Source of the DNA: Cytobacillus gottheilii | GTDB taxonomy: Bacteria > Bacillota > Bacilli > Bacillales > Cytobacillaceae | DNA: 64,000 bases | Reading direction: 5' to 3' | Assembly: GCF_900166665.1 (NCBI RefSeq) | Contig: NZ_LT800494.1 | Location: forward strand, 4,442,383-4,506,382 | In this document: positions 1 through 64,000 of the stretch, piece by piece | How positions within the stretch are numbered: the stretch's first letter is position 1 | Layout: every line of letters starts with the position of its first letter | Translations under genes and position numbers: made by a program | Notes under the pieces: generated by a model | What the model saw: only the letters and a program-made list of their open reading frames with translations | What the model was told of the DNA's origin: nothing | The model's database searches: none

Positions 1-63
1 TATCTAAATCAAAATATTAATATTCGTGTTTTAGAAAGATTAATTTTGTTTTGTCCCAGCTTC
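1..63 (-). repeat. Truncated copy of the ~310-bp dispersed repeat
   Basis: Positions 22-63 closely match, in reverse complement, the left end of the element at 52739-53053, including the outer terminal repeat (GTTTTGTCCCAGCTTC at 48-63 against GTTTTGTCCCAGCCTC). The rest of this copy would lie left of the window. No gene is seen in 1-144. Confidence 0.75.
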
Positions 64-144
64 ATTTATTCGTTTGAAATCATGTCTCGGTTCCGTGAAA
101 TGAACCTTATCACTGAATCAGCACTAATTTTTTAATCGTTAATC

Positions 145-984
145 TCAGCTTAAATTAAAATAGCGGCGAAGGAGAAATGCAACCCACATGCACTGAGCAT
201 CTTGGCGCACGATTTCTACTAATCCGTTAATCAGCAGGATATCTAATGTTTGTTTATTTATTTGTTCTTTTAACTCATGCAGTGCATCTTTTACAAATCC
301 TTCTTGTACCTCAGCAATGAGATCATTTATATGTTTGACTAAGGTTTCTTGTGTCGGAGGACCTTCTGCCGGCAGATCGAGCAAATTAACAAGCTCTTTT
401 GTAACAAAAGGGACCGTAGAATGCTTTGCAAGCAAATTTGTTTTTTCAACAAGTGAGCTGGCCAGCAACTTCAAATCAAGCGGAAGCTTTGAAAAGATAA
501 AAAGCTCCGAGTACATTTTCATAAATCCCTTTACACAATAAAGCAAATCAAACTTTGTGGCCGCAATTGAATCACCATAAATTTGATCAATCATTTTCAG
601 GATGGCACGATTGATTTGTTTATCATAAAAATGAAGCTTCATAATCAGTTCCATATTTAACGTATGTGTTTGTTCCTTCATAAAAACAGTCGCAAGATTG
701 GAGTGTTCTTCAAAGTTTCTTAATATGGTCAGGTAAAACTGATATAACAGCTCATCCTGATGATATCCCCCACCACTGACCAGATAGTCAATGTTGGAAA
801 CGATTTCACTCATAAAATGATCAATTAAAGCAAAGATTAGCTCATCCTTTGATTTAAAGGATAAATAAAACGCACCTTTAGATATACCGCTCTTTTCAGT
901 AATCTGTTGTACAGAAGTAGCATCAAATCCCTGTTCCGCAAATAATTCAAGTGCCTTTTCCATTATTAACTGTTTCTTTACCAT
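145..984 (-). CDS. TetR family transcriptional regulator
   Basis: A 279-residue repressor-like protein. The N-terminal TetR helix-turn-helix lies at about residues 5-50 (LFAEQGFDATSVQQITEKSG, then KGAFYLSFKSKDEL). The rest is a long helical ligand-binding domain without a recognised subfamily. It is divergent from the SwrC-like RND exporter, and a perfect TGAC-N6-GTCA palindrome lies in the shared intergenic region, so it most likely represses the exporter and perhaps itself. At 279 aa it is longer than typical TetR proteins (190-220 aa). The start is supported by AGGAGA upstream. The arrangement recalls B. subtilis yerO/yerP, but orthology is not proven. Confidence 0.9.
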   Translation of the reverse strand: MVKKQLIMEKALELFAEQGFDATSVQQITEKSGISKGAFYLSFKSKDELIFALIDHFMSEIVSNIDYLVSGGGYHQDELLYQFYLTILRNFEEHSNLATVFMKEQTHTLNMELIMKLHFYDKQINRAILKMIDQIYGDSIAATKFDLLYCVKGFMKMYSELFIFSKLPLDLKLLASSLVEKTNLLAKHSTVPFVTKELVNLLDLPAEGPPTQETLVKHINDLIAEVQEGFVKDALHELKEQINKQTLDILLINGLVEIVRQDAQCMWVAFLLRRYFNLS

Positions 985-1012
985 ATCTTAATACTCTCCT
1001 AAATGAAATCAA

Positions 1013-1041
1013 TTGACAAATGACCGATTAGTCATTATTAT
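1013..1041 (+). promoter_or_regulatory. Promoter of the RND exporter with embedded TetR operator
   Basis: TTGACA (1013-1018) and TATTAT (1036-1041) are separated by 17 bp. The spacer holds the palindrome AATGACCGATTAGTCATT (1019-1036), a typical TetR-family operator. Repressor bound there would occlude RNA polymerase. Confidence 0.75.
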
Positions 1042-1084
1042 ATGTAATTAATTGAACAAAGTCAATAAAGGGGCAGGTGTAATT

Positions 1085-4000
1085 GTGAAAGGTTTAGTAA
1101 ATTTTGTCCTGAAAAATAAACTCGCTGTATGGTTATTAACGATCATTATTACAGCATCAGGTATTTATTCAGGTACACAAATGAAAACAGAAACGATTCC
1201 GAACATTAACATTCCATATTTAATGGTCATGGGGATCTATCCGGGAGCAACTCCTGAAAAAGTAATGGAAGACGTTTCAATTCCTATTGAAAGTGCGATC
1301 GAAGGACTTGAGGACGTAAAAGCTGTTTTCTCGAACTCCAGTTCAAATGTAGCAAGTATTCAGGTTGAATATGAGTATGGCATTGATATGGATGAAAAGA
1401 AAAGAGAACTTGAGTCAGCCTTAGATACAGTAACACTGCCTGAAGATGTTCAGGAACCTACTGTAACATCTATTGGGATGAATATGATGCCTGTAGTTGC
1501 TTTATCGATCAGCAGCAGCTCAGAAGATATTGTAGAATTAACATCTACTGTAGAGGACACAATTTTACCAGAGCTTGAAAAGATTGATGGCGTTGCTTCT
1601 GCAACAATTTCTGGACAGCATATTGAAGAAGCTATCTTTACCTTCAATGAAGAAAGAATGGCTGAGCTTGGTTTAACAGAAGATGATGTTAAGCAAATGA
1701 TTCAAGCAAGCGATATGGCTATGTCTCTTGGCCTTTATGAATTTGAAGATGGTGAACAGGCAGTCGCTGTAGACGGCAAAGTTACATCGGTTGAGGAGTT
1801 AAGAGAGCTTCTTATTCCAGTAACTCCTTCAGAAGAAAATCAAGTTCCATTCGTAACATTGGGCGATATTGCCTCAATTGAAACAGTTGGACGCGAACAA
1901 TCTGTTTCTCGAACGAATGGTGAAAATGCCATTGCTATTCAGATTGTAAAAGGACAGCAGGATAACACTGTTGATGTTGTCAATGCAGTTAAAGATTTTG
2001 CGAAAGAACAAGAAAAAGCAATAGATGGATTAATCATTGATATCTCGTTAGACCAAGGAGCTCCTATCGAAGACTCCGTTCATACAATGATTGAGAAAGC
2101 CTTATTTGGAGGACTAATCGCTGTATTAATTATCCTTCTATTCTTACGTGATATTAAATCAACGATTATTTCGATCGTTTCCATTCCAGTCTCTATTTTC
2201 ATGGCTTTCCTATTGCTGCACTGGCTGGATATCACATTAAATATTATGACGCTTGGGGCTATTACCGTCGCAATCGGACGGGTTATTGATGACTCCATCG
2301 TTGTTGTGGAAAATATTTATCGCCGCATGCATCTGAAAGAAGAAAAGCTTACAGGCCGCGCATTAATTAGAGAAGCAACAATTGAAATGTTTAAGCCAAT
2401 TTTATCTTCAACTCTAGTAACTGTAGCTGTATTTGCTCCGTTAATTTTTGTTGGCGGCATGGTTGGAGAATTGTTCATGCCTTTCGCATTAACAATGACA
2501 TTTGCATTAGGTGCATCCTTAATTGTTGCGATCACGATCGTTCCGGCTCTTTCTCACTTCTTATTTAAAAAGAAGCTTTACAGTCCGAAAACAGAAAGCA
2601 GCCATAAAGAAGTTGGCAAGCTTGCAATGTGGTATAGAGGTGTTCTCGAAAAAACATTGAATCACAAAATCATTACATCCGTGATCGCTGTTATTCTTCT
2701 TGTTGGAAGCTTGGCGTTAACACCACTTATTGGGTTTAGCTTTTTAGGCAGTGAAGAAGAAAAAGTAATGTATCTAACGTATACACCTGAAACCGGTGAA
2801 ACTGCAGAAGATACATTGGACAACGTAACCGTTGTTGAAGAAGAAATGTTAAAACGAGAAGATATTGATATTGTCCAGTTATCCATTCAAGATGAAGCTT
2901 CTTCTGATCCTTCTGCAGCCATGATGGGCGGAGGTGCCGGCGGTGCATTAATGTACCTGATCTTTGATCCAGAAATGGAGAACTTCCCAGAAGCACGCGA
3001 AGACATTGAAGAATATGTCTTTAATATCGGCCAATCCGGTGAGTGGAAAAGCCAAGACTTCTCATCTATGGGAATGTCAACAAATGAGGTTAGCTACACA
3101 TTCTATAGTGAAGATTTAGATAACCTGAATGAATCCGTGAAAATGGTTGAAGACGTGCTTAACGAGACAGATGGACTTGAAGATGTATCATCAAGTGCGG
3201 AAGATGCGTATGTAGAGTATACCTTTAATGTAGACCAAGAAGACGTACTCCAATATGGATTAACAACTGGTCAGATTGTTATGGCATTAAGCAATACAGA
3301 AACAAAAGAAGTTTTAACAACCGTTGAAAAAGACGGAGAAACACTTGATGTGATCATTCAGCAGGATCAGCAGGCTGAACCGAAGTCAATTGATGAACTT
3401 CTTGAAACAGAAATCGCAACACCAATGGGCATGTCAATGCCACTTTCAGAGCTTGTAACCGTTGAAGAAGGAACAACACTTAATACACTTGCACGAAGTG
3501 AAGGTCAGTACTACGCTTCTGTATCAGCAACCATTATTGGTGATGATATATCAACAGCAACAGCTGACGCCGATGCAGCAATCGACGACCTAGACTTCCC
3601 AGATGGAGTTACAACTGGAGTTGCAGGGGTTGCAGCAGATATGAACGAAACATTTACACAGCTTGGAATTGCGATGCTAGCAGCCATTGCGATTGTCTAC
3701 TTCATTCTAGTTGTTACATTTGGTGAAGGTGCAGCACCATTTGCCATCCTATTCTCACTGCCATTTGCAGTGATTGGATCATTCGTAGGACTTCTAATAG
3801 CTGGAGAGACAATTTCCGTCTCTGTTATGATGGGGCTGTTGATGCTCATAGGAATTGTTGTTACCAATGCAATCGTATTGGTCGACCGAATCATTCATAT
3901 GGAACGCGAAGGTATGAATATGCGTGAAGCGATCCTTGAAGCAGGAGCTACTCGTCTTCGTCCAATCTTGATGACAGCTATTGCAACAATCGGCGCATTA

Positions 4001-4174
4001 ATTCCATTGTTATTTGGAAACGGCGGCGGCGGTCTGATTTCAAAAGGCCTTGGTATTACGGTTATCGGCGGATTAACTAGTTCAACGATATTAACGTTAA
4101 TCATCGTTCCAATCGTTTATGAAATCTTATCCAAGATGCTTAAGAAAAATCGTAAAGAAGTAAAAGACAACTAA
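1085..4174 (+). CDS. swrC: RND (AcrB/HAE1) family multidrug or surfactin exporter, SwrC-like
   Basis: Proton-driven inner-membrane exporter of the AcrB/ACR_tran family, 1029 aa. The N-terminal membrane helix is followed by a large extracellular loop (about 40-330), a membrane block with the RND signature GRVIDDSIVVVENIYR near residue 400 (paired Asp for proton relay), a second extracellular loop (about 530-840) and a C-terminal membrane block. In Bacillus, SwrC (YerP) gives surfactin self-resistance and needs no TolC-like partner. None is seen here. The frame opens at a TTG (1052), but GTG at 1085 is preferred because AAAGGGG lies at a good distance before it. The TetR operator sits in the promoter. 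Substrate is inferred only. Confidence 0.85.
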   Translation: MKGLVNFVLKNKLAVWLLTIIITASGIYSGTQMKTETIPNINIPYLMVMGIYPGATPEKVMEDVSIPIESAIEGLEDVKAVFSNSSSNVASIQVEYEYGIDMDEKKRELESALDTVTLPEDVQEPTVTSIGMNMMPVVALSISSSSEDIVELTSTVEDTILPELEKIDGVASATISGQHIEEAIFTFNEERMAELGLTEDDVKQMIQASDMAMSLGLYEFEDGEQAVAVDGKVTSVEELRELLIPVTPSEENQVPFVTLGDIASIETVGREQSVSRTNGENAIAIQIVKGQQDNTVDVVNAVKDFAKEQEKAIDGLIIDISLDQGAPIEDSVHTMIEKALFGGLIAVLIILLFLRDIKSTIISIVSIPVSIFMAFLLLHWLDITLNIMTLGAITVAIGRVIDDSIVVVENIYRRMHLKEEKLTGRALIREATIEMFKPILSSTLVTVAVFAPLIFVGGMVGELFMPFALTMTFALGASLIVAITIVPALSHFLFKKKLYSPKTESSHKEVGKLAMWYRGVLEKTLNHKIITSVIAVILLVGSLALTPLIGFSFLGSEEEKVMYLTYTPETGETAEDTLDNVTVVEEEMLKREDIDIVQLSIQDEASSDPSAAMMGGGAGGALMYLIFDPEMENFPEAREDIEEYVFNIGQSGEWKSQDFSSMGMSTNEVSYTFYSEDLDNLNESVKMVEDVLNETDGLEDVSSSAEDAYVEYTFNVDQEDVLQYGLTTGQIVMALSNTETKEVLTTVEKDGETLDVIIQQDQQAEPKSIDELLETEIATPMGMSMPLSELVTVEEGTTLNTLARSEGQYYASVSATIIGDDISTATADADAAIDDLDFPDGVTTGVAGVAADMNETFTQLGIAMLAAIAIVYFILVVTFGEGAAPFAILFSLPFAVIGSFVGLLIAGETISVSVMMGLLMLIGIVVTNAIVLVDRIIHMEREGMNMREAILEAGATRLRPILMTAIATIGALIPLLFGNGGGGLISKGLGITVIGGLTSSTILTLIIVPIVYEILSKMLKKNRKEVKDN

Positions 4175-4202
4175 GAAGCAGCTTGAAGCTGTCCAAATGC
4201 AA

Positions 4203-4235
4203 AAGCCAGAGAACTCGATTCTCTGGCTTTTTTGT
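4203..4235 (+). terminator. Intrinsic terminator after the RND exporter
   Basis: Stem GCCAGAGAA / TTCTCTGGC followed by TTTTTTG. Confidence 0.9.
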
Positions 4236-4386
4236 TTTCTAGACCTTTTATTGTTCAACAGGAGTTTTTTAACATTCATTTGATTCTTTTACAGAAGCAT
4301 ACTAAAGTATGGCCACTACAATTAAACGAAGCATGTTTCGTGTGCCTCTTTTTAAACCGAATAGTATATGGAAGGGTGAATTTTAA

Positions 4387-4593
4387 ATGACTAAGAAAAA
4401 TCAGCAGTCTTTAGAACTTGCAGGCAGATCTTATCGTCCAGATGACTATAACAAAGAGGATCAACTTTCTTCTGGACTTGCTCATACGCATGAACAAGTT
4501 TCTGATACATTAACAGAAGGCACAATTGACGGGAAAATCGAGAATGTAAACGGCAAAGATATCCCCTTAAGCAAAGATGGATATAATAAGTAA
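4387..4593 (+). CDS. yozQ: YozQ family (DUF4025) small protein
   Basis: A 68-residue, charged, soluble protein of unknown function. The segment SSGLAHTHEQVSDTLTEGTI is the recognisable core of the YozQ/DUF4025 family of small Bacillus proteins; no enzymatic residues are apparent. It starts at ATG after AAGGGTGAA and is followed 14 bp later by another small reading frame (4608), so the two are probably cotranscribed. The family is restricted to spore-forming Bacillaceae as far as I know. Family assignment is from recalled resemblance. Confidence 0.7.
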   Translation: MTKKNQQSLELAGRSYRPDDYNKEDQLSSGLAHTHEQVSDTLTEGTIDGKIENVNGKDIPLSKDGYNK

Positions 4594-4607
4594 GGGAGGA
4601 CTTTATC

Positions 4608-4757
4608 TTGGTTAATACTGATAGAGGCAAAGTGGCAAAGCTCTCACATGAACATAAGTCAACATACCCAAGCCATAAGCATTTAAAGCACACGGAAGGC
4701 TCAGATTATAAAAAACAGCAGGATTATGATATCCCGCCGGTTATGTTAGAGGATTGA
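4608..4757 (+). CDS. Small hypothetical protein, TTG start
   Basis: A 49-residue frame starting with TTG. Support is a strong ribosome binding site (GGGAGGA at 4594-4600, 7-bp spacing), the position 14 bp behind the YozQ-like gene, and a terminator soon after the stop. The protein is basic and His/Lys/Tyr-rich in its first half (HEHKSTYPSHKHLKH) and ends in an acidic tail. I do not recognise a family. It is shorter than usual gene-calling limits and may be missed by automatic annotation. Confidence 0.6.
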   Translation: MVNTDRGKVAKLSHEHKSTYPSHKHLKHTEGSDYKKQQDYDIPPVMLED

Positions 4758-4778
4758 GCTAAAGACAAGAAGATCATA

Positions 4779-4818
4779 AGGCCGTCCATTAGTATTACCT
4801 AATTGGACGGCCTTTCAA
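4779..4818. terminator. Bidirectional intrinsic terminator
   Basis: Stem AGGCCGTCCA...TGGACGGCCT between convergent genes. A T-rich run follows on the plus strand (TTTC...TTTTT). It serves the small-protein operon and possibly the convergent DUF1835 gene. Confidence 0.8.
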
Positions 4819-4825
4819 TTTCTTT

Positions 4826-5851
4826 TTAGACCTTTAATTTAACACTATAATATCTCATCGCCTTCAAACTCCCTTTTACCTCAAAGACATCTTTTTCAAT
4901 TAACTTGCGGAGGCGATATTCTATAAAGGAGTCCCCTATATGCTGCTCACATTCTCCTAGAACCTGGCCAATGAGACGAGCTGATTTTCTAAATTCTATA
5001 TCCATGTTTAACTCTTTTGCAGTCTCAATGATGGTTTGATCAAAATAAGATTCATCCTCTGACTCAACTATTCCATTCTGTTCTATTCTTAGAGCATTCT
5101 TTGTTTCCGCTAAGGAAAGCCACTCATTTTCGAACATTTCCCTCTCCTGTTGGCTCAGTTTCTCACGATCACTCTTCTCGTACATAATTTGGAGTTTCTC
5201 TGGTGGAATTTCTCCAGTATGCAGCACCTGATATTCAACATCCTTCCTTTTGAATAGCGTTTCATGTAAGGCAGCTGTATTGACCACTTGAATTTGATGT
5301 TCTCGCTCCTTTAATAGAAAAAGAACAAAACGAAGTGCCGTTTGCTCATGTGCACTGTTTGAACACCAAATGGTAATAGGCTGATTCTCGCTGATTGAAG
5401 TGATTTCATGGAGACTTTTTTCAAACTCGCTTATTCTCCAGTCTTCTTCATCATAAGGAAAAGCGGTTAACATCCAATTCGCGCGTTTTTCCTGCCCGTC
5501 TTCTGTATGTAAGTGATAGATCGGTCCTACGGAGAGCATGTCTCCAAACACAATAATTTTCTCCTTATTCTCAAGCTTCATCGTCTTAAGAGCTACTCGA
5601 AGACTTCCTGCTGGTGAAGCTCCAAACACAATATGAATCCGTTCATATTCCTCAACCCGTTTTTCATTCTGCTTCTCCTGAATAGCCCTCTCAAGTCCGT
5701 TGTACATCTTTTCAATTTCCATCGCCAGTTCTGAATCCGTATTCCCCATTTGCTTCCATTGATTTGTTTTCGCAAACAAGAGAAGTAACATAGACTTTGC
5801 ATCACTTTCACTTAAACTGCTAATGGTTTTCTTCATAGCTTCCAATTCCAT
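4826..5851 (-). CDS. DUF1835 / DUF3658 domain protein
   Basis: A 341-residue cytoplasmic protein. A Glu/Lys-rich helical N-terminus (1-70) leads into a DUF1835 domain opening with IHIVFGASPAGSLRVAL (about 72-90), followed by GDMLSVGPI. This is a Rossmann-like fold in which the Gly/Ser loop could bind a nucleotide or phosphate. The C-terminal third fits DUF3658, seen in the same family, where RLRKLIEKDVFEVKG resembles a winged-helix element. Function is unknown. The gene stands alone, convergent with the small-protein operon. It may have a role in signalling or stress, but nothing here shows it. Confidence 0.75.
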   Translation of the reverse strand: MELEAMKKTISSLSESDAKSMLLLLFAKTNQWKQMGNTDSELAMEIEKMYNGLERAIQEKQNEKRVEEYERIHIVFGASPAGSLRVALKTMKLENKEKIIVFGDMLSVGPIYHLHTEDGQEKRANWMLTAFPYDEEDWRISEFEKSLHEITSISENQPITIWCSNSAHEQTALRFVLFLLKEREHQIQVVNTAALHETLFKRKDVEYQVLHTGEIPPEKLQIMYEKSDREKLSQQEREMFENEWLSLAETKNALRIEQNGIVESEDESYFDQTIIETAKELNMDIEFRKSARLIGQVLGECEQHIGDSFIEYRLRKLIEKDVFEVKGSLKAMRYYSVKLKV

Positions 5852-6002
5852 GTGTCTCTACCTCATTCCTCACAGAGATCTTTATTTTATTGTAAAGGAG
5901 CTGTAGAACTTTTCCAATTTCTTTTCATTTTATTCTGGCATTTAATACTCTTCTTGAAATATGATGTTCAATAAGAATAGGAATGAAAGGGCGGGTTTTG
6001 TT

Positions 6003-6458
6003 ATGGAAATAAAAAAAGACGATTTAATAAGTACCGAGATTAAACAGCTGCTAGAGGATCATCTACATAGCATGACACTTCACTCTCCTCCAGAGAGCAT
6101 TCATGCGCTTGATCTAGAGGGGTTACGACAGCCTGATGTTACTTTTTGGAGTGTATGGGAAGATGAGGACCTGCTTGGCTGCGGTGCTTTAAAAGAATTA
6201 ACCCCTGATCATGGTGAAGTGAAGTCAATGAAAACCTCTTCTGGCCATGTTAGGAAAGGTGTTGCCCGGCTGATGCTGGAGTATATTATTGCTGAGGCTA
6301 AGAACCGTGGTTATAAACGATTGAGTTTAGAAACTGGCTCTATGGAAGCATTCTTGCCTGCACGCCTTTTGTATGAAAAAGCAGGATTTCATTATTGTGA
6401 ACCTTTTGGGGGTTATGCAGTAGATCCTAATAGTGTTTTTATGACATTAGAACTGTAA
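6003..6458 (+). CDS. ysnE: GNAT family N-acetyltransferase, YsnE-like
   Basis: A 151-residue GNAT enzyme. The block EHLHSMTLHSPPESIHALDL-type N-terminus (about 15-40) and GAL KELTPDHGEVKSMKTS followed by VRKGVARLML (acetyl-CoA pyrophosphate loop, about 80-105) match the B. subtilis YsnE family closely. YsnE has been linked to indole-acetic-acid production in Bacillus, but its substrate is uncertain. The frame opens at 5961. ATG 6003 is preferred because AAAGGGCGGG sits about 9 bp upstream. Monocistronic, with its own terminator. Confidence 0.85.
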   Translation: MEIKKDDLISTEIKQLLEDHLHSMTLHSPPESIHALDLEGLRQPDVTFWSVWEDEDLLGCGALKELTPDHGEVKSMKTSSGHVRKGVARLMLEYIIAEAKNRGYKRLSLETGSMEAFLPARLLYEKAGFHYCEPFGGYAVDPNSVFMTLEL

Positions 6459-6517
6459 AAGATGTCTGGTGCAGTGCGGTTACATATAGTTTATCATAGT
6501 TATTTAAATTTGATCTT

Positions 6518-6552
6518 TAAAGAGGGGCCCTCATTGGTTCCTCTCTTTTTTT
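6518..6552 (+). terminator. Intrinsic terminator after ysnE
   Basis: AAAGAGG...CCTCTCTT stem followed by a T run (TTTTTTT). Confidence 0.7.
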
Positions 6553-6663
6553 ACGAAAACTTAACAAAAGGTGTTTTTCAGACCACATATAGATTCTGCA
6601 CTTTGGAAAACTTAAGAAAAACATGATGAAACGGTTTATCACCCTTTCAAAAGGAGAAATAGG

Positions 6664-8124
6664 ATGCGCTTTTTTAAAGATAGAAAGAACGTGCCAGACT
6701 CAAGACATCCCTTAGAAGGAAAGATAAGCACAAACCTTCAGGTAAATATCTTTAACATAAAACAAGTGTTTACATTGACTCCAAATTTAATATTCAGAGA
6801 TATAAAATTGCTTGACCGCCAGGTTGATGGCACGCTTGTTTATTTGCAAGATTTAGCTGATGTTAAGAAAATTGAGAAGCATATTATCCCTCCTCTTTGC
6901 ACAGGAGAATTCGATCAGCCTCCACATGCCTCTATTGCCGATTTTAAAAAGACATCTGCTCTTCAAGAAACGATTAATGGCCTATTAAAAGGCAATACAA
7001 TTCTTTTCCTTCAAGAACATAATGAGGCCTATATCTATACTACCGTCGGAGGTCCCAGCCGAACGATTGAAGATTCAATTTTTGAAACAACATTAAAAGG
7101 TTCTCATCTTGGTTTTGGTGAAACAACAGACCAAAACATAGCTTTGCTGCAGCAATTTATTCCTTCGCCGAAATTAAAAGCAGCAGAAGTCAAGATGGAG
7201 GGTGATTTAAATAGACATGTTTATCTAGTTTATCTTGAAGGAACTGCGAAGGAAGAACAACTGGCTGAGCTGACTAAACGTATTAAAAGGACTAATGGAG
7301 ATCATTTTATTAATATTGGCCAACTAGCAGAATGCATTGAGGATAATCACTGGTCACCATTTCCCCAATTCAGATTAACCGAAAGGCCAGACCAGGCGGC
7401 AATTGATTTATTTAAAGGGAAAATATGTGTAGTTTTAGATCGTTCTCCAAGCGCATTAATTGCTCCAGGTTCTATCATGTCATTTTTCCAGAGTGTTGAT
7501 GATTATACAACAAGATGGATGTTGGCTTCATTTGTACGCATCTTAAGGTTTGTTGCCGTACTGATCTCTATTTTTCTGCCCGCCATTTATATATCCATTG
7601 TATCTTTTAACTACGAAATCATCCCGATCCGCTTATTAATCACTATTGGAGAGTCTCGCGCAGAAATTCCTTTTGATCCATTAATCGAAGCGCTGCTTAT
7701 GGAGATAACTCTTGAAATGCTAAGAGAAGCAGGCATTAGGCTGCCGGCCCCTGTTGGGCAAACGGTTGGCATCGTGGGAGGAATTGTCATTGGCCAAGCA
7801 GCCGTGGAGGCAGGAATTGTGAGTAACTTTATGGTCATCATTGTTTCATTAACAGCCATCTCCTCTTTTATTATTCCTAATTACGATATGTCCCTTGGCA
7901 TTAGGTTAATGCGATTTCCTATGATGATTATTGCCTCACTGTTCGGGATCGTTGGAATTGCTGTAGGTTTTATGACCCTGATCGGCCATATTGTTAAACT
8001 CGAATCCATTGGCTCACCCTATGGTACTCTGTTAAATCCGATTCATTCTTCTGATTTTAAGGATAGTCTCTTCCGTTTCCCTCTTTGGAAAGCCGGAAAA
8101 TCAAAGCAATCATCAAAGGACTAA
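6664..8124 (+). CDS. GerA family germinant receptor subunit A
   Basis: Inner-membrane spore protein, 486 aa, first gene of a gerA-type operon. The N-terminal soluble half (about 1-290) matches the GerAA N-terminal domains (KGNTILFLQE; SRTIEDSIFETTLKGSHLGFGE). The C-terminal half has about four to five membrane helices with the family segment LLMEITLEMLREAGIRLPAPVGQTVGIVGGIVIGQAAVEAG. With subunits B and C it forms a receptor that senses nutrients and triggers spore germination; A subunits are now thought to build an ion channel. Clear RBS AAAGGAG. Which germinant is sensed cannot be told. It is direct evidence for an endospore former. Confidence 0.95.
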   Translation: MRFFKDRKNVPDSRHPLEGKISTNLQVNIFNIKQVFTLTPNLIFRDIKLLDRQVDGTLVYLQDLADVKKIEKHIIPPLCTGEFDQPPHASIADFKKTSALQETINGLLKGNTILFLQEHNEAYIYTTVGGPSRTIEDSIFETTLKGSHLGFGETTDQNIALLQQFIPSPKLKAAEVKMEGDLNRHVYLVYLEGTAKEEQLAELTKRIKRTNGDHFINIGQLAECIEDNHWSPFPQFRLTERPDQAAIDLFKGKICVVLDRSPSALIAPGSIMSFFQSVDDYTTRWMLASFVRILRFVAVLISIFLPAIYISIVSFNYEIIPIRLLITIGESRAEIPFDPLIEALLMEITLEMLREAGIRLPAPVGQTVGIVGGIVIGQAAVEAGIVSNFMVIIVSLTAISSFIIPNYDMSLGIRLMRFPMMIIASLFGIVGIAVGFMTLIGHIVKLESIGSPYGTLLNPIHSSDFKDSLFRFPLWKAGKSKQSSKD

Positions 8125-8149
8125 GTGTTTACATAAAGGATGGATTGAC

Positions 8150-9241
8150 ATGAATGAAAAACTCACCACATCACAGTATATCTTCCTAATTCATGGTGCC
8201 CAAATGGGTGTGGGAATTTTGTCCCTTCCTCGTGAACTGGGTGAAATCGCTGGCTCAGACGGCTGGATCGCCATTCTAATTGGTTGGGTTTTAGCTTCTC
8301 TTACAAGCATCTTAATTATTAAAGCGTTAGAACGTTATCCAGGAAAAACGGCTGAGGAAATATTCAAGTTATATTTCGGCAATATACTTGGTAAACTCGT
8401 CATTATCTACTTTGCCAGCTACTTGGTTTTCTTCTCTTATACATTAATGCTGTCCATGGTCATGCTTTTAAAAAGCTGGATTTTGCCTGGCACAAGTGTA
8501 ACAACACTGCTCTCTCTGCTGGTTATTCCAACATTTATAGTTTCAAGAGGAAAAGTCAAAGTACTCGGACGCTATGCGGAAAGTACCTTTCTTCTGACAT
8601 TTTGGATTTTATTTTTATTGTATATTCCCATTGAGAAAAATGATTGGCTCTATTTTCTTCCTTTTTTTAAAGACGGGTTTATGCCCATAATTGAGAGCTC
8701 AAAAACAACTGTTTTTTCGTTCTTAGGTTTTGAAATTATCTTTTTTATTTATCCATATCTCGGCAATAAAAAGAATGCGCTAAAAGGAGCAATTGCTGCC
8801 AACACTATTACCATGGTGATTTATGTCAGTGCAACGATTGCCTGTTACCTTTTTTATGGACCAGACACTATTGGAAATTATTTCGAACCGGTACTCAATC
8901 AATTGAGCAATATCCGTTTCCGTTATGTTGAACGAATCGATGTCATTCTCTTGCCTGTTTATATGTTTGTTGTTTCTACAACATGGATTCCGTATGTTTA
9001 TTTTACTGCAACAAGTCTGAGTCATATCGTTAAAATCAAGCGCTGCGAAAACATCATTCTTCCGATCTTAATTTCATTTATTATCGTTACCTTCATAATA
9101 AATCAGGACTGGGCGTTACTAAATAAAATGAAAAATGGTGTGACATTTATGGGAGCGATTATCTACGTATTTGCGTTTTTACTGTATGGATTATCTTTGT
9201 TTCATTCTCAAAAAGAAAAAGGTGAGCAGCTTGAAAACTAA
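8150..9241 (+). CDS. GerB family germinant receptor subunit B (APC-type membrane protein)
   Basis: A 363-residue protein with about ten membrane helices, of the spore_permease/GerAB family within the APC transporter superfamily. The first helix region contains the typical GAQMGVGILSLPRELGE, corresponding to the helix-1 break that binds the amino-acid germinant in characterised GerAB proteins. It starts 25 bp after subunit A, and its end overlaps the start of subunit C by 11 bp. In the receptor it is the ligand-binding subunit, located in the spore inner membrane. Confidence 0.95.
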   Translation: MNEKLTTSQYIFLIHGAQMGVGILSLPRELGEIAGSDGWIAILIGWVLASLTSILIIKALERYPGKTAEEIFKLYFGNILGKLVIIYFASYLVFFSYTLMLSMVMLLKSWILPGTSVTTLLSLLVIPTFIVSRGKVKVLGRYAESTFLLTFWILFLLYIPIEKNDWLYFLPFFKDGFMPIIESSKTTVFSFLGFEIIFFIYPYLGNKKNALKGAIAANTITMVIYVSATIACYLFYGPDTIGNYFEPVLNQLSNIRFRYVERIDVILLPVYMFVVSTTWIPYVYFTATSLSHIVKIKRCENIILPILISFIIVTFIINQDWALLNKMKNGVTFMGAIIYVFAFLLYGLSLFHSQKEKGEQLEN

Positions 9242-10349
9242 AAGATATCTTCTACTTTCATTTTGCATTAGTACACTTTTATTATCAGGCTGCAATGATA
9301 AAACGAATATTGAAGATATTACCATGACATTAATGCTTGGAATTGATTTGAATGAAGATAACGAGATGATCATTTATAGCTCCAATCCTGTTTTCGATAA
9401 AGAAGTTAGCGATAAGAATGAAGAGTATAGCGTCAAGGCTTCCTCATTAAGAGAAGGCAGAGGCGAATTAGATAGTTTATTAGCCGGCACGATCAGCAAG
9501 GGAAAAATGCAAGTCTTGCTGATTGGTAAAAAAGTCATTCAGCATGAAGATTGGTTCGAGCTTTTAGACAGCTTATACCGAGACTCCTTTTCATCTATTA
9601 ATTGCAAGGTGATTATTGTAGAAGAAAGTGTGGCCGATGTAATCTATAGCAGTCCCAGTGATAAAATCAGACTTCCATTACATATATCAAAGCTTGTAGA
9701 AACAGGTGATAAACGCCATATTACACGAGAAACGACTCTGCATGATGTTCAATCAGATCATTACTCTAAAACAAAAACTGGCTCTATTCCCCGAATCACT
9801 TATAAAAATAATAGTATCAATTTAAGCGGATTTACCTTATTAAACCATAAAGATATGTATGTCTCAGATATTAATCAATACGAAGGAGAATTGCTTCAGC
9901 TGCTAAGCAACACTAAACTTGATCAGTTATTTTTAACAACCAAATTAAGCAAAGAGGAAACAAACCCCTTCCAATCAAAACTTTTAAGCTATAATGTTGG
10001 AGATTTAAACCGAAAGATTAAAGTTAAATATGAAAACGATCAATTTGTCTTTGAGACAGACTATTCACTAGCCATTTATATTAAAGAAGCATTGAACGAA
10101 AATCCTTATAAAGATCGCGAAAAAATAGAAAAAGAGTTAAAAGAAAAATTAACAGCTGATTTCAACAAACTCGTAAAGAGTTTTCAAGATAACGGAATAG
10201 ACCCAGTAGGGTTTGGAGAATATGCGCGTGCCTTTCAAAATAAACATTGGGAAAAGGTAAGTGACAATTGGGGAGATGCTTTTGGGAAATCCAATATAAC
10301 CATTGATGTGAGTGTACGGATTAAAGATGAAGGATTAAATATGAGGTAA
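9231..10349 (+). CDS. GerC family germinant receptor lipoprotein subunit C
   Basis: A 372-residue spore germination lipoprotein (Ger(x)C family). The signal peptide ends in the lipobox LLSGC (Cys about residue 21 from the chosen start), so the protein is lipid-anchored outside the spore inner membrane. The family's long C-terminal Spore_GerAC domain follows, ending in helices rich in Lys/Glu. The frame is open from 9171. TTG at 9231 is chosen because AAAGGTGAG lies just upstream and the signal peptide then starts normally (MKTKRYLLL). Last gene of the operon, followed by a hairpin. Confidence 0.93.
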   Translation: MKTKRYLLLSFCISTLLLSGCNDKTNIEDITMTLMLGIDLNEDNEMIIYSSNPVFDKEVSDKNEEYSVKASSLREGRGELDSLLAGTISKGKMQVLLIGKKVIQHEDWFELLDSLYRDSFSSINCKVIIVEESVADVIYSSPSDKIRLPLHISKLVETGDKRHITRETTLHDVQSDHYSKTKTGSIPRITYKNNSINLSGFTLLNHKDMYVSDINQYEGELLQLLSNTKLDQLFLTTKLSKEETNPFQSKLLSYNVGDLNRKIKVKYENDQFVFETDYSLAIYIKEALNENPYKDREKIEKELKEKLTADFNKLVKSFQDNGIDPVGFGEYARAFQNKHWEKVSDNWGDAFGKSNITIDVSVRIKDEGLNMR

Positions 10350-10368
10350 TAGATTCCCATCTGAAAGG

Positions 10369-10398
10369 ATAAAGGAGCCGCAATTGGCCCCTTTTTTC
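10369..10398 (+). terminator. Probable terminator of the ger operon
   Basis: GGAGCC-gcaatt-GGCCCC with one mismatch, followed by TTTTTT. Confidence 0.65.
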
Positions 10399-10418
10399 AT
10401 ATTTCCAAATCTGTTGCA

Positions 10419-11630
10419 CTATAGCGAACCAGCTGAACCGTCCAACTTGTTTGCCGCTTCTTTTCTTGTGCTTTGCCTTCCAATCCAGAAGTGGTATAAA
10501 AGAATACCTGCTGCTAAGAGGACCGTCATTAAAATATACATTCCACGGAAGCCGATATACGGTGTTATGAATCCTAGAATAAATGGACCGATGCCAATTC
10601 CTACATCGACAAATATATAAAAAGTAGATGTGGCCAGCGCAATGCGGTGTGATGGCGTCACCTTTATCGCCAAAGCCTGGGCACCTGATTGTATAGTTCC
10701 ATAACCAAGACCGATCAATACGGCAGATAGCAGCAACGTCGTTCCGCTATGCACTTGACTAAGTAGCAGCATGCCCACAATATAAAACAGGGTCGCTGGG
10801 TAGATGATGAAATTATGTCCTTTCTGATCAAACCACTTGCCTGTAAAAGGACGGGTACAAATAACGGTTACAGCATAAAGAATGAAAAAGAAGCTGGCCG
10901 CACTAACTAAATCAATCTCCTCCGCATAAAAAGTAAGATAAGAAAGAATGCTTGAATAGCCAAAAGCCATTACAAAACTAATGGCCGAAATAGGGATAGC
11001 TTTAACTTCAAGAAAATTAGATAACTTAAATTGTGATAGTTCTTTTTTCTGATCTGATGACAATGAAAGTTCCGGCACTTTTACAAATAGAGCTGATAGC
11101 AGTGTGATAAAGGCAAACACTCCACAAATGATAAAATTAATAAATGCAGTAGCATGTTCAGTAATCATCATGCCAATAAACGGACCAATGGCTGTTGCAA
11201 TAATAATACTGACTCCATAATAGCCAATTCCCTCGCCATGTCGTGATTTAGGGATCAAGCTTGCTGAAATCGTTCCTGTTGCGGTTGAGGCAAAAGCAAA
11301 GGCAATGCCATGAAGCAGCCTAACAAGGAGCAGACTGGTTAAGCCTGTTATGAAGAAGTACAGAGCTGTCATAACTAAAAACGTGACTAAACCTATGAAC
11401 AGCAGTTTTTTCCGGCCAATCCTTTCTATTACACTTCCTCCAAATAATCGTCCGATCAAAGCTCCTAAAACAAAAATACTGGAAGCAAATCCTGCCATTC
11501 CAGTAGAAGCTCCAAACTCATCTTTTGCATACACGGGGATGATGACCATTAATAAATAAAAACATAAGAATAGCAAAAAATTAACACCAAAAACAATTAA
11601 GAAATTCTTTGTCCATAACTTTTCTTTCAT
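10419..11630 (-). CDS. MFS transporter (drug-type exporter)
   Basis: A 403-residue major facilitator with about 12 membrane helices. The loop 2-3 motif appears as GRLFGGSVIERIGRKKLLFIG (about 60-80), and the drug-exporter type C-like motif GPFIGMMI occurs in helix 5. It is cotranscribed with the MarR gene directly upstream (start within about 12 bp of the marR stop). The frame could start at GTG 11639, but ATG 11630 has AAGGTG at proper spacing. Genes of this layout export the toxic ligand sensed by the MarR protein. The substrate is unknown. Confidence 0.9.
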   Translation of the reverse strand: MKEKLWTKNFLIVFGVNFLLFLCFYLLMVIIPVYAKDEFGASTGMAGFASSIFVLGALIGRLFGGSVIERIGRKKLLFIGLVTFLVMTALYFFITGLTSLLLVRLLHGIAFAFASTATGTISASLIPKSRHGEGIGYYGVSIIIATAIGPFIGMMITEHATAFINFIICGVFAFITLLSALFVKVPELSLSSDQKKELSQFKLSNFLEVKAIPISAISFVMAFGYSSILSYLTFYAEEIDLVSAASFFFILYAVTVICTRPFTGKWFDQKGHNFIIYPATLFYIVGMLLLSQVHSGTTLLLSAVLIGLGYGTIQSGAQALAIKVTPSHRIALATSTFYIFVDVGIGIGPFILGFITPYIGFRGMYILMTVLLAAGILLYHFWIGRQSTRKEAANKLDGSAGSL

Positions 11631-11642
11631 GCTTTCCACACC

Positions 11643-12071
11643 TTACACTCCCCTTTTAATAATCATGCTGCGAATTTGATCCATTACTTCAATGACCTCA
11701 GCTTGCTTCTCTGGGGAAATACCAGTCATAATATCCTGTTCATATTCATCTATGTTCTTTCGAAGGATGGCTGTTATTTCCTTTCCTCTCCGTGATAGTT
11801 GAATTCTCTTTTCTCTATTATCCCTGCCTTTTATTTGCTCCACATACTGTAATTTAATTAGAGAATTCACCGTTCTCGTAATCGTTGGCTTTTCTACATA
11901 TAAATACTTGGAAAGCTCCACAAGTGTAACAGATTCATACATCTCTAAATAATACATAATCGACCATTGTGAGTAATGCAGATCATATTCGTTTAAAAGA
12001 CGATTCAAGTCGCTTATAAACGGCCGATACAGCAGAAAATATTGGTGAAAAAACTTTCTGTAAGACTCCAT
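11643..12071 (-). CDS. MarR family transcriptional regulator
   Basis: A 142-residue winged-helix regulator. It has the MarR core SQWSIMYYLEMYESVTLVELSKYLYVEKPTITRTVNSL (about 35-72), followed by the wing with RDNREKRIQLSRRGKEI (Asp-Arg pair typical of MarR). First gene of a two-gene operon with an MFS exporter. Its leader carries two GTTAC-N5-GTAAC palindromes downstream of a sigma-A promoter, so it is expected to repress its own operon until a ligand binds. Confidence 0.92.
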   Translation of the reverse strand: MESYRKFFHQYFLLYRPFISDLNRLLNEYDLHYSQWSIMYYLEMYESVTLVELSKYLYVEKPTITRTVNSLIKLQYVEQIKGRDNREKRIQLSRRGKEITAILRKNIDEYEQDIMTGISPEKQAEVIEVMDQIRSMIIKRGV

Positions 12072-12093
12072 TGCAAATCACTCCTCTTAGATA

Positions 12094-12196
12094 GTTACCA
12101 TGAGTAACTATTAGATTGAAAATATATGCGCCTCTAATATTTAGTTACTCTAAGTAACCATTGCCCTATTATAAACGATTCCTGCGGTAATCACAA
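12094..12196 (-). promoter_or_regulatory. marR-MFS promoter with two operators
   Basis: TTGTGA (12191-12196), 17-bp spacer, TATAAT (12168-12173), reading leftward. Two identical-type palindromes GTTAC-N5-GTAAC lie at 12144-12158 and 12094-12108, exactly 50 bp centre to centre. The first overlaps the expected transcription start and the second lies in the leader before the gene. Confidence 0.8.
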
Positions 12197-12365
12197 ACTC
12201 CCTTCATTTTTTCCCTTTTCAAAGCTGCATAAAGACTGATACTTTAGTAGAAATAGAAGTATACAAACATTAAAAGTTAAAAACGAAATAAATTTTATTA
12301 CTGAATCTAAAAAAATTGAACTTTTTCTGCTGGTTATAACTCTTAGAAGTGAGCGAGGTGAGAAT

Positions 12366-12896
12366 ATGGAAGAAGTTCGGCTAATTAAGAAAGCTAAAAA
12401 GGGGGATAAAGAAGCATTACTTACGTTGATTATGAATGAAAAGGATGCGTATTATCGTCTTGCTTATGCTTATATGGGAAATTCACATGACGCAATGGAT
12501 GCATTAGAGGATATGATTGTCGTTCTTTATGACAAAATAAATCAGCTTAAAAAGGATCGCTCTTTCTACAGCTGGAGCAAAACGATTTTGGTCAATGAGT
12601 GCAAAGCAGCACTTCGGCGGCGCAGCAAACAGATATTAACAAATGATTGGCAAGCAGCAATCGAACCCACTTCAAGCAGCAACTCTTTCTTAGCCAGTGA
12701 ACAGCAGGCTGATTTAGAGGCCATGCTAAGCGAGCTAAGTCACCCGCAAAGGGAAACGCTCCAATTAAGATACTTTCATGATCTCGATTATGAAACGATT
12801 GCTTCTATAACGGATGTTTCACTTGGAACCGTCAAATCAAGAATCTTTCAGGGTCTAAAAAAGCTAAGAGAGAAACATGGGGGTGTAAATGAATGA
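12366..12896 (+). CDS. ECF-type RNA polymerase sigma factor
   Basis: A 176-residue sigma-70 family factor of the extracytoplasmic-function group. Region 2 lies at about 15-80 (AYYRLAYAYMGNSHDAMDALEDMIVVLYDKI, then SFYSWSKTILVNECKA), and region 4 at about 115-170 (LSHPQRETLQLRYFHDLDYETIASITDVSLGTVKSRIFQGLKKL, a clear helix-turn-helix). The downstream DUF4179 anti-sigma candidate overlaps it by ATGA, so the two are translationally coupled. A TGAAC element about 35-40 bp before the start could be part of an autoregulated promoter, but this is weak. Confidence 0.92.
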   Translation: MEEVRLIKKAKKGDKEALLTLIMNEKDAYYRLAYAYMGNSHDAMDALEDMIVVLYDKINQLKKDRSFYSWSKTILVNECKAALRRRSKQILTNDWQAAIEPTSSSNSFLASEQQADLEAMLSELSHPQRETLQLRYFHDLDYETIASITDVSLGTVKSRIFQGLKKLREKHGGVNE

Positions 12897-14185
12897 AGGA
12901 TGAATGGAATAAAATGTTTATAAATGAACATCAAAAACTACAGGAAATCAAGGCACCAAACGAATTGGAGGATCGTTTGCGCCTTGCTTTAGAGAAAACA
13001 CCTCCAAAAGAGGGGCGTTTCAATCATCGGTTTTGGCCTCTTGCAGCAGCTGCACTTATATTTCTTTGTTTCTTTGGTTACCATTACAACGCTGTCGCTT
13101 ATTATGGTAAAACCTTATTCGGCTTTGACCAGCTATTTACACAATCCTTAAAAGACCTTAATGAAGCTGGAATGGGACAAATGATCGGAAAGGAAACACA
13201 TCTTTCTGATGGAAGTGTTTTAACCATTGATGGGGTAATTGCAGATAAAAATCAGTTTCTTCTCTATTATACATTAGAAAATCCAAATGGAATTGATATG
13301 GAAGAAAAGGATGTATGGCCCAATCTTATTAACGGATTCCTGACAAAATCAAACCCTGTTGGAGGTACAAGCGCATTAAATGACGATGGGACTGAATTAA
13401 AAGGGACAATGTCATTTGATCCAGTCAGTCCGCTGGCAAAAAAACTAACCGTTTCTTTTCGTGTTGGGGGCATTGAAGGAACGGACAATCTCCAAATCAG
13501 CTTTCCTTTTAATCCAAATAAAGCACTGCAAACAGAGATTAAACAAAATTTAAACCATAGCTTTCAGGGTGATCAGGGAACCATTAAATTCCAATCTTTA
13601 AGAGCAACTCCCACTATGACTCTTATTGAGGGCAAGGTTCATTTAGATTACAGGTATGAAGACGACAGCAATTTCATTACCATGATTGAACTTCATGCCA
13701 ATGGACAACCGATCGAGCGCTTGGGAAGCAGCCTTTCTTCCTCCTTAAATGGGAGTAAAATGGAATTGCGCTATGATGCTCTCCCGGAAAACCTAGAATC
13801 CCTGGAGCTTGTCATTGAAAAGCTTCCTGTCTACAAGGAGATTGCTAAAAAGAGCATTGAGCTCTCTTCTATCAGTGAAGAACCCATTTTAATTGAAGGA
13901 AATGAAGTACTTGTTAAAGATATAACCGAAACAGCAGCGAGCACTGAAATAACTTTTTCAACCGAGGAGAATGTAAGGCTTAATGGCGTTTCTATTATTT
14001 CGAACGGAAAACACTATCCTTTAGACTCCACGATAGATGAGAAAATGATTAAGACAGAAAACGGTCGCATCTTAAAAGAAAGAACAATGGTTTTTAAGAA
14101 AGTAACAAATCCAGAAACTCTTTACATTAACGGCATCCACTATATGAAAGCGTATGAGGAGAGAATTCGTATTCCAATAGAGTAA
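12893..14185 (+). CDS. DUF4179 / DUF5643 membrane protein, likely anti-sigma factor
   Basis: A 430-residue protein with a cytoplasmic N-terminus of about 48 residues, a single membrane helix (FWPLAAAALIFLCFFGYHY, about 50-68) and a large extracellular part. The extracellular part starts with a DUF4179 region (SLKDLNEAGMGQMIGKETHLSDGS) and continues with beta-rich DUF5643-like repeats. Such proteins are usually encoded after an ECF sigma factor and are thought to hold it inactive at the membrane until a signal arrives. No zinc-binding HxxxCxxC anti-sigma motif is seen at the N-terminus. The overlap with the sigma gene and shared terminator support a two-gene unit. Confidence 0.85.
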   Translation: MKDEWNKMFINEHQKLQEIKAPNELEDRLRLALEKTPPKEGRFNHRFWPLAAAALIFLCFFGYHYNAVAYYGKTLFGFDQLFTQSLKDLNEAGMGQMIGKETHLSDGSVLTIDGVIADKNQFLLYYTLENPNGIDMEEKDVWPNLINGFLTKSNPVGGTSALNDDGTELKGTMSFDPVSPLAKKLTVSFRVGGIEGTDNLQISFPFNPNKALQTEIKQNLNHSFQGDQGTIKFQSLRATPTMTLIEGKVHLDYRYEDDSNFITMIELHANGQPIERLGSSLSSSLNGSKMELRYDALPENLESLELVIEKLPVYKEIAKKSIELSSISEEPILIEGNEVLVKDITETAASTEITFSTEENVRLNGVSIISNGKHYPLDSTIDEKMIKTENGRILKERTMVFKKVTNPETLYINGIHYMKAYEERIRIPIE

Positions 14186-14189
14186 TAAT

Positions 14190-14232
14190 ATAGAGAGTTC
14201 CTGAAACATAGCAATGTGCAGGAACTCTCTAT
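14190..14232. terminator. Long terminator-like hairpin between convergent genes
   Basis: ATAGAGAGTTCCTG / CAGGAACTCTCTAT arms around a 15-nt loop. The T run on either side is poor, but the position between convergent genes fits termination. Confidence 0.65.
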
Positions 14233-14278
14233 TATGGATTATAAACTTACAGCTGGAAAATGAATTGGTTTAGTGTAC

Positions 14279-15496
14279 TTACCTCTGATCCTCCATTAAG
14301 TTCATCTTGCCTTTATTGTTTTTTAAAGAGAGGTACACAGACAGCAGCAACGCCCCTGAGATCATAAAACCCACTCCGCCCAGCATGCCAAGCCACCGAT
14401 TATCTGCATATTCAAGAGCGACCCCCGCGCCAAACATGGAGATCCCAATCATGGAATTAGAGATGGTTGCAAATAAACCAAATACAGATCCTTGTTTGTT
14501 TTTCGGGACGATTCTCATAAGGGTAGAATCAAAACAAGTACCTCCCACACCAGCACAAAATCCAATGATGATATAGACTAAAACAGCAATCGATATAGAG
14601 TGCAGCTGGCTCAATATGATGAGAAATAATCCTTCAAAAATTAGGACTGAAAAACCAATGATCAGCAAATGATTGTGCAGCCGCTCCCCTACTATAAAGC
14701 TGAGCATGAGCCCCATTCCGAGAGAACCGTAAAAAAGGCCAACTCCCAAGTCTCCAAATTGAAATTCTTCAACAGCATATACACTAATGAGAACATTGTC
14801 TATTCCATTCAGCAGCGGAATAAGGAACTCACTGGCAAGCAAGAGCAGAAGCAGACTAGAAGAAAACAAGAAGGCAATTGTATTTCCTTGTTGAACACTT
14901 TCGGAATTTTGCTCGGTCATACTCTCTTTTTTCACATGTAAGCGAGAAAGGATTAAGGCAGCCAGTAAAAATGATATAGCATTTGCCCAGAAAGTAATCT
15001 CCGATCCTAAAAAATAGGAAGCTGCTCCACCGCTTAAAGATCCGCCAATTAAAATGATACCAAGCATTACTTGCTCTAAACTATTCACTTTCACAAGGTT
15101 CTTCTCTTCTACAAGCAGCGGTATAATTGATTTCCTTGCCGGCGCGTAAATAGCCTCTCCTGCTCCAAGGATAAATGTTCCAACGTATATGACCCAAACT
15201 TGGTCTGGGCTTTTAACAAATAAAAAGGAAAGAGCAAAGATTATTCGTATGAGATCCGTTGAAACCAGAATGTTCTTTTTGGAAAATTTATCTGAAAGCC
15301 AGCCGCCAAGCGGAGCAAATAACAGGAACGGTATTACCCGAATTGCCAAAGTTAATCCAACAGCAAAACCAGATCCGGTTAGTTCCAATAAAAGAGCCAG
15401 GACAGCCACCTGACTGAAGCGATCGCCAATGCCATTTAGCACACCTGCGCTGAAAAGTTTTCGGTATTCTTTTTCTTCTTTAAACAAGCTGAGCAT
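14279..15496 (-). CDS. MFS transporter (MFS_3 / enterobactin-exporter-like)
   Basis: A 405-residue major facilitator with about 12 helices. The N-terminus (LFKEEKEYRKLFSAGVLNGIGDRFSQVAVLALLLELTGSG) and the loop GGWLSDKFSKKNILVSTDLIR resemble the MFS_3 group that includes EntS and Bacillus YfiS/YvqJ exporters. Its substrate is not known. The gene is alone, and its promoter region contains a perfect 36-bp palindrome (15511-15546), so expression is probably controlled by a repressor encoded elsewhere. Confidence 0.85.
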   Translation of the reverse strand: MLSLFKEEKEYRKLFSAGVLNGIGDRFSQVAVLALLLELTGSGFAVGLTLAIRVIPFLLFAPLGGWLSDKFSKKNILVSTDLIRIIFALSFLFVKSPDQVWVIYVGTFILGAGEAIYAPARKSIIPLLVEEKNLVKVNSLEQVMLGIILIGGSLSGGAASYFLGSEITFWANAISFLLAALILSRLHVKKESMTEQNSESVQQGNTIAFLFSSSLLLLLLASEFLIPLLNGIDNVLISVYAVEEFQFGDLGVGLFYGSLGMGLMLSFIVGERLHNHLLIIGFSVLIFEGLFLIILSQLHSISIAVLVYIIIGFCAGVGGTCFDSTLMRIVPKNKQGSVFGLFATISNSMIGISMFGAGVALEYADNRWLGMLGGVGFMISGALLLSVYLSLKNNKGKMNLMEDQR

Positions 15497-15510
15497 TTTA
15501 CCACAACCCC

Positions 15511-15546
15511 AATTAGATTATTATCTAATTAGATAATAATCTAATT
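15511..15546. promoter_or_regulatory. Perfect 36-bp palindrome, probable operator array
   Basis: All 36 bases pair with their reverse complement. It contains four alternating TTAGAT / ATCTAA half-sites, i.e. two overlapping TTAGAT-N4-ATCTAA sites joined by a central ATCTAATTAGAT. It lies 15 bp upstream of the MFS start. The regulator is not encoded nearby. Confidence 0.7.
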
Positions 15547-15660
15547 ATAGTATTCTCATCAACCCTTTTTTAAAAATTGCAGGTTTACGAAAAGGAATGA
15601 ATTAACTGCGGAAAAATTTAGAATATCTTGTAACGCTCTCTTATATAACTTTTACCCAAC

Positions 15661-15691
15661 AAAAAACCAGGAGAACAAGTCTCCTGGTTAA
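15661..15691 (-). terminator. Intrinsic terminator of azoR
   Basis: Read leftward: AACCAGGAGA-cttg-TTCTCCTGGTT then TTTTG. Confidence 0.9.
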
Positions 15692-15704
15692 GGTGAAGCC
15701 GTTA

Positions 15705-16352
15705 TTAAGCATTTTGTGGAAGCTTAGCAAGGTTAGCTGCAGATTCTTTTACTTTCTCTAATCCAGCTTCAATAATTTCAGCCGCTTTGTCAGGCATTGC
15801 ATTGTGACCTTCAATTACTACTTCGTCAATGATGTCCATTCCGAAGATGCCGCCAACTACATTGCGCAAATAGTTAGTGGACATTTCCATTGGAGCCATC
15901 TCAGGAGTAGAGTATACTCCCCCGCGAGCACTTAGGAAGATCGCTTTTTTGTCCGTCATTAATTGAACCATGTTACCTTGTTCGTCATACTTGAATGAGA
16001 AACCAGCCGCATAAACATAGTCAATGAAAGTTTGAAGCTTTGCAGGGATCGTTAAATTCCATAGTGGGTATGTGAACACAACCACATCCGCCGCTGAAAC
16101 AGCGTCCATCGCTTTTTGTTTTGCAGCTAATAGTCTTTGTTCAAGATCTGTTAACTCTTCACCGCTCTGTAATTTTCCAAACGCGTTGAAAAGATCTTGT
16201 CCGAAATAAGGTGTATCCTCTGCGAATACATCATAAGTTGTCACATTTAACTGTTCCGCACCTTGTAATGCTTCCATAAATGTTTCATACATTTTGCTGG
16301 AAACACCTTCAGCTGCCGGACGGTTATTTGCTTTTACTACTAAAACGTTCAT
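15705..16352 (-). CDS. azoR: FMN-dependent NADH:quinone reductase / azoreductase
   Basis: A 215-residue flavodoxin-like enzyme of the AzoR family. It uses NADH and FMN to reduce azo bonds and quinones in two-electron steps, giving protection from quinone and thiol stress. Seen: N-terminal MNVLVVKANNRP (first strand and FMN phosphate loop), TYPLWNLTIPAKLQTFIDYVYAAGFSFKY (about 95-123, FMN binding) and SARGGVYS (about 142-149), all family hallmarks. Length equals B. subtilis AzoR1/AzoR2. Single gene with a GGAGG-type RBS and its own terminator. Confidence 0.93.
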   Translation of the reverse strand: MNVLVVKANNRPAAEGVSSKMYETFMEALQGAEQLNVTTYDVFAEDTPYFGQDLFNAFGKLQSGEELTDLEQRLLAAKQKAMDAVSAADVVVFTYPLWNLTIPAKLQTFIDYVYAAGFSFKYDEQGNMVQLMTDKKAIFLSARGGVYSTPEMAPMEMSTNYLRNVVGGIFGMDIIDEVVIEGHNAMPDKAAEIIEAGLEKVKESAANLAKLPQNA

Positions 16353-16613
16353 GTAATAATTCCTCCTGATGGAATGATTTTAAGGACCTTATATATAAAA
16401 CAAAACGGAATGGTTATGTTTAAGGCTATCCTTTAATCATTATAGTAGAAGAATATATTAAATGCATGAATTTTGCTCAATAATTCGAGATTCTTGAATT
16501 AAAAGTATTTTTACATAAGGAAGATACTGATGTTTTGCAATATCAGCCTCTTTCACCTTATAGATATAATTACTAAAATTTTTGTTTTTATAACTAATGT
16601 TTATTTCCAAACG

Positions 16614-19586
16614 TTATCTTTCATTCTTTACTCTGAAAGAGATTGTGGTACCTTGACCAAGGCCGCTTGTCATTTTCAGACCCGTTCCATATAACTTTTT
16701 TAAACGCAAGTTCGTATTATAGACTCCAACTCCGCGGTTTTTCAGCCGATCATCCGAAAGAATGTCAGTCATTCTCTGTTGTGTCATCCCAACGCCATTG
16801 TCAGAAACTGTAATAGAGACTTCCTCACTCTCTCTAGTTATTGAGATCAGAAGCTTTCCTCCCATTTTACTCGGCAAGATGCCATGCTGAATGGCATTTT
16901 CAACGATCGGCTGGATGGATAATGGCGGAATCATCACATGGAGCTCTTCTTCAACCTCCCAATTCACCTCTAATTTCTCCTGAAATCTTTCCTGCTGAAT
17001 GAATAAATAAGCTTTTACTAACTCAAGTTCATACTGGATAGGCACAAGTCTCATTGAATTCTGAAAGTCAAAGCTCGATTGCAGATAAACGATAAATGCC
17101 TCCAAAACAGCTCTCATCTTATCAGGATCTTCTTCCTGCAGATACAGTACTGTATTTAGCGTATTAAATAAAAAGTGCGGACGAATTTGAGCCTGCAGCC
17201 AAGCTGCCTCTACCCTTAAATGCTCTTGAACAGATAGCTTCAGATGAACTAGTGCATTTACACGTGCTTGTAATTCGAGGATTTCAACAGGTTTGGACAC
17301 GTAATCATTCGCCCCTGCCTGAAAACCCGCATACTTATCCTCCGGACGATTACGTGCTGTCAATAACAAAATAGGCAAATCGGAAATCGAATACCTCTCC
17401 CTTATTCTTCGCGTTAGTTCATATCCGGACATTTTCGGCATCATTACATCACTAATAATCAGATCCCATTTCTCATTAAGGCGCTCTAAAGCATCTTCCC
17501 CACTTAAAACCGTTGTAAGCTTATACTCTTCACTACTGAGCAAATCAACTAGAACCTTTCCGTTCACGGGATCATCATCAACAACTAAAATGCTGGCCGT
17601 TCGTTCTTGCCCTTCTTCCGCTGCAGCCGGCGTCATTAGCAATTCCTCTTTTTCTTTGCTATGTTTGACAGTAATAGGGCTTTGCGTAACCAGCTCTTCC
17701 TTTGCTGCCACTGGCATAGTGAAAGAAAAGGTAGATCCTTCACCAGGCACCGACCTGACAGACAATTCACCACCATGCAGATGAATGAGCTCCTTGCAAA
17801 TAGATAAACCTAGCCCAATCCCTCCCCCAAAGGAGGTTATGCTTGGATCACCTTGTTCGTACGGCTGAAAAATTCGATTCTGAAGTTCCATGTCCATGCC
17901 GATGCCTGTATCTGATACAAAAATAGTTGCTTTAGTTTCATCATACTCGGCGCGAATTTCAACTAATCCAGTATCAGTAAATTTAAGTGCATTATGAACT
18001 AAATTATAGATAATCTGAATCAATCTACGTTCATCCGCTGCTACACTAGGAAAATCATCATCTATACTCATCTTGATCTCTAACCTTTTCCCAGCGTTCA
18101 TATGCTTCAGCATATCAATCACCCCTGTTGCGGCCGGCTGAAGTCTTACTCCTTCGATATGTAGAACAATTCCTTTTTCTTTCAACCTCGTAAAATCAAG
18201 CAGATCATCAAGCAGCAATGACATTTTCCTGCCTATATCCAATATTAGCTGTAAATTGGTATTATTATCTTTTTTAAGGAGAGATTCGGTGATTCCTAAT
18301 ATCCCATGAAGAGGATTGCGCAGCTCATGAGAGGTATTTGCCAGAAAATCATCTTTTTGCTTATTTGACTTTAACAATTCCGCAGACAATATCTCTGTTT
18401 CTCTTACTTTGCGAACATAACTCTTCAGCCAAAAAACAGAAAATAGAATAACAGCTGCCATTATATCAAAAGGATAAAAGTAATAATCTGCTGTTAATCG
18501 ATACTTTAATATAGACCAAATAACATTGTTTAACACAGCTGCCGCTGCAAAGAACAGAAATACAACATCCTCCCGCCCGCTGATGACAAGTTTGGCAAAC
18601 TGTATGAGAGCTGCCAGCCCTGATATAAATAGGATTCCCCCAAGAACAAAGCTGAAATTCAAAATGGTTTGTACAGGAGTAATAAATATAAAAACGATAT
18701 AAGCTCCACATAAATAAGGATAATAATTAAATAGTGTAGGAAGCTTATAATCTAGCAGAAAATATCTAATAAATAAAAATAGAAATAATGCGGTACACGT
18801 ATAGATACTGAATATACTTTTAATTAGCTCTGTATACGTTAACGGAATGACAGATATAAGCAGCCGATCATCTGAAATTAACACCATTAAAGAAGCACTA
18901 AGCATGAGCATCACAAAAAATAAAAGTGCTCTGCTCCTAAATCCGATTAAATATAATAGAAAAACGTACAACCCATGCAGCAAAAGAACAACTACTACAG
19001 CTATCTGGCTCAAGGAGCTAAGTTGTATATTCTTTTCTATAAACTCACTTTTTCCAAAAAGGATGCCTCCAGCAGAGTTCTTTTTCATGTCTACGCCTAG
19101 TTCCTTAACATGAACAATTACTTCAGTATGATCTCCATCTAGCGGAAATTGGACATGATAAGGAGTAGATTCAGGGATATCTTTCCCTGAACCGCCTGCA
19201 TATTCACCATTAATATAGATCGCTGTTTTAGCCCGTACAGATGGAAATCGAATACTATACAGCCCGTTAGCGTGATCCTGTTGATTATGATAAATCATTA
19301 GCCGATATGTTCCGTACCCTTTAGATGAATACCACCTATCTTCTACCTCAACGATTTTTTTTTGCGCTTCAGATAATAAATGATTATTACTTATGATTTC
19401 TCCTGAATAAAATTCCCATTCTCCTGAAATAGCAATATCTGAATGTGCTAAATGATCTAGATGGACGATTCCATTGACTGCATTCGCATCGGGAACAGAG
19501 TTGTTAAACATGATCCAAAAGGCTCTGGCTAAAATAAGCAAAATAACAAAAAGCCCAACCAAAAAAAGCAGATTTTTTTTCTTCAT
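16614..19586 (-). CDS. Hybrid sensor kinase with two kinase cores (7TM-DISM, HisKA, REC, LytS-like)
   Basis: A 990-residue membrane sensor. In order: N-terminal membrane anchor; extracellular beta-rich 7TMR-DISM domain (about 35-180); seven membrane helices (about 190-390); HisKA core with H420 in HELRNP; HATPase (N-box NLVHNALKF about 528-536, GGGIGLGLSI about 587-596); a receiver domain (about 665-780) with phospho-acceptor D713 and K765-equivalent SKP; and a second, LytS/YesM-type His_kinase core with H804 in IRPHFLFN plus its own ATPase domain (ENAIQHG about 895-901, DNGVGM about 928-933). No response regulator gene is adjacent, so the output partner is unknown. It sits alone before a cupin gene. 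Confidence 0.92.
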   Translation of the reverse strand: MKKKNLLFLVGLFVILLILARAFWIMFNNSVPDANAVNGIVHLDHLAHSDIAISGEWEFYSGEIISNNHLLSEAQKKIVEVEDRWYSSKGYGTYRLMIYHNQQDHANGLYSIRFPSVRAKTAIYINGEYAGGSGKDIPESTPYHVQFPLDGDHTEVIVHVKELGVDMKKNSAGGILFGKSEFIEKNIQLSSLSQIAVVVVLLLHGLYVFLLYLIGFRSRALLFFVMLMLSASLMVLISDDRLLISVIPLTYTELIKSIFSIYTCTALFLFLFIRYFLLDYKLPTLFNYYPYLCGAYIVFIFITPVQTILNFSFVLGGILFISGLAALIQFAKLVISGREDVVFLFFAAAAVLNNVIWSILKYRLTADYYFYPFDIMAAVILFSVFWLKSYVRKVRETEILSAELLKSNKQKDDFLANTSHELRNPLHGILGITESLLKKDNNTNLQLILDIGRKMSLLLDDLLDFTRLKEKGIVLHIEGVRLQPAATGVIDMLKHMNAGKRLEIKMSIDDDFPSVAADERRLIQIIYNLVHNALKFTDTGLVEIRAEYDETKATIFVSDTGIGMDMELQNRIFQPYEQGDPSITSFGGGIGLGLSICKELIHLHGGELSVRSVPGEGSTFSFTMPVAAKEELVTQSPITVKHSKEKEELLMTPAAAEEGQERTASILVVDDDPVNGKVLVDLLSSEEYKLTTVLSGEDALERLNEKWDLIISDVMMPKMSGYELTRRIRERYSISDLPILLLTARNRPEDKYAGFQAGANDYVSKPVEILELQARVNALVHLKLSVQEHLRVEAAWLQAQIRPHFLFNTLNTVLYLQEEDPDKMRAVLEAFIVYLQSSFDFQNSMRLVPIQYELELVKAYLFIQQERFQEKLEVNWEVEEELHVMIPPLSIQPIVENAIQHGILPSKMGGKLLISITRESEEVSITVSDNGVGMTQQRMTDILSDDRLKNRGVGVYNTNLRLKKLYGTGLKMTSGLGQGTTISFRVKNER

Positions 19587-19687
19587 CTTTTACCCCTATA
19601 TATCGAAACCTTATTTTCTACTCATTTTACATTATAAGGAAATACAACAAAAGCGGATAGATTATTTCTAAGATAAAAATGAAGAGC

Positions 19688-20014
19688 CTATTCTAAAAAG
19701 TCTTCTCGCTGTGGTGAAAAGACATCCAAAATGACCGAACCTTCTTCCAGCGAAATGACACCGTGAGCTGCATTTGATGGTACATAAATACTATCTCCAG
19801 CGTTCACTTCCTGAACATTTCCATCTAATTCAAATTGAAAACTTCCCTTTATAATATAGCTAATTTGCTCATGATCATGCTGATGGACCGAACCTATTGC
19901 ACCTTTTTTAAAGGTAACCTCAACCATCATTAATCCTCCGCCCCGTGTTAAGAGTTTTCGGCTTACACCGGCACCCACTTCATGTGACGGTACTTCTTCT
20001 CCATATACAATCAT
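19688..20014 (-). CDS. Cupin domain protein
   Basis: A 108-residue single-domain cupin. The metal-site motif is GSVHQHDHEQISYIIKGSF (His, His, Glu at about 42-49), and the second cupin motif is GDSIYVPSNAAHGVIS with a further His (about 84). The protein is small and cytoplasmic, resembling KdgF-like or auxin-binding-like cupins that bind a divalent metal. Its substrate is unknown. A Fur-box-like site lies about 110 bp upstream, suggesting iron-dependent expression (inference). RBS GAGAGGAAGGG supports the start. Confidence 0.85.
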   Translation of the reverse strand: MIVYGEEVPSHEVGAGVSRKLLTRGGGLMMVEVTFKKGAIGSVHQHDHEQISYIIKGSFQFELDGNVQEVNAGDSIYVPSNAAHGVISLEEGSVILDVFSPQREDFLE

Positions 20015-20121
20015 TCTTTTCCCTTCCTCTCTAATTCTGCACTTTCCAGTGATATCTTGAATTAGTTCGACTTTTTTTAAAAAATACCTATAAAAATTTT
20101 CATTTATTTCTCTTTTCGTGA

Positions 20122-20143
20122 ATAATAATGATTATTATTATCA
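20122..20143 (-). promoter_or_regulatory. Fur-box-like site
   Basis: TGATTATTATTATCA (20129-20143) differs at one of 14 positions from the Bacillus Fur 7-1-7 consensus TGATAAT-N-ATTATCA. An overlapping TAATAAT-G-ATTATTA is also present. It lies upstream of the cupin gene. Confidence 0.55.
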
Positions 20144-20238
20144 ACACTATAATTAGAAATGAAAAGCAATAGACCTTTCCGAAGCTTTTATATCTTAGCT
20201 GCAAAAAGGCTGGTTACTATTTTTTACTTTTTAAGTAT

Positions 20239-20268
20239 AAAAAAGAGACAACCACCGCCGGTTGCCTC
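20239..20268 (-). terminator. Terminator of the DUF1540 gene
   Basis: Read leftward: GGCAACC-ggcggt-GGTTGTC then TCTTTTTT. Confidence 0.8.
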
Positions 20269-20276
20269 CTTCACTC

Positions 20277-20438
20277 TTATAAATCCGCAGGTTCAAACGT
20301 CTTGCAGTCTGTTTCACTGCTAGTTGAAGCATCATCTTTTTTATTATTGACAATATAAATTTGTGTTGCACCACATTTGTTTTCAGAATTAATGTTATAG
20401 GCACAGCTGTTGACTTCACACAAAACATCTTTTGCCAT
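20277..20438 (-). CDS. DUF1540 small Cys protein
   Basis: A 53-residue protein with the DUF1540 pattern: DVLCEVNSCAYNINSENKC near the N-terminus and a further Cys in ETDCKTF. These four Cys are spaced as in a small metal-binding or redox domain. Family members are common in spore formers and of unknown function. The frame is open upstream (20474), but ATG at 20438 is preferred because AAAGGGAGGTG lies 9 bp before it and the conserved domain begins there. Confidence 0.8.
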   Translation of the reverse strand: MAKDVLCEVNSCAYNINSENKCGATQIYIVNNKKDDASTSSETDCKTFEPADL

Positions 20439-20508
20439 GAGATCGACACCTCCCTTTATCTCTATCTTACCCAAATAGCGAGGTTCTACTCATACAAGCA
20501 TATTTTCT

Positions 20509-20880
20509 TCATTCTCCACTCTCATACTTCTCTAAAAATTGCATGACTTCTTCTTTGCTGCTGGATTGGAAGATCGGTTTTTTGTCTTTACTTTTACCTA
20601 AGTCATGATATAAAAGAAAATAAGGATATTTATTGTCCAGTGGAATTGGAAGATTTTGCTCCTTTGCCCAATACTCAGAAATCGGCGAAGATTCCCCTAA
20701 GCTTGAATACGTCCAGATTTCATCCTCCACTGCATAATGGTTCTGCAAATCTTCTTCTGTATCTTCAAAATTTTTATACACAACATATATACTAATTGTG
20801 TCGTCGGTATCTTTTTTTACATTCGTTTGTTCCGGTAACGCTTCTTTGTTAGCACCAAACAACTTGCTAAACAAACCCAT
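20509..20880 (-). CDS. Hypothetical protein, 123 aa
   Basis: I do not recognise a family. It starts with MGLFSKLFG, a short amphipathic segment, followed by an acidic soluble region with conserved-looking Trp/Tyr patches (DEIWTYSSLGE, SEYWAKEQNLP, YPYFLLYHDLGKSKDKKPIF) and a C-terminal helix KEEVMQFLEKYE. There is no signal peptide or membrane span. GGGAGTGAGG upstream supports the start. It sits between the DUF1540 gene and the thiF terminator and is probably its own unit. Confidence 0.7.
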   Translation of the reverse strand: MGLFSKLFGANKEALPEQTNVKKDTDDTISIYVVYKNFEDTEEDLQNHYAVEDEIWTYSSLGESSPISEYWAKEQNLPIPLDNKYPYFLLYHDLGKSKDKKPIFQSSSKEEVMQFLEKYESGE

Positions 20881-20912
20881 CTACCTCACTCCCTTTTCTT
20901 TTCTGAATATAC

Positions 20913-20952
20913 GAAAAATAACCTCATAGAGATATTATATCCCTTGAGGTTA
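20913..20952 (-). terminator. Probable terminator of the thi operon
   Basis: AACCTCA / TGAGGTT arms around an A/T-rich loop, followed leftward by ATTTTTCG. Confidence 0.6.
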
Positions 20953-20966
20953 CTGAAGTTCAAAAC

Positions 20967-21974
20967 TTAGCCTGTCAATCTTGTATAAATCGTTTTGGCC
21001 ATTGTGATATCAGCCGTATCATGAATGATGGCTCGCCCATCCTTGAATAATATCACGCGATAAGACTCATACTGAAATGAAAGTAAATGTGTATTAGCCA
21101 GCATTTTTTTCGTCTGCTTTTCCCATTGCTCTGCCAAATATTTGAGATCCAGTGTTCTCGGTACAGGAGGACGGATATGAACAGCATCCCTCCCGCATAA
21201 AATATCAGCTTTTGTTTGTTTATCCATGGTTAAAAAAGGGTGCAGCCGCTCGATCCCACAGCATGGACACTCAGGGTTTTTCAGCTTTTCAACATTCATT
21301 TCTGCATGTTCCATTTTCCAAATATCAAATGAACGCAAAGTCGGTGTTACATCTTCACCGGTTAGGATTTTCATGGTCTGTGCAACTTGCATAGAGGCAA
21401 CCCACTGGACGATCGGACTGATCACTCCCGCTGTATCACACGTAACATTTTGCGATGGAATATAATCAACCAGACAGTGAAAACATGGGCCCTTGCCAGG
21501 CAAGACTGGATATGTCATTCCATAGCTGCCGACACAGGCACCAAAGACAAATGGGATATTCTGTTTCATGGCCGCATCATTAATCACTAATCTCGTTTCA
21601 AAATTATCTGTTGCATCCATTAGAATGGAGGATCCCTCTGCCAATTCCTCCACATTTTGAAAATAAATATCCATTACATGCTCTTTTATGATTGTTTGAC
21701 TGTTTATGGATTGCAGCCGCTGTTTCGCAGCTACGGCTTTAGGCAGTTTCTGCTTTGCATCATCCTCTGTATACAGCTGCTGTCTTTGCAGATTGCTCCA
21801 TTCTACATAATCGCGATCTGCTATAATCAATTTCCCAACACCAGCACGAACGAGCATCTCCGATATTGCAGAACCTAGAGCACCCATTCCAAATACAACT
21901 ACTGTGCTCTCTTCTATTTTCTTCTGTCCCTTTTTGCCGATGAATAATTCCTGTTTCATGTAACGGCTATTCAA
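20967..21974 (-). CDS. thiF: Sulfur carrier protein adenylyltransferase ThiF
   Basis: E1-like enzyme of 335 aa that adenylates the C-terminal Gly of ThiS so it can receive sulfur for thiazole synthesis. Seen: nucleotide-binding loop [17 protein letters not shown] (about 25-41), [17 protein letters not shown] (Arg/Asn/Gln ATP contacts), [16 protein letters not shown], and zinc-type Cys pairs CFHC and CPCC. A C-terminal extension of about 85 residues follows the second Cys pair. The TTG start overlaps the thiG stop by 4 bp, so it is translationally coupled. Last gene of the operon; no thiD follows, unlike in B. subtilis. Confidence 0.93.
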
Positions 21975-22738
21975 GATGTGATCATCCCTGTCAGCGGACT
22001 GCTTGCAACTCCATAGTTTTTTTCGTGAATTCTTCCTGCTTCATACCCTAACCTTCCTGCTTCTACCGCCATTTTCATTGCCAATGCCATTTTCACAGGA
22101 TCCTCTGCTCCTGAAACAGCTGTGTTTAATAAGACGGCATCCGCTCCAAGCTCCATGGCATATGCAGCATCCTTCGGTGAACCAATTCCAGCATCAACAA
22201 TAACAGGTACATCACTTTGCTCAATAATAAACTGAAGGTTTAATGGATTGATAATGCCTCTCCCTGATCCAATAGGAGATGCACCGGGCATAATGCCATG
22301 AACACCAAGCTGTTCAAGCCGCTTTGCTAAAACGACATCATCTGATGTATAAGGCAGAACAATGAAGCCTTCCTCCAGTAACAGCTCAGAAGCTTTCAGC
22401 GTTTCAACAGGGTCTGGCAGCAGCGAACGATCACAACCGATCACTTCTACTTTTATCATGTCGCATAATCCTGATGCTTTAGCCAATTTTGCAATTCTGA
22501 CCGCCTCTTCCGCTGTTTTTGCACCTGCTGTATTAGGCAATAATGTATACCTCTTTAAATCAAGCTGCTCCAGAAAATTGGGCTGTGTTTCCTCAAAAAT
22601 ATTCATTCTTCTTACTGCAAATGTGAGAATTTCACTTTCAGAGACATCCACCGCCATCTTCTGAACCTCAAAGGATGGATATTTTCCTGTTCCCAGCAGC
22701 AACCTGGACTGATACGTACGATCTGCAATTTTTAACAT
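21971..22738 (-). CDS. thiG: Thiazole synthase ThiG
   Basis: TIM-barrel enzyme, 255 aa, joining 1-deoxyxylulose-5-phosphate, dehydroglycine and ThiS-thiocarboxylate into the thiazole phosphate. Seen: [12 protein letters not shown] at the N-terminus, Schiff-base lysine in MIKVEVIGC (about 96), and phosphate-binding segments [13 protein letters not shown] and [28 protein letters not shown]. Length matches the family. GGAGGGGG RBS 9 bp upstream, 3 bp after thiS. Confidence 0.96.
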
Positions 22739-22741
22739 GTA

Positions 22742-22945
22742 TTAACCCCCTCCTACAAAATGAATAAGCTCTACTTTGTCACCAGTACTTAATTGATGGC
22801 TTTCATATTTGTCTTTCAGTACAATGTCTTGATTGATTTCTACAATAACAATACGATTTTGCAGTTTTAAAAAGGCTAGAAGCTGAGCAGTCGTTTTTAC
22901 TTGCTCTGGCAATTCATGTACCTTTCCGTTTAGCTCGATCTTCAC
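22742..22945 (-). CDS. thiS: Sulfur carrier protein ThiS
   Basis: Ubiquitin-like carrier of 67 aa ending in the required Gly-Gly (HFVGGG). The terminal Gly is adenylated by ThiF, then thiocarboxylated to donate sulfur to ThiG. The segment IVIVEINQDIVLKDKYESHQLSTGDKVELI fits the beta-grasp core. It lies between thiO (4-bp gap) and thiG (3-bp gap), the standard order. Confidence 0.95.
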   Translation of the reverse strand: MKIELNGKVHELPEQVKTTAQLLAFLKLQNRIVIVEINQDIVLKDKYESHQLSTGDKVELIHFVGGG

Positions 22946-22949
22946 CTAT

Positions 22950-24077
22950 TCACCCCCTCCCAGTTGAAACTGCCGATGGAAGGCGATCAATTTTAAATGC
23001 CTCCACCCATTCTGGATTAACTGGATTACCGCTTATTAAATCGGCGATCATTCTCCCTGTTCCAGGAGCTAACAATATACCGTTTCTTTGATGACCAGCT
23101 GCAAAGTAGAGACCTTTCTGTTCCGGATGTTCTCCGATAAAAGGAAAACCATCAAAGGTTTGTGGTCTTAAGCCCGCCCAGCTTCTCAGCCATCTCATTC
23201 CTTGAATAGAAGGCAGCATTTCTTTTGCCTTTTTAATCACCATTTCAATCCCCTCAAGGGTGGGTTCTTCATTCCAGTCATTCCATCTTTTCGTAGCACC
23301 CACAATGAGTTCATTATTGTTTCTTGGGACAATATAATGCTGATCATGGAAGATGGAGTGTGCAAGCGGCATCTGATCATTTAAAACTGCAATACACTCA
23401 CCTTTTACTGGAATAATCGCATTCATTAACCCTGTTTGCTGAAAGAAATAATTGCTCCACACACCGCTGGCAATTACCACCTGATCTGCCGTATACGATC
23501 CCTGTGTGGTATTGACCTTGTAGTGGCTGTGTTCATTAACCACCGACAAAACCTTCGTAAATTCAAAGATATCTGCCCCAAGAAGTAATGCCCCCTTACT
23601 AAAACTATTGGAAGCAATGGCAGGTGTTATGTGGACATCTTCCTTTAAAAATGACGCTCCAATGATTTGATCCGTTAAATGGGGCACTTTTGTTATTGCC
23701 TCTTCTCTTGTCAGCCATTCCACTTCCGACAGCTGCAAAAGAGGATATCTTTCTTCCTTCTCTTCAGGTGTGTATGCAAGCTGGAGCAGTCCGCCTGTTT
23801 TCATTTCAAAATCGATCCCAGTTTGTTCTTTTAATTCCTGATACAGCTCCTTGTATAAAAGCTGGCTGCTGCGTGCAAATGAGTATACATTTTGAAATTC
23901 CTTATATTCGGAATGCGCACCTAACATCCCGGCTGCGGCACTGGTTGACCTGCTTCCAATATCTCGCTCTTCGAATAGAGCAACTTGGCGTTTATCCTTC
24001 GCCAAATAAAAAGCGATTGCACTGCCAATAATTCCGCCTCCTATGACAGCTACTTCAGTGTGATTGGTTTTTAACAT
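22950..24077 (-). CDS. thiO: Glycine oxidase ThiO
   Basis: FAD-dependent amine oxidase (DAO family), 375 aa, oxidising glycine to the imine (dehydroglycine) needed by ThiG. Seen: N-terminal dinucleotide fold VAVIGGGIIGSAIAFYLAK with FEERDIGSRSTSAAAGMLG, and the C-terminal signature AAGHQRNGILLAPGTG near residues 335-350. It uses the oxygen-dependent ThiO route rather than ThiH. GTG at 24083 is possible, but ATG 24077 follows GGAGAGG at 7 bp. It overlaps the end of tenI by 23 bp. Confidence 0.95.
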   Translation of the reverse strand: MLKTNHTEVAVIGGGIIGSAIAFYLAKDKRQVALFEERDIGSRSTSAAAGMLGAHSEYKEFQNVYSFARSSQLLYKELYQELKEQTGIDFEMKTGGLLQLAYTPEEKEERYPLLQLSEVEWLTREEAITKVPHLTDQIIGASFLKEDVHITPAIASNSFSKGALLLGADIFEFTKVLSVVNEHSHYKVNTTQGSYTADQVVIASGVWSNYFFQQTGLMNAIIPVKGECIAVLNDQMPLAHSIFHDQHYIVPRNNNELIVGATKRWNDWNEEPTLEGIEMVIKKAKEMLPSIQGMRWLRSWAGLRPQTFDGFPFIGEHPEQKGLYFAAGHQRNGILLAPGTGRMIADLISGNPVNPEWVEAFKIDRLPSAVSTGRG

Positions 24078-24669
24078 ATGCACACCTCTCCTTTAATCTT
24101 TTAGCAGCTTCCGCTGGGTTTCTAGATGCAAAGATTGCTGACATAACAGCTACCCCATCCGCTCCATATGAGGCAACCTGTTCAATACGAACCTCATTAA
24201 TACCGCCAATGACGTACAAGGGGATTGAAGCAGATCTTTTTATATTTCGAATGGAGCTTAATGGAATCGGCTCCTTTCCCTTTTTACTGTCTGTCGGAAA
24301 ACAGTGGCCGTACAGCATATATGTTGCACCATGCTTCTCAGCTGTTATCGCTTCATCCAATGTATGAACTGATATACCACAGTCTAAGTTAGGATAGGTG
24401 CCTTTTACATGCTCCAGCGGCAGTCCATTTCCAGGCAAGTGTAGCTGCTGCAGCTGTAAAAGGAGAGCAATATCCATACGATCATTCATTAGCAGCTTTT
24501 CCTTCGGCACTCCCTCGTTAATTAAGCGCTTACCTAATTGATACAGTTCCCCCGCACTTCGCCGTTTCTCTCTAATTTGGATGTAATCAACGAATGGATG
24601 TATTTGAATAATTGATTTCGTTAGTTCATTGATCTCTTGATACCCATTCGTAACGGCCATCAGCTTCAT
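24055..24669 (-). CDS. tenI: Thiazole tautomerase TenI
   Basis: TIM-barrel protein of 204 aa from the ThiE/TenI superfamily. Its length and position as first gene of a tenI-thiO-thiS-thiG-thiF operon match B. subtilis TenI, which isomerises the thiazole product of ThiG rather than forming thiamine phosphate. Seen: YIQIREK at the N-terminus, LLMNDRMDIA, HCFPTDSKKGKEP and VIGGINEVRIEQVASYGADGVAVMSAI. The open frame extends upstream into the riboswitch terminator; ATG 24669 with AAAGGGG is the true start. ThiE activity cannot be excluded from sequence alone. Confidence 0.88.
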   Translation of the reverse strand: MKLMAVTNGYQEINELTKSIIQIHPFVDYIQIREKRRSAGELYQLGKRLINEGVPKEKLLMNDRMDIALLLQLQQLHLPGNGLPLEHVKGTYPNLDCGISVHTLDEAITAEKHGATYMLYGHCFPTDSKKGKEPIPLSSIRNIKRSASIPLYVIGGINEVRIEQVASYGADGVAVMSAIFASRNPAEAAKRLKERCAYVKNQSH

Positions 24670-24697
24670 TTTCTCAGCCCCTTTCTTTTTCGGCCAA

Positions 24698-24735
24698 ACA
24701 AAAAACCACTCCCCTAAATATAGGAAAGTGGTTAA
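24698..24735 (-). terminator. Expression-platform terminator of the TPP riboswitch
   Basis: AACCACTTTCC...GGGGAGTGGTT then TTTTTTG, located between the THI-box and tenI. It would stop transcription when TPP is bound. Confidence 0.85.
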
Positions 24736-24777
24736 AATTTGCGCACGCTCAAATAAGCGCAAATATATGAATGATAG

Positions 24778-24875
24778 CGCCACTTTCCTACGCAGGTACG
24801 AACCTGTTCAGGTTATGAGGGTTTAAAAGTAACTACTTTATTCTCAGCCCTTATCAAGGGATCCCCTAGTGTTAA
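24778..24875 (-). promoter_or_regulatory. TPP riboswitch (THI-box)
   Basis: Read leftward, the leader has AGGGGATCCC, AAGGGCTGAGAA (the CUGAGA pyrimidine-sensing loop), ACCCTCATAACCTGAACAGG and GTACCTGCGTAGGAAAGTGGC (pyrophosphate-sensing arm), i.e. the conserved thi-box core in correct order. It controls the tenI-thiOSGF operon through the terminator just downstream. The ACCTGAACAGGTTCGTACCTGCG arm differs slightly from the usual CUGAUCUGGAUAAUACCAGCG. Confidence 0.92.
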
Positions 24876-25052
24876 TTGTATTCTGAAACATTTATACATA
24901 TTTTAGCATAAATTAGATAGATTTCCACCCTTTTTTAGTTTTAGAATGTCTTCATCAACCTTAAGAAGAATCAATCTGAGGTGTAAATTCTTATTTGTTC
25001 AATCTGTTTTCCATCAGTATCAATAAATCATTTGATATAAAAAAAACCTATA

Positions 25053-25086
25053 CAAAAAAAGAAGCAGTGCGTAGGAGCACTGCTTT
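25053..25086 (-). terminator. Terminator after the sda-like gene
   Basis: Read leftward: GCAGTGCTCC-tac-GCACTGC then TTCTTTTTTT. It supports the small gene at 25093-25236 as a transcribed end of the cluster. Confidence 0.88.
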
Positions 25087-25092
25087 TAGATG

Positions 25093-25236
25093 CTATGATT
25101 TCATTTCAACTGAATTTTTTTTCACAATTTTTATGTTTCTTCTTATCATCTCTTCCGCTAGCATTGCAATAAAATCTTCATCAAGTTCTAGTCTTATTGC
25201 ATCTTGATAGGCTTCGATTAATTCCTCATTTGACAT
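25093..25236 (-). CDS. sda: Sda-like sporulation histidine kinase inhibitor
   Basis: A 47-residue helical-hairpin protein. MSNEELIEAYQDAIRLELDEDFIAMLAEEMIRRNI lines up with B. subtilis Sda ([35 protein letters not shown]) along its full antikinase core. Sda binds the DHp domain of KinA/KinB and blocks phosphate entry to Spo0A when DNA replication is perturbed. No clear DnaA boxes were seen upstream, unlike the classic sda promoter. It follows the 118-aa helical protein by 81 bp on the same strand and precedes a strong terminator, so it may be the last gene of the B12-sensor/kinase cluster. The RBS (GGGGTAAGG) is moderate. Confidence 0.8.
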   Translation of the reverse strand: MSNEELIEAYQDAIRLELDEDFIAMLAEEMIRRNIKIVKKNSVEMKS

Positions 25237-25317
25237 TTTCAAAACAAACCTTACCCCTTTGACACAGTTTTACCCTTATATTTTACATTTTGTTCTGTAA
25301 CAGTACAAAGTAAATTT

Positions 25318-25674
25318 TTATATTTCCTTCAAAGATGAAAGTGCGAGGACAAAGGCTTTCCGATAAAATTCCTCTCGCTCTGCTGATAGTTGGCCTTCAA
25401 TTTTAGAATAAATTCTCTCAAAATTATCAATTATATGCTCTGTTTTCATTCCCCTGCTCGTTAACACATTGTTAAGCCAGTGGGAATAATCGAGGAAAAT
25501 CTTTGGTTCATTGACAGAAAAAGCTGTTTCGAGATTTTTAAAGTGATGCCCGTTATCTTCCTTGCACTTTTCTTTGCCCCGTTCTCCAAATCGCTCCATC
25601 AGTTCGGGGTAGGCAAGATATGTATCCTTCATGACATCTTCTATGATGTTTGCAATAATTATATCGTCATTCAT
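25318..25674 (-). CDS. Small helical protein of unknown function, in kinase cluster
   Basis: A 118-residue, almost wholly helical, soluble protein without a recognised family. Features: YPELMERFGERGKEKCKEDNGHHFKNLETAF (charged, His-His, a single Cys), then FLDYSHWLNNVLTSRGMKTEHIIDNFERIY, whose aromatic/Trp pattern resembles helical sensor or globin-like bundles. It follows the histidine-kinase-like gene by 48 bp with GAGGTGATAAGG before ATG 25674; an upstream in-frame ATG at 25713 lacks a good site. It is likely part of the same operon as the B12-domain protein and could be a partner or effector of the kinase (inference). Confidence 0.7.
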   Translation of the reverse strand: MNDDIIIANIIEDVMKDTYLAYPELMERFGERGKEKCKEDNGHHFKNLETAFSVNEPKIFLDYSHWLNNVLTSRGMKTEHIIDNFERIYSKIEGQLSAEREEFYRKAFVLALSSLKEI

Positions 25675-25722
25675 CCTTATCACCTCTATCAATAGCAAAT
25701 TCCGGAGCTGCATTTACGATCC

Positions 25723-26829
25723 TTACATATCTATAGGCAGAATAATGGTAAATTGTGAGCCGCTTTCTGCTTCACTTTTCACCTCAATTGTGCCTCCATG
25801 CATATTGATAATATGCAGTGAAACAGCCAATCCAATTCCAGTTCCCTTCTCTTTCATCGTGAAAAATGGGGTAAAAAGGTTTGCAATGGTTACTTGTGTC
25901 ATCCCGATTCCATTGTCCTCAAATGAGATACTAATGGCATCATCTGTTAAATCCGTTCTTATGAGAATTTGTCCATTGTTTCTGTTTTTGCTATTTTGGA
26001 TCGCTTCCATCCCGTTTCTCAGGATATTTAAGAAGACTTGCTTCATCTGCTTCACATCAACATTAACAGCAGGCAGAATATGTTCTTTTACATACTTTAC
26101 TTCACAATGGATCTTTTTCGATTCTGCATTTGTCAGCTGGACCACTTCAGTAATCATTTTCTGCAGGTTGGATTGGGTTTTATTGGGGGTAGCTGGTTTT
26201 GTCGTATTCAAATATTGGTAGATAAGATTGTTTGCCTGATTGATTTCGTCTAATGCTATATTTGCATAATGCTCTTTGCCAATCGAACTTAGATGCGGCT
26301 TAAGCAGTTGTAAAAAACCCCTGATACTTGTTAAGGGCTTCTTCAATTCATCTGCAATGTGACTGACTAACTTACTAATATTCGATAGATTGTCTTGCTG
26401 CATAAGAAGCTGCTGCACTCTTTTTAAAGAGTGTTCCAGTTCATCCTGTTTCTCAGCAATTGTAAGATTTTCATTGTTCAGCTGTCTTTCCAGCTTTGTT
26501 ACAAATGATTGGACCTGATGAACAAATTCTTGTTTTTCAATACAAAAAACATTTAACTTCTTTTCTGAATCCCATTGAATATATACATCAAAAAGGGTAA
26601 TAGGCTGATGCTTCGTCAGCATATTAATTTCAATCTTCGTTTGGCCGACGTTAGATTTCATAAATTTTTCGACCTTTTTTATACTTCCGTAGTCAACCAA
26701 ATCCATAAAATTGGACGCTTGCGGGAAATGCTGAAATACTTCGTCAGATACACCGAGTATATTTAATTGCTCATCCATTATAAAATACGGGAAAGGGACG
26801 GATTCAATATGATTCTTAGCTACCGACAT
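25723..26829 (-). CDS. Histidine-kinase-like protein with Asp at the phospho-acceptor position
   Basis: A 368-residue soluble protein. It has an N-terminal PAS-like domain (about 1-100: VPFPYFIMDEQLNILGVSDEV), a coiled coil (about 105-148), a DHp-like segment, and an intact HATPase domain (N-box NILRNGMEAIQNS about 268-280; DNGIGM 305-310; GTGIGLAV 329-336). The H-box reads SHIADELKKPLTSIRGFLQLLKP, where sporulation-kinase-type proteins have SHEIRNPLT..; aligned on the PLT, the acceptor His is D160, while H157 lies three residues earlier. The start overlaps the B12-domain gene end by 14 bp, so the two are coupled. It may act as a pseudokinase, phosphatase or ATP-dependent scaffold. Confidence 0.85.
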   Translation of the reverse strand: MSVAKNHIESVPFPYFIMDEQLNILGVSDEVFQHFPQASNFMDLVDYGSIKKVEKFMKSNVGQTKIEINMLTKHQPITLFDVYIQWDSEKKLNVFCIEKQEFVHQVQSFVTKLERQLNNENLTIAEKQDELEHSLKRVQQLLMQQDNLSNISKLVSHIADELKKPLTSIRGFLQLLKPHLSSIGKEHYANIALDEINQANNLIYQYLNTTKPATPNKTQSNLQKMITEVVQLTNAESKKIHCEVKYVKEHILPAVNVDVKQMKQVFLNILRNGMEAIQNSKNRNNGQILIRTDLTDDAISISFEDNGIGMTQVTIANLFTPFFTMKEKGTGIGLAVSLHIINMHGGTIEVKSEAESGSQFTIILPIDM

Positions 26830-27478
26830 AATCTCTGCTGCTAATCTTATTATTCACAAGCCAATCATTAACCTCAACCAAATCCTTCAGAACCACCGTT
26901 TTACTTTTAAGATAATCATTTAATGGATACATGGTTGATACTCTCCCTCCAACTATAATCTTCGGCTTATAGTCTAATTGGTCAATTTGCTCCACCAATC
27001 GGATCAGATTCGGAAGATTATACACGATAGATATTGAGATACATAGGACATCTGGCCTCCACTTATTTGCAAATACAACTGCATCATGTACAGGAAGATT
27101 TGATCCAAAAAAGCGTATATCCCAGCTATGTTCTTTAAAGACATTGTGGACCATTTTTAGACCTAGGCTATGCTCTTCCCCTTCTATGCAAAACATCATT
27201 ACCTTGCCTGGAGACTTCTTTTTTTCGATCGCAGCACTTTCTCCTACTTTAGAAAGCACAAAACTGCATACATTGGATGCGATATGCTCCTCTGCAACAG
27301 AAATTTCATTTTCCTCCCAAAGCTCGCCTATGTATCTCATTACTTTCGTTAATAGCATTTCATAAATATATAGACGATCGTATCCTTCATCTATCAATTT
27401 TGATACTTCAACCCATGTGCCGTGTTCGTCTCCTTTTAGCATTAAATCTGCTAAATCCTTTACTATTTTCCCCTGCAT
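26816..27478 (-). CDS. Stand-alone CarH-like cobalamin-binding (photosensor-type) protein
   Basis: A 220-residue protein with a B12-binding_2 four-helix bundle (about 10-85) followed by a Rossmann-type B12-binding domain. The bundle carries W-x9-EH (LWEENEISVAEEHIAS), the motif that caps the adenosyl face of AdoCbl in CarH photoreceptors. The second domain has E-x-H-x-x-G (EEHSLGLKMV), whose His is the lower axial ligand. There is no MerR DNA-binding domain, so output is probably by protein contact. It is translationally coupled to the kinase-like gene. GTG 27487 is possible, but ATG 27478 has AAGAG at 8 bp. A corrinoid methyl-carrier role is less likely, as no methyltransferase is near. Confidence 0.85.
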   Translation of the reverse strand: MQGKIVKDLADLMLKGDEHGTWVEVSKLIDEGYDRLYIYEMLLTKVMRYIGELWEENEISVAEEHIASNVCSFVLSKVGESAAIEKKKSPGKVMMFCIEGEEHSLGLKMVHNVFKEHSWDIRFFGSNLPVHDAVVFANKWRPDVLCISISIVYNLPNLIRLVEQIDQLDYKPKIIVGGRVSTMYPLNDYLKSKTVVLKDLVEVNDWLVNNKISSRDYVGS

Positions 27479-27577
27479 TCCAAACACTCTTTTACCGTTT
27501 TTATCATCAGTTTAACAGAAGAAAGTACCATCTACTAGTGCAATTTAATAGATTATGGAATTTTCATAAAAAATCCT

Positions 27578-28924
27578 CTATTTGAATTTTAATCTTTCTA
27601 ACTTCCCAACTGACATCGCTAGAAATAGAGACCTGCCTAACGTAAAGATAATAAACGAAAACCACAGCTGGTGCGGGGTCATGGCTGATTGGACAGCAAA
27701 GGTATACACCAGAAACAAGATAAGCGCCATAAAAATACTATTTCGAACATATTTTGCTTCAGCAGCTCCTGAAAACACACCTTCCAGCTGAAGATTCCAG
27801 AAGCCCACAATTGGGTAAGCCACCATCCAGATTAAGAGCGAGGCAGCCTGAACCTTCACTTCTTGAATGTTTGTGAAAAAGGATAAAAGCTGTTCGCCAA
27901 AAAATAAAACGACAAACGCTAACACGCCCGCAGAAATAGCTCCCCATATAAAGGAAAGCGAAAGTGTCCGTTTGAACAAGTTTTTTTGCTGACTGCCAAT
28001 GGATTTGCCAATCAGGATACTAGAGGCATTCCCAAATCCTCCAATCAGATAAGCTATTATATAATGAATCTGCAGTAAAATACTGTTTGCTGCCAGTGCC
28101 ACTTCATCCATTCTGGCACTCATCGCTGTAAAAACTCCTGTCATGGTCAGCAGACAAATAGACCTTAAGAATAAATCTCTATTTAATATAAGCATTCTCA
28201 TAAACGCTTCTTTTTTTAAGATCAGATTCCAGCGAATAGTGCTAATATCGATTTGTTTCATTCTTAGTACAAAATATAATCCTATGAAAACGGTGCTGAC
28301 TTCAGCAATTAAGGTTGCTGCTGCTACCCCTGCTACGCCCATTCCAAACCCCAGTACGAATAAAAGATCCAACAAGATGTTGCATACATTCATATATACT
28401 TGTGTAGCTAATGATAATTTCACCTTTCCTAAGCCCATTAGCCACCCAATTAACACATAATTTAATAGTGCAAAAGGCGCTCCCCAAATTCTTATGGAGA
28501 AATAGGCAGAGGTCAATGACTCTATTTCAGATTGGATACCTAATAATTTTTGAGAAATATATAAAATTGGACCCTGCAGAATAATAAAAATAAGACCAAT
28601 ACCAATTGCTATGGCCATAGGACGCAAAAATGATAAGGCAGATTCCTCCTTATCATTTGCACCAATCGCTTGTGCTGTTAAGCCTGTCGTACTTACTCTC
28701 AAAAAGCCCAGCAGCCAGTATATTGTATTAAAGATAACTGCCCCAATAGATACAGCTCCTATTCCCACTGGATCAGGCATCCTTCCTACTACAGCAGTGT
28801 CAACAGCTCCGATAAGCGGTGTTGAAATCCCTGCAATAATCAGCGGAATGGCCAGCTTAATATAATCATGGTGAGTGACAGTTGTCTGTAAATCCTTTGA
28901 GACGGCTGATTTCCGCATTCCCAT
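27578..28924 (-). CDS. MATE family efflux protein (DinF-like)
   Basis: A 448-residue transporter with about 12 membrane helices, of the MATE superfamily, DinF branch. N-terminal ISTPLIGAVDTAVVGRM is the family signature (first helix and loop), with a repeat of the pattern in the second half. MATE proteins use Na+ or H+ gradients to export organic cations or other small molecules. It starts 29 bp after the second ABC ATPase gene with GGAGG, so it is most likely the last gene of the Zur-controlled operon. Exporting a metallophore or a stripped ligand is an inference from the context. Confidence 0.9.
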   Translation of the reverse strand: MGMRKSAVSKDLQTTVTHHDYIKLAIPLIIAGISTPLIGAVDTAVVGRMPDPVGIGAVSIGAVIFNTIYWLLGFLRVSTTGLTAQAIGANDKEESALSFLRPMAIAIGIGLIFIILQGPILYISQKLLGIQSEIESLTSAYFSIRIWGAPFALLNYVLIGWLMGLGKVKLSLATQVYMNVCNILLDLLFVLGFGMGVAGVAAATLIAEVSTVFIGLYFVLRMKQIDISTIRWNLILKKEAFMRMLILNRDLFLRSICLLTMTGVFTAMSARMDEVALAANSILLQIHYIIAYLIGGFGNASSILIGKSIGSQQKNLFKRTLSLSFIWGAISAGVLAFVVLFFGEQLLSFFTNIQEVKVQAASLLIWMVAYPIVGFWNLQLEGVFSGAAEAKYVRNSIFMALILFLVYTFAVQSAMTPHQLWFSFIIFTLGRSLFLAMSVGKLERLKFK

Positions 28925-28953
28925 TCTTTTTATCCTCCGATGGACTTAAGCCC

Positions 28954-29712
28954 TTAAAATATTTCAATCAATTCTTTTGTATAAGAATGACGGTCCTCTG
29001 AAAATAATTCAGAAACAGGAAAATGATCGACTAGTTTTCCTTTTTTCATCACCATAATCTGCTGACTTAATTGATGAACAGCTGTTAAGTCATGTGAAAT
29101 AAACAAATAAGATAGCTGTAACTGCTGGCGAAGCTCAGCCAGTAAAGCTAATACTTCCGCTTGCGTAATCACATCAAGACTGGCAGTTGGCTCATCAAGA
29201 ATCAACATCTCCGGCTCAATGCTGATGGCTCTTGCAATGGTCACACGCTGCCGCTGACCGCCGCTGATTTCATGAGGATACCTGTCTCCCATCCCTTTTG
29301 GCAATCCAACAGCTTCTAAAAGCTGATTGACATACTGATCCTTGGAAGTAAAAGAAAAATGAGTTAATGATAATTCCTTTTGGTACTGAAGGTATGGGTC
29401 TAGTATGGAATCCTTTATTTTCAAGCGGGGGTTTAAGGCTGCTGTAGGATTTTGAAAAATAATCTGTATGTCCTTACGAATTGGCCGAAGCTGACTTTGG
29501 CTTAAATTTTGAATTTCCTTGTCCTTAAAAGTGATAGAACCAGCGTCTACACCCTCCAGCCGAAGCAAGCAGCGTGAGAGTGTGCTTTTTCCGCACCCGC
29601 TTTCTCCGACAAGTCCAAGACATTCACCCTTTTTGAGATCAAAAGAAATATGATCCACCGCGTTTATTCCGTTATAGGATTTGACCAAATCTTTAACTGA
29701 AAGTAGGTTCAT
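28954..29712 (-). CDS. Opp/Nik/Cnt-type ABC importer ATPase (second)
   Basis: A 252-residue ATPase of the dipeptide/nickel uptake family (NikE/CntF/OppF class). Walker A GLVGESGCGKSTLSRC (about 34-49), Q-loop IIFQNPTAALNPR, signature ISGGQRQRVTIARA and Walker B MLILDEPTASLD are all intact. It lacks the long C-terminal oligopeptide-transport extension of OppF, consistent with the Nik/Cnt group. It overlaps the first ATPase gene by 20 bp; both would power the two permeases upstream. Confidence 0.93.
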   Translation of the reverse strand: MNLLSVKDLVKSYNGINAVDHISFDLKKGECLGLVGESGCGKSTLSRCLLRLEGVDAGSITFKDKEIQNLSQSQLRPIRKDIQIIFQNPTAALNPRLKIKDSILDPYLQYQKELSLTHFSFTSKDQYVNQLLEAVGLPKGMGDRYPHEISGGQRQRVTIARAISIEPEMLILDEPTASLDVITQAEVLALLAELRQQLQLSYLFISHDLTAVHQLSQQIMVMKKGKLVDHFPVSELFSEDRHSYTKELIEIF

Positions 29713-30508
29713 GTTTTTTCTCCTCTTCTAAACCAGAACGCAGCCCGCTTCCTAAAATAGGAGCTGCTTTAATCAATTGTCGTGTATATTCGTGCCTCGG
29801 ATGATCAAGAATACGGTGTTTCCCGCCCGTTTCAATAATCTGGCCTTCCTTCATGACAGCCAGACGATCGGCATAGCGTCTAACATGACGCCAATCATGC
29901 GTAATAAAAAGAATCGCACAGCCCGTATCCTTTTGCTTTTGAGCTAATAACTGCAGTATTTTGTGACTTGAAACACTATCCAAAGCAGTTGTGATTTCAT
30001 CTGCAATCACCAAATCTGGCGAAAGCAAAAGCGCTAAGGCGATGGAAACACGCTGAAGCTGTCCTCCACTGAGCTGAAAAGCATACCTCTTATAGAAAGA
30101 CGCATCCAATCCCACCGATTCAAGTGCTTCAATGGCATTGTCTTTTCGCTGTTCTCTACTCGAAATGCCATGCGCCTTTTGATACTCGTGAAAATGCTGA
30201 GCAATCGTTCGAAAAGGAGTAAAAGAGCCATGATAATCCTGAAAGATATACGAAATTCGCTTGCCCCGAATATCTTTCATCTGCTTCCTGTCTAAAGTCA
30301 GCATGTTTTGATTCATGAACTGAATATTTCCACTTGCTTTTAAATTGGCGGGAAGCATTTGACCAACTGCCTGTGAAAGCACGCTTTTTCCGCTTCCGCT
30401 CTGTCCAACGAGGGCAAACCATTCCCCTTCCCGAATCGACAAAGAGACATTATGAACAAGCTGTTTTTCCTTCGTGCTCACACCTAATTGTTCAATTGAT
30501 AGAATCAT
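29693..30508 (-). CDS. Opp/Nik/Cnt-type ABC importer ATPase (first)
   Basis: A 271-residue ATPase (NikD/CntD/OppD class). Walker A LVGQSGSGKSVLSQAVG (about 34-50), Q-loop YIFQDYHGSFTPFRTI, signature LSGGQLQRVSIALA, Walker B LVIADEITTALD, and H-loop ITHDWRHV. The Walker B reads ADEITTALD, a common variant in nickel/metallophore transporters where OppD has DEPTTALD. It overlaps the permease gene by 4 bp (ATGA) and the next ATPase by 20 bp. Confidence 0.93.
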   Translation of the reverse strand: MILSIEQLGVSTKEKQLVHNVSLSIREGEWFALVGQSGSGKSVLSQAVGQMLPANLKASGNIQFMNQNMLTLDRKQMKDIRGKRISYIFQDYHGSFTPFRTIAQHFHEYQKAHGISSREQRKDNAIEALESVGLDASFYKRYAFQLSGGQLQRVSIALALLLSPDLVIADEITTALDSVSSHKILQLLAQKQKDTGCAILFITHDWRHVRRYADRLAVMKEGQIIETGGKHRILDHPRHEYTRQLIKAAPILGSGLRSGLEEEKKHEPTFS

Positions 30509-31353
30509 CCTTGCATCTCCTTTTTAACATCGAATCGATCTCTCCAATAGTCTCCAAGCATATTTGAAACTAACACCACAAGGACAATGGCTATACCAGG
30601 ATAGATCATTAATTCAGGGTGTGACTGGAAATGTGCTTTAGAATCATTTAGCATTGTTCCCCACTCTGGCACTGGCGGCTGTGCACCAAGCCCAATATAG
30701 GATAGGGATGAAATTAATAAAATGATTTTTCCTAAGTCTAAACTTGCCATGACAAGAACATTTCCCACAATATGAGGAATGATATGCTTTTTAATAATGC
30801 TAAATGATGATAGTCCATTTGTGCGAGCAGCTAATATATAATCTTTCTTAGATTCAAGCATGACCGTACTGCGGACAAGACGGGCATAATTCACCCATTT
30901 AACCAAGACAATTGCAAGCATCAGGTTGCCAATTCCAGGACCAAGCAAGCCGCTAAGCACTATTGCTACGATAGTATCAGGAAAAGCCAAAAATCCATCG
31001 GCAATTCTCATAAAAATACGATCAACTACACCGCCCTTATACCCCGAGATAAGTCCGATTGGAATTCCAACAAGCAATGCAGCTAAAAGTGCAAATAAAC
31101 TATATCCTATTGTTTGCTGTCCACCTAACAGGAGCCTTGTCAGTACATCTCTGCCAAGATGATCGGTACCAAGCGGATGCTCCCAGCTCGAGTCTTGAAG
31201 CCTCTGGCCAAGATCTGTTTGCGTTGCATCGTGCTGCAAATATAGAAAGGCATAAAGACAAACTAGCACAATAACGACCAGCAGAAGCTTGAGCAGGTTG
31301 AGCTGCCATTTTCCTTTTTGTTTTTTCTGCGCAAAAGCATTCAACGACTTCAT
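30505..31353 (-). CDS. ABC importer permease (NikC/CntC/OppC type)
   Basis: A 282-residue inner-membrane permease with about six helices. The N-terminal segment HPLGTDHLGRDVLTRLLLGGQQTIGYSL is diagnostic for OppC/NikC permeases, and the EAA coupling loop appears around YILAARTNGLSSFSIIKKHIIPHI. It pairs with the upstream NikB-type permease (gene junction shared at 31353) to form the membrane channel. Confidence 0.93.
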   Translation of the reverse strand: MKSLNAFAQKKQKGKWQLNLLKLLLVVIVLVCLYAFLYLQHDATQTDLGQRLQDSSWEHPLGTDHLGRDVLTRLLLGGQQTIGYSLFALLAALLVGIPIGLISGYKGGVVDRIFMRIADGFLAFPDTIVAIVLSGLLGPGIGNLMLAIVLVKWVNYARLVRSTVMLESKKDYILAARTNGLSSFSIIKKHIIPHIVGNVLVMASLDLGKIILLISSLSYIGLGAQPPVPEWGTMLNDSKAHFQSHPELMIYPGIAIVLVVLVSNMLGDYWRDRFDVKKEMQG

Positions 31354-32297
31354 TATTTGTTCTCCATTTCTTTCATTCTGATCTCAGGATTTAGATAACG
31401 AAGCGAGAGATCAACACATGTATTCACGACAAATACAATCATAGCCATAACCAATATATACCCCTGAATTAGCGGGTAATCTCTCTGCCGAATCGCTTCA
31501 ACTACAAGACTTCCTAACCCAGGATAGGAAAAGATGACTTCAATAACAACGACACCGCCAATTAAACTTCCTAAGCTCACACCAAAAACAGTTATGACTG
31601 GCGGAATACTATGCCGAAATGCATGCATGAAAAAGATCCGAACTTCCGACAATCCGCGTGCCCGGGCAGCACGAATAAATTCTTGGCTGAATGAATCAAG
31701 CAAACTTGAGCGAAGCAGACGTACATATACACTTGAAATAGCTAAACCTAAAGTGATGGACGGCAGGAATAATGACATCAATCCATCTCTGCCCATTGTC
31801 GGAAACCAATTTAATTGCACTCCAAAAAGCTGAATGAAAATAAGCCCTAGCCAGAAGCTTGGGATGGCTGCTCCAACAATGGATAGAATTCTGCTCACAT
31901 GGTCAATCCAGTGGTCACGATAAAGGGCAGCTAGAGATCCGAGCGGAATAGCTACAATTAACATGACAACAATGGCACCTATAGATAATTCCACTGTTGC
32001 CGGTAAAGCAGCTAATATCATGTCCATGACCTTTTGTCCTGTAACGAAGGATTCTCCAAAATCCAATTGGATAAAATTCAAAAGCCAGAGCCCGTACTGG
32101 ACGAGAACTGGCTTATCGAATCCCATTTCAGTTCTAAGAGCTTCAACTTGCTCTTGACTTACTGAAAGTTCATCTACATTTAAAATGGTCAATACTGGAT
32201 CACCAGGTGCTAGTCTAATAAACAGAAAACTAACAAACGTGATAAATAATACAAATATTAATACCTCAAAAAATTTCCTGGTGATGATTTTTAACAT
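31353..32297 (-). CDS. ABC importer permease (NikB/CntB/OppB type)
   Basis: A 314-residue permease with about six helices. Seen: N-terminal FVSFLFIRLAPGDPV, LPATVELSIGAIVVMLIVAIPLGSLAAL, and the EAA-like coupling region FSQEFIRAARARGLSEVRIFFMHAFRHSIPPVI with VEVIFSYPGLGSL, typical of OppB/NikB proteins. Its start and stop touch the neighbouring genes, so the operon is tightly packed and translationally coupled. Confidence 0.93.
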   Translation of the reverse strand: MLKIITRKFFEVLIFVLFITFVSFLFIRLAPGDPVLTILNVDELSVSQEQVEALRTEMGFDKPVLVQYGLWLLNFIQLDFGESFVTGQKVMDMILAALPATVELSIGAIVVMLIVAIPLGSLAALYRDHWIDHVSRILSIVGAAIPSFWLGLIFIQLFGVQLNWFPTMGRDGLMSLFLPSITLGLAISSVYVRLLRSSLLDSFSQEFIRAARARGLSEVRIFFMHAFRHSIPPVITVFGVSLGSLIGGVVVIEVIFSYPGLGSLVVEAIRQRDYPLIQGYILVMAMIVFVVNTCVDLSLRYLNPEIRMKEMENK

Positions 32298-33844
32298 TAT
32301 TTCACTTCCAACTTATTGTTGATCATATAGTACTCACTTTTTGTTGTTACCCAATTTACCACTTTATCCTTGTTAAAAGCAACAATGGTAGAAGGATGCA
32401 GCACAAACGAGTTAATCATATGTTCATTTACATAATCAGCTGCTTGTTCAGCAAGCGCAGAACGATCATCTTGATCTACCGCTTGATTCAGCTCATCAAT
32501 AATTGCTGTTAGTTCTGGCTCGTCTGCACCGCTAAAGTTTAATGCTCCTGTTGGGTGGTACGTAGCATTCAAGTAATATCCAGCATCTCCGCGCGGTGCT
32601 GTTAAGTTACTATAGGTAGCTAAATCCCAATCGCGGTTAGAGGCCATATATTCTTCTGGAATTTCAATTTGTCTAATCTCAACTTCAATGCCAATTTGCT
32701 TTGCATCAGATTGGAACACTTGTGCAATCAGCGGCAAATCTGCTCTAGCAGGATATGAGAGTAAAGTTAGCTTAAGTGGTTCCCCATCCTTCTGCATAAC
32801 CCCATCCTGCAGTGTATAGCCGGCTTCTTTTAGGTATTCTACTGCTACATCAGCACCATGCGGCTTTTCTTCATAATCTGGTGCAAATGGAAGGGACGGC
32901 AAGAATGGTCCAACAGCTGGCTCAGCGTGGCCAAGCAAGATTTCATCTACAATTCCCTGTCTGTCAATTAATGCATCAACAGCACGGCGGACATTAACAT
33001 CTTTTAAACTCTCTCTTTGAACGTTCATTGTCATTTGATGCACTCGGAATGTTGCTGTGGATTCTACTTCAATGGATTCATCTTTTTGCAGGTTTTCTAA
33101 AGTCTCTACTTCCGGACGGTACACGATATCCACCTGACCTGATTCTAGAGCTAAAGAGCGTGCATTAGCATCTTCATTAAAAGAGAAAGTTACAGTATCT
33201 AATTTTGATGCTCCGTCCCAATAATCATCAAAACGTTCAAGCTCCAGTTTACTTCCCGGTGAAAACGAAGTAAGCTTAAACGGGCCTGTTCCAACAGGAT
33301 TATTGACAATATCTTCTTCTGTAACATCTATAATAGAAACATTTGGATTAACCAGTTCAGAAATAAACTCCGGAAATGGCTCTGTTGTAATTTGCAGTGT
33401 CAGTTCATCTACGACTTCTATACCCTCTATCTTTAAGGCATTTTGAATCGCTACATTTTCTGCTAATGCTCGATCTAATGACTTCTTAACAGCTTCTGCA
33501 TCCATTGCATTTCCATTTTGGAATTTGATGCCTTCACGAAGCTTGATTGTCCAATTTTCACCATCTTCACCTTCCCAGCTTTCAGCCAGCCAAGGTTCAA
33601 TGCTTAAATTTTCTTCATCTAAGCGGATTAGCGTTTCGGTAATTCCCGCTCTAATAGGCACGTAACTTGAATCTACATGCGGATCAAGTGAATTGGTAGA
33701 GAAGTTATATAAGAAATGAATATTCTTCTCTCCATTTTCTTGTCCTTTCTCAGAAGAGGTACCCATACATGCGCTCAGCATAACTGCACATATAATTAAT
33801 ATCACTAAACTCATCCAATTTTTCTTTATGTAAAATCTATTCAA
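32297..33844 (-). CDS. Solute-binding lipoprotein, NikA/CntA-like (SBP_bac_5)
   Basis: A 515-residue extracellular lipoprotein. The signal peptide ends in LSAC (lipobox), then the SBP_bac_5 fold follows: FNFSTNSLDPHVDSS-type N-terminus, WTIKLREGIKFQNGNAMDAEAVKKSL, and VNVRRAVDALIDRQGIV. In this family NikA binds nickel chelates and CntA binds staphylopine-metal complexes. Zinc is favoured here because the promoter carries Zur-box-like sites. The frame opens at TTG 33859, but that codon overlaps the GGAGG. TTG 33844 has GGAGG at 8-bp spacing and starts a normal signal peptide (MNRFYIKKNW). First gene of the six-gene operon. Confidence 0.9.
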   Translation of the reverse strand: MNRFYIKKNWMSLVILIICAVMLSACMGTSSEKGQENGEKNIHFLYNFSTNSLDPHVDSSYVPIRAGITETLIRLDEENLSIEPWLAESWEGEDGENWTIKLREGIKFQNGNAMDAEAVKKSLDRALAENVAIQNALKIEGIEVVDELTLQITTEPFPEFISELVNPNVSIIDVTEEDIVNNPVGTGPFKLTSFSPGSKLELERFDDYWDGASKLDTVTFSFNEDANARSLALESGQVDIVYRPEVETLENLQKDESIEVESTATFRVHQMTMNVQRESLKDVNVRRAVDALIDRQGIVDEILLGHAEPAVGPFLPSLPFAPDYEEKPHGADVAVEYLKEAGYTLQDGVMQKDGEPLKLTLLSYPARADLPLIAQVFQSDAKQIGIEVEIRQIEIPEEYMASNRDWDLATYSNLTAPRGDAGYYLNATYHPTGALNFSGADEPELTAIIDELNQAVDQDDRSALAEQAADYVNEHMINSFVLHPSTIVAFNKDKVVNWVTTKSEYYMINNKLEVK

Positions 33845-33860
33845 AACAATAACCTCCAAA

Positions 33861-33913
33861 ACGAAATAATTACGATTCTAATAGTATCGTAATGGTTACG
33901 ATTTATCAAGGAA
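33861..33913 (-). promoter_or_regulatory. Promoter with two Zur-box-like sites
   Basis: Read leftward: TTGATA, 17-bp spacer, TACTAT. The spacer is filled by TCGTAAT-G-GTTACGA (33887-33901), matching 13 of 14 positions of the Bacillus Zur core TCGTAAT-N-ATTACGA and flanked by the consensus ATTT. A second site ACGAAAT-A-ATTACGA (33861-33875) matches 12 of 14 and lies between the -10 and the RBS. Centres are 26 bp apart. Confidence 0.8.
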
Positions 33914-34049
33914 AATTTTAATCTCTTTTCTATTCTATTTTCATTCATGTATAATAATTCACATTGCCATAATTAATAACTTCATATTTTTATCACATTT
34001 TTGTTTTACGCTTTTTCAGTACTTATTATTATTGAAGGAGAAAAATCCA

Positions 34050-35417
34050 ATGAAAGAATTAACGAAGACAAGTTCTTCTAAAAAGCAAACAGATGCTTCA
34101 TTATATAGATCAGTTTGGCGCTGGCATTTTTATGCCGGCATTATTATTGCACCATTTCTTCTTATCCTAGCGGTTACAGGATCTATTTACTTATTTGCTC
34201 CTCAGATTGAACAAGCTATGTATAAAGATTACTATGTTGTTGAAGCACAAGGAGACAAGCTTCCTGCCACAGAGCAGCTTGCAGCTGTATCAGCAGCATA
34301 TCCAAATGGACTGATTACAGCCTACCGTCCTGGAGAAAACGAAACACGATCAAGTGAAGCAACCATTACAATGAACGATAAATCATACACGGCTTTTATT
34401 AATCCATATACAGGTGAACTGGTTGGTTCACTTAATAATGAAGATCGTATTATGGATAAAATTGAAGAAGTCCACGGAGAACTAATGGCAGGCACTATAG
34501 GGGATCGTGTTGTAGAGCTTGTTGCATGCTGGGCAGTTGTATTAATCGTTACCGGCTTTTTCTTATGGGCTCCACGGAAAAAGACAGGCCTTCTTGGCAC
34601 GCTGTTCATTCGTTTTAATAAAGGGAAAAAAATCTTTAGACGAGATCTTCATGCTGTTCCAGCATTTTGGATCTCAGCTGGAATGTTATTTCTAATAATG
34701 ACGGGTTTGCCTTGGTCCGGTTTCTGGGGCACTAACTTTCAAACCATTGTTACAAACACAGGTACAGGATATCCTCCTTCTGTTTGGGTAGGAAGCGGAC
34801 CTGAATCGATCGTAAAAACAAAAGATATTGCAGATGTTCCATGGGCAGCGGAAAATTTAGAAGTCCCACAGTCGGATATCCAAGACTATGTTCCAGTTTC
34901 AATAGATGAAGTAGTATCCATTGCCAATAGAGAAGACCTTCATCCAAGCTACACCATTAGTATCCCTAATACAAAAGAAGGCGTGTATACCTTATCTGCT
35001 TTTCCCCCAAAAGCGAAAGACGAATTAACGATGCATATTGATCAGTATTCTGGTGCAGTATTAACAGATTATCGTTATGACAACTATGAATTTATGGGAA
35101 AAGTCATTGCCATTGGCATTACACTTCATAAAGGAACAGAATTTGGACTGATCAATCAGTTAATTAGTTTATTTATCTGCCTGGGGATTATATTAATCGT
35201 CCTAAGCGGTTTATATCTATGGTTAAAACGTAAGCCTAAAAAAGAAATGGGTGCACCAAAAGCACCTAAAATCTTCAATAAGAAACTTTTCCTTTTTACG
35301 CTCATAGGTTTAGGAATTATTTTCCCGCTAGTTGGCCTATCATTGATTATTGTATGGCTGCTTGACCTGCTTGTGATCCAAAGAATTCCTGCTATAAAGA
35401 GATTTTTTAATGCTTAA
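34050..35417 (+). CDS. PepSY-associated transmembrane protein
   Basis: A 455-residue membrane protein of the PepSY_TM family. N-terminal SVWRWHFYAGIIIAPFLLILAVTGSIYLF (about 22-50), a PepSY domain (about 70-150), HGELMAGTIGDRVVELVACWAVVLIVTGFFLW (helix 2), RDLHAVPAFWISAGMLFLIMTGLPWSGFWG (helix 3), another PepSY region, and C-terminal helices with ITLHKGTEFGLINQ. The conserved His in each helix start (WHFYAG, HGEL, DLHA, LHKG) are typical and could bind heme or metal. Family members occur with iron or copper uptake genes as putative reductases. Divergent from the Zur-type operon and coupled to the lipoprotein gene downstream (15-bp gap). ATG 34050 is chosen over TTG 34032 (AAGGAG at 9 bp). Confidence 0.87.
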   Translation: MKELTKTSSSKKQTDASLYRSVWRWHFYAGIIIAPFLLILAVTGSIYLFAPQIEQAMYKDYYVVEAQGDKLPATEQLAAVSAAYPNGLITAYRPGENETRSSEATITMNDKSYTAFINPYTGELVGSLNNEDRIMDKIEEVHGELMAGTIGDRVVELVACWAVVLIVTGFFLWAPRKKTGLLGTLFIRFNKGKKIFRRDLHAVPAFWISAGMLFLIMTGLPWSGFWGTNFQTIVTNTGTGYPPSVWVGSGPESIVKTKDIADVPWAAENLEVPQSDIQDYVPVSIDEVVSIANREDLHPSYTISIPNTKEGVYTLSAFPPKAKDELTMHIDQYSGAVLTDYRYDNYEFMGKVIAIGITLHKGTEFGLINQLISLFICLGIILIVLSGLYLWLKRKPKKEMGAPKAPKIFNKKLFLFTLIGLGIIFPLVGLSLIIVWLLDLLVIQRIPAIKRFFNA

Positions 35418-35432
35418 AGGGAGATTATATCT

Positions 35433-35897
35433 ATGAAAAGATTATTTAGTGTTTTTATATTTTCAGCTTTTCTTCTAAGCGCCTGTTCACTTGATGAGAA
35501 TGTTGCTGATCTATATAAGCAAGAATCTCCTCTCGAAGCAGATATTTTGATACCTGAGTATTTTTCAAAGGAAGAATCTGAGCTGATCCAAGTTCAACTC
35601 ACTCAAAATGGAAAAATTGTAGAAAATCCTGATTTTGTTCACCTAGAAATCTGGAAGCAGGACGGCTCTTTGAATTATGGTATGGAAGAAGCTGAAAACT
35701 TGGGAGATGGCATCTTCGGCCTCAGCAAACCATTTGACCTGGACGGCCTCTACTATGTCAAAGTTCACGCCAGCAGCGCCGGTTCCATGATCGTTCCCAC
35801 AAAGCAATTCATTGTCGGTGAACTTTCACAGAGCGACCTGGACGCCCTCCAAAAAGGCATCAAACAAGAGGGTGACACAGGCGGCCATCATCATTAA
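35433..35897 (+). CDS. FixH/YtkA-like lipoprotein with His tail
   Basis: A 154-residue lipoprotein: signal peptide with lipobox LLSAC, then a beta-sandwich YtkA/FixH-like domain (EADILIPEYFSKEESELIQVQLTQNGKIV; DFVHLEIWKQ; GIFGLSKPFDLDGLYYVKVHAS). It ends in GGHHH, a tail suited to bind a metal. YtkA-like proteins are found beside copper and cytochrome-oxidase genes. Coupled to the PepSY protein, it probably acts on the outer face of the membrane in metal handling (inference). Followed by a strong terminator. Confidence 0.8.
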   Translation: MKRLFSVFIFSAFLLSACSLDENVADLYKQESPLEADILIPEYFSKEESELIQVQLTQNGKIVENPDFVHLEIWKQDGSLNYGMEEAENLGDGIFGLSKPFDLDGLYYVKVHASSAGSMIVPTKQFIVGELSQSDLDALQKGIKQEGDTGGHHH

Positions 35898-35906
35898 GCC
35901 AGGAAA

Positions 35907-35937
35907 GTCAGGAGAACGGTTCTCCTGGCTTTTTTGC
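35907..35937 (+). terminator. Terminator after the PepSY/FixH-like pair
   Basis: CAGGAGAA-cgg-TTCTCCTG then GCTTTTTTG. Confidence 0.92.
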
Positions 35938-36089
35938 TGCAGATGGCTGGGGGAAAAGTTTTTGATACCTTTTTAGGGGGAAATTCATTCATTATTGTCC
36001 CACATAGAGAAATCTCACTTACAAGTTAGACAGCAGCGTGGAAAAACAACCGTTCAGCTAGTTATTTCCCTGTCCTAATGATACAAAAA

Positions 36090-36206
36090 AGACGGATATT
36101 CGCCGTTGTGGAAATTTATCCGCCGTAATAACTCAAATATTCGCCGTTATTTTCATATATTCGCCGTCTTTTTCATATAATCGCCGTCAGAAAATTTTAT
36201 CCGCCA
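36090..36206. repeat. 20-bp-phased TCGCCGT repeat locus
   Basis: Six copies of a (T)ATTCGCCGT-like unit have CGCC at 36101, 36121, 36142, 36162, 36182 and 36202, a regular 20-21 bp spacing. The intervals are A/T-rich, and the first unit is preceded by GACGG. It lies in a gene-free stretch (35938-36246) between convergent operons; no other feature is seen there. Confidence 0.8.
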
Positions 36207-36246
36207 AACGCCCTAATTGCCAGAGGACCAGCCTACTGCACCACTT

Positions 36247-36280
36247 TCAAAAAAAAGAGCGTGGACAACACCACGCTCTT
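36247..36280 (-). terminator. Terminator of the GntR/ABC operon
   Basis: AAGAGCGTGG-tgttgt-CCACGCTCTT read leftward, followed by TTTTTT. Confidence 0.93.
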
Positions 36281-36884
36281 AAAATACTTTCTTCTTATAT
36301 ATATACATCGATAAAAGCCACGAGCCTGCATATAAAACGAAAACAGCACCAGCCATCATAAAATAGATCAGATTTCCCTCCAAAGCAAGGAGCCATCCAA
36401 TAAACGCTCTAATCTGATCAATCCAATTTCGAACAAATAGATTTATTACCACAATAAAGATGCCTGATCCGATAAGTGTGACCATTAATAATTGGCCGCT
36501 TTTAAATTGATAAGAGAGCGGGAAGATAAAGGAAATCACACTAAGGACAATACAAAACATCAGTAAAAAAACTTTCCAATCAACAATCACACCATTAATA
36601 ACGTAATTGCCTATAAGAATGGTGAGAGCAACTCCCGTTGTAAAAATAAGCGTAACAATATATTTTGAACTGACAATTTCCTTCCTTGTATAGGGCAGGG
36701 AATTAAACAGTATATGAATAGGAGACTTCTCATCCTTTGAAAAAGAAGACAATGAGATCACAACGCTAAAGACAATTCCAACCCATAAAATTGAAGTATT
36801 CATCGTCAAGTAGATACACAAAACCGGCAACAGCAGGATTGAACTTTTCTGCAAGATTAGATCCTTACGAACCAAACTAAACAT
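36279..36884 (-). CDS. ABC-2 type exporter permease
   Basis: A 201-residue membrane protein with about six helices and the ABC-2 style N-terminus (MFSLVRKDLILQKSSILLLP), followed by SSFSKDEKSPIHILFNSLPYTRKEIVSSKYI, the soluble coupling segment usual in YtrC/YhcI-type permeases. It overlaps the ATPase gene by 8 bp and is the last gene of a GntR-ATPase-permease operon. Substrate unknown; related systems respond to cell-wall antibiotics. Confidence 0.88.
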   Translation of the reverse strand: MFSLVRKDLILQKSSILLLPVLCIYLTMNTSILWVGIVFSVVISLSSFSKDEKSPIHILFNSLPYTRKEIVSSKYIVTLIFTTGVALTILIGNYVINGVIVDWKVFLLMFCIVLSVISFIFPLSYQFKSGQLLMVTLIGSGIFIVVINLFVRNWIDQIRAFIGWLLALEGNLIYFMMAGAVFVLYAGSWLLSMYIYKKKVF

Positions 36885-37746
36885 GCTGCTTCGCTCCTTT
36901 CTTTGTGTAATACATAATGTCTTCTAGTGTAGCCTTCTCCATAATCACCATATCCCCAAAGATCTCTTCTGCTCTTCTCTTATTTGATGTTAAAGCTTCG
37001 AAACCGTAATTCGATTTGCGAACTGCCAAAAATTCCTGCTCAATTTCTCTATCCAATAGCTCCAATCCGCCTTTAACAATCGCATACTCTTCTTCAATTT
37101 CAATCAGATTTTTTGTGAAAATATGCTCGCCATCATGAATAAACGTAATATAATCTGCAATCATATCTAAATCTGTTGTGATATGTGTGGAAAAGAAGAT
37201 TGTTTTATCACCGTCTTGCATCAGCTGGTGAAGGATCTCCAGAAGTTCTCGTCTAAAAATAGGATCTAATCCGGATGTTGGCTCATCCATAATGATTAGT
37301 TCGGCATGATGTGATAAAGCCATCGTGAGGGAGGCTTTCATCATCATTCCTTTCGAAAACGTTTTAATTTTTTTCTTTAGCGGCAAATCAAATAGTTTTA
37401 CATACTGGTTGAATAGATGATCATCCCATTTTTCATATGCATGTCTTACAATATCTTTCATTTGTTTCAGTGACAAATGATCATATAATATATTTTCATC
37501 ATAAACAAATCCAATTCGCTGCTTAATCTCTTTCTCATGCTCTTTATAATTCAAGCCAAAAACAGAAACCGTCCCGCTATCTGGCTGCAGCAAATTCATA
37601 ATCATTTTTATGGTTGTTGATTTTCCAACTCCATTTCCTCCTATAAATCCTGTGACAAACCCCTTTTTTACAGTTATAGAAAAGTTCTTAATGTTAAACC
37701 CTTTAAAGGATTTATGAACATTTTTAAGTTCTATAATGTTTTCCAT
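36877..37746 (-). CDS. ABC exporter ATPase
   Basis: A 289-residue ATPase of the drug-exporter type (BcrA/YtrB-like). Walker A GFIGGNGVGKSTTIKMI (about 33-49); Q-loop GFVYDENILYDHL; signature FSKGMMMKASLTMALSH, with SKG in place of SGG; Walker B LIIMDEPTSGLDP; H-loop FFSTHI. A C-terminal extension of about 70 residues follows, as in YtrB. Coupled to the GntR regulator (shared boundary 37746) and to the permease. Confidence 0.92.
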   Translation of the reverse strand: MENIIELKNVHKSFKGFNIKNFSITVKKGFVTGFIGGNGVGKSTTIKMIMNLLQPDSGTVSVFGLNYKEHEKEIKQRIGFVYDENILYDHLSLKQMKDIVRHAYEKWDDHLFNQYVKLFDLPLKKKIKTFSKGMMMKASLTMALSHHAELIIMDEPTSGLDPIFRRELLEILHQLMQDGDKTIFFSTHITTDLDMIADYITFIHDGEHIFTKNLIEIEEEYAIVKGGLELLDREIEQEFLAVRKSNYGFEALTSNKRRAEEIFGDMVIMEKATLEDIMYYTKKGAKQHV

Positions 37747-38123
37747 TATTCTTCCTCCCTGTAAAGAATCGTCAGTAGTTCTTTTAATTCTGTAAGGCTG
37801 ATGCCAATGTCTTTGCTATTTCGAATGGCAGTGAGCAGCTGCTCCTCAATCCCCTTCATTTTCGCTTCTTTCACCATCTCACTATTTTGCTCTGACACAA
37901 AAGAACCTTTTCCGACTATTGAATAAATGAACCCGGTCTTCTCCAGCTCCTCATATGCGCGCTTTGTTGTAATAAGACTTACATTTAACTCCTTTGCCAG
38001 CTGCCGCATAGATGGCAGCGACTGTCCTGCTTTCAATTCATCTGATGTGATACTCCTTTTCAGTTGTTCGTAAATTTGCTCATATATGGGCTGTTTTGAG
38101 CTATTTGAAATGATAATTTGCAT
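37746..38123 (-). CDS. GntR family regulator, YtrA subfamily
   Basis: A 125-residue regulator with the GntR winged helix (IYEQIYEQLKRSITSDELKAGQSLPSMRQLAKELNVSLITTKRAYEELEKTGFIYSIVGKGSFV, about 13-78) and a short C-terminal helical dimerisation tail rather than a large effector domain, as in YtrA. These regulators control ABC transporter operons in which they are the first gene. A 14-bp-arm inverted repeat overlaps its promoter. Confidence 0.92.
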   Translation of the reverse strand: MQIIISNSSKQPIYEQIYEQLKRSITSDELKAGQSLPSMRQLAKELNVSLITTKRAYEELEKTGFIYSIVGKGSFVSEQNSEMVKEAKMKGIEEQLLTAIRNSKDIGISLTELKELLTILYREEE

Positions 38124-38136
38124 GGCAACCTCTTTT

Positions 38137-38188
38137 ATTGTATATATTGTTTATATACACATTATATACAATATATACAATAAATCAA
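38137..38188 (-). promoter_or_regulatory. GntR operon promoter within a large inverted repeat
   Basis: ATTGTATATATTGT (38137-38150) and ACAATATATACAAT (38168-38181) are perfect reverse complements 17 bp apart. Read leftward, TTGATT-N16-TATAAT, with TATAAT at 38161-38166, lies across the right arm and loop. It is the probable YtrA-type operator. Confidence 0.75.
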
Positions 38189-38267
38189 CCCTTCTATTTA
38201 AAAACTTGGTTGGCTCTTTTCTGAGTGCTTGTTTTTTTGGTAGATGTTTACTTGAATAAAAAACAGT

Positions 38268-38462
38268 GAAATAAGCGGAGATTTTACCCTTATTTCTAGA
38301 ATTGAGCAATTTCGAGGCGAAATAAGCGGAGATTTTCCGGTTATGTGGAATAAAATCGCCGATTTGCATGGTTTTCGGAGAGTTAGACGGAATTTCTCCG
38401 TCTATTTAAGCTCATTTTAAGTGGTTTTATGATTTAAGCGGAATTCTTCCGTCTATTTTTTA
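38268..38462. repeat. Four-unit hairpin element, copy B
   Basis: Four CGGA-type hairpin units (for example TTAGACGGAATTTCTCCG at 38383-38400) with CGG at 38276, 38327, 38388 and 38439: spacing 51, 61, 51 bp. Units read (A/T)AAGCGGA-N4/5-TCCG-N2-TAT. A second element with the same spacing is at 51765-51960. No coding frame is convincing here. Confidence 0.85.
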
Positions 38463-38627
38463 TGCATTTGTAATTTTTGCATTTTCAGAAAAAATCTGTG
38501 TACTATGCCTGTTCAATGAAACGATAAGTGTGAGACTCTGCTTATGCTCAGCACCCACCCAGCCGGAAAGCGAGTACATGACTATAGGATTTTTGTATAT
38601 TTAAGTAATAAAACAAGGTTTGCAAAA
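38463..38627. other. Gene-free spacer
   Basis: Between repeat copy B and the oxidoreductase terminator. A GC-richer patch (about 38525-38575) stands out from the A/T-rich surroundings, but I see no gene, operator or known RNA in it. Confidence 0.5.
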
Positions 38628-38664
38628 ACAAAAAAAGCACAGGATGTTGTACCTCATCCTGTGC
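38628..38664 (-). terminator. Terminator of the flavoprotein gene
   Basis: GCACAGGATG / CATCCTGTGC stem, followed leftward by TTTTTTTG. Confidence 0.93.
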
Positions 38665-38695
38665 CGATCCTTCTATTCTTCCTCTGCAAAACGAA

Positions 38696-39595
38696 TTAAA
38701 ACTCCGCCATCGTCAACTCACTATTCACACCAGCCGCTGCACGGACTCCTTCACTCGCTGCAATAATCAGCTGTGAAGGGCCTGAGAATGATGTATCACC
38801 TGCAGCAAACACGCCAGTTATATTCGTTTTTCCGAGGGCATCCACTATGATTCCGCCATTTTCATTTGACGCACAGCCTAACGAAGCTCCAAACTGATTC
38901 CCTTGGTATAATTCTGTCGTGACAAACCCGCCTGTCCTTAAGATTTCATGACCGTCTTCAAATATAACCTTTTCCAGCTTGCCTTCTGCACCGTGTAAAC
39001 GGGCTATTTTTTCCTCCCTCACGAGAATTCCTTTACGCTCAAATACTAATTTATCTTCTTCAGAGATGATGGTGTTTCCATTCGTACAAATGATTAAATC
39101 TTTGCTCCACTGATAGATCATTTTTGCCATATGGACCGCATGGGCATTTTCAGAAATCAAGACAAGGGGCTGATCCCTTTGTTCCCAGCCATCGCAATAC
39201 GGACAGCTGAATAAACTTTTCCCATAGAACTCCCTAACACCTTCAACATTGGGGAGTCTTTCTTTTAATCCTGTAGCAAAAATAAGTTTTTTACTTGTGA
39301 TAATCTGTCCATCTGCAGTCTTTACACTGATAAGTCCATTCTCTTCCTTATATACTTCAATTATTGTTTCCTTCTCAATTTTTACGGAAGGATATTTAAA
39401 AATATCATTATGAGCTGCTTCTCTGAATTCCTTAGGTGTTACACCATCTCTTGTTATAAAGCCATGCGACTCGTGGGTCACCTTGTTTCTGGCATCGTTA
39501 TTGTCAAACAGTACAGTTTGTCTTCTTGCTCTTCCTAAAACCAATGCTGCATTTAATCCCGCGGGACCACCGCCAATAATGATACACTCCAACAT
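38696..39595 (-). CDS. Thioredoxin-reductase-like FAD/NAD(P) oxidoreductase
   Basis: A 299-residue flavoprotein. FAD-binding N-terminus IIIGGGPAGLNAALVLGRARR; redox pair CPYCDG (about 134-139) in the position of TrxB CxxC; C-terminal FAD motif GVFAAGDTSFSGPSQLIIAASEG. The second dinucleotide fold is divergent (LVLISENAHAVHMAKM), lacking a clean GxGxxG, so the NADPH partner or physiological electron donor is unsure. An Rrf2 regulator is encoded just upstream on the same strand, and similar TTATAG palindromes precede both genes, suggesting redox-controlled expression. Substrate may be a small disulfide or electrophile. Confidence 0.88.
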   Translation of the reverse strand: MLECIIIGGGPAGLNAALVLGRARRQTVLFDNNDARNKVTHESHGFITRDGVTPKEFREAAHNDIFKYPSVKIEKETIIEVYKEENGLISVKTADGQIITSKKLIFATGLKERLPNVEGVREFYGKSLFSCPYCDGWEQRDQPLVLISENAHAVHMAKMIYQWSKDLIICTNGNTIISEEDKLVFERKGILVREEKIARLHGAEGKLEKVIFEDGHEILRTGGFVTTELYQGNQFGASLGCASNENGGIIVDALGKTNITGVFAAGDTSFSGPSQLIIAASEGVRAAAGVNSELTMAEF

Positions 39596-39680
39596 ACTTA
39601 CGCCACCTCATTCGTTAATTTTTTATGCAGATATCAAATGATGTTTTTGACTACTCTTCTTTCAAAGACATTAAAGATAT

Positions 39681-39693
39681 TTATAGTCTATAA
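39681..39693 (-). promoter_or_regulatory. Palindrome before the flavoprotein gene, possible Rrf2 operator
   Basis: TTATAG-T-CTATAA, a perfect palindrome. The same TTATAG/CTATAA half-sites occur upstream of the Rrf2 gene. Confidence 0.5.
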
Positions 39694-39707
39694 TTAGAAG
39701 AAAAAAA

Positions 39708-40148
39708 TTAGTTTGCCGCCGTGTGAATACTCGTGATCATATCGGCATTTACTTTTTCAGCCACACCTGCAATGGTATTAAGCGTTAAATGCTCTTCCAT
39801 TTTTTGCTCAGCTTCATTCATAACATTCTCTATCATGCAATTTCGGCGATCATGGATATTATTTTCTAGTCCGCATTGAAAAAAGGATGCTTTGCCTTCA
39901 ATTGCTTGGATCACATCTAAAAAAGTAATTTCCTTTGGATCCTTAATCAGCTTATATCCGCCGTTTACACCTGTTACAGACTCTACAAAACCAGCCTTGA
40001 CCAGGTTTGCCAGTACCTTTGACAGATACGTAGGAGAAACCTTTTGGACTTCAGCCAATGACTTTACTCCAATTGTTTTCCCAGATGGTATAACAGCTAA
40101 AAAAACCATTGAATGTAATGCGTAATTAGTTGCTTTTGAAAATTTCAA
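39708..40148 (-). CDS. Rrf2 family transcriptional regulator
   Basis: A 146-residue winged-helix regulator of the Rrf2 family (FSKATNYALHSMVFLA, then VQKVSPTYLSKVLANLVKAGFVESVTGVNGGYKL). Only two Cys are present in the region where Fe-S types have three (FFQCGLENNIHDRRNC), so it is more likely a thiol-redox or YwnA/HypR-type sensor than an NsrR/IscR-type cluster protein. The apparent GTG at 40157 overlaps the AAGG ribosome site; TTG 40148 is chosen, giving the usual MKFSKATNYAL start. Confidence 0.87.
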   Translation of the reverse strand: MKFSKATNYALHSMVFLAVIPSGKTIGVKSLAEVQKVSPTYLSKVLANLVKAGFVESVTGVNGGYKLIKDPKEITFLDVIQAIEGKASFFQCGLENNIHDRRNCMIENVMNEAEQKMEEHLTLNTIAGVAEKVNADMITSIHTAAN

Positions 40149-40163
40149 CAAACTCACCTTCTA

Positions 40164-40188
40164 ATTATAGACTTACGGTATCTATAAT
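40164..40188 (-). promoter_or_regulatory. Inverted repeat upstream of the Rrf2 gene
   Basis: ATTATAGA-N9-TCTATAAT with perfect 8-bp arms, 16 bp from the gene start. Probable autoregulatory site. Confidence 0.55.
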
Positions 40189-40236
40189 ATCCTATTTAAA
40201 ATTGACCGTCAATCATACGAATTCAATCCTCAAAAA

Positions 40237-40641
40237 CTATTCATCCAGCTTAATTACATAGGACGTAACATTCTTAAGCACATTTTTCCCCGCACTGATA
40301 AAATCAATGACATGGCAAAAAGAATAGGAATCTCCATTTGCTAATGTAAGTTGACCATGTGCTGCCGCCTGCTTACCATGTGTAATGACTGCTGATAATT
40401 CCAGCTGTGATATCACAATATTGCTTTGTAAATACGCTCCGACCTTTTCTTTGCCTTGAAGGTTTACTTTATTTACAATGTTCCAGCACACATTCTCATC
40501 ACTATTCTCCAATATAAAGGATGAATCCTTACGAGCAGCTGCCACTAGAATCTCTTGGATTATTTTCTTTTTCGGTGAGTTCCCACAGTCTTTAGGCAAG
40601 GTAAAAAGAATTTCATCGTTCTGTCCAAGAGGCTTGCTCAT
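40237..40641 (-). CDS. SnoaL/NTF2-like protein
   Basis: A 134-residue protein fitting the nuclear-transport-factor-2/SnoaL-like fold: an N-terminal helix (KKIIQEILVAAARKDSSFILENSDENVCWNIV), then EKVGAYLQ and beta strands with HGKQAAAHGQLTLANGDSYSFCHVIDF. Such folds may be small enzymes or ligand-binding proteins; no catalytic set is obvious. The start overlaps the previous gene by 4 bp (ATGA), so it is coupled to the ABM-like gene. Confidence 0.75.
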   Translation of the reverse strand: MSKPLGQNDEILFTLPKDCGNSPKKKIIQEILVAAARKDSSFILENSDENVCWNIVNKVNLQGKEKVGAYLQSNIVISQLELSAVITHGKQAAAHGQLTLANGDSYSFCHVIDFISAGKNVLKNVTSYVIKLDE

Positions 40642-40979
40642 GTCGTCAGTCCTTTTCCTTCAGAATTGCTAATCACTTTTCTTATTGTATAATTTTCTTC
40701 TCGTATTTCTCTTTTATGTGTCAGAAGAACAGATTGGAACGCTTTGAATAAAGCTTGAATCTCAGGATGCTGATTGATTAACTCGAGACTTTGTATGTAT
40801 TCTTTCTCATCAGTATACTTCGTTATTTCTAACCACTTTGTGGGGTCATCTTTACTCTGTAAGTACTGTGTATGGAATAATAGATATCTGCCATATATTC
40901 TGCTGGCCTTTTCTTGAATATCTAAAAACTCTTCCAGTTTATCGTCTTGAACATAATATTCATACACCTTAACAAACAT
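40638..40979 (-). CDS. Dimeric alpha/beta-barrel (ABM-like) small protein
   Basis: A 113-residue protein with an antibiotic-biosynthesis-monooxygenase-like ferredoxin fold: MFVKVYEYYVQDDKLEEFLDIQEKAS, WLEITKYTDEKEYIQSL and HPEIQALFKAFQSVL. Function unknown. A strong RBS (GGAGGAGGG) supports the start, and it is translationally coupled to the NTF2-like gene. It lies 15 bp after the phosphatase gene. Confidence 0.7.
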   Translation of the reverse strand: MFVKVYEYYVQDDKLEEFLDIQEKASRIYGRYLLFHTQYLQSKDDPTKWLEITKYTDEKEYIQSLELINQHPEIQALFKAFQSVLLTHKREIREENYTIRKVISNSEGKGLTT

Positions 40980-40994
40980 CTCTTCCCTCCTCCA

Positions 40995-41552
40995 TTACAG
41001 AACTCTTTTTATATTTATAAGATCATTTCCAGAAAAAACAAGCATATATATGTCAGGCATGTCGAGGCTCTTCCAAAAGTCAAAACCATAATCCTTATGA
41101 TAATAATTCATGATCAGCGCCATCAGATTTCCATGTGTGCCAACAGCCACTTTCTGGCCTGGATGCCGTTTAAGCAGCTCCTTTGTAACGGTCACACCTC
41201 TTTGCTGTGCAAACTTATTGGATTCCCCGCCTTCCCAGGAAAAATCCTCATCACTCCAAACCATCGCAATTGCTGCCTGAAAGTCTTCTAAAGGGCGGGC
41301 AGCTAAGGTTCTTTCCTTAAAGTTTTCTTCTATAAGTATTTCTTTGCCTATATATTCTGCAATTCCTTCCACTGTTTGCAAAGCCCGTCTATAGGGACTT
41401 GAGTAAACATAATCAATTCTTTCCCCTTTTAAAACTTCTGTCACCCGAGCCGCATCTGTATAACCACGCACAGACAGCGGCCTTCTTAGCTCATCAGGTG
41501 TATAGTCAGAATGAGCATGTCTGACTAAATATAATTGAGTCGTCGTTTCCAT
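40995..41552 (-). CDS. Histidine phosphatase family protein
   Basis: A 185-residue phosphoglycerate-mutase-like phosphatase. The catalytic motif is LYLVRHAHSDYTPDE (RHA in place of RHG, a usual variant), with DYVYSSPYRRALQTVEGIA (Arg of the active site), EENFKERTL, and VAVGTHGNLMALI bearing the second catalytic His (about 138). It probably acts on a small phosphate ester. Part of a run of same-strand enzymes; starts 17 bp after the NUDIX gene. Confidence 0.9.
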   Translation of the reverse strand: METTTQLYLVRHAHSDYTPDELRRPLSVRGYTDAARVTEVLKGERIDYVYSSPYRRALQTVEGIAEYIGKEILIEENFKERTLAARPLEDFQAAIAMVWSDEDFSWEGGESNKFAQQRGVTVTKELLKRHPGQKVAVGTHGNLMALIMNYYHKDYGFDFWKSLDMPDIYMLVFSGNDLINIKRVL

Positions 41553-41569
41553 CTGCTTCCTCTCTTAAA

Positions 41570-42034
41570 CTAGTTTATATCTCCTAAGTAAACAGGCTGT
41601 TGTTTGCCTGCAAAATAGTTCATGATGAACTGCCGCATGGTGTGCGGGTATAATCGATGCTCCAATAACTCTGATATATTCAGCCATTCTACACCAATCT
41701 GGCCATCGTCAGGATTGATTCCATTTCCTATTTCTTTACTGTCCTCTGAAATCCTGCATAAAAACATATATTCTGTCTGCTGAATCTCGTGATCAAAATG
41801 GGCATGTTCATGATTTTTCCCAATATACTCACGGATAAAAAGCAACTCTCCAATTTCTACACTTGCATTGATTTCTTCAATACATTCTCTTTTTAACGCC
41901 TGATGAAGGTTTTCTCCAAATTCCTGGCCGCCGCCTGGAAGTATATAATACCCTCCTGCCTCATCGCGTTTTTTAATTGCCAGTAAGCTGTTATCTTGGA
42001 CGATTATCGCTTTTGCTGAGTTTCTAATGCCCAT
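41570..42034 (-). CDS. NUDIX hydrolase
   Basis: A 154-residue hydrolase with a NUDIX box GGGQEFGENLHQALKRECIEEINA (about 34-57), fitting GX5EX7REUXEEXGU apart from Asn in the last Gly position. It hydrolyses nucleoside-diphosphate derivatives, with the particular substrate not predictable. AGGAG upstream. It is followed closely by the histidine phosphatase gene, which could process its product (inference). Confidence 0.9.
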   Translation of the reverse strand: MGIRNSAKAIIVQDNSLLAIKKRDEAGGYYILPGGGQEFGENLHQALKRECIEEINASVEIGELLFIREYIGKNHEHAHFDHEIQQTEYMFLCRISEDSKEIGNGINPDDGQIGVEWLNISELLEHRLYPHTMRQFIMNYFAGKQQPVYLGDIN

Positions 42035-42095
42035 TTGATCATCTCCTATTATTAAATATTATATTCTGTCTATTTAAAACAAAAAGAGAGTGACA

Positions 42096-42836
42096 TCATG
42101 CTAAATTACTTACTATTTCCTTTGCCAATTCATCCAGACCCTCATCTTTTTCACCTTCTGTTGGTTTTTCCGCTATATGTATTAAATCATCTTTAAATAC
42201 CGCTCTAAGATCATCTGGCATTTCTTTAACCAAATACTCTAAACACCAATATTTCCATGGTTCATCATCTGTTGTTAAAACAATTTTAATCAGATGGATA
42301 ATATCCTCTGGGTAGGTTAACAGCAGCTGCACAACCTCACGCGCAATCGGCCAATTGATGTCTTGCATCCATTCCATGAGCGCCGGCAGCAAGGGGAGCA
42401 ACTCACTTTTATCCAAATTATTTAATTTAGTCACTCTTTCAATGTCGTGCTTGTGTCTTGGCAAGTAATCATCCAGCAACTGAACCATTTCATTTTCTGT
42501 ATCTCTTTCTGATATAACCCGATAATTAGATGCAACATATTGAAATATATATCTATCTCCAAGTTCTTCAATCACCTGCATTGTTAATAAGGCTCCACTT
42601 TCGTTAAACACTTCCTCCAATTCCAAACCATTAGGAAGGAATTTTTCAGTTTCCCAATTAATCCACTCCCCGTATTTCAAGCTCCATGAAGACAACTCAT
42701 CTTTTAAAGCATCCGAAATAGGCAATTCCTCAAGATCTAAATTACAGCCGCATCTGTTGCACCAAATCGGATCTGCACCAATATCGCCTTCAACCTTAAT
42801 ATCCTTAGTACTTCCTGTTTTACATAAGCAGTTCAT
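42096..42836 (-). CDS. DUF5071 protein with N-terminal zinc-ribbon-like Cys
   Basis: A 246-residue protein of unknown function. The N-terminus has Cys pairs (CLCK...WCNRCGC) that look like a small zinc site, followed by a middle region and a C-terminal DUF5071 domain (LLPRHKHDIERVTKL, WMQDINWPIAREVVQLLL, WKYWCLEYLVKEMP), a HEAT-like helical repeat typical of immunity or DNA-associated proteins of unknown role. ATG 42836 is used because the upstream GTG overlaps the ribosome site. Lies 18 bp after the acetyltransferase gene. Confidence 0.75.
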   Translation of the reverse strand: MNCLCKTGSTKDIKVEGDIGADPIWCNRCGCNLDLEELPISDALKDELSSWSLKYGEWINWETEKFLPNGLELEEVFNESGALLTMQVIEELGDRYIFQYVASNYRVISERDTENEMVQLLDDYLPRHKHDIERVTKLNNLDKSELLPLLPALMEWMQDINWPIAREVVQLLLTYPEDIIHLIKIVLTTDDEPWKYWCLEYLVKEMPDDLRAVFKDDLIHIAEKPTEGEKDEGLDELAKEIVSNLA

Positions 42837-42854
42837 TATTCCACCCACATTCGG

Positions 42855-43310
42855 TCATTGTAGTAATTTGTTAAAAGAAGTCAGAGATAGCTGTTCATTC
42901 ACCCTTATCTCCTCCAGTTTGGAAAATCCATTTTTAGTATAAAATTGAATGGCTGGAGCATTATTTGAGGCAGTTGAGACGCAAATGGTATCTATATTAT
43001 CCATATACGTTTCTATGAAACTTAAAAGTTCCCCAGCAATCCCTTTTTTAAAATATTGAGGATGCACGATTAGCCGATGTATATCTAGTACGTTTTTTTC
43101 CAGTTTCACCGATATGACACCACATAACTTTTTCCCGCAATAATAACCAAAGAATATTTCTCCACACCGCTGCAGTGATTCGACCGTATCTTTTAAAGGA
43201 GGAATATCTTGATAGCCTATAATATAAGCCTCAATGTTATAGGAAGGAATTTGAACATCTAAAACTGCCTTAGCATGTTCAGGATCTGTAATATCAATTT
43301 TCTGTATCAA
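42855..43310 (-). CDS. GNAT family N-acetyltransferase
   Basis: A 151-residue GNAT protein. The core LDIHRLIVHPQYFKKGIAGELLSFIETY (about 80-107) carries the acetyl-CoA binding Q/RxxGxG/A loop, followed by STASNNAPAIQFYTKNGF (conserved Asn and Tyr). Substrate unknown. It starts with TTG, 8 bp after GAGG. First gene of a same-strand run through the NTF2-like gene. Confidence 0.87.
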   Translation of the reverse strand: MIQKIDITDPEHAKAVLDVQIPSYNIEAYIIGYQDIPPLKDTVESLQRCGEIFFGYYCGKKLCGVISVKLEKNVLDIHRLIVHPQYFKKGIAGELLSFIETYMDNIDTICVSTASNNAPAIQFYTKNGFSKLEEIRVNEQLSLTSFNKLLQ

Positions 43311-43497
43311 ATCATTTCCTCGTTCCTGTCATATATATTTTTACACTAAAATAGATCACACCTTTGTGTACCTTACCTAGCACATAGAGAATTACAAATT
43401 TATATTTATTTACTTTATTTTATTGCTTCATCTTCTGGTTATTTCCATTTTATCATGCCAGTTTGTCATTTCAGGAAATATTTTCAAGGAAAATATA

Positions 43498-43535
43498 TAA
43501 AAAAACAGCCCTGCTAGTTTAATAACAAGGCTGTT
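43498..43535 (-). terminator. Terminator of the LmrA/LmrB-like operon
   Basis: ACAGCCTTG...CAGGGCTGT read leftward, then TTTTTTT. Confidence 0.88.
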
Positions 43536-43545
43536 AGTAATTCTA

Positions 43546-45006
43546 TTACATTTGATGTTCAACTTTTACACGTTTAATAAACAGGGAAATGATGAATCCG
43601 ATGATCGCCATAATGATAGCAAAGATGAACGCATCCTGAACTCCTGCAGTAAAGGCAAGAAGCTGATTGACAGGGTTAGCTGGATCTTCAACAGATGTCA
43701 TAAATGACTCTTGACCTGAAGACATAATAGAGATGGCAATGGCCGTTCCAATCGCACCAGCCACCTGCTGCAATGTATTCATAATGGCTGTTCCATCAGG
43801 ATAAAGCTCACGCGGCAGCTGATTTAAGCCGTTTGTTTGAGCAGGCATCATAATCATAGAGATTCCCACCATTGTAACGATGTGAAGACCAATAATAAAT
43901 CCAGAGCTTGTTTCCATTGTAATCGTTGAGAATCCAAACATAGCTCCTGCTAAAATGACAATCCCAATTTTCACTAGCCATTTTGGACCGAACTTATCAA
44001 ATAAACCCCCCATAACTGGAGACAGGATTCCATTAATGATTCCTCCTGGAAGAAGAAGCAATCCTGCTGCAAACGTCGTTAAGGCAAGGGATGTCTGTAA
44101 GTATAATGGTAAAAGGATCATGGTTGATAACATGACCATCATACAAACAAGAATTAACAGCAATCCAATTGTAAACATTGGGTATTTAAACGCTCGTAAA
44201 TCAAGCATCGGCTTTTCCATCTTCGTTTGTCGGATTGAAAATAGAACTAAGGAAATTACCCCAACAATAATGGCAATGATAACCGTTGGACTTCCCCAGC
44301 CGCCGCCTTCACCCGCACTGCTGAATCCAAATACAATTCCGCCAAAACCAAGAGTCGATAGAATAATAGAAAGAAAATCAATTTTTGGTTTTGTTGGAAC
44401 TGCTACATTTTGCATAAAGAATAAGCCAAAAATAAGAGCACCAATTAATAAAGGCAGTGAGAACCAAAAAATCCAATGCCATGTTAAATTATTGATAATA
44501 ATACCTGAAATCGTTGGTCCTACGGCTGGAGCAAACATAATAACCAGACCAATAACACCCATAATACGACCACGTCTATGCGGCGGTATTATTAGTAGCA
44601 TTGTATTAAACATAAGCGGCAGTAATAAAGCTGTCCCGATTGCCTGAACGACACGTGCGATCATTAAAACAGCAAAAGTTGGAGCAATGGCTGCGATCAG
44701 CGTTCCAATAATCGAAGCAATAAGTGATGTGATAAATAACTGCCTTGTTGTAAACCACTGCATAATAAGTCCTGAAACTGGCACTAAAATTCCTAATGTC
44801 AGCAAGTATCCAGTTGTTAACCATTGAGCCGTGGTTTCGTGAATACCAAAGTCTCCAATTAAATTTGTTAACGCCATATTTAACGCTGTTTCACTAAACA
44901 AGCCAATAAAACCTGCTACAACAAATGAGATGATGATCGGCACAACGCGCAAATCACCAATATTGATTTCCCCCGTTTTCACCTGCTGTGTATTACCCAT
45001 TTCCAT
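43546..45006 (-). CDS. DHA2 family MFS drug exporter, LmrB-like
   Basis: A 486-residue exporter with about 14 membrane helices, of the DHA2/EmrB family. Hallmarks: TTAQWLTTGYLLTLGILVPVSGLIMQWFTTRQLF (helices 2-3 and loop motif A) and motif C in helix 5 (GPTISGIII). Cotranscribed behind a TetR gene of the LmrA/YxaF type with an 18-bp gap, the same pairing as B. subtilis lmrA-lmrB, which gives lincomycin/puromycin resistance. The exact substrate is not shown. Confidence 0.9.
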   Translation of the reverse strand: MEMGNTQQVKTGEINIGDLRVVPIIISFVVAGFIGLFSETALNMALTNLIGDFGIHETTAQWLTTGYLLTLGILVPVSGLIMQWFTTRQLFITSLIASIIGTLIAAIAPTFAVLMIARVVQAIGTALLLPLMFNTMLLIIPPHRRGRIMGVIGLVIMFAPAVGPTISGIIINNLTWHWIFWFSLPLLIGALIFGLFFMQNVAVPTKPKIDFLSIILSTLGFGGIVFGFSSAGEGGGWGSPTVIIAIIVGVISLVLFSIRQTKMEKPMLDLRAFKYPMFTIGLLLILVCMMVMLSTMILLPLYLQTSLALTTFAAGLLLLPGGIINGILSPVMGGLFDKFGPKWLVKIGIVILAGAMFGFSTITMETSSGFIIGLHIVTMVGISMIMMPAQTNGLNQLPRELYPDGTAIMNTLQQVAGAIGTAIAISIMSSGQESFMTSVEDPANPVNQLLAFTAGVQDAFIFAIIMAIIGFIISLFIKRVKVEHQM

Positions 45007-45024
45007 TCTGTTTCCCCCTATATG

Positions 45025-45603
45025 TCATTCTTGATTCATTTTTAACAGCAACGACAGCTGCCTTGCGATCCTCCGGATAGGATTCCCATTTTGATACGTG
45101 ATCGACAAAATGCATGCCCCTTCTATCATTGCAGCTATGGTAATTCCTAACTCTTCCGCGTTTTCTCTTCTAAACCCATACTGCATGAGGATCCCAGCAT
45201 ATAGAGTCTGAAAATCTTTGAAAACCATTTCACATGAATAACGAAGCCTCTCATGTGTAAACGCTGTTTCCGATGCGATTAATCCGATTGATAACCCATC
45301 GATACAATCTCTTACATCAAAAATCGCAGCTACATTATCAAGATAATATTCGAATGCCTCTGCTGCTGTATTTTTCCCAGATAAGTCTTTCTCAGCTCCC
45401 TCCAGTACTAGCTTTCTCATCACTGAAATGGCTTCAATGGCAATTTCTTCTTTGCCGTTTGGAAAGTGATAATAAATGGAGCCTTTTGGAGCACCACTTT
45501 CCTCAATGATCTGATTAAGCCCTGTTCCGTTATAGCCTTGACGCTGAAATAAACGAGTAGCAGTTTGCAAGATGATATCCTTTGTATTCTGTTTACCCTT
45601 CAT
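45025..45603 (-). CDS. TetR family regulator, LmrA/YxaF subfamily
   Basis: A 192-residue repressor. The HTH lies at about 5-50 (TRLFQRQGYNGTGLNQIIEESGAPKGSIYYHFPNGKEEI), the characteristic N-terminus of the LmrA/YxaF/AcrR-like group, and the C-terminal domain is the LmrA/YxaF type. It is first in an operon with the MFS exporter. An imperfect palindrome around ACCGGTCTAGA (45625-45640) upstream resembles the LmrA box. ATG 45603 is favoured over GTG 45612 by the GGGGTG spacing. Confidence 0.9.
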   Translation of the reverse strand: MKGKQNTKDIILQTATRLFQRQGYNGTGLNQIIEESGAPKGSIYYHFPNGKEEIAIEAISVMRKLVLEGAEKDLSGKNTAAEAFEYYLDNVAAIFDVRDCIDGLSIGLIASETAFTHERLRYSCEMVFKDFQTLYAGILMQYGFRRENAEELGITIAAMIEGACILSITYQNGNPIRRIARQLSLLLKMNQE

Positions 45604-45620
45604 CCTATTCACCCCAAAAA

Positions 45621-45642
45621 TATAGCAACCGGTCTAGAGTAT
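45621..45642 (-). promoter_or_regulatory. Possible LmrA-type operator
   Basis: TATAGCAACCGGTCTAGAGT: an imperfect inverted repeat around ACCGGT with a TCTAGA arm, 18 bp upstream of the TetR gene. Only partly like the published LmrA box. Confidence 0.35.
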
Positions 45643-45836
45643 GTTAACCAATTATTTTTATAGAGTCAATTGGAGTGCTCGCTTATTTATAAAATCTTTA
45701 CAATGGTCATTTTCTTTTGAATGCAATATTAAATGAGTGTAAGCAGCAGGTTGAAATGTTTAATCGTTTGTGGAAATACGGAGGGCTACAACTGGTAAAA
45801 CAGGAGAGGGCAGAACCATCTAAAAACATTTTGGCT

Positions 45837-46265
45837 CTAACCCTCTATCATACGATCTAATGTTTCTTGTATTTCTTTCTCATAAGGAATGTCCTTTGAG
45901 CTTAAATTTTGTTCATGCACGTAAAAGATCAATATATTTTGCTTTCCATAAGTAAGGAATGAGACTAAATTAAAGGCAGCGGTCTGATCATCAAAATCGT
46001 TCAGTCCTTTTTTCAATGCTTCTTCTGATTTAAACTCAAAAATATATAGCTCTTTAGCATTTAACTTATAGACAGCTGGTTTCACATGATTTAACTTTGA
46101 GCCGAAAACACTCCCTTTTGTACTGTCTGCTTCTTCTAAATTAATTCCATCTTCTATTAAGGCAGCAACGATTTCTTCTTCAGTCAAAAGCGAGCTATCA
46201 TTGGTGTTTTGCGCCTGACAAGAGATCAAGAGCATGACCAAGCATATTATGATTAATTTTTTCAT
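45837..46265 (-). CDS. Hypothetical lipoprotein, 142 aa
   Basis: An exported lipoprotein with signal peptide MKKLIIICLVMLLISC, lipobox LISC. The mature part (about 125 aa) has a mixed alpha/beta pattern: EEEIVAALIEDGINLEEA, KPAVYKLNAKELYIFEFKSEEALKKGLNDF, AFNLVSFLTYGKQNILIFYVHEQN. I recognise no family. The 225-bp interval after it (45613-45836) shows no convincing gene. Confidence 0.75.
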   Translation of the reverse strand: MKKLIIICLVMLLISCQAQNTNDSSLLTEEEIVAALIEDGINLEEADSTKGSVFGSKLNHVKPAVYKLNAKELYIFEFKSEEALKKGLNDFDDQTAAFNLVSFLTYGKQNILIFYVHEQNLSSKDIPYEKEIQETLDRMIEG

Positions 46266-46277
46266 AGATCACCTTTA

Positions 46278-46850
46278 TTAGAATGATTGTGCATCTGTCC
46301 TTATATCCCGCTTTAATAGAGAGTATATGTATAAGTCATCAAATTTCCCGTTTGTATATTCATAGTTTCTCAATAGCCCCTCTTTTATAAAGCCTATTTT
46401 TTCTACCACTTTTTGCGAAGGCTGATTTGCTGGTTCAATTAGTGCTTCAATCCGATTGATGTTCATTTGGTCAAACCCGTAACTGACGACTGCTTTGATT
46501 GCTTCTGCTGCAATTCCCTTGCCCCAATAAGCTTTACTTAATTCAAAACCAATTTCTGTTCGAAAATGCTTTGCAACTCCGTTATGAAAACCGCAGCTTC
46601 CAATAATAATATCTTCTTCCTTTAGAGTAATGCCCCACCTCATACCGGTCTGTTGATCTTGTATGGATTGATACCAAGCGATCTCATCTAACGCATCGTC
46701 TACTGATGTAAAGGGTAATAATCCGTAATATTTCATTACATCCTCATCAGAAAGATAAACTAAAATACTATTCGCATCCTCTGCTGTTATTTTCCTTAAT
46801 CTTAATCTGGGTGTTTCTATTATTGGGAAATGCTCCGCACTGATTTTCAC
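46278..46850 (-). CDS. RimJ/RimL-type N-acetyltransferase
   Basis: A 190-residue GNAT enzyme. Core: ETPRLRLRKITAEDANSILVYLSDEDVMKYYG at the N-terminus, IGFELSKAYWGKGIAAEAIKAVVSYGFDQMNINRIEALIEPANQPSQKVVEKIGFIKEGLLRNYEYTNGKFDDLYIYSLLK, the standard RimJ/RimL layout (acetyl-CoA loop GKGIAAEA). Such enzymes acetylate ribosomal proteins, amino-sugars or antibiotics. The frame opens at 46901, but GTG 46850 follows AAAGGAG at 8 bp and gives the expected start. Confidence 0.88.
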   Translation of the reverse strand: MKISAEHFPIIETPRLRLRKITAEDANSILVYLSDEDVMKYYGLLPFTSVDDALDEIAWYQSIQDQQTGMRWGITLKEEDIIIGSCGFHNGVAKHFRTEIGFELSKAYWGKGIAAEAIKAVVSYGFDQMNINRIEALIEPANQPSQKVVEKIGFIKEGLLRNYEYTNGKFDDLYIYSLLKRDIRTDAQSF

Positions 46851-47030
46851 TGCAAAATCTCCTTTTTCAATGTATGATTTTCCTTTATAGTTTAACACCA
46901 TAAACTTAGCATTAGTTTATTAATTTAAGACAATTTTCAATAGTGAAAATATAAATATTCACTTATAATAATAAATAGATTATCACCAAGTTTTTGCGGC
47001 AAAATTAGAATATTTTGAAGGAGCTAAAAC

Positions 47031-47453
47031 ATGCAAATCTCTAACAAAGTTACGGTGGAAACAACTGTTCACGCACCAATTGAAAAAGTTTGGACGTATT
47101 GGACAGAACCAGACCATATTAAAAACTGGAATAGTGCCTCTGAGGATTGGCACACTCCATTTGCTGAAAACGACCTTCGAGCTGGAGGGAGCTTTGTTTC
47201 CAGAATGGAAGCAAAGGATGGCAGCGCTGGCTTCGACATGGGCGGAGTGTATGATGAAGTGGTGTTACATGAACGAATCTCCTATACAATGGCTGATGGC
47301 AGAACGGTTCAAATACAATTTAAAGAAAACGGAAACGAAACCGAGATCGTTGAGACCTTTGATGCCGAGAGCACTCATCCAGTTGAATTTCAACAGCAAG
47401 GCTGGCAGGCCATTTTAGATAACTTTAAAAACTATGCAGAAGGCAGCAACTAA
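47031..47453 (+). CDS. SRPBCC/AHSA1 domain protein
   Basis: A 140-residue START-like protein: VTVETTVHAPIEKVWTYWTEPDHIKNWNSASEDWHTPFAENDLRAGGSFVSRMEAKDGS is the AHSA1 opening, followed by GVYDEVVLHERISYTMADGR and a C-terminal helix WQAILDNFKNYAEGS. Proteins of this kind bind small hydrophobic ligands or assist chaperones; no specific role is visible. Good RBS GAAGGAG, own terminator. Confidence 0.87.
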   Translation: MQISNKVTVETTVHAPIEKVWTYWTEPDHIKNWNSASEDWHTPFAENDLRAGGSFVSRMEAKDGSAGFDMGGVYDEVVLHERISYTMADGRTVQIQFKENGNETEIVETFDAESTHPVEFQQQGWQAILDNFKNYAEGSN

Positions 47454-47465
47454 TTCTCTACAGGA

Positions 47466-47499
47466 AAAGACTCAATCACCAGATTGAGTCTTTTATTTT
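47466..47499 (+). terminator. Terminator after the SRPBCC gene
   Basis: AAGACTCAATC-acca-GATTGAGTCTT then TTATTTTG. Confidence 0.85.
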
Positions 47500-47519
47500 G
47501 GATCCAAGATTAAAGCATA

Positions 47520-49394
47520 CTAGCCAATCAATTGTTCGTAGAGTTCCTCCCACTGCTGCTCAAGCTTTTCCTTCTCTGCAAACAATTGCTGCAGAAGCTC
47601 TAAATCCTGAACTTCTGCCAGCCTTTCTTCTAGCCCAGAAATTTTCTTCTCTACTTCTTCTAACACCTCTTCCAGATCTCTAGGCTGTAAATCCTTCTGT
47701 TTAGGTGATCTTAGTCTGGCTGGAGCAGCTTTCTTCTTCTCTTCTGCTCCTGGCTGAAGACGGCTTGTTCTTTCAAACATTTTCTGTTTAGCCCATTGAT
47801 AATTCCCGTCAAATCCATGAACTTTCTTCGATTCAATCCAATAGATCCTATCGAACAGCTTATTCAAAAAGTAACGGTCATGCGAAACGGCTAGGATCGT
47901 CCCCTTATAACTTTCTAAAGATTCTTCTAACACTTCACGAGAGTCAATATCAAGATGGTTTGTTGGCTCATCCAAAACCAGAACATTCGTATCCTGGTAC
48001 ATCAGCTGAGCTAAGCGAAGTCTCATTCGCTCTCCCCCGCTCAACTGGGAAACCTTGCGGAAAACCATATGACCATAAAATAAAAATCCTGCTAATATCT
48101 GTCTCGCCTCACCTTCTGTCACTCTTACCTCGTTGCGGAATACATCCATAACGGTTTCATCTGCAATATCAGAAAAAATATGCTGTGATAGATAACCAAA
48201 TTTCACGTTGCTACCGATCTTCACTTCTCCTGCATCTGCTTCCATTTGACCAAGTATCATCTTGATCAAAGTAGATTTCCCCGTTCCATTTTCTCCAATA
48301 ATAGCCGTTCGATCCTGGTATGAAATATGCAAATTGACATGACTAAAAAGCAACTGTTCTCCAAATGTTTTCGATACCTCTTTAAGACTGATTACATCCT
48401 TTCCGCTGCGACCAGAAGAGTCCATATCAAGGTTCATTTTCTTGCGATTTAACACTGGTCGGTTCAATTTTTCCATTCTTTCCAAGGCTCTTTCCATATT
48501 CCTCGCCCGCTTATGCAGCCCTTCATTTGGGGGATTTGCACGGTTTGCCCACTCTCTGAGCCGCTTAATCGCTTCTTTCATCTTCTTTATTTTCTTTTGC
48601 TGTTCTTCATAAGCGTGAAACTCCTGCAGCAGCTGTTCTTCCTTCTTCACTATATAATCAGAAAAGTTTGTTGGATAAGATTGAATCTCTCCATCCTCTA
48701 AATCTAAAATTTTATTAACGACTTCATCTAGAAAATATCGGTCATGGGAGACCACCACAATTGTCCCGCTATAGTCTTTGAGAAAATGCCCAAGCCATTC
48801 GACTGCCATTAAATCCAAGTGATTAGTCGGTTCATCTAAAATTAAAAAGTCCGGCTTTTTAAGCAGCATCAAGGCTAAACCAATCTTTGTTTTTTCTCCT
48901 CCGCTCAAGGAAGCAAATAACTTTTCCAGCAGATTCGAAATCTGAAGGCCGTTGACGATTTTATCGATATTTGCCTCCACTTCATACCCTCCTGCTAACA
49001 TGAATTCATCCTGCAGCTGGCCGTAATCTTGGATCAGCTTTTCTAACCTTTCACTGTTAGCTGGTGTACTCATTTCCACTTCGAGTTCCTTCAATCGATC
49101 TTCTAACTGAAAAAGACTTGAGAAGGCCGTCTTTAATACTTCCTTCGTTGTTAATTCCTTTGGAAATTCAGGGATTTGTGCCAAGTATCCAATTTGGGAA
49201 CCTTTTCTCCAATGGATTTGCCCATGATCGGGGGCCTCTTCACCAGATAATAATTTTAATAATGTCGTCTTTCCGCTTCCATTTCTGCCAACTAAGCCGA
49301 CCCGTTCCTGATCTTGAATTTCAAAAGATATATGTTCAAAAATGACGCTTCCGCCATACATTTTGCTAACTCCATTTACACTGCATGCAATCAT
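47520..49394 (-). CDS. ABC-F family ATPase, probable ribosome-protection type
   Basis: A 624-residue protein with two ATPase domains. Walker A 1 GLVGRNGSGKTTLLKL (about 34-49), signature LSGGEKTKIGLALML, Walker B FLILDEPTNHLD; second Walker A IIGENGTGKSTLIKMIL (about 365-381), signature LSGGERMRLRLAQL and Walker B VLVLDEPTNHLD. The linker (about 255-330) carries the arm that enters the ribosome (KKMKEAIKRLREWANRAN..), and a C-terminal coiled coil with Glu/Lys follows (about 565-624). ABC-F proteins of this size relieve antibiotic inhibition or assist translation factors. The 300-nt leader with a peptide and two terminators (see attenuator) argues for a drug-inducible resistance type, close to VmlR/Vga; closer assignment would be a guess. 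Confidence 0.9.
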   Translation of the reverse strand: MIACSVNGVSKMYGGSVIFEHISFEIQDQERVGLVGRNGSGKTTLLKLLSGEEAPDHGQIHWRKGSQIGYLAQIPEFPKELTTKEVLKTAFSSLFQLEDRLKELEVEMSTPANSERLEKLIQDYGQLQDEFMLAGGYEVEANIDKIVNGLQISNLLEKLFASLSGGEKTKIGLALMLLKKPDFLILDEPTNHLDLMAVEWLGHFLKDYSGTIVVVSHDRYFLDEVVNKILDLEDGEIQSYPTNFSDYIVKKEEQLLQEFHAYEEQQKKIKKMKEAIKRLREWANRANPPNEGLHKRARNMERALERMEKLNRPVLNRKKMNLDMDSSGRSGKDVISLKEVSKTFGEQLLFSHVNLHISYQDRTAIIGENGTGKSTLIKMILGQMEADAGEVKIGSNVKFGYLSQHIFSDIADETVMDVFRNEVRVTEGEARQILAGFLFYGHMVFRKVSQLSGGERMRLRLAQLMYQDTNVLVLDEPTNHLDIDSREVLEESLESYKGTILAVSHDRYFLNKLFDRIYWIESKKVHGFDGNYQWAKQKMFERTSRLQPGAEEKKKAAPARLRSPKQKDLQPRDLEEVLEEVEKKISGLEERLAEVQDLELLQQLFAEKEKLEQQWEELYEQLIG

Positions 49395-49412
49395 CCTATT
49401 TCCTCCTTAAAT

Positions 49413-49672
49413 AACAAAAATCCATGGGTACAGAAAACACCCATGGATCTCAGACAAATATTTTATACAGAAAAAAGAGGAGCATGAAACGCCCCTCTTT
49501 TGCCAGTTATATATAGTGGGTTAGAGATGTTTTCACTGTTTTAGCTTGCTATTAAGTTGTTAAAAATGGACAGACGTGTCCCGTTAACAACTTCAACAGC
49601 AAATTTTGCACGGTTAAAATACAAAAACTCATTCCAAAAACCGCACACTAAAACAGCTTGATTCAACATCAT
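49413..49672 (-). promoter_or_regulatory. Antibiotic-type attenuator leader of the ABC-F gene
   Basis: Leader between promoter and gene, about 300 nt. It contains a 43-residue peptide gene, then AGAGGGGC...GCTCCTCT + TTTTTT (49471-49502), then ATCCATGGGT...ACCCATGGAT + TTTTTG (49413-49450), then the ABC-F RBS. A further palindrome GTTGTTAA...TTAACAAC lies in the distal part of the leader peptide gene and could be an alternative fold. This layout suits ribosome-stalling control of read-through. Confidence 0.8.
49541..49672 (-). CDS. Leader peptide of the ABC-F attenuator
   Basis: A 43-residue open frame read leftward from two adjacent ATGs (49672 and 49669), preceded by GGAGGTGGGG. It starts MMLNQAVLVCGFWNEFLYFN and ends ...IFNNLIAS. 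It is hydrophobic and aromatic-rich and resembles no protein I know. It ends about 40 nt before the first leader terminator, as expected when stalled ribosomes switch the RNA fold. Short size and lack of similarity mean coding rests on position and RBS. Confidence 0.7.
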   Translation of the reverse strand: MMLNQAVLVCGFWNEFLYFNRAKFAVEVVNGTRLSIFNNLIAS

Positions 49673-49704
49673 TCCCCACCTCCGTTCAAAATAGAATTAT
49701 TACT

Positions 49705-49733
49705 ATTATAATAAATCCTCTACCATTTTTCAA
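49705..49733 (-). promoter_or_regulatory. Sigma-A promoter of the ABC-F leader
   Basis: Read leftward: TTGAAA (49728-49733), 17-bp spacer, TATAAT (49705-49710). Start of transcription expected near 49698, about 15 bp before the leader-peptide RBS. Confidence 0.8.
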
Positions 49734-49791
49734 ACTTTTCTCTAAATTAACAATCGACAAAATGCGGGACATTTCGGGGAATTTTGAGGCA

Positions 49792-50355
49792 TCACAGTGA
49801 CCGGTCAGACCGGGCTGACCATCGCTCCCTGCTCAACACCATATTCAAGGAATCAATCCATTTTCCTTCAAATTCCAGATCATTTCGATCAATACTCTCC
49901 AGTACAAATCCAGCCTTTTCGTACACTTTCTTTGCTCTCGGATTAAAATCAAATACACTCAAGGTAATTTGATTTAAATTAGTATTCTGGAATACATAAT
50001 CAATCAATAACTGAGTGGCTTCAGATCCCATTCCACGGTTTCTCCCTCTTGGACCGATCAGAATCCTAAAATTCATACTATGATTCTTATCATTATATAA
50101 ATTGATAACTGCTTCCCCTACTGTAATATTTAGAGTCCTATCCACAATGGCAAGATCAAGCCGGTCCTTCTGTTCATTCCTAGTGTTATACCACTCTATG
50201 ACTGCATCTCTGTCGTAATCCGCACTGCTCCCTGTCAGCTTTAAAACTTCAGGATCCTTTAGACACTCTTCAATAGATGGAAAGTCATCCAGATTAAATG
50301 GCCTTAAGATGACTGCCTCACCTATAATAGTTGGTTTTATGCTCAAATCCACCAC
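49792..50355 (-). CDS. GNAT family N-acetyltransferase
   Basis: A 187-residue RimJ/RimL-like acetyltransferase: AVILRPFNLDDFPSIEECLKDPEVLKLTG, MNFRILIGPRGRNRGMGSEATQLLIDYVFQNTNLNQITLSVFDFNPRAKKVYEKAGFVLE. The pyrophosphate loop is GRNRGMGSEA (about 108-117). Substrate unknown. Several GTG codons occur at the start; GTG 50355 is favoured by AGGAG 8 bp before it. It is followed by 50387-50974 on the same strand (gap about 31 bp). Confidence 0.88.
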   Translation of the reverse strand: MVDLSIKPTIIGEAVILRPFNLDDFPSIEECLKDPEVLKLTGSSADYDRDAVIEWYNTRNEQKDRLDLAIVDRTLNITVGEAVINLYNDKNHSMNFRILIGPRGRNRGMGSEATQLLIDYVFQNTNLNQITLSVFDFNPRAKKVYEKAGFVLESIDRNDLEFEGKWIDSLNMVLSRERWSARSDRSL

Positions 50356-50386
50356 ATGAATCACTCCTGTATTTAAAAGATTATTG

Positions 50387-50974
50387 CTAATCCTCCCAAA
50401 TCGAATTTAGATGATACACAAATAACTCATATATTCTTTCTTGGTTCATTCGTTCTTTTTCCATTAAAGCATGTATTGCGATTCCATCAACTAATGCATA
50501 CAACCGTTCAATTTCCAGATCGATATTTAAGTCTTTACGCAGCAGTTTTAACTGATCCATTGATCGAATAAGCTTGGCCATTCCCTGATAGATCCCATCA
50601 TGTGGAAGATCCATATTCACTTGCTTATGTCTTGCGTAGCTTATAAATGTGAACCACACTTCCATTTCAGCCAGTGTTTCGGAATTTGTTGGGACAAGTT
50701 GCATTAGGATTTGCAACATCATCTCTTTTGGAGGTAATTCTTTTAAGGCTATTTTTTCTATTCGCTCTGTCGCACGTTCCATAACAAGCTTCATCGCAAA
50801 TTCAAGCAGTTCATCTTGAGTGGAGAAATAGTGACGTAATGCTCCTAATGAGAGCCCTGCTTCTTTTGCTATATTCCGGACTGTTGCTCCTTCCATTCCC
50901 TGTTCAAGAATAACCCTCCATGACGCTTCAGCAATTTGGTTTTTTCTTAGATTATGATCAACTATTTTTGGCAT
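50387..50974 (-). CDS. pksA: TetR family regulator, PksA-like
   Basis: A 195-residue TetR repressor: MPKIVDHNLRKNQIAEASWRVILEQGMEGATVRNIAKEAGLSLGALRHYFSTQDELLEFAM is the HTH and first helices, closely like B. subtilis PksA. It is divergent from a YmcC-like gene, as in B. subtilis where pksA and ymcC are neighbours. Two TAATAC-N4-GTATTA operators lie in the shared 107-bp region, so both genes are probably under its control. Confidence 0.88.
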   Translation of the reverse strand: MPKIVDHNLRKNQIAEASWRVILEQGMEGATVRNIAKEAGLSLGALRHYFSTQDELLEFAMKLVMERATERIEKIALKELPPKEMMLQILMQLVPTNSETLAEMEVWFTFISYARHKQVNMDLPHDGIYQGMAKLIRSMDQLKLLRKDLNIDLEIERLYALVDGIAIHALMEKERMNQERIYELFVYHLNSIWED

Positions 50975-51002
50975 AGTTTTATTTTATCATAAATTGTTTT
51001 TA

Positions 51003-51064
51003 TAATACGATTGTATTATTTAAAACCAGATGTTATAATCTTTTTAAATAATACAACTGTATTA
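51003..51064. promoter_or_regulatory. Two PksA-type operators between pksA and ymcC
   Basis: TAATAC-gatt-GTATTA (51003-51018) and TAATAC-aact-GTATTA (51049-51064), identical arms, centres 46 bp apart. The second ends 17 bp before the TTG start of the ymcC-like gene, and the first ends 28 bp downstream of the pksA start codon side. Confidence 0.75.
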
Positions 51065-51081
51065 AAAAGGAGCTGGATCGT

Positions 51082-51636
51082 TTGAATATAGTTGGCTGGA
51101 TGATTATCTTTTGTGAAGTGATGTTTTGGGTCGTCATCTTATTAGGGTTAGTGACCCGATATATTTTCAAAAGAAAAAGTCTTGGGTTGTTTTTATTAGC
51201 ATTAACTCCTGTCATTGATGTCATCTTGTTACTTACAGCTGGTTTTGATTTGTATCAGGGTGAATCCGCTACATTAGCACATGCCCTTGCTGCCGTATAT
51301 ATAGGAGTTTCTCTGTCGTTTGGAAAAAGCATGATTGCATGGGCAGATCAGCGCTTTCAATATTACGTAACAAAGCAAGGAGAAAAGCCAAGAAAACGCT
51401 ATGGAATGGATTATGCAAAGCATTACTTTACAAGCTGGCTTAGACATCTGTTAGCCTATATTATTGGCGTGGGTATATTAGTGGGATTGATCTTTTGGAT
51501 TGGTGACCCAGCAAGAACAGAAGCTTTACTGGGAGTAACCAGAATTTGGTCAATCGCTTTGGCAATTGATCTGGTCATCTCAATTACCTTTTTTATTTGG
51601 CCGCCAAAACCAAAGGGGATTTCTTCATCAACTTAA
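51082..51636 (+). CDS. ymcC: YmcC-like integral membrane protein
   Basis: A 184-residue membrane protein with about four to five helices: MIIFCEVMFWVVILLGLVTRYIF (about 7-29), FLLALTPVIDVILLLTAGFDLY, then HALAAVYIGVSLSFGKSMIAWADQRF (family-characteristic), LRHLLAYIIGVGILVGLIFWI, and a last helix with IWSIALAIDLVISITFFIW. It resembles B. subtilis YmcC (same length), which is a PksA-regulated neighbour. Function unknown. TTG start, AAGGAG 8 bp upstream. Confidence 0.82.
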   Translation: MNIVGWMIIFCEVMFWVVILLGLVTRYIFKRKSLGLFLLALTPVIDVILLLTAGFDLYQGESATLAHALAAVYIGVSLSFGKSMIAWADQRFQYYVTKQGEKPRKRYGMDYAKHYFTSWLRHLLAYIIGVGILVGLIFWIGDPARTEALLGVTRIWSIALAIDLVISITFFIWPPKPKGISSST

Positions 51637-51764
51637 CAACATTGGGACAATTGTCCAATCAATTGTATTCCCCTTTAGCCTAATAAGGGTTATTTTCGAC
51701 CACATAAGGACATGGCTAAAGCGTCAATGAATGTTCTGTCCATAATTGAGTTAACTAGCGCTTT

Positions 51765-51960
51765 AAATTAAACGGAATTTTTCCGACTATTTGCAGGATA
51801 TAGCTCTTTTCGAAGGATTTAAGGGGAGGTTTTCCGGTTATTTAAAGGAAAACCTTACATTTTCATATTATTTAGGGCAATAGGCGGAATTTCTCCGTCT
51901 ATTTAAGCTCTTTTCAATGATATTTATTTTATAGTCGGAATTTCTCCGTTTATTTATTAG
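51765..51960. repeat. Four-unit hairpin element, copy C
   Basis: CGG-type hairpin units at 51773, 51824, 51885 and 51936: spacing 51, 61, 51 bp, the same as copy B at 38268-38462. From the third unit onward 26 consecutive bases (from CGGAATTTCTCCG to TTTAAGCTC) are identical between the two copies. The rest of the interval 51637-52006 holds no gene. Confidence 0.85.
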
Positions 51961-52006
51961 ATTGGGTATTTAGTTGATTTAATCTCTTTACCGCCCTAAA
52001 TTCCAT

Positions 52007-52474
52007 CTACAGTACTTTTCCTTTTTTCTTAGCATCTGTATCTAATCCTGACCCTATTGCAACACCGATTCCCATCCCGATCGGAAGCCCTAGCGGCATG
52101 TTATCGAATAAAAGCAAACCAAATACCATTCCTAAACTTAAACCAAGGGATAAATAAACACTCATATAGTATCCGCTTGTCACCAGTTTATGCTTGTTTA
52201 TTAAATGAGAAGTAATGTTTGCTGTTATTTTTCTATGAAGCTTAATATCCTGTTGGGTAAGCTCCTCCGTTTTTGTCTGATTTAATAATTTTATAAAATG
52301 ACTTTCTAAATCATTTACATACTGGTGGCATTCTTCACAGTTTGCTGAGAATTCTTCCAATCGCTTGATTATTCGCATACACTTATCTAATTCCAACTTT
52401 GCGGCGTTTTTTTCACCAACTCTATTTTTAAGTTCCTCTATATCAGACTGGATTTTATTCACTAGCTTCTCCAT
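52007..52474 (-). CDS. Hypothetical protein with Gly-rich membrane hairpin
   Basis: A 155-residue protein. The first 90 residues are helical and charged (coiled-coil prone; one CEECH motif at about 44-48), and residues about 105-145 form a hairpin of two Gly-rich helices (YLSLGLSLGMVFGLLLF, then LGLPIGMGIGVAIGSGL), a glycine-zipper-like layout. No family is recognised. RBS GGAGG 8 bp before the start. Confidence 0.72.
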   Translation of the reverse strand: MEKLVNKIQSDIEELKNRVGEKNAAKLELDKCMRIIKRLEEFSANCEECHQYVNDLESHFIKLLNQTKTEELTQQDIKLHRKITANITSHLINKHKLVTSGYYMSVYLSLGLSLGMVFGLLLFDNMPLGLPIGMGIGVAIGSGLDTDAKKKGKVL

Positions 52475-52738
52475 CAGTCAGCCTCCTTAGAATTTCTAAG
52501 ATATTACTACGGTTACCCACCTTCATTCTAAATGCCTCATTTTAGAAAACGTCTTACTCATTATCTACGAACTACATGAATAATTGGTCTCACTTTTTTT
52601 AAAATAAGAAGCAAACAGCGATCGCCTTATTTAAATGGTTTAGGCATTTTTCACATTATAGGCGAAGAGAAATTAATTACCTTTTATAATGCAATATTCG
52701 AAGAATGATGGACGAGTAAGCCTTATCCTCGTCATCAG
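52475..52738. other. Gene-free spacer with an imperfect hairpin
   Basis: No gene is seen. A near-palindrome TGATGGACGAG...CTCGTCATCA lies at about 52706-52739, immediately before the dispersed repeat. It has no T run and its role is unknown. Confidence 0.45.
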
Positions 52739-53053
52739 GAGGCTGGGACAAAACGAAATAAATCTTTCTAAAACACGAACCTTCAATATCTTGGTTTGGG
52801 TATTTAAACAAGTCCGTTCCACCTGCGCTGCGGACCCTCGCTTTCCGTGGGGAGGAAGCTGAGCCTCCTCGGAGCAAGCTCCTGCGGGGTCTCACCTTTT
52901 CCTCTATTGCCCACAGGAGTCGAGAGTCCTCCGTTCCATTTCACTCATGCTAATAAAACACATTTTATAATCGTAAAAAAACCGAATGAATAGAAAGATG
53001 ACTTCCTAACCATTCGGTTCTATGAGAGTGTTAAATACTTATGTCCCAGCCTC
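52739..53053. repeat. ~315-bp dispersed repeat element, copy 1
   Basis: Perfect 12-bp terminal inverted repeats GAGGCTGGGACA (52739-52750) and TGTCCCAGCCTC (53042-53053). Inside, a GC-rich block (about 52815-52925: CTGCGCTGCGGACCC, CTCCTGCGGGGTCTCACC, GCCCACAGGAGTC) and a hairpin AACCGAATG...CATTCGGTT (52980-53019). Similar GC-rich segments are a common dispersed repeat in Bacillaceae genomes. No credible coding frame. Confidence 0.88.
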
Positions 53054-53124
53054 TTAAACTTTTCTGGAATCTGATTTGAAAAACGCTTAGATTTTCGACA
53101 CATTTCGGGGCGTTCCTGTGACGC

Positions 53125-53826
53125 TCATTCCACCACAATATACGTCGCTTTAACAGGTCCATGAACACCAACAATAAGATTCATTTCAATATCAGCACTA
53201 TTACTTGGTCCTGTGATAAAGCTAACATAAGATGGTACATTCTCGCCTGCCGTCTGCATACTGTGTACAAGTGCAGCAGCCTGTGTCATTCTTGCCACAA
53301 GTGTACTTTTCGGTATAATCGCTATAAAGGTTTTTGGCAGCAGACTAATGGAGCGCCCATGATCTTTATTATGAAATAAGGTGACAGTGCCAGATTCGGC
53401 GAGCGTTACGTCACTAAAAACGAGCCCAACATCTGCCGCTTCTGCTATTTGCTGATTTCTCTTTCCTTCTGCTGGATCCCAAATGTGAATATCCATATCT
53501 TTATCCGCGGCTTTAAGATAATCTGTAACCCCATATTCTTCAAATCGTATGTCATTTGGCATAATAATGGACTTTCCATCAAATCCGCTAATCGTTTCTC
53601 TAACAGTGTCGAGTAAGCCTTTACGATCTGTCCGCTTGAATTCTGTATGAATCACTCTGCAGTGTTCAGCTAGTATTTCTACTAACTGATCTTGCGATTT
53701 ATCTTTAAACACCTCATATTGAGGCGTTACACTCCACTCTGGACGTTCAACGCCTTCCGTGCGGCGCTCCCTACCAAGACGATCTGCGAGCTTATCTAAA
53801 AACGTGTCGCGATTTTTGATTGTCAT
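53125..53826 (-). CDS. lutC: Lactate utilization protein C, LutC
   Basis: A 233-residue LutC/YkgG (DUF162) protein. Core: [71 protein letters not shown], and [21 protein letters not shown] near the C-terminus. With LutA and LutB it oxidises L-lactate to pyruvate. Start overlaps the lutB stop (ATGA). Downstream, no clear terminator was found before the repeat. Confidence 0.95.
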
Positions 53827-55250
53827 GATGTCTCACCATCTTTCTGCCTTTGCTTAAACCAAGCTCGGAACGATTGGCCTTGCGGAACATCAAAGTTACG
53901 CACGTCTGTCCAGTCTTTTAACGGTCCTGGACCATTTTCGATTGTCCCTTCTTTTGTCCAAGGACTAAGAGCAGGCTTTGCCAGATTTGCACTAAGATTA
54001 TAAAGGGATGGATGAGCAGACCACTGTTCAAACCCTTTCATCATAAGCTTCTCTGCCATTGGTGCTTTCTTTTCTTTTTCAACAATAATTTGGCGGTGTC
54101 TTATTAAATGCTCATGGAGCGGAATTTTAACCGGACAAGCTTCTGTACATGCTGCACATAAAGTGGATGCATATGGAAGCTCTTTATGATCATCATAGCC
54201 TTCTAAAAGAGGCGTGATGACTGCGCCGATTGGTCCTGGATAAATAGAATTATATGCATGACCGCCAATATGGCGATACACCGGACAAGCATTGATACAG
54301 GCTGCGCAGCGAATACAATGCAGAGCAGATTGAAACTCTGTTCCTAATATTTTGGACCGGCCGTTATCTACTATAACCAAATGGAACTCTTCTGGACCAT
54401 CAACTTCATCATCCAGCTTTGCTCCAGTTATGGCCGTAATATAACTTGTCAGCTTTTGGCCAACTGCGGCTCGCGTTAATAAACCAACCAGGACTTCCAT
54501 TTCTTCCCACGTTGGAACAATCCGCTCCATTCCCATAACAGTAATGACAGTATCCGGCAGGCTCGTAACCATTTCTGCATTTCCTTCATTCGTGACTAAT
54601 GTAACAGAACCAGACTCAGCGATAGCAAAGTTACAGCCCGTAACTCCAACATCGGCTGCCAGAAAGTCTTGACGAAGCTGTTCTCTTGCAAAAGCAGCCA
54701 GTTCCTCTGGTGTATCTGAACCTGAATATCCTTTTTCTCTCATAAATGTTTCACGAATTTGCTGCTTATTTTTGTGCAATGCAGGCGTTACAATATGTGA
54801 GGGCGGATCTTCATCTAATTGTAAAATCCATTCCCCTAAATCCGATTCAACAACCTCTGCTCCAACTTCTTCAAGAGCCTTATTTAAGCCAATTTCTTCT
54901 GTTACCATTGATTTTGCTTTAACAACCTTCTTGGCTTCCTTTTTTTGAATAATCTGCTTCACATAGTCATTTGCTTCCTCTGCCGTCTCTGCAAAGAAGA
55001 CATTGCCGCCACGTTTCGCTACCTGCTCACTTAATTGCTGCAAGTAGTAATCGAGATTTTCTAACGTATGAGAACGAATTTCCGACCCAAGCTGACGCCA
55101 GTCCTCCCAGTTTCCTAATGCTTCTGCCTGTGTCAGTCTTCCATTACGAAACCTTCCTTGCGCGGAGGATACGGCTTTCCTCATGAAGTCATCCTTAATT
55201 CCTTTTTGAATACGCTCTTTATATGGAATTTCACCAATTTTAACGCTCAT
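53823..55250 (-). CDS. lutB: Lactate utilization iron-sulfur protein LutB
   Basis: A 475-residue protein with an N-terminal DUF162-like region ([26 protein letters not shown]), then two ferredoxin-type clusters: [14 protein letters not shown] (about 310-323) and [17 protein letters not shown] (about 360-376), and a C-terminal DUF3390 region. It carries electrons in the LutABC lactate oxidation complex. GGAGGGG RBS; 17 bp after lutA. Confidence 0.96.
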
Positions 55251-55266
55251 GTCTGCCCCTCCGTAC

Positions 55267-55983
55267 TTAGTGAGTATTTAAAATTTCTGTAATATGAACA
55301 ACCTTAACGTTTTTTCCCTCACGTTTCATGCGGCCGCCGATATTCATTAAACAACCCATATCAGCACCAACCAGGTATTCTGCTTCTGTTTCTGAAACAT
55401 GTCGTGACTTCTCGCTCACCATCTCCTGGGAAATAGCAGCATTTTTCACGGCAAAAGTTCCTCCAAAGCCGCAGCAGTCTTCCTCGTAAGGCAAATTGAC
55501 TAACTCGACTCCTTCTACATTGTTTAATAATATTTTCGGCTGTTCTTTTACGCCAAGCAGCCTTTTCATATGACAAGAAGAATGGAATGTTACTTTTCCT
55601 TTAAACGTTGACCCAACATCTGTCACTTTTAGCACATCTACTAGAAACTCAGTAATTTCATAGCATTTAGAAGCAAATGTCTTGGCTTCCTGCTCCCATT
55701 CCGGATCCCCGACAAAAACGTGGGGATACTCTTTAAGCATACTAATACATGAACCGGATGGACCTACGATATATTCGGACTGGCGGAAAGCTTTCATCAT
55801 TTGTTTCATAGACTTTTTTGCCTCCTGCAAATAGCCGCTATTGTAAGCAGGCTGACCGCAGCAGGTTTGCCCCATAGGATAATCAACTGTGCATCCGAAC
55901 CGCTCTAAAAGTTCAAGTGTATGTTTGGACACATCCGCATAAAGAATATCGCTAAGACATGTACTAAATAAGGAAACTTTCAT
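55267..55983 (-). CDS. lutA: Lactate utilization protein A, LutA
   Basis: A 238-residue protein with two CCG domains: [10 protein letters not shown] (about 41-50) and [12 protein letters not shown] (about 170-180), typical of LutA/YkgE/heterodisulfide-reductase-type subunits. It is the probable catalytic partner for lactate oxidation with LutB and LutC. Starts at ATG after GAGGTG. Confidence 0.96.
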
Positions 55984-56023
55984 TCTTACTCACCTCTAAA
56001 AATTTGTTAAAACACACGACCAA

Positions 56024-56731
56024 CTATTCAATATACTGAAAAAGGCGCTTTTGAACTGTCTGCAAATGCTCAAGCATCGCCTGTCTTGCCTCGTTTGGCT
56101 GTCTATTTTTTATAGCTTCATAGATTTTTCGATGTTCTGTTTTAAGATCTTCTATGGTATTACCTGAATATAAAAATACTTTTCTCGCTTCCTGAATCGT
56201 TTCAGATATAACGGAGGAAACACTGCTCATCAGGTTAATTAATAATTTGTTATGTGTTGCGTTTGCAATAGCTAGATGAAAATCAATATCTCCGCTAGAT
56301 GCCAATTCTTCGTTGCCATTTGCATTTTCCATAACAATGATTGCTTTCTCAAGCGCAAGGAGGTCTTCTTCTGTATGAACAAGAGCTGCCTGAGCAGCTG
56401 TGCCTACCTCTAAAATTTCGCGCACCTGGTATAGCTCTTTTATATCTTCTATTTTCATTAAAAATGCGATATTAACCGGAAGCTGGAACTTAGTTGGATC
56501 AAAACTGTTAACAAACGTTCCCTCTCCATGCCTTACCTCTACTAACCCCATCGTTCGCAGACCGCTAAGCGCCTCACGTATTGTTGACTGTCCCACTTCA
56601 AAGCTTTTAGCCAACTTTTCAACAGAGTCTAATTTATCTCCAGGTTTTAAATCACCTTTTTTTATGAATTCAATTAAAGTTTCAGCTACTTCTTCATAGA
56701 TCTTTTTTCCGCGTACACGTTTATAATTCAC
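56024..56731 (-). CDS. lutR: FadR/GntR family regulator LutR
   Basis: A 235-residue FadR-subfamily repressor: winged helix (VAETLIEFIKKGDLKPGDKLDSVEKLAKSFEVGQSTIREALSGLRTMGLVEVRHGEGTFV), followed by an FCD effector domain (ELYQVREILEVGTAAQAALVHTEEDLLALE; DIDFHLAIANATHNKLLINLM), whose Asp/His ligands bind a metal and carboxylate effector. It controls lactate use; the perfect AGGTCATC-T-GATGACCT palindrome before lutP is the probable target. GTG 56731 is favoured over TTG 56740 by RBS spacing. Confidence 0.92.
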   Translation of the reverse strand: MNYKRVRGKKIYEEVAETLIEFIKKGDLKPGDKLDSVEKLAKSFEVGQSTIREALSGLRTMGLVEVRHGEGTFVNSFDPTKFQLPVNIAFLMKIEDIKELYQVREILEVGTAAQAALVHTEEDLLALEKAIIVMENANGNEELASSGDIDFHLAIANATHNKLLINLMSSVSSVISETIQEARKVFLYSGNTIEDLKTEHRKIYEAIKNRQPNEARQAMLEHLQTVQKRLFQYIE

Positions 56732-56810
56732 TTTCTTCAACCCCCATCTATCTCTCTATTATATAAGTTTACTGACAGGAGAAACCAATGGGAAATCATG
56801 CTTTTCGAGT

Positions 56811-58391
56811 TTAAAAGATATAGAGGAAAAGAAATCCTGAAATACCAGCTAAGACTCCGTATAGAATCGCAGGTATAAGCGTTTTGCGGATAATTTCTCC
56901 TTCTTTTCCGGATAAGCCAACAACTGCACTCGCAGCCACGACATTATGCACGCAGATCATATTTCCTGCTGCCGCGCCGATCAGCTGTACAGCCAACACA
57001 ATATTAATGTCCAGTCCAATCGCCTCAGCCACATTGTACTGAATCGGAGAGAACGTTAATGTTGAAACGGTCGCGCTTCCAGTGATAAAAGATCCTAATT
57101 CTCCCAGGAATGGTGCAACAAAAATCCAAACCGAACCTAGCGAATTAGCAAATGATTCTGCGATATATTGTGGCATGCTATTTAAATCATTTATGTTGAT
57201 ACCTGAATTAACAAACACTTGCACCATTGCTAACGTAGCAATTAAAGAAACGCTTGTGATTTTCATTGTACTTAATGATTTCTTCGATGCTTGAGTAAAT
57301 GTGCTGTATGACTTGCGCTGGATTAAGAAAGCGAAAATAGCTGCCAGTGTTAAAACGGTTCCGGGAGAATACAAGAATTCCCAAGCTGATGTTACCCCTT
57401 CGACACCTAAAATATTGGTCCATGTGAAATCGACAGCAGTTTGTGTAAATTCTTTAAGCCAAGGTACAATCCTTGTCAGCAATAACAAGGCAACAACTGC
57501 TACATATGGTGACCAAGCTGTAAAGATACTCATTGAAGATCTTTCATCGCTAACTGTAAAGTCTTCACGCATTGCTTTCTTCCATTCCGTTTTTGGAAGC
57601 AGGATGCCTTTGGAAGCTGTTAATGTCGCTACAACTAAAGTAATTAGTGCTGCCAGAATAGATACAAATTCATGACCAAATAGGCTTGCTACTCCCAATG
57701 CGCTGACTGTGTAAATAACACCAATCAACATCGTCCATGGAAGCATTGGCAGGGCAGCTTTCATGCCGTCTCCGCTGAAGGCAGTTAACAGCACGATTAG
57801 AATAAATGGAATAAAAGTACCTGCAAGCAGGTCAACACTCGTAACCGTTACGGCTATGTCGTGAAAAAAACTGGTATCCGCATTCGGAATATTACTTAAT
57901 CCTACCGCTACAGGCGTTCCTACCGCTCCAAACATAACGGACGTACTATCTGCAATTAACGCGATCGTTGCGGCTACTAATGGCCGAAAACCTAAGGCTA
58001 ATAATAACGGTCCTGTTACCATTGCCGGTGTGCCAAATCCAGCTGCACCTTCAATAAGAGCACCGAATAAGAAAGCGACAACAATAACCTGTACACGCAT
58101 ATCCCCTGAAATACTTTGAAAACCTTGGTTAATGCGATCGACTGCCCCTGTATTTTGAAGCGTATTTAACAAAACCAAGGCTCCAAATAAAATCCATAAG
58201 ATCGTTAATGTTTTATGCGTCCCTTGAAAAACAGATGATAAAACAACCTGCCCTTCCATCCCCCAAGTGGTAAGCGCTAACAAAATTACGATAACTGAAC
58301 TAATTGCCATGCCCTTTGCTGCAGACATTCTCAGGACAACAAGAAACAAAAACGGAGCAATAATTGCACTTAGTGCAATGAGCAATAACAT
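56811..58391 (-). CDS. lutP: L-lactate permease LutP (LctP family)
   Basis: A 526-residue transporter with about 13-14 membrane helices of the LctP/GlcA family: [59 protein letters not shown] (about 100-160) is the conserved core of lactate/glycolate permeases. It brings lactate in for LutABC. The frame opens at 58430, but ATG 58391 with AAGGGGGGAAGGG is the start. First gene of the lutP-lutR-lutABC cluster; a palindrome and a cre-like site lie just upstream. Confidence 0.95.
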
Positions 58392-58425
58392 ATAAACCCT
58401 TCCCCCCTTGCTTTTCCATAAAAAA

Positions 58426-58462
58426 TACAAGCGTTTACATATAACAGGTCATCTGATGACCT
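58426..58462 (-). promoter_or_regulatory. LutR-type operator and cre-like site upstream of lutP
   Basis: AGGTCATC-T-GATGACCT (58446-58462) is a perfect 17-bp palindrome of the FadR-family GTC...GAC type. TACAAGCGTTTACA (58426-58439) matches the CcpA cre consensus at 12 of 14 positions, suggesting carbon control. Confidence 0.65.
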
Positions 58463-58636
58463 CATAAATATAGTTACATATATTTCATAATTTTACAATG
58501 AAAAAGTTAATATTTTGTGAACAAATGTGATTTTTTAAATAGTTTGGTAAAACATGAGCCTTTTAGAAAAAAATAATACTTTACTAGGCTATACCTCTTT
58601 CAATATATGAATAACCTTACTCTGCTTAACGAAAAA

Positions 58637-58944
58637 AGACGATGGAACAAAACAAAAATTCTATGTCTAATACACAAATATTCATTGCCATGGTTGAAGT
58701 ATTTAAACCAGCCCGTTCCATTGCGCTGCGGACCCTGTTTTTTCTTGGGGGCACAAGCTGAGCCTCATCGTCGCTTCCGCTCCTGCGGGGGACTCACCCT
58801 TTCCTCTACCGCCCACAGGAGTCCATTTCACTCATGTTTCGAAAGAAAAATTAAAAAAAGCAAATAAAAAACCGGATGATTAGAAATAGTCACTTTCTAA
58901 TCATTCGGCTCTAAGGTTGTGTCAAATACATATGTTCCAGCTCT
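58637..58944. repeat. ~308-bp dispersed repeat element, copy 2
   Basis: Degenerate ends (GATGGAACAAAAC at 58641; TGTTCCAGCTCT at 58933-58944) match the ends of copy 1. The GC-rich core (about 58708-58825) and the hairpin ACCGGATGATTAGAAA / TTTCTAATCATTCGG (58871-58908) keep pairing although the bases differ from copy 1. It has accumulated more changes than copy 1. Confidence 0.82.
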
Positions 58945-58969
58945 ATAGTAATCAAAGGCTGCAAAGATA

Positions 58970-61261
58970 CTATCTAGATCCTTTTTCCTTCTCAAGCTCT
59001 TTAATGAGATTTTCACCCTCGATATCAAGGTTTGGCAGAACTCGATCGAGCCATTTTGGCAGCCACCATACTTTGTCACCGAACATTGACATCACTGCAG
59101 GTACAAAAATCATTCTAATTAAGAAGGCATCAATTAAAATGCCCAGTGCCAGAGCGAATCCGATTTGTTTAATCATGATGTCGTCTGTAAAAATAAATCC
59201 TGAGAAGACGGAAACCATAATTAAGGCAGCAGCAACAACTACTCTGCTTGCAATTGTATAGCCATTTATGACACCTTTATCACCTTTATGTCCATGTACA
59301 TATGCTTCCCGCATAGATGAAACAAGGAAAACTTGATAATCCATTGCCAATCCATACAAGATACCTGTAACCATAATAGGAATAAAGCTTAATAATGGAC
59401 CACCCGTGTCTACATCAAAGATAGAGCCTAACCAGCCCCATTGGAATACTGCTGTAGTAACACCAAATGTTGCCATAATACTTAACAGGAAACCTACCGT
59501 TGCTTTAATAGGTACAATGATAGACCTAAACACAACCAAAAGAATAGCGAGTGATAGGACGACAATAATCCCAATATAAATCGGAAACACTTCAGATAAA
59601 TTCTCTGAGATATCAATATTGATCGCTGTCAATCCTGTTACTCCGACAACTAGATCAGTATTTTCAACAACTGATGCATCTGTTCTTAAATGCTCAACTA
59701 ATTCTTTTGTTTCATTATCTGTTGGCCCATTTTCAGGAACAATACTTAGAATTGCCATTGTTCCATCATCATTGAACCCTCCTGGAGTCACTTCCGCAAC
59801 ACCATCAAGTTCATGTAAATTAGTGATTAATTGAAAAAGATCTTCCTGATTAACTGCATTTGCCTCATTATTTTCAGCCACCAGCACTAACGGCCCATTA
59901 TAGCCTTCGCCAAATCCATCAGTGATTAAGTCATAGGCTTGTCTTTGTGCGGTATCTTTATTTGCGCTTGCTCCTGATGGCATTCCTAAGTTCATATCTA
60001 TTACAGGGTAGGCCAAGAATCCTAATCCCGCTACAACAATAACAACTGCAAGCCATTTAAACCTAATAACACCGTTAATCCAGTGCGATGAGAACGTTGG
60101 TTTATCCTTGTGCTTTCCTTGCTGTGCTTTCCTTGCTTTTGCAGAGACAATTCTTTCACCCACCAGCCCTAAAAGAGCAGGCAGCAGCGTAAGAGCAACG
60201 AGCACATCTAAGAATACAGTTAACGAAGCGACTAAAGCCATGCTGCTTAAAAAGCCGATTCCAATGACCAATAAACCGCAAAGGGCAATAATAACCGTCA
60301 ATCCTGCAAAGAAAACTGCACTGCCTGCAGTGCCAATCGCTCTAGCTGCAGCTTCTTTAGAAGATAACCCTTCTTCTAAAATTAATCTTCTTTGTCTGTT
60401 GACAATAAATAACGCATAATCAATTCCAACAGCAAGACCAACCATTAATGCAAGAACTGGGGTCATACTGTTAATTTCAAAAATACTAGACATTGCGTAT
60501 GTTCCGCCGACACCTACACCAACGCCTATTAGTGCTGTAACGAGCGGTAATCCCGCTGCCACCAATGAACCTAGAGTAACAAAGAGAATGATCGCTGCTA
60601 CGACTAACCCAATAATCTCATGGGTGCCGCCAATCGGAATATCCGTTTTCATAAGTGAACCAGAAGGTACTGCAATTATGGATGTATCTTCTTCAATTTC
60701 ACTCGCTGTACTTAATAATTCATCAAGTTCATCATCTGTTAAACTTTCGACTTGTTCAGTAAGCTGGAATTGAAAAAGAGCAATATTTCCTTCTTCAGAA
60801 ATCTTCACGCCAGGGATTGGAATGTTATTGACAATCAGTGGTCTATAACTCACTTCAGCTGCACCCGGAATTTGAGCCAGCTGTGCTTGCATTTCCTGCA
60901 TTTGTGATGCTTGCGGGCTTTCAGCTAATAATTCGAGTGGATTAACCACTACTTCTAATTCATAAATATCGTTGATTGTCTTTGTCAGTGATTCAATATT
61001 CTCAAGTGAGTCAACTTGTTCTCCTTCTGGAAGCTCAAATAAAAAACTGCCTTGTCCTCCAGAAGCCATTGGGAAATCCTTCTCAAGCTGATCTAAAATA
61101 TCCTGTGATTCTGTTCCATCTATTCGAGTCTCTGTACTAACACTAATTCCGTTTGCCACTATGGCAGTAATAACTACTCCCAATATAAAAAGCCAGCCTA
61201 CGATAAAAGCCCATGGCTTATTATAAGCAGCTTTACCCATTTTATATAAAAATTTTGACAT
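58970..61261 (-). CDS. ydfJ: MMPL/RND family transporter, YdfJ-like
   Basis: A 763-residue exporter of the MMPL family with two repeats, each with one outer loop followed by membrane helices. Seen: AFIVGWLFILGVVITAIVANGISV (helix 1), MVGLAVGIDYALFIVNRQRRLILEEGLSSKEAAARAIGTAGSAVFFAGLTVIIA (GxxxDYxxF motif, proton relay Asp) and the second-half GILYGLAMDYQVFLVSSMREAYVHGH. The C-terminus is basic. Like B. subtilis YdfJ in size; YdfJ is a membrane exporter of uncertain substrate. ATG 61261 follows GAGGAG; an upstream GTG overlaps that site. Divergent from a TetR gene. Confidence 0.9.
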   Translation of the reverse strand: MSKFLYKMGKAAYNKPWAFIVGWLFILGVVITAIVANGISVSTETRIDGTESQDILDQLEKDFPMASGGQGSFLFELPEGEQVDSLENIESLTKTINDIYELEVVVNPLELLAESPQASQMQEMQAQLAQIPGAAEVSYRPLIVNNIPIPGVKISEEGNIALFQFQLTEQVESLTDDELDELLSTASEIEEDTSIIAVPSGSLMKTDIPIGGTHEIIGLVVAAIILFVTLGSLVAAGLPLVTALIGVGVGVGGTYAMSSIFEINSMTPVLALMVGLAVGIDYALFIVNRQRRLILEEGLSSKEAAARAIGTAGSAVFFAGLTVIIALCGLLVIGIGFLSSMALVASLTVFLDVLVALTLLPALLGLVGERIVSAKARKAQQGKHKDKPTFSSHWINGVIRFKWLAVVIVVAGLGFLAYPVIDMNLGMPSGASANKDTAQRQAYDLITDGFGEGYNGPLVLVAENNEANAVNQEDLFQLITNLHELDGVAEVTPGGFNDDGTMAILSIVPENGPTDNETKELVEHLRTDASVVENTDLVVGVTGLTAINIDISENLSEVFPIYIGIIVVLSLAILLVVFRSIIVPIKATVGFLLSIMATFGVTTAVFQWGWLGSIFDVDTGGPLLSFIPIMVTGILYGLAMDYQVFLVSSMREAYVHGHKGDKGVINGYTIASRVVVAAALIMVSVFSGFIFTDDIMIKQIGFALALGILIDAFLIRMIFVPAVMSMFGDKVWWLPKWLDRVLPNLDIEGENLIKELEKEKGSR

Positions 61262-61367
61262 ATATTGCACTCCTCAAGTTAAATAATTGAAACAAAATTC
61301 AGTACTTCGATACCTCCCCTTTTCTATTTGCTGCATTGACATGCATAAATACTTTCCATAAAATAAA

Positions 61368-61395
61368 ACTTACAAATGAACTAACAAGTGTAAGT
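61368..61395. promoter_or_regulatory. Inverted repeat between ydfJ-like and tetR genes
   Basis: ACTTACA (61368-61374) and TGTAAGT (61389-61395), perfect 7-bp arms with 14-bp spacing, in the divergent promoter region. Candidate TetR operator. Confidence 0.45.
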
Positions 61396-61475
61396 ATAGG
61401 CAGTAAAAATCCTTCTTTCAAGTTTAAATGGCTTCCTAAGCCTTAAAGCGAACAAAACAAGGAGATGTGTTAGCG

Positions 61476-62015
61476 ATGAGAAAATCGAGAGAAGACAGCA
61501 TTAACTCCCAGAAATATATTATGGAAGCATTAAATGCACTATTGCATGAACAGCGGCTGCAAGATATTACAGTGACAGATATATGTAAAAAAGCTGGTGT
61601 TGCGAGGGTTACATTCTACAAATACTACAGTACAATTTACGATGTTATGCGTGCAACTGTTGACGAGAAAGTGGAACAATTTTCTGGAAAAATTGCTAAT
61701 TTAGATCCTCATTCAGATTTACAGAGAATTATAGAATATGTAATTGAGGTTCTTGACTACTCAGAAGGAATTCTAAAAAATATCATTAATTCAAATATGT
61801 CAGGAATTCTTCTTGATTATATTAATTATGGAATCGAAATGATAACAGAAGAGGATGTAAAGAACAATAAGATAAGCAGAACTCAAGTTCTGTTTTTATC
61901 TGGAGGAATTTTTAATATTATTCATGACTGGATTAAAAGAGGTTCCAAAGAATCGCCGCAGCTTCTTGCACAGGAACTGATCAAATTGATTCCACCAAGT
62001 ACATTGCAGGAATAG
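61476..62015 (+). CDS. TetR family regulator, TetR_C_33/DhaS-like
   Basis: A 179-residue regulator: NSQKYIMEALNALLHEQRLQDITVTDICKKAGVARVTFYKYYSTIYDVM is the HTH (recognition helix GVARVTFYKYY), followed by a shorter ligand domain (EVLDYSEGILKNIINSNMSGILLDY). Divergent from the MMPL exporter and most likely its repressor. ATG 61476 is chosen; GTG 61467 lies only 2 bp after AAGGAG. Confidence 0.88.
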   Translation: MRKSREDSINSQKYIMEALNALLHEQRLQDITVTDICKKAGVARVTFYKYYSTIYDVMRATVDEKVEQFSGKIANLDPHSDLQRIIEYVIEVLDYSEGILKNIINSNMSGILLDYINYGIEMITEEDVKNNKISRTQVLFLSGGIFNIIHDWIKRGSKESPQLLAQELIKLIPPSTLQE

Positions 62016-62430
62016 CCATCTGCCGTTTATTAGTATAGAATAACCTGCCTTTTGGCATCCCTTGAATGCTGACGCAATATTAGCCTGTTCCTCATCTGTC
62101 AATGAAGGCAGTTGGGGTTTTTAATAATTAAAAAAGATTAAGGTATTCTCAGTTTCTCACTTAGATCCTCTTTCATATGCTCAATAGTCTCTCCTCAATC
62201 AGTTCTCCTTTCCTGTAAAGCTTGCATAGTTGAAGCTATTCTTCCGGAGAATCATTACTTAATACTCCTACTATCTACAAAGGATGTCGCTATGACATTA
62301 CTTCTGTTAGTTTATCTAATAAACAAACTAATATTTTTAATCTTCCGTAAATATGATAAAATATTTTTAAAAACCTGTTTTATAGACTTAATTGAGGAAA
62401 ATCCCCCTTATTAAGAGAGGCTAACCGCTT
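62016..62430. other. Gene-free interval
   Basis: No gene, RNA or clear operator is seen in these 415 bp. An imperfect palindrome around GTTAGTTTATCTAATAAAC lies near 62307-62325, in the promoter side of the sensor kinase gene, but I cannot assign it. Confidence 0.5.
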
Positions 62431-64000
62431 ATGTTGAATCAGCTAAAGAAATGGAATACATTGCGTAATCAAATTTTGTTTATCTTTTTAACAGTCATGG
62501 TGATTGTACTATTGATTGTCAGTCTTCTTACACTGCGACAAGTCTCTACGTTATTGAAAAACAATGCAGAAAAGCAATTTCAGCAAGTAGCTATTGAAGC
62601 AAACGGAAGAATGGAAACGCTTTATAGTCAAATTAATATGTCTTCAAAGCTTATGATTACCGACAGAGAGGTTCAGAGAGTATTGACAGATGTATATGAC
62701 GGAAATGAATTAGTCTTTCGGGATCGTCAAAGATTAATGGGACACGTGAATAGAATTATGGGGAATACAGAGGGAGTCGTTTCCGTTCAGCTTTTTTCTA
62801 ATAATCAGAAGCGTGTACTTCCTCTCGATGAAGACTCATTAATCAATCAAACGGATAGAAAGTGGATTAACGCGGCAGACCGAGCTAAAGGAAACATAGT
62901 GTGGATCGGTGATGATCCTAATGATAAAAACAACTTCTTAGCCATTCGCAGGGTAAACCTCATGGAAAGGGAGTATAGAAATGGAGGTTATCTGTTAATT
63001 TCCATTAACCGCGAACATTTCTATTTTGCAAATGAGGTTTATGAGAACGATCAATTCTCTCTTCTTCTAGATCAAAACCAAAATCCAATTATTCAAAATT
63101 ACACCGGGGACACTACAAGTATCATTAAAAGCAGTGAAAATATCATTCAATTGGACAAGCAGGATTACTTAGTCACAAAGCAGACATCTGATTTAACTGG
63201 CTGGACGGTATTGATCTTAACTCCAGTCAGTGAACTAACAAAGGGTATATCAGGAATTCGGGCAGGGATTATCATTTCTGGTGTAGTTGGAGGATTCATC
63301 TTTACTGTTTTTTCTATATTCCTCTCTACCATCATTACAAGACCAATTTTACGACTGACAAAAACGATGCAGCGCGCAGGTGAAGGTTCACTAACATTAA
63401 ATCCGCGTGTGCATTCTGTAAATGAAATTAATGAATTAAATTATACGTACAATCAGCTCGTAAAAGGTACCAATCACTTGATTCAAATGGTTTATCAAAA
63501 AGAAATTTTACGGAATCAGAGTGAATTGAAGGCTCTTCAGGCTCAAATTAATCCCCACTTTCTCTTCAACACCTTGGATGCACTTCATTGGTCACTAGAA
63601 GAAAAAGGAGAAGATGAATTATCAGAACTTGTTGTGTCCATGTCAAGTTTATACCGCTATACCATTACCAAGGAAACCGATGATGATTGGGTATTTCTAA
63701 AAAGTGAAATTCAGCATATCGGAAACTACATGGATATTATGATGATGCGCTTCGGTGACAGGTTAAAGTGGAAAGCCTCCGTTCCAAAAGAATATGAACT
63801 TATTAAAATTCCTAAACTGATTATTCAGCCATTGGTTGAAAATGCAATTTTGCATGGAGCGGGAAGGAAAACAGGGGATTGTCATATCTCTGTCATTGTT
63901 GAGCCTGCTGAACAGAACGAGAAGGAGCTCCGGATCATTGTTAAAGACAACGGTTCTGGCATGGAAGAGGACCGGATTCGCTGGGTTGTTCAATCTATGA
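62431..64000 (+). CDS. YesM-type sensor histidine kinase (cut by window end)
   Basis: An incomplete frame of 523 codons, open to the window edge. Short N-terminal membrane anchor (QILFIFLTVMVIVLLIVSLL, about 14-33), an extracellular sensor domain of dCache type (about 40-265), a second membrane helix (IIISGVVGGFIFTVFSIFLSTII, about 280-302), HAMP (ITRPILRLTKTMQRAGEGSL), then His_kinase with acceptor His in ALQAQINPHFLFNTLDALHW (about 372), and the start of an HATPase domain (PLVENAILHG, DNGSGM). The class usually pairs with an AraC-type regulator and a sugar ABC importer, expected just outside the window. RBS AGAGG about 12 bp upstream. Confidence 0.93.
   Translation, partial: MLNQLKKWNTLRNQILFIFLTVMVIVLLIVSLLTLRQVSTLLKNNAEKQFQQVAIEANGRMETLYSQINMSSKLMITDREVQRVLTDVYDGNELVFRDRQRLMGHVNRIMGNTEGVVSVQLFSNNQKRVLPLDEDSLINQTDRKWINAADRAKGNIVWIGDDPNDKNNFLAIRRVNLMEREYRNGGYLLISINREHFYFANEVYENDQFSLLLDQNQNPIIQNYTGDTTSIIKSSENIIQLDKQDYLVTKQTSDLTGWTVLILTPVSELTKGISGIRAGIIISGVVGGFIFTVFSIFLSTIITRPILRLTKTMQRAGEGSLTLNPRVHSVNEINELNYTYNQLVKGTNHLIQMVYQKEILRNQSELKALQAQINPHFLFNTLDALHWSLEEKGEDELSELVVSMSSLYRYTITKETDDDWVFLKSEIQHIGNYMDIMMMRFGDRLKWKASVPKEYELIKIPKLIIQPLVENAILHGAGRKTGDCHISVIVEPAEQNEKELRIIVKDNGSGMEEDRIRWVVQSM

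Follow-up and report, generated by a model that had tools for sequence, protein, structure and literature searches.

Linkage of a predicted B12 light sensor, a dead histidine kinase, and an Sda paralogue suggests a possible light-responsive brake on sporulation in Bacillales

Introduction

Why would a gene for an Sda-type sporulation inhibitor lie at the end of a cluster that begins with a B12-binding protein and continues with a histidine kinase whose phospho-acceptor histidine is missing? This arrangement occurs in a 64,000-nucleotide stretch of the Bacillales contig NZ_LT800494.1 (hereafter, the window), where an earlier note had proposed that a light/B12 sensor, a pseudokinase, a helical protein, and an Sda-like protein jointly control entry into sporulation. 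The answer we favor, at somewhat less than an even chance, is that these genes encode a B12/bilin photoreceptor in separate pieces, coupled to a sporulation brake of its own, with the dead kinase as a light-switched dock for Sda.

Results

Gene content and DNA signals of the cluster

A terminator-like hairpin closes a row of four minus-strand genes at positions 25093-27487 of the window, whose products are a B12 protein, a kinase-like protein, a small helical protein, and an Sda paralogue (Table 1). The layout described in the earlier note, same-strand genes with overlap and short gaps that end in a terminator (hairpin 25085-25062), was confirmed for all four open reading frames (ORFs). The B12 and kinase-like genes share 14 nt, the gap before the helical gene is 48 nt (counted from ATG 25674), and 75 nt separate the helical gene from the sda paralogue. 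The B12 gene has an in-frame ATG at 27478, taken as its end in the earlier note, and a GTG start at 27487. For the helical gene, whose ORF spans 25713-25318, ATG 25674 is the likelier start, with AGAGGTGATAAGG ahead of it.

Table 1. Features of the cluster, in window coordinates
Feature	Position	Strand	Basis
B12-binding protein, 223 aa, GTG start	26816..27487	-	Pfam and motifs
Pseudo-histidine kinase, 368 aa	25723..26829	-	HisKA/DHp with Asp160, HATPase
Codon of Asp160, phospho-acceptor position of the kinase-like protein	26350..26352	-	Comparison with kinases of the same genome
Small helical protein, 118 aa, ATG 25674 (ORF opens 25713)	25318..25674	-	Read as photoglobin
AAAGGGG, ribosome-binding-site-like stretch ahead of the TTG of the sda paralogue	25254..25260	-	Read by sequence
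Sda paralogue, 49 aa, TTG start	25093..25242	-	PF08970
Intrinsic-terminator-like hairpin, 3' of the sda paralogue	25062..25085	-	Terminator scan

A scan of 7 kb returned 8 terminator-like sites against 5.2 expected, and by itself supports the hairpin weakly. A hairpin after sda is also present in C. gottheilii and is not obvious in seven other lineages compared. Control of the cluster by a cobalamin riboswitch was rejected, as none was detected in the window at the Rfam gathering threshold; the only Rfam match is a TPP riboswitch (24768-24877) that belongs to thiamine genes. Neither the B12 gene nor sda is preceded by a promoter that was convincing by eye, and a sigma-70 scan gave no more sites than shuffled sequences. 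A separate promoter for sda may lie inside the 59-164 nt gap preceding it, a point against our preferred explanation. No DNA-binding protein was found in the cluster.

The B12-kinase-Sda linkage is conserved

The genes for the B12 protein, the dead kinase, and Sda are linked in at least 11 genomes (the window's and those of ten relatives) from 5 genera and 3 GTDB families. This count is a lower bound: scoring in the initial screen was restricted to the 5 or 10 best kinase candidates per genome, and inspection in the window's family covered 8 of the 49 weaker kinase matches. The trio occurs in at least 5 different flanking contexts, and chance clustering was rejected on these grounds. The conserved linkage that the earlier note had made decisive thus exists for B12-kinase-Sda. 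As a four-gene unit the cluster fared less well, with an intact photoglobin (helical protein) gene in only 7 of the 11 Sda-linked genomes. The trio is also linked without photoglobin and monooxygenase genes (G341, G187, and G190, in which Sda directly follows the kinase gene) or with a truncated photoglobin remnant (G278), which supports our preferred explanation.

A common Bacillales operon, seen at 51 of the 77 loci read, comprises genes for an ABM monooxygenase (present in 44), photoglobin, the B12 protein, and a STAS protein. In the window, the STAS position is taken by the kinase-like protein, and the monooxygenase gene, upstream of the photoglobin gene in most relatives, is missing. In the related operons, a STAS-type protein accompanies photoglobin and the B12 protein, a point of resemblance to the STAS/stressosome-type outputs RsbR and YtvA; the STAS domain is present in relatives L036 and L044. 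In contrast, Pfam detected no STAS domain in the four window proteins, and the kinase-like protein has only its N-terminal region in common with the STAS proteins. This region appears PAS-like by eye and gave no Pfam PAS match.

If G549 is set aside, the 11 Sda-linked kinases make up a single clade, and a constraint keeping them together was not rejected (AU P = 0.249). The arrangement probably arose once, judging from the tree, and repeated independent loss of the histidine with gain of Sda is unsupported. Because all 11 share a clade, one degenerate row excepted, the histidine may have been lost and Sda gained by one coincidence of history, which counts against our explanation.

The B12 and helical proteins resemble a divided photocobilin

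The B12 protein matches Pfam B12-binding (3.3e-15) and B12-binding_2 (6.1e-15), and its top PDB matches are the photocobilins 8j2w/8j2x (E 3.9e-18). It carries Wx9EH, the light-sensor motif of CarH (W57, E67-H68), as well as ExHxxG, the motif of the cobalt ligand (E104, H106, G109). Both motifs are invariant across 12 aligned B12 proteins, including that of the window. Their presence in all 11 Sda-linked B12 proteins in the alignment favors our explanation; the stricter GxxH signature is found in 9 of the 11, with E for G in G187 and G278. Light-signature motifs (GxxW, EH, GxxH, and GxxxP) are shared with CarH as described (PMC11796333). CarH has a helix-turn-helix DNA-binding domain, whereas none was found in the cluster protein, for which Pfam gives B12 domains only. 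By its motifs, the protein appears to be of the CarH/photocobilin type, and it would sense light and bind and photolyze adenosylcobalamin. A cobalamin adenosyltransferase (PF01923) is encoded in 11 of 11 Sda-linked genomes, which favors our explanation, although this common family is also present in 9 of 14 control genomes. The dN/dS of the B12 genes is low.

The helical gene is real, as the earlier note held, and its product, not recognized there as a photoglobin, is read as one here, that is, as a bilin-binding globin-like protein. It has no Pfam family. Profile matches are weak (phycocyanin 2vjr, E 0.0086; photocobilin 8j2x, E 0.024), and one relative matches Pfam Phycobilisome below the family cut-off (E 0.0016). 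D40 and W66 are the counterparts of the SasPcob biliverdin contacts Asp270 and Trp296; by profile alignment with an inferred residue numbering offset, Asp is present in 91 and Trp in 92 of 92 rows, duplicates included. C37 aligns with the chromophore Cys of phycocyanin. Two other candidates (L071 and L072) were rejected as photoglobins, having no match to the photoglobin profile. In the photoglobin family of Schneider et al. 2022, B12 light sensors are said to be linked to non-heme proteins or domains of globin-like type, and the cluster would share with it a putative globin-like protein tied to such a sensor.

The helical protein matches the photoglobin domain of photocobilins at both of the key residues that contact biliverdin, although its profile match is weak, so that the cluster looks like a photocobilin divided among several proteins. 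As described for SasPcob and AbDPcob (Zhang et al. 2024, PMC10979010), photocobilins likewise combine a CarH-like W...EH and E/DxH B12 domain with a bilin-binding globin-like domain; the W motif, which we write Wx9EH, is printed there as W-(10)x-EH. Photocobilins carry both domains in one chain, whereas in the window, as in the relatives read, the B12 protein and photoglobin each have a gene of their own; no sequence similarity between the two proteins was detected. Photocobilins also lack the Cys found at the phycobilin-type position of the cluster photoglobin, and their partner is a diguanylate cyclase rather than a pseudokinase and Sda.

The kinase-like protein has lost its phospho-acceptor histidine

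The kinase-like protein matches HisKA (1.6e-10) and HATPase_c (1.3e-21) and retains the N, G1, and G2 boxes of the ATPase. The earlier note's pseudokinase call proved right: residue 160 is Asp, where 11 other kinases read from the same genome have His. The second best PDB match is Geobacillus KinB of entry 3d36 (E 6.8e-28), an entry that also holds an Sda chain. That the KinB of a KinB-Sda entry is a close DHp/CA relative of the dead kinase supports our preferred explanation.

The histidine is missing in 11 of 11 Sda-linked kinases, with six replacements (D, G, R, E, N, and S), and is kept in 15 of the 17 relatives read without linked Sda, which also argues for this explanation; for 7 of the 17, the flank read was at most 1.5 kb, with only 58 nt downstream in one of them. 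Two kinases count against it: G524 has lost the histidine and has no Sda within about 5 kb on either side, and G549 is placed inside the Sda-linked clade yet has no linked Sda. The Sda-linked dead kinases are under purifying selection (dN/dS 0.037-0.098 in 7 measurable pairs), with the PAS-like, DHp, and CA parts all constrained, in favor of our explanation. His-bearing relatives are equally low, so this constraint is not special to dead kinases, again a point against our explanation.

The pseudo-histidine kinases RocA, in which the phospho-acceptor is dispensable, and DivL, in which it is replaced, also have the histidine kinase fold, and both act through partner proteins. The cluster kinase differs from them in having no membrane part noted, an adjacent B12 protein and Sda, and six different residues replacing the histidine.

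The cluster Sda is an extra copy without DnaA boxes

The Sda-like gene named in the earlier note is borne out by PF08970 (E 1.7e-15; 56.9 bits, cut-off 22.6), and its product matches B. subtilis Sda 1pv0 (E 0.0011). The window's genome has three Sda copies, this one among them, and the cluster copy is an extra one in 9 of 9 Sda-linked genomes searched, in support of our preferred explanation. An AAGG[AG]GT core precedes the TTG at all 11 Sda-linked loci. Cluster copies have diverged from canonical Sda; nine aligned copies retain the hydrophobic residues L21 and F25 of B. subtilis Sda, which we take to be important positions.

All 15 canonical sda genes tested have exact DnaA boxes, as against none of the 9 cluster copies tested (all but those of G187 and G190), which also counts for our explanation. 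The canonical copy in the window's genome is the one with DnaA boxes at C4:1439844, and an assignment to G000:C4:2238210 was wrong. Exact boxes are likewise absent from six other Sda paralogues that lie elsewhere, so the cluster Sda is not alone in having left DnaA control, a point against our explanation. The Sda dN/dS of 1.39 for the window/C. gottheilii pair, over 49 codons too short to trust, does not support our explanation; values for G365/G341/G390 are based on a 66-codon ORF whose first 18 codons are probably untranslated. B. subtilis Sda, a member of the same family, is described as inhibiting KinA and KinB by binding the base of the DHp (PMC8534201). The cluster copy differs from it in being an extra paralogue with no DnaA boxes and a TTG start, beside a B12 sensor and a dead kinase.

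Discussion

In the mechanism we propose, the B12 protein would bind adenosylcobalamin and shift its dimer state once light cleaves the Co-C bond, while photoglobin, where retained, would supply a bilin antenna. The recipient of this change would be the kinase-like protein, in which a KinB-like DHp region persists along with a conserved ATPase although the usual phospho-acceptor histidine is gone. Because the DHp is the surface gripped by Sda in KinB, the most likely role of the dead kinase would be to dock the Sda of its own cluster under the control of light, holding it in one light state and releasing it in the other. Freed Sda would then block the true sporulation kinases and hence sporulation entry. 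Because the DnaA boxes of canonical sda are missing, the cluster Sda would report light/B12 instead of replication. It is possible, although doubtful, that B12 photochemistry in this way sets how much of a sporulation inhibitor is free, with a dead histidine kinase as the light-switched docking platform for a private, DnaA-free Sda. The same docking-platform reading would make this, just as speculatively, a photoreceptor that steers cell fate via catch-and-release of a kinase inhibitor, not phosphorylation or DNA binding.

The dead kinase could instead act directly on the true sporulation kinases, as a heterodimer or by lending its ATPase domain, like RocA/DivL, with Sda as a parallel second output that switches the same kinases off. 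The retained ATP-binding boxes, the purifying selection on the CA domain, and the 16 further kinase matches in the window's genome are consistent with this reading, as is DivL, described as having Tyr at the His site and working without kinase activity (PMC4211667). By itself, however, direct action gives no reason why the brake stays adjacent to the dead kinase, and we regard it as unlikely but a serious contender. Less probable still is that Sda is an internal part of the sensor complex, binding the dead kinase only, and that the output is something other than sporulation; a stress response is one example, and may be what the STAS relatives control. The STAS-type protein in related operons, the three loci with Sda directly after the kinase gene, and the divergence of the cluster Sda fit such a role, but the retained L21 and F25 and the described action of Sda, inhibition of KinA and KinB, argue against it.

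Plain co-expression, in which Sda is a dose brake made whenever the photoreceptor operon is transcribed and is not physically coupled to the kinase, seems improbable to us. It would fit the shared strand, short gaps, and conserved ribosome-binding-site-like stretch and TTG start, but the cluster has no DNA-binding protein, and the joint occurrence of histidine loss and Sda is left unexplained. That the genes are a relic, adjacent by descent and with no joint function, is the least credible reading: a probable single origin and the loss of photoglobin and monooxygenase in several lineages agree with it, whereas the low dN/dS of the kinase and B12 genes and the retention of the trio across contexts although genes between were lost do not. 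The core idea of the earlier note, a light/B12 sensor and dead kinase acting with Sda on sporulation entry, is strengthened by the linkage. Of our preferred explanation, the dock for Sda, the gene content and its conservation, the missing histidine, the motifs, and the absence of DnaA boxes from the cluster copies are observed; light sensing, Sda docking and activity, the direction of the switch, and the effect on sporulation are what we infer.

If the proposal is correct, the cluster would be a direct molecular link from light, or cellular adenosylcobalamin, to the sporulation decision through a pathway distinct from the sigma-B stressosome. Pseudo-histidine kinases would gain a new role in holding an inhibitor protein, and the Sda checkpoint would be open to rewiring, with another input in place of replication. 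A Bacillales protein family that had no annotation becomes a testable photoglobin, and the cluster may represent a natural multi-piece photocobilin, useful for optogenetics. Collectively, our results suggest that light or B12 may help time spore formation in these bacteria.

Gene content of the cluster

The earlier note had described four genes on one strand, encoding a B12 sensor, a pseudokinase, a helical protein and an Sda-like inhibitor, that end in a terminator. This arrangement is present, as judged by open reading frames and, for three of the genes, by Pfam. The helical protein matched no family in the Pfam search. The cluster is flanked by a MatE transporter gene on one side and by thiamine genes (recognized by eye) on the other; a TPP riboswitch precedes these thiamine genes downstream of the cluster. 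In a second C. gottheilii genome (G038), the B12 protein is 96.4% and the kinase 98.9% identical in amino-acid sequence to its window counterpart.

Coordinates of the cluster and the neighboring riboswitch in the window
Feature	Position	Strand	Basis
B12-binding protein	27487-26816	minus	Pfam B12-binding + B12-binding_2, above cut-off
Kinase-like protein	26829-25723	minus	Pfam HisKA + HATPase_c, above cut-off
Small helical protein	ORF 25713-25318, likely start 25674	minus	ORF
Sda-family protein	25242-25093	minus	Pfam Sda, above cut-off
Terminator-like hairpin	25085-25062	minus	3' of Sda gene
TPP riboswitch	24768-24877	minus	RF00059, 71.5 bits

A photoreceptor-like B12 protein and a putative photoglobin

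The B12 protein of the window carries W57-x9-E67-H68, E104-x-H106-x2-G109 and G128xxxP132, the CarH light-sensor signature, and these residues are invariant across 12 aligned sequences, window included. Light signatures are given as GxxW, EH, GxxH and GxxxP in an excerpt of PMC11796333. Among solved structures, the best matches were photocobilins, 8j2w/8j2x at E 3.9e-18 and 8j2y at E 3.2e-14, with motif and structure as in excerpts of PMC10979010; CarH matched at E 2.3e-7. No DNA-binding domain was found in the protein.

We read the helical protein as a putative photoglobin. A 14-sequence profile gave matches to phycocyanin alpha (E 0.0086 to 2vjr) and to the C-terminal region of photocobilins (E 0.024 to 8j2x and 0.067 to 8j2y); these are weak alone. 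Asp270 and Trp296 of the photocobilin SasPcob, which touch biliverdin according to an excerpt of PMC10979010, align to D40 and W66 of the helical protein in a profile alignment whose chain numbering (offset 5) was inferred from the joint match of these two residues. Counting duplicate rows, the D40 position is Asp in 91 of 92 rows and the W66 position Trp in 92 of 92. Cys37, found in 70 of the 92 rows, aligns to the Cys in the CxRD motif of phycocyanin; photocobilins have no Cys there. A CXQD motif is described for photoglobins in an excerpt of PMC10151467. Pfam Phycobilisome matched one relative at E 0.0016, under the cut-off.

A common operon in Bacillales

Within the window's GTDB family, a single-sequence query gave photoglobin matches in 57 of 193 genomes, two of them (L071, L072) false; a profile search across the order matched 163 of 397. 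Among 77 neighborhoods read (L033-L072, L103-L138 and L142), 51 combine photoglobin, the B12 protein and a STAS-type protein, 44 of these with an ABM monooxygenase (PF03992), whose gene in most cases shares 4 nt with the start of the photoglobin gene. The Pfam STAS cut-off is reached by two of four operon STAS-type proteins tested, and the window genome's own lies just under it. Nine of the 77 loci (L104, L111, L112, L116, L123, L130, L135, L137 and L142) hold ABM and photoglobin genes without a B12 gene, this kinase type or Sda. The ABM protein could be a source of bilin from heme. The Asn of the IsdG triad is not evident in the ABM alignment.

Other layouts were also seen. The window genome has a second B12 locus, ABM-B12 protein-STAS-type protein (L190:3656-5468; contig C4, about 4012155-4013967), with the photoglobin gene missing between the ABM and B12 genes; this locus and the window locus, which has no ABM gene, are complementary. 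At L125 and L126, photoglobin and B12 protein adjoin GGDEF diguanylate cyclase-like proteins (by eye), not STAS proteins. At seven loci (L051, L053-L056, L058 and L061), a photoglobin with T at the chromophore-type Cys position is divergent from the B12-STAS genes and adjoins a kinase of 1144-1182 aa (CheB-CheR-PAS-kinase by Pfam, one tested).

An Sda-linked variant is conserved in at least 11 genomes

In 11 genomes, a kinase-like protein stands in place of the STAS protein and is followed by an Sda gene: the window genome, G038, a Bacillus MAG (G189, L149), G190, G187, Bacillus sp. PS06 (G254, L144), B. pinisoli (G241, L145), G278, G365, G341 and an uncultured Bacillaceae (G390, L146). The earlier note had proposed a four-gene, light/B12-responsive control of sporulation entry. 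Linkage of the B12, kinase and Sda genes held in all 11 genomes, but the photoglobin gene is intact in only seven; G278 retains a truncated remnant, and the gene is absent from the loci of G341, G187 and G190 and was found nowhere in these genomes (profile search for G341, single-sequence query for the other two). The order search gave 17 kinase matches in 397 genomes, seven Sda-linked; the family search gave 54 in 193 genomes, five Sda-linked and 49 weaker. All four matches in G254's family (17 genomes) and both in G241's (3 genomes) are Sda-linked.

An ABM gene is present at 5 of the 11 loci, split across two overlapping frames in G365. Flanking genes differ among at least five groups (window/G038; G189; G254; G241/G278; G365/G341/G390), with G187 and G190 covered to 1.5 kb only. 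At all 11 loci, a TTG in the sda frame is preceded by an AAGG[AG]GT stretch; for G365, G341 and G390 we infer that this TTG is the start, as the ORF there has an additional opening ATG 18 codons upstream. Another kind of Sda-photoglobin neighborhood is seen at L107 and L136 (genus g35). There, a different Sda-like gene of 50 aa precedes an ABM-photoglobin pair, by 285 nt at L107 and by 86 nt at L136, with neither a B12 protein nor a pseudokinase nearby.

The arrangement was not found described in titles and abstract openings among the matches listed for B12, Sda, sporulation and light. The photocobilin and photoglobin papers that were term-searched do not mention Bacillus; a 2022 photoglobin paper outside that search may show the Bacillales operon.

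The linked kinase has lost its histidine

The pseudokinase call was borne out: the phospho-acceptor His is absent from all 11 Sda-linked kinases, the window's included (D, D, G, G, R, E, N, S, N, N, N), which retain the H-box proline and ATPase boxes. It is kept in 15 of 17 relatives read without a linked Sda; the exceptions are G524 (T) and G549 (D, with a decayed ATPase). No Sda match lay within at least 3.3 kb on either side in 10 of these 17; at most 1.5 kb of flank was read for the remaining seven, for one only 58 nt downstream.

Whole-gene kinase dN/dS was 0.037-0.098 in seven measurable pairs (an eighth was saturated), below that of the B12 gene in each (range 0.11-0.24, eight pairs). 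Constraint extends to both the DHp (0.039-0.094) and the CA (0.000-0.123) domain. Values were similarly low, where measurable, for three pairs of relatives that keep His, so constraint alone does not mark dead kinases. Since the 11 kinases form one clade with the long-branch G549 sequence (support 100/100), His loss and the Sda link probably had a single origin; the 11 alone as a clade were not rejected (AU p 0.249). The evidence is joint retention of the two traits, not repeated origin.

The cluster Sda is an additional copy

A PF08970 search of 15 genomes (nine Sda-linked, six others; G187 and G190 outside the set) found a canonical-type, high-scoring Sda in every one. The cluster Sda is an additional copy in all nine Sda-linked genomes, and the six others are single-copy. 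Exact DnaA boxes lie upstream of 15/15 canonical sda genes and 0/9 cluster genes; three of the latter each carry a single one-mismatch box (shuffle mean 0.14 per locus). According to an excerpt of PMC5295017, DnaA controls sda expression and Sda inhibits KinA and KinB. For the cluster Sda, seven pairs gave dN/dS values of 0.10-0.29, and the window/G038 pair, over 49 codons, gave 1.39. Six further Sda paralogues outside the cluster (L247, L253-L257, in G241, G341, G390, G038 and G000, the window genome) also have no exact DnaA box.

A possible route to sporulation kinases

Sda binds KinA and KinB at the base of the DHp domain (excerpt of PMC8534201), and for the DHp and CA domains of the window kinase, KinB of entry 3d36 ranked second among 26 matches (E 6.8e-28). 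A cobalamin adenosyltransferase, from a common family, is encoded in all 11 Sda-linked genomes. In G189 and G254, the gene that comes next after sda encodes a kinase with an intact His. The main rival explanation is that the dead kinase itself acts on true kinases through heterodimerization, by comparison with RocA (PMC7028121) and DivL (PMC4211667). In the mechanism that we propose, the cluster Sda would instead dock on the dead kinase, the B12 protein would, according to its light state, set whether Sda is held or free, and free Sda would act on the true sporulation kinases.
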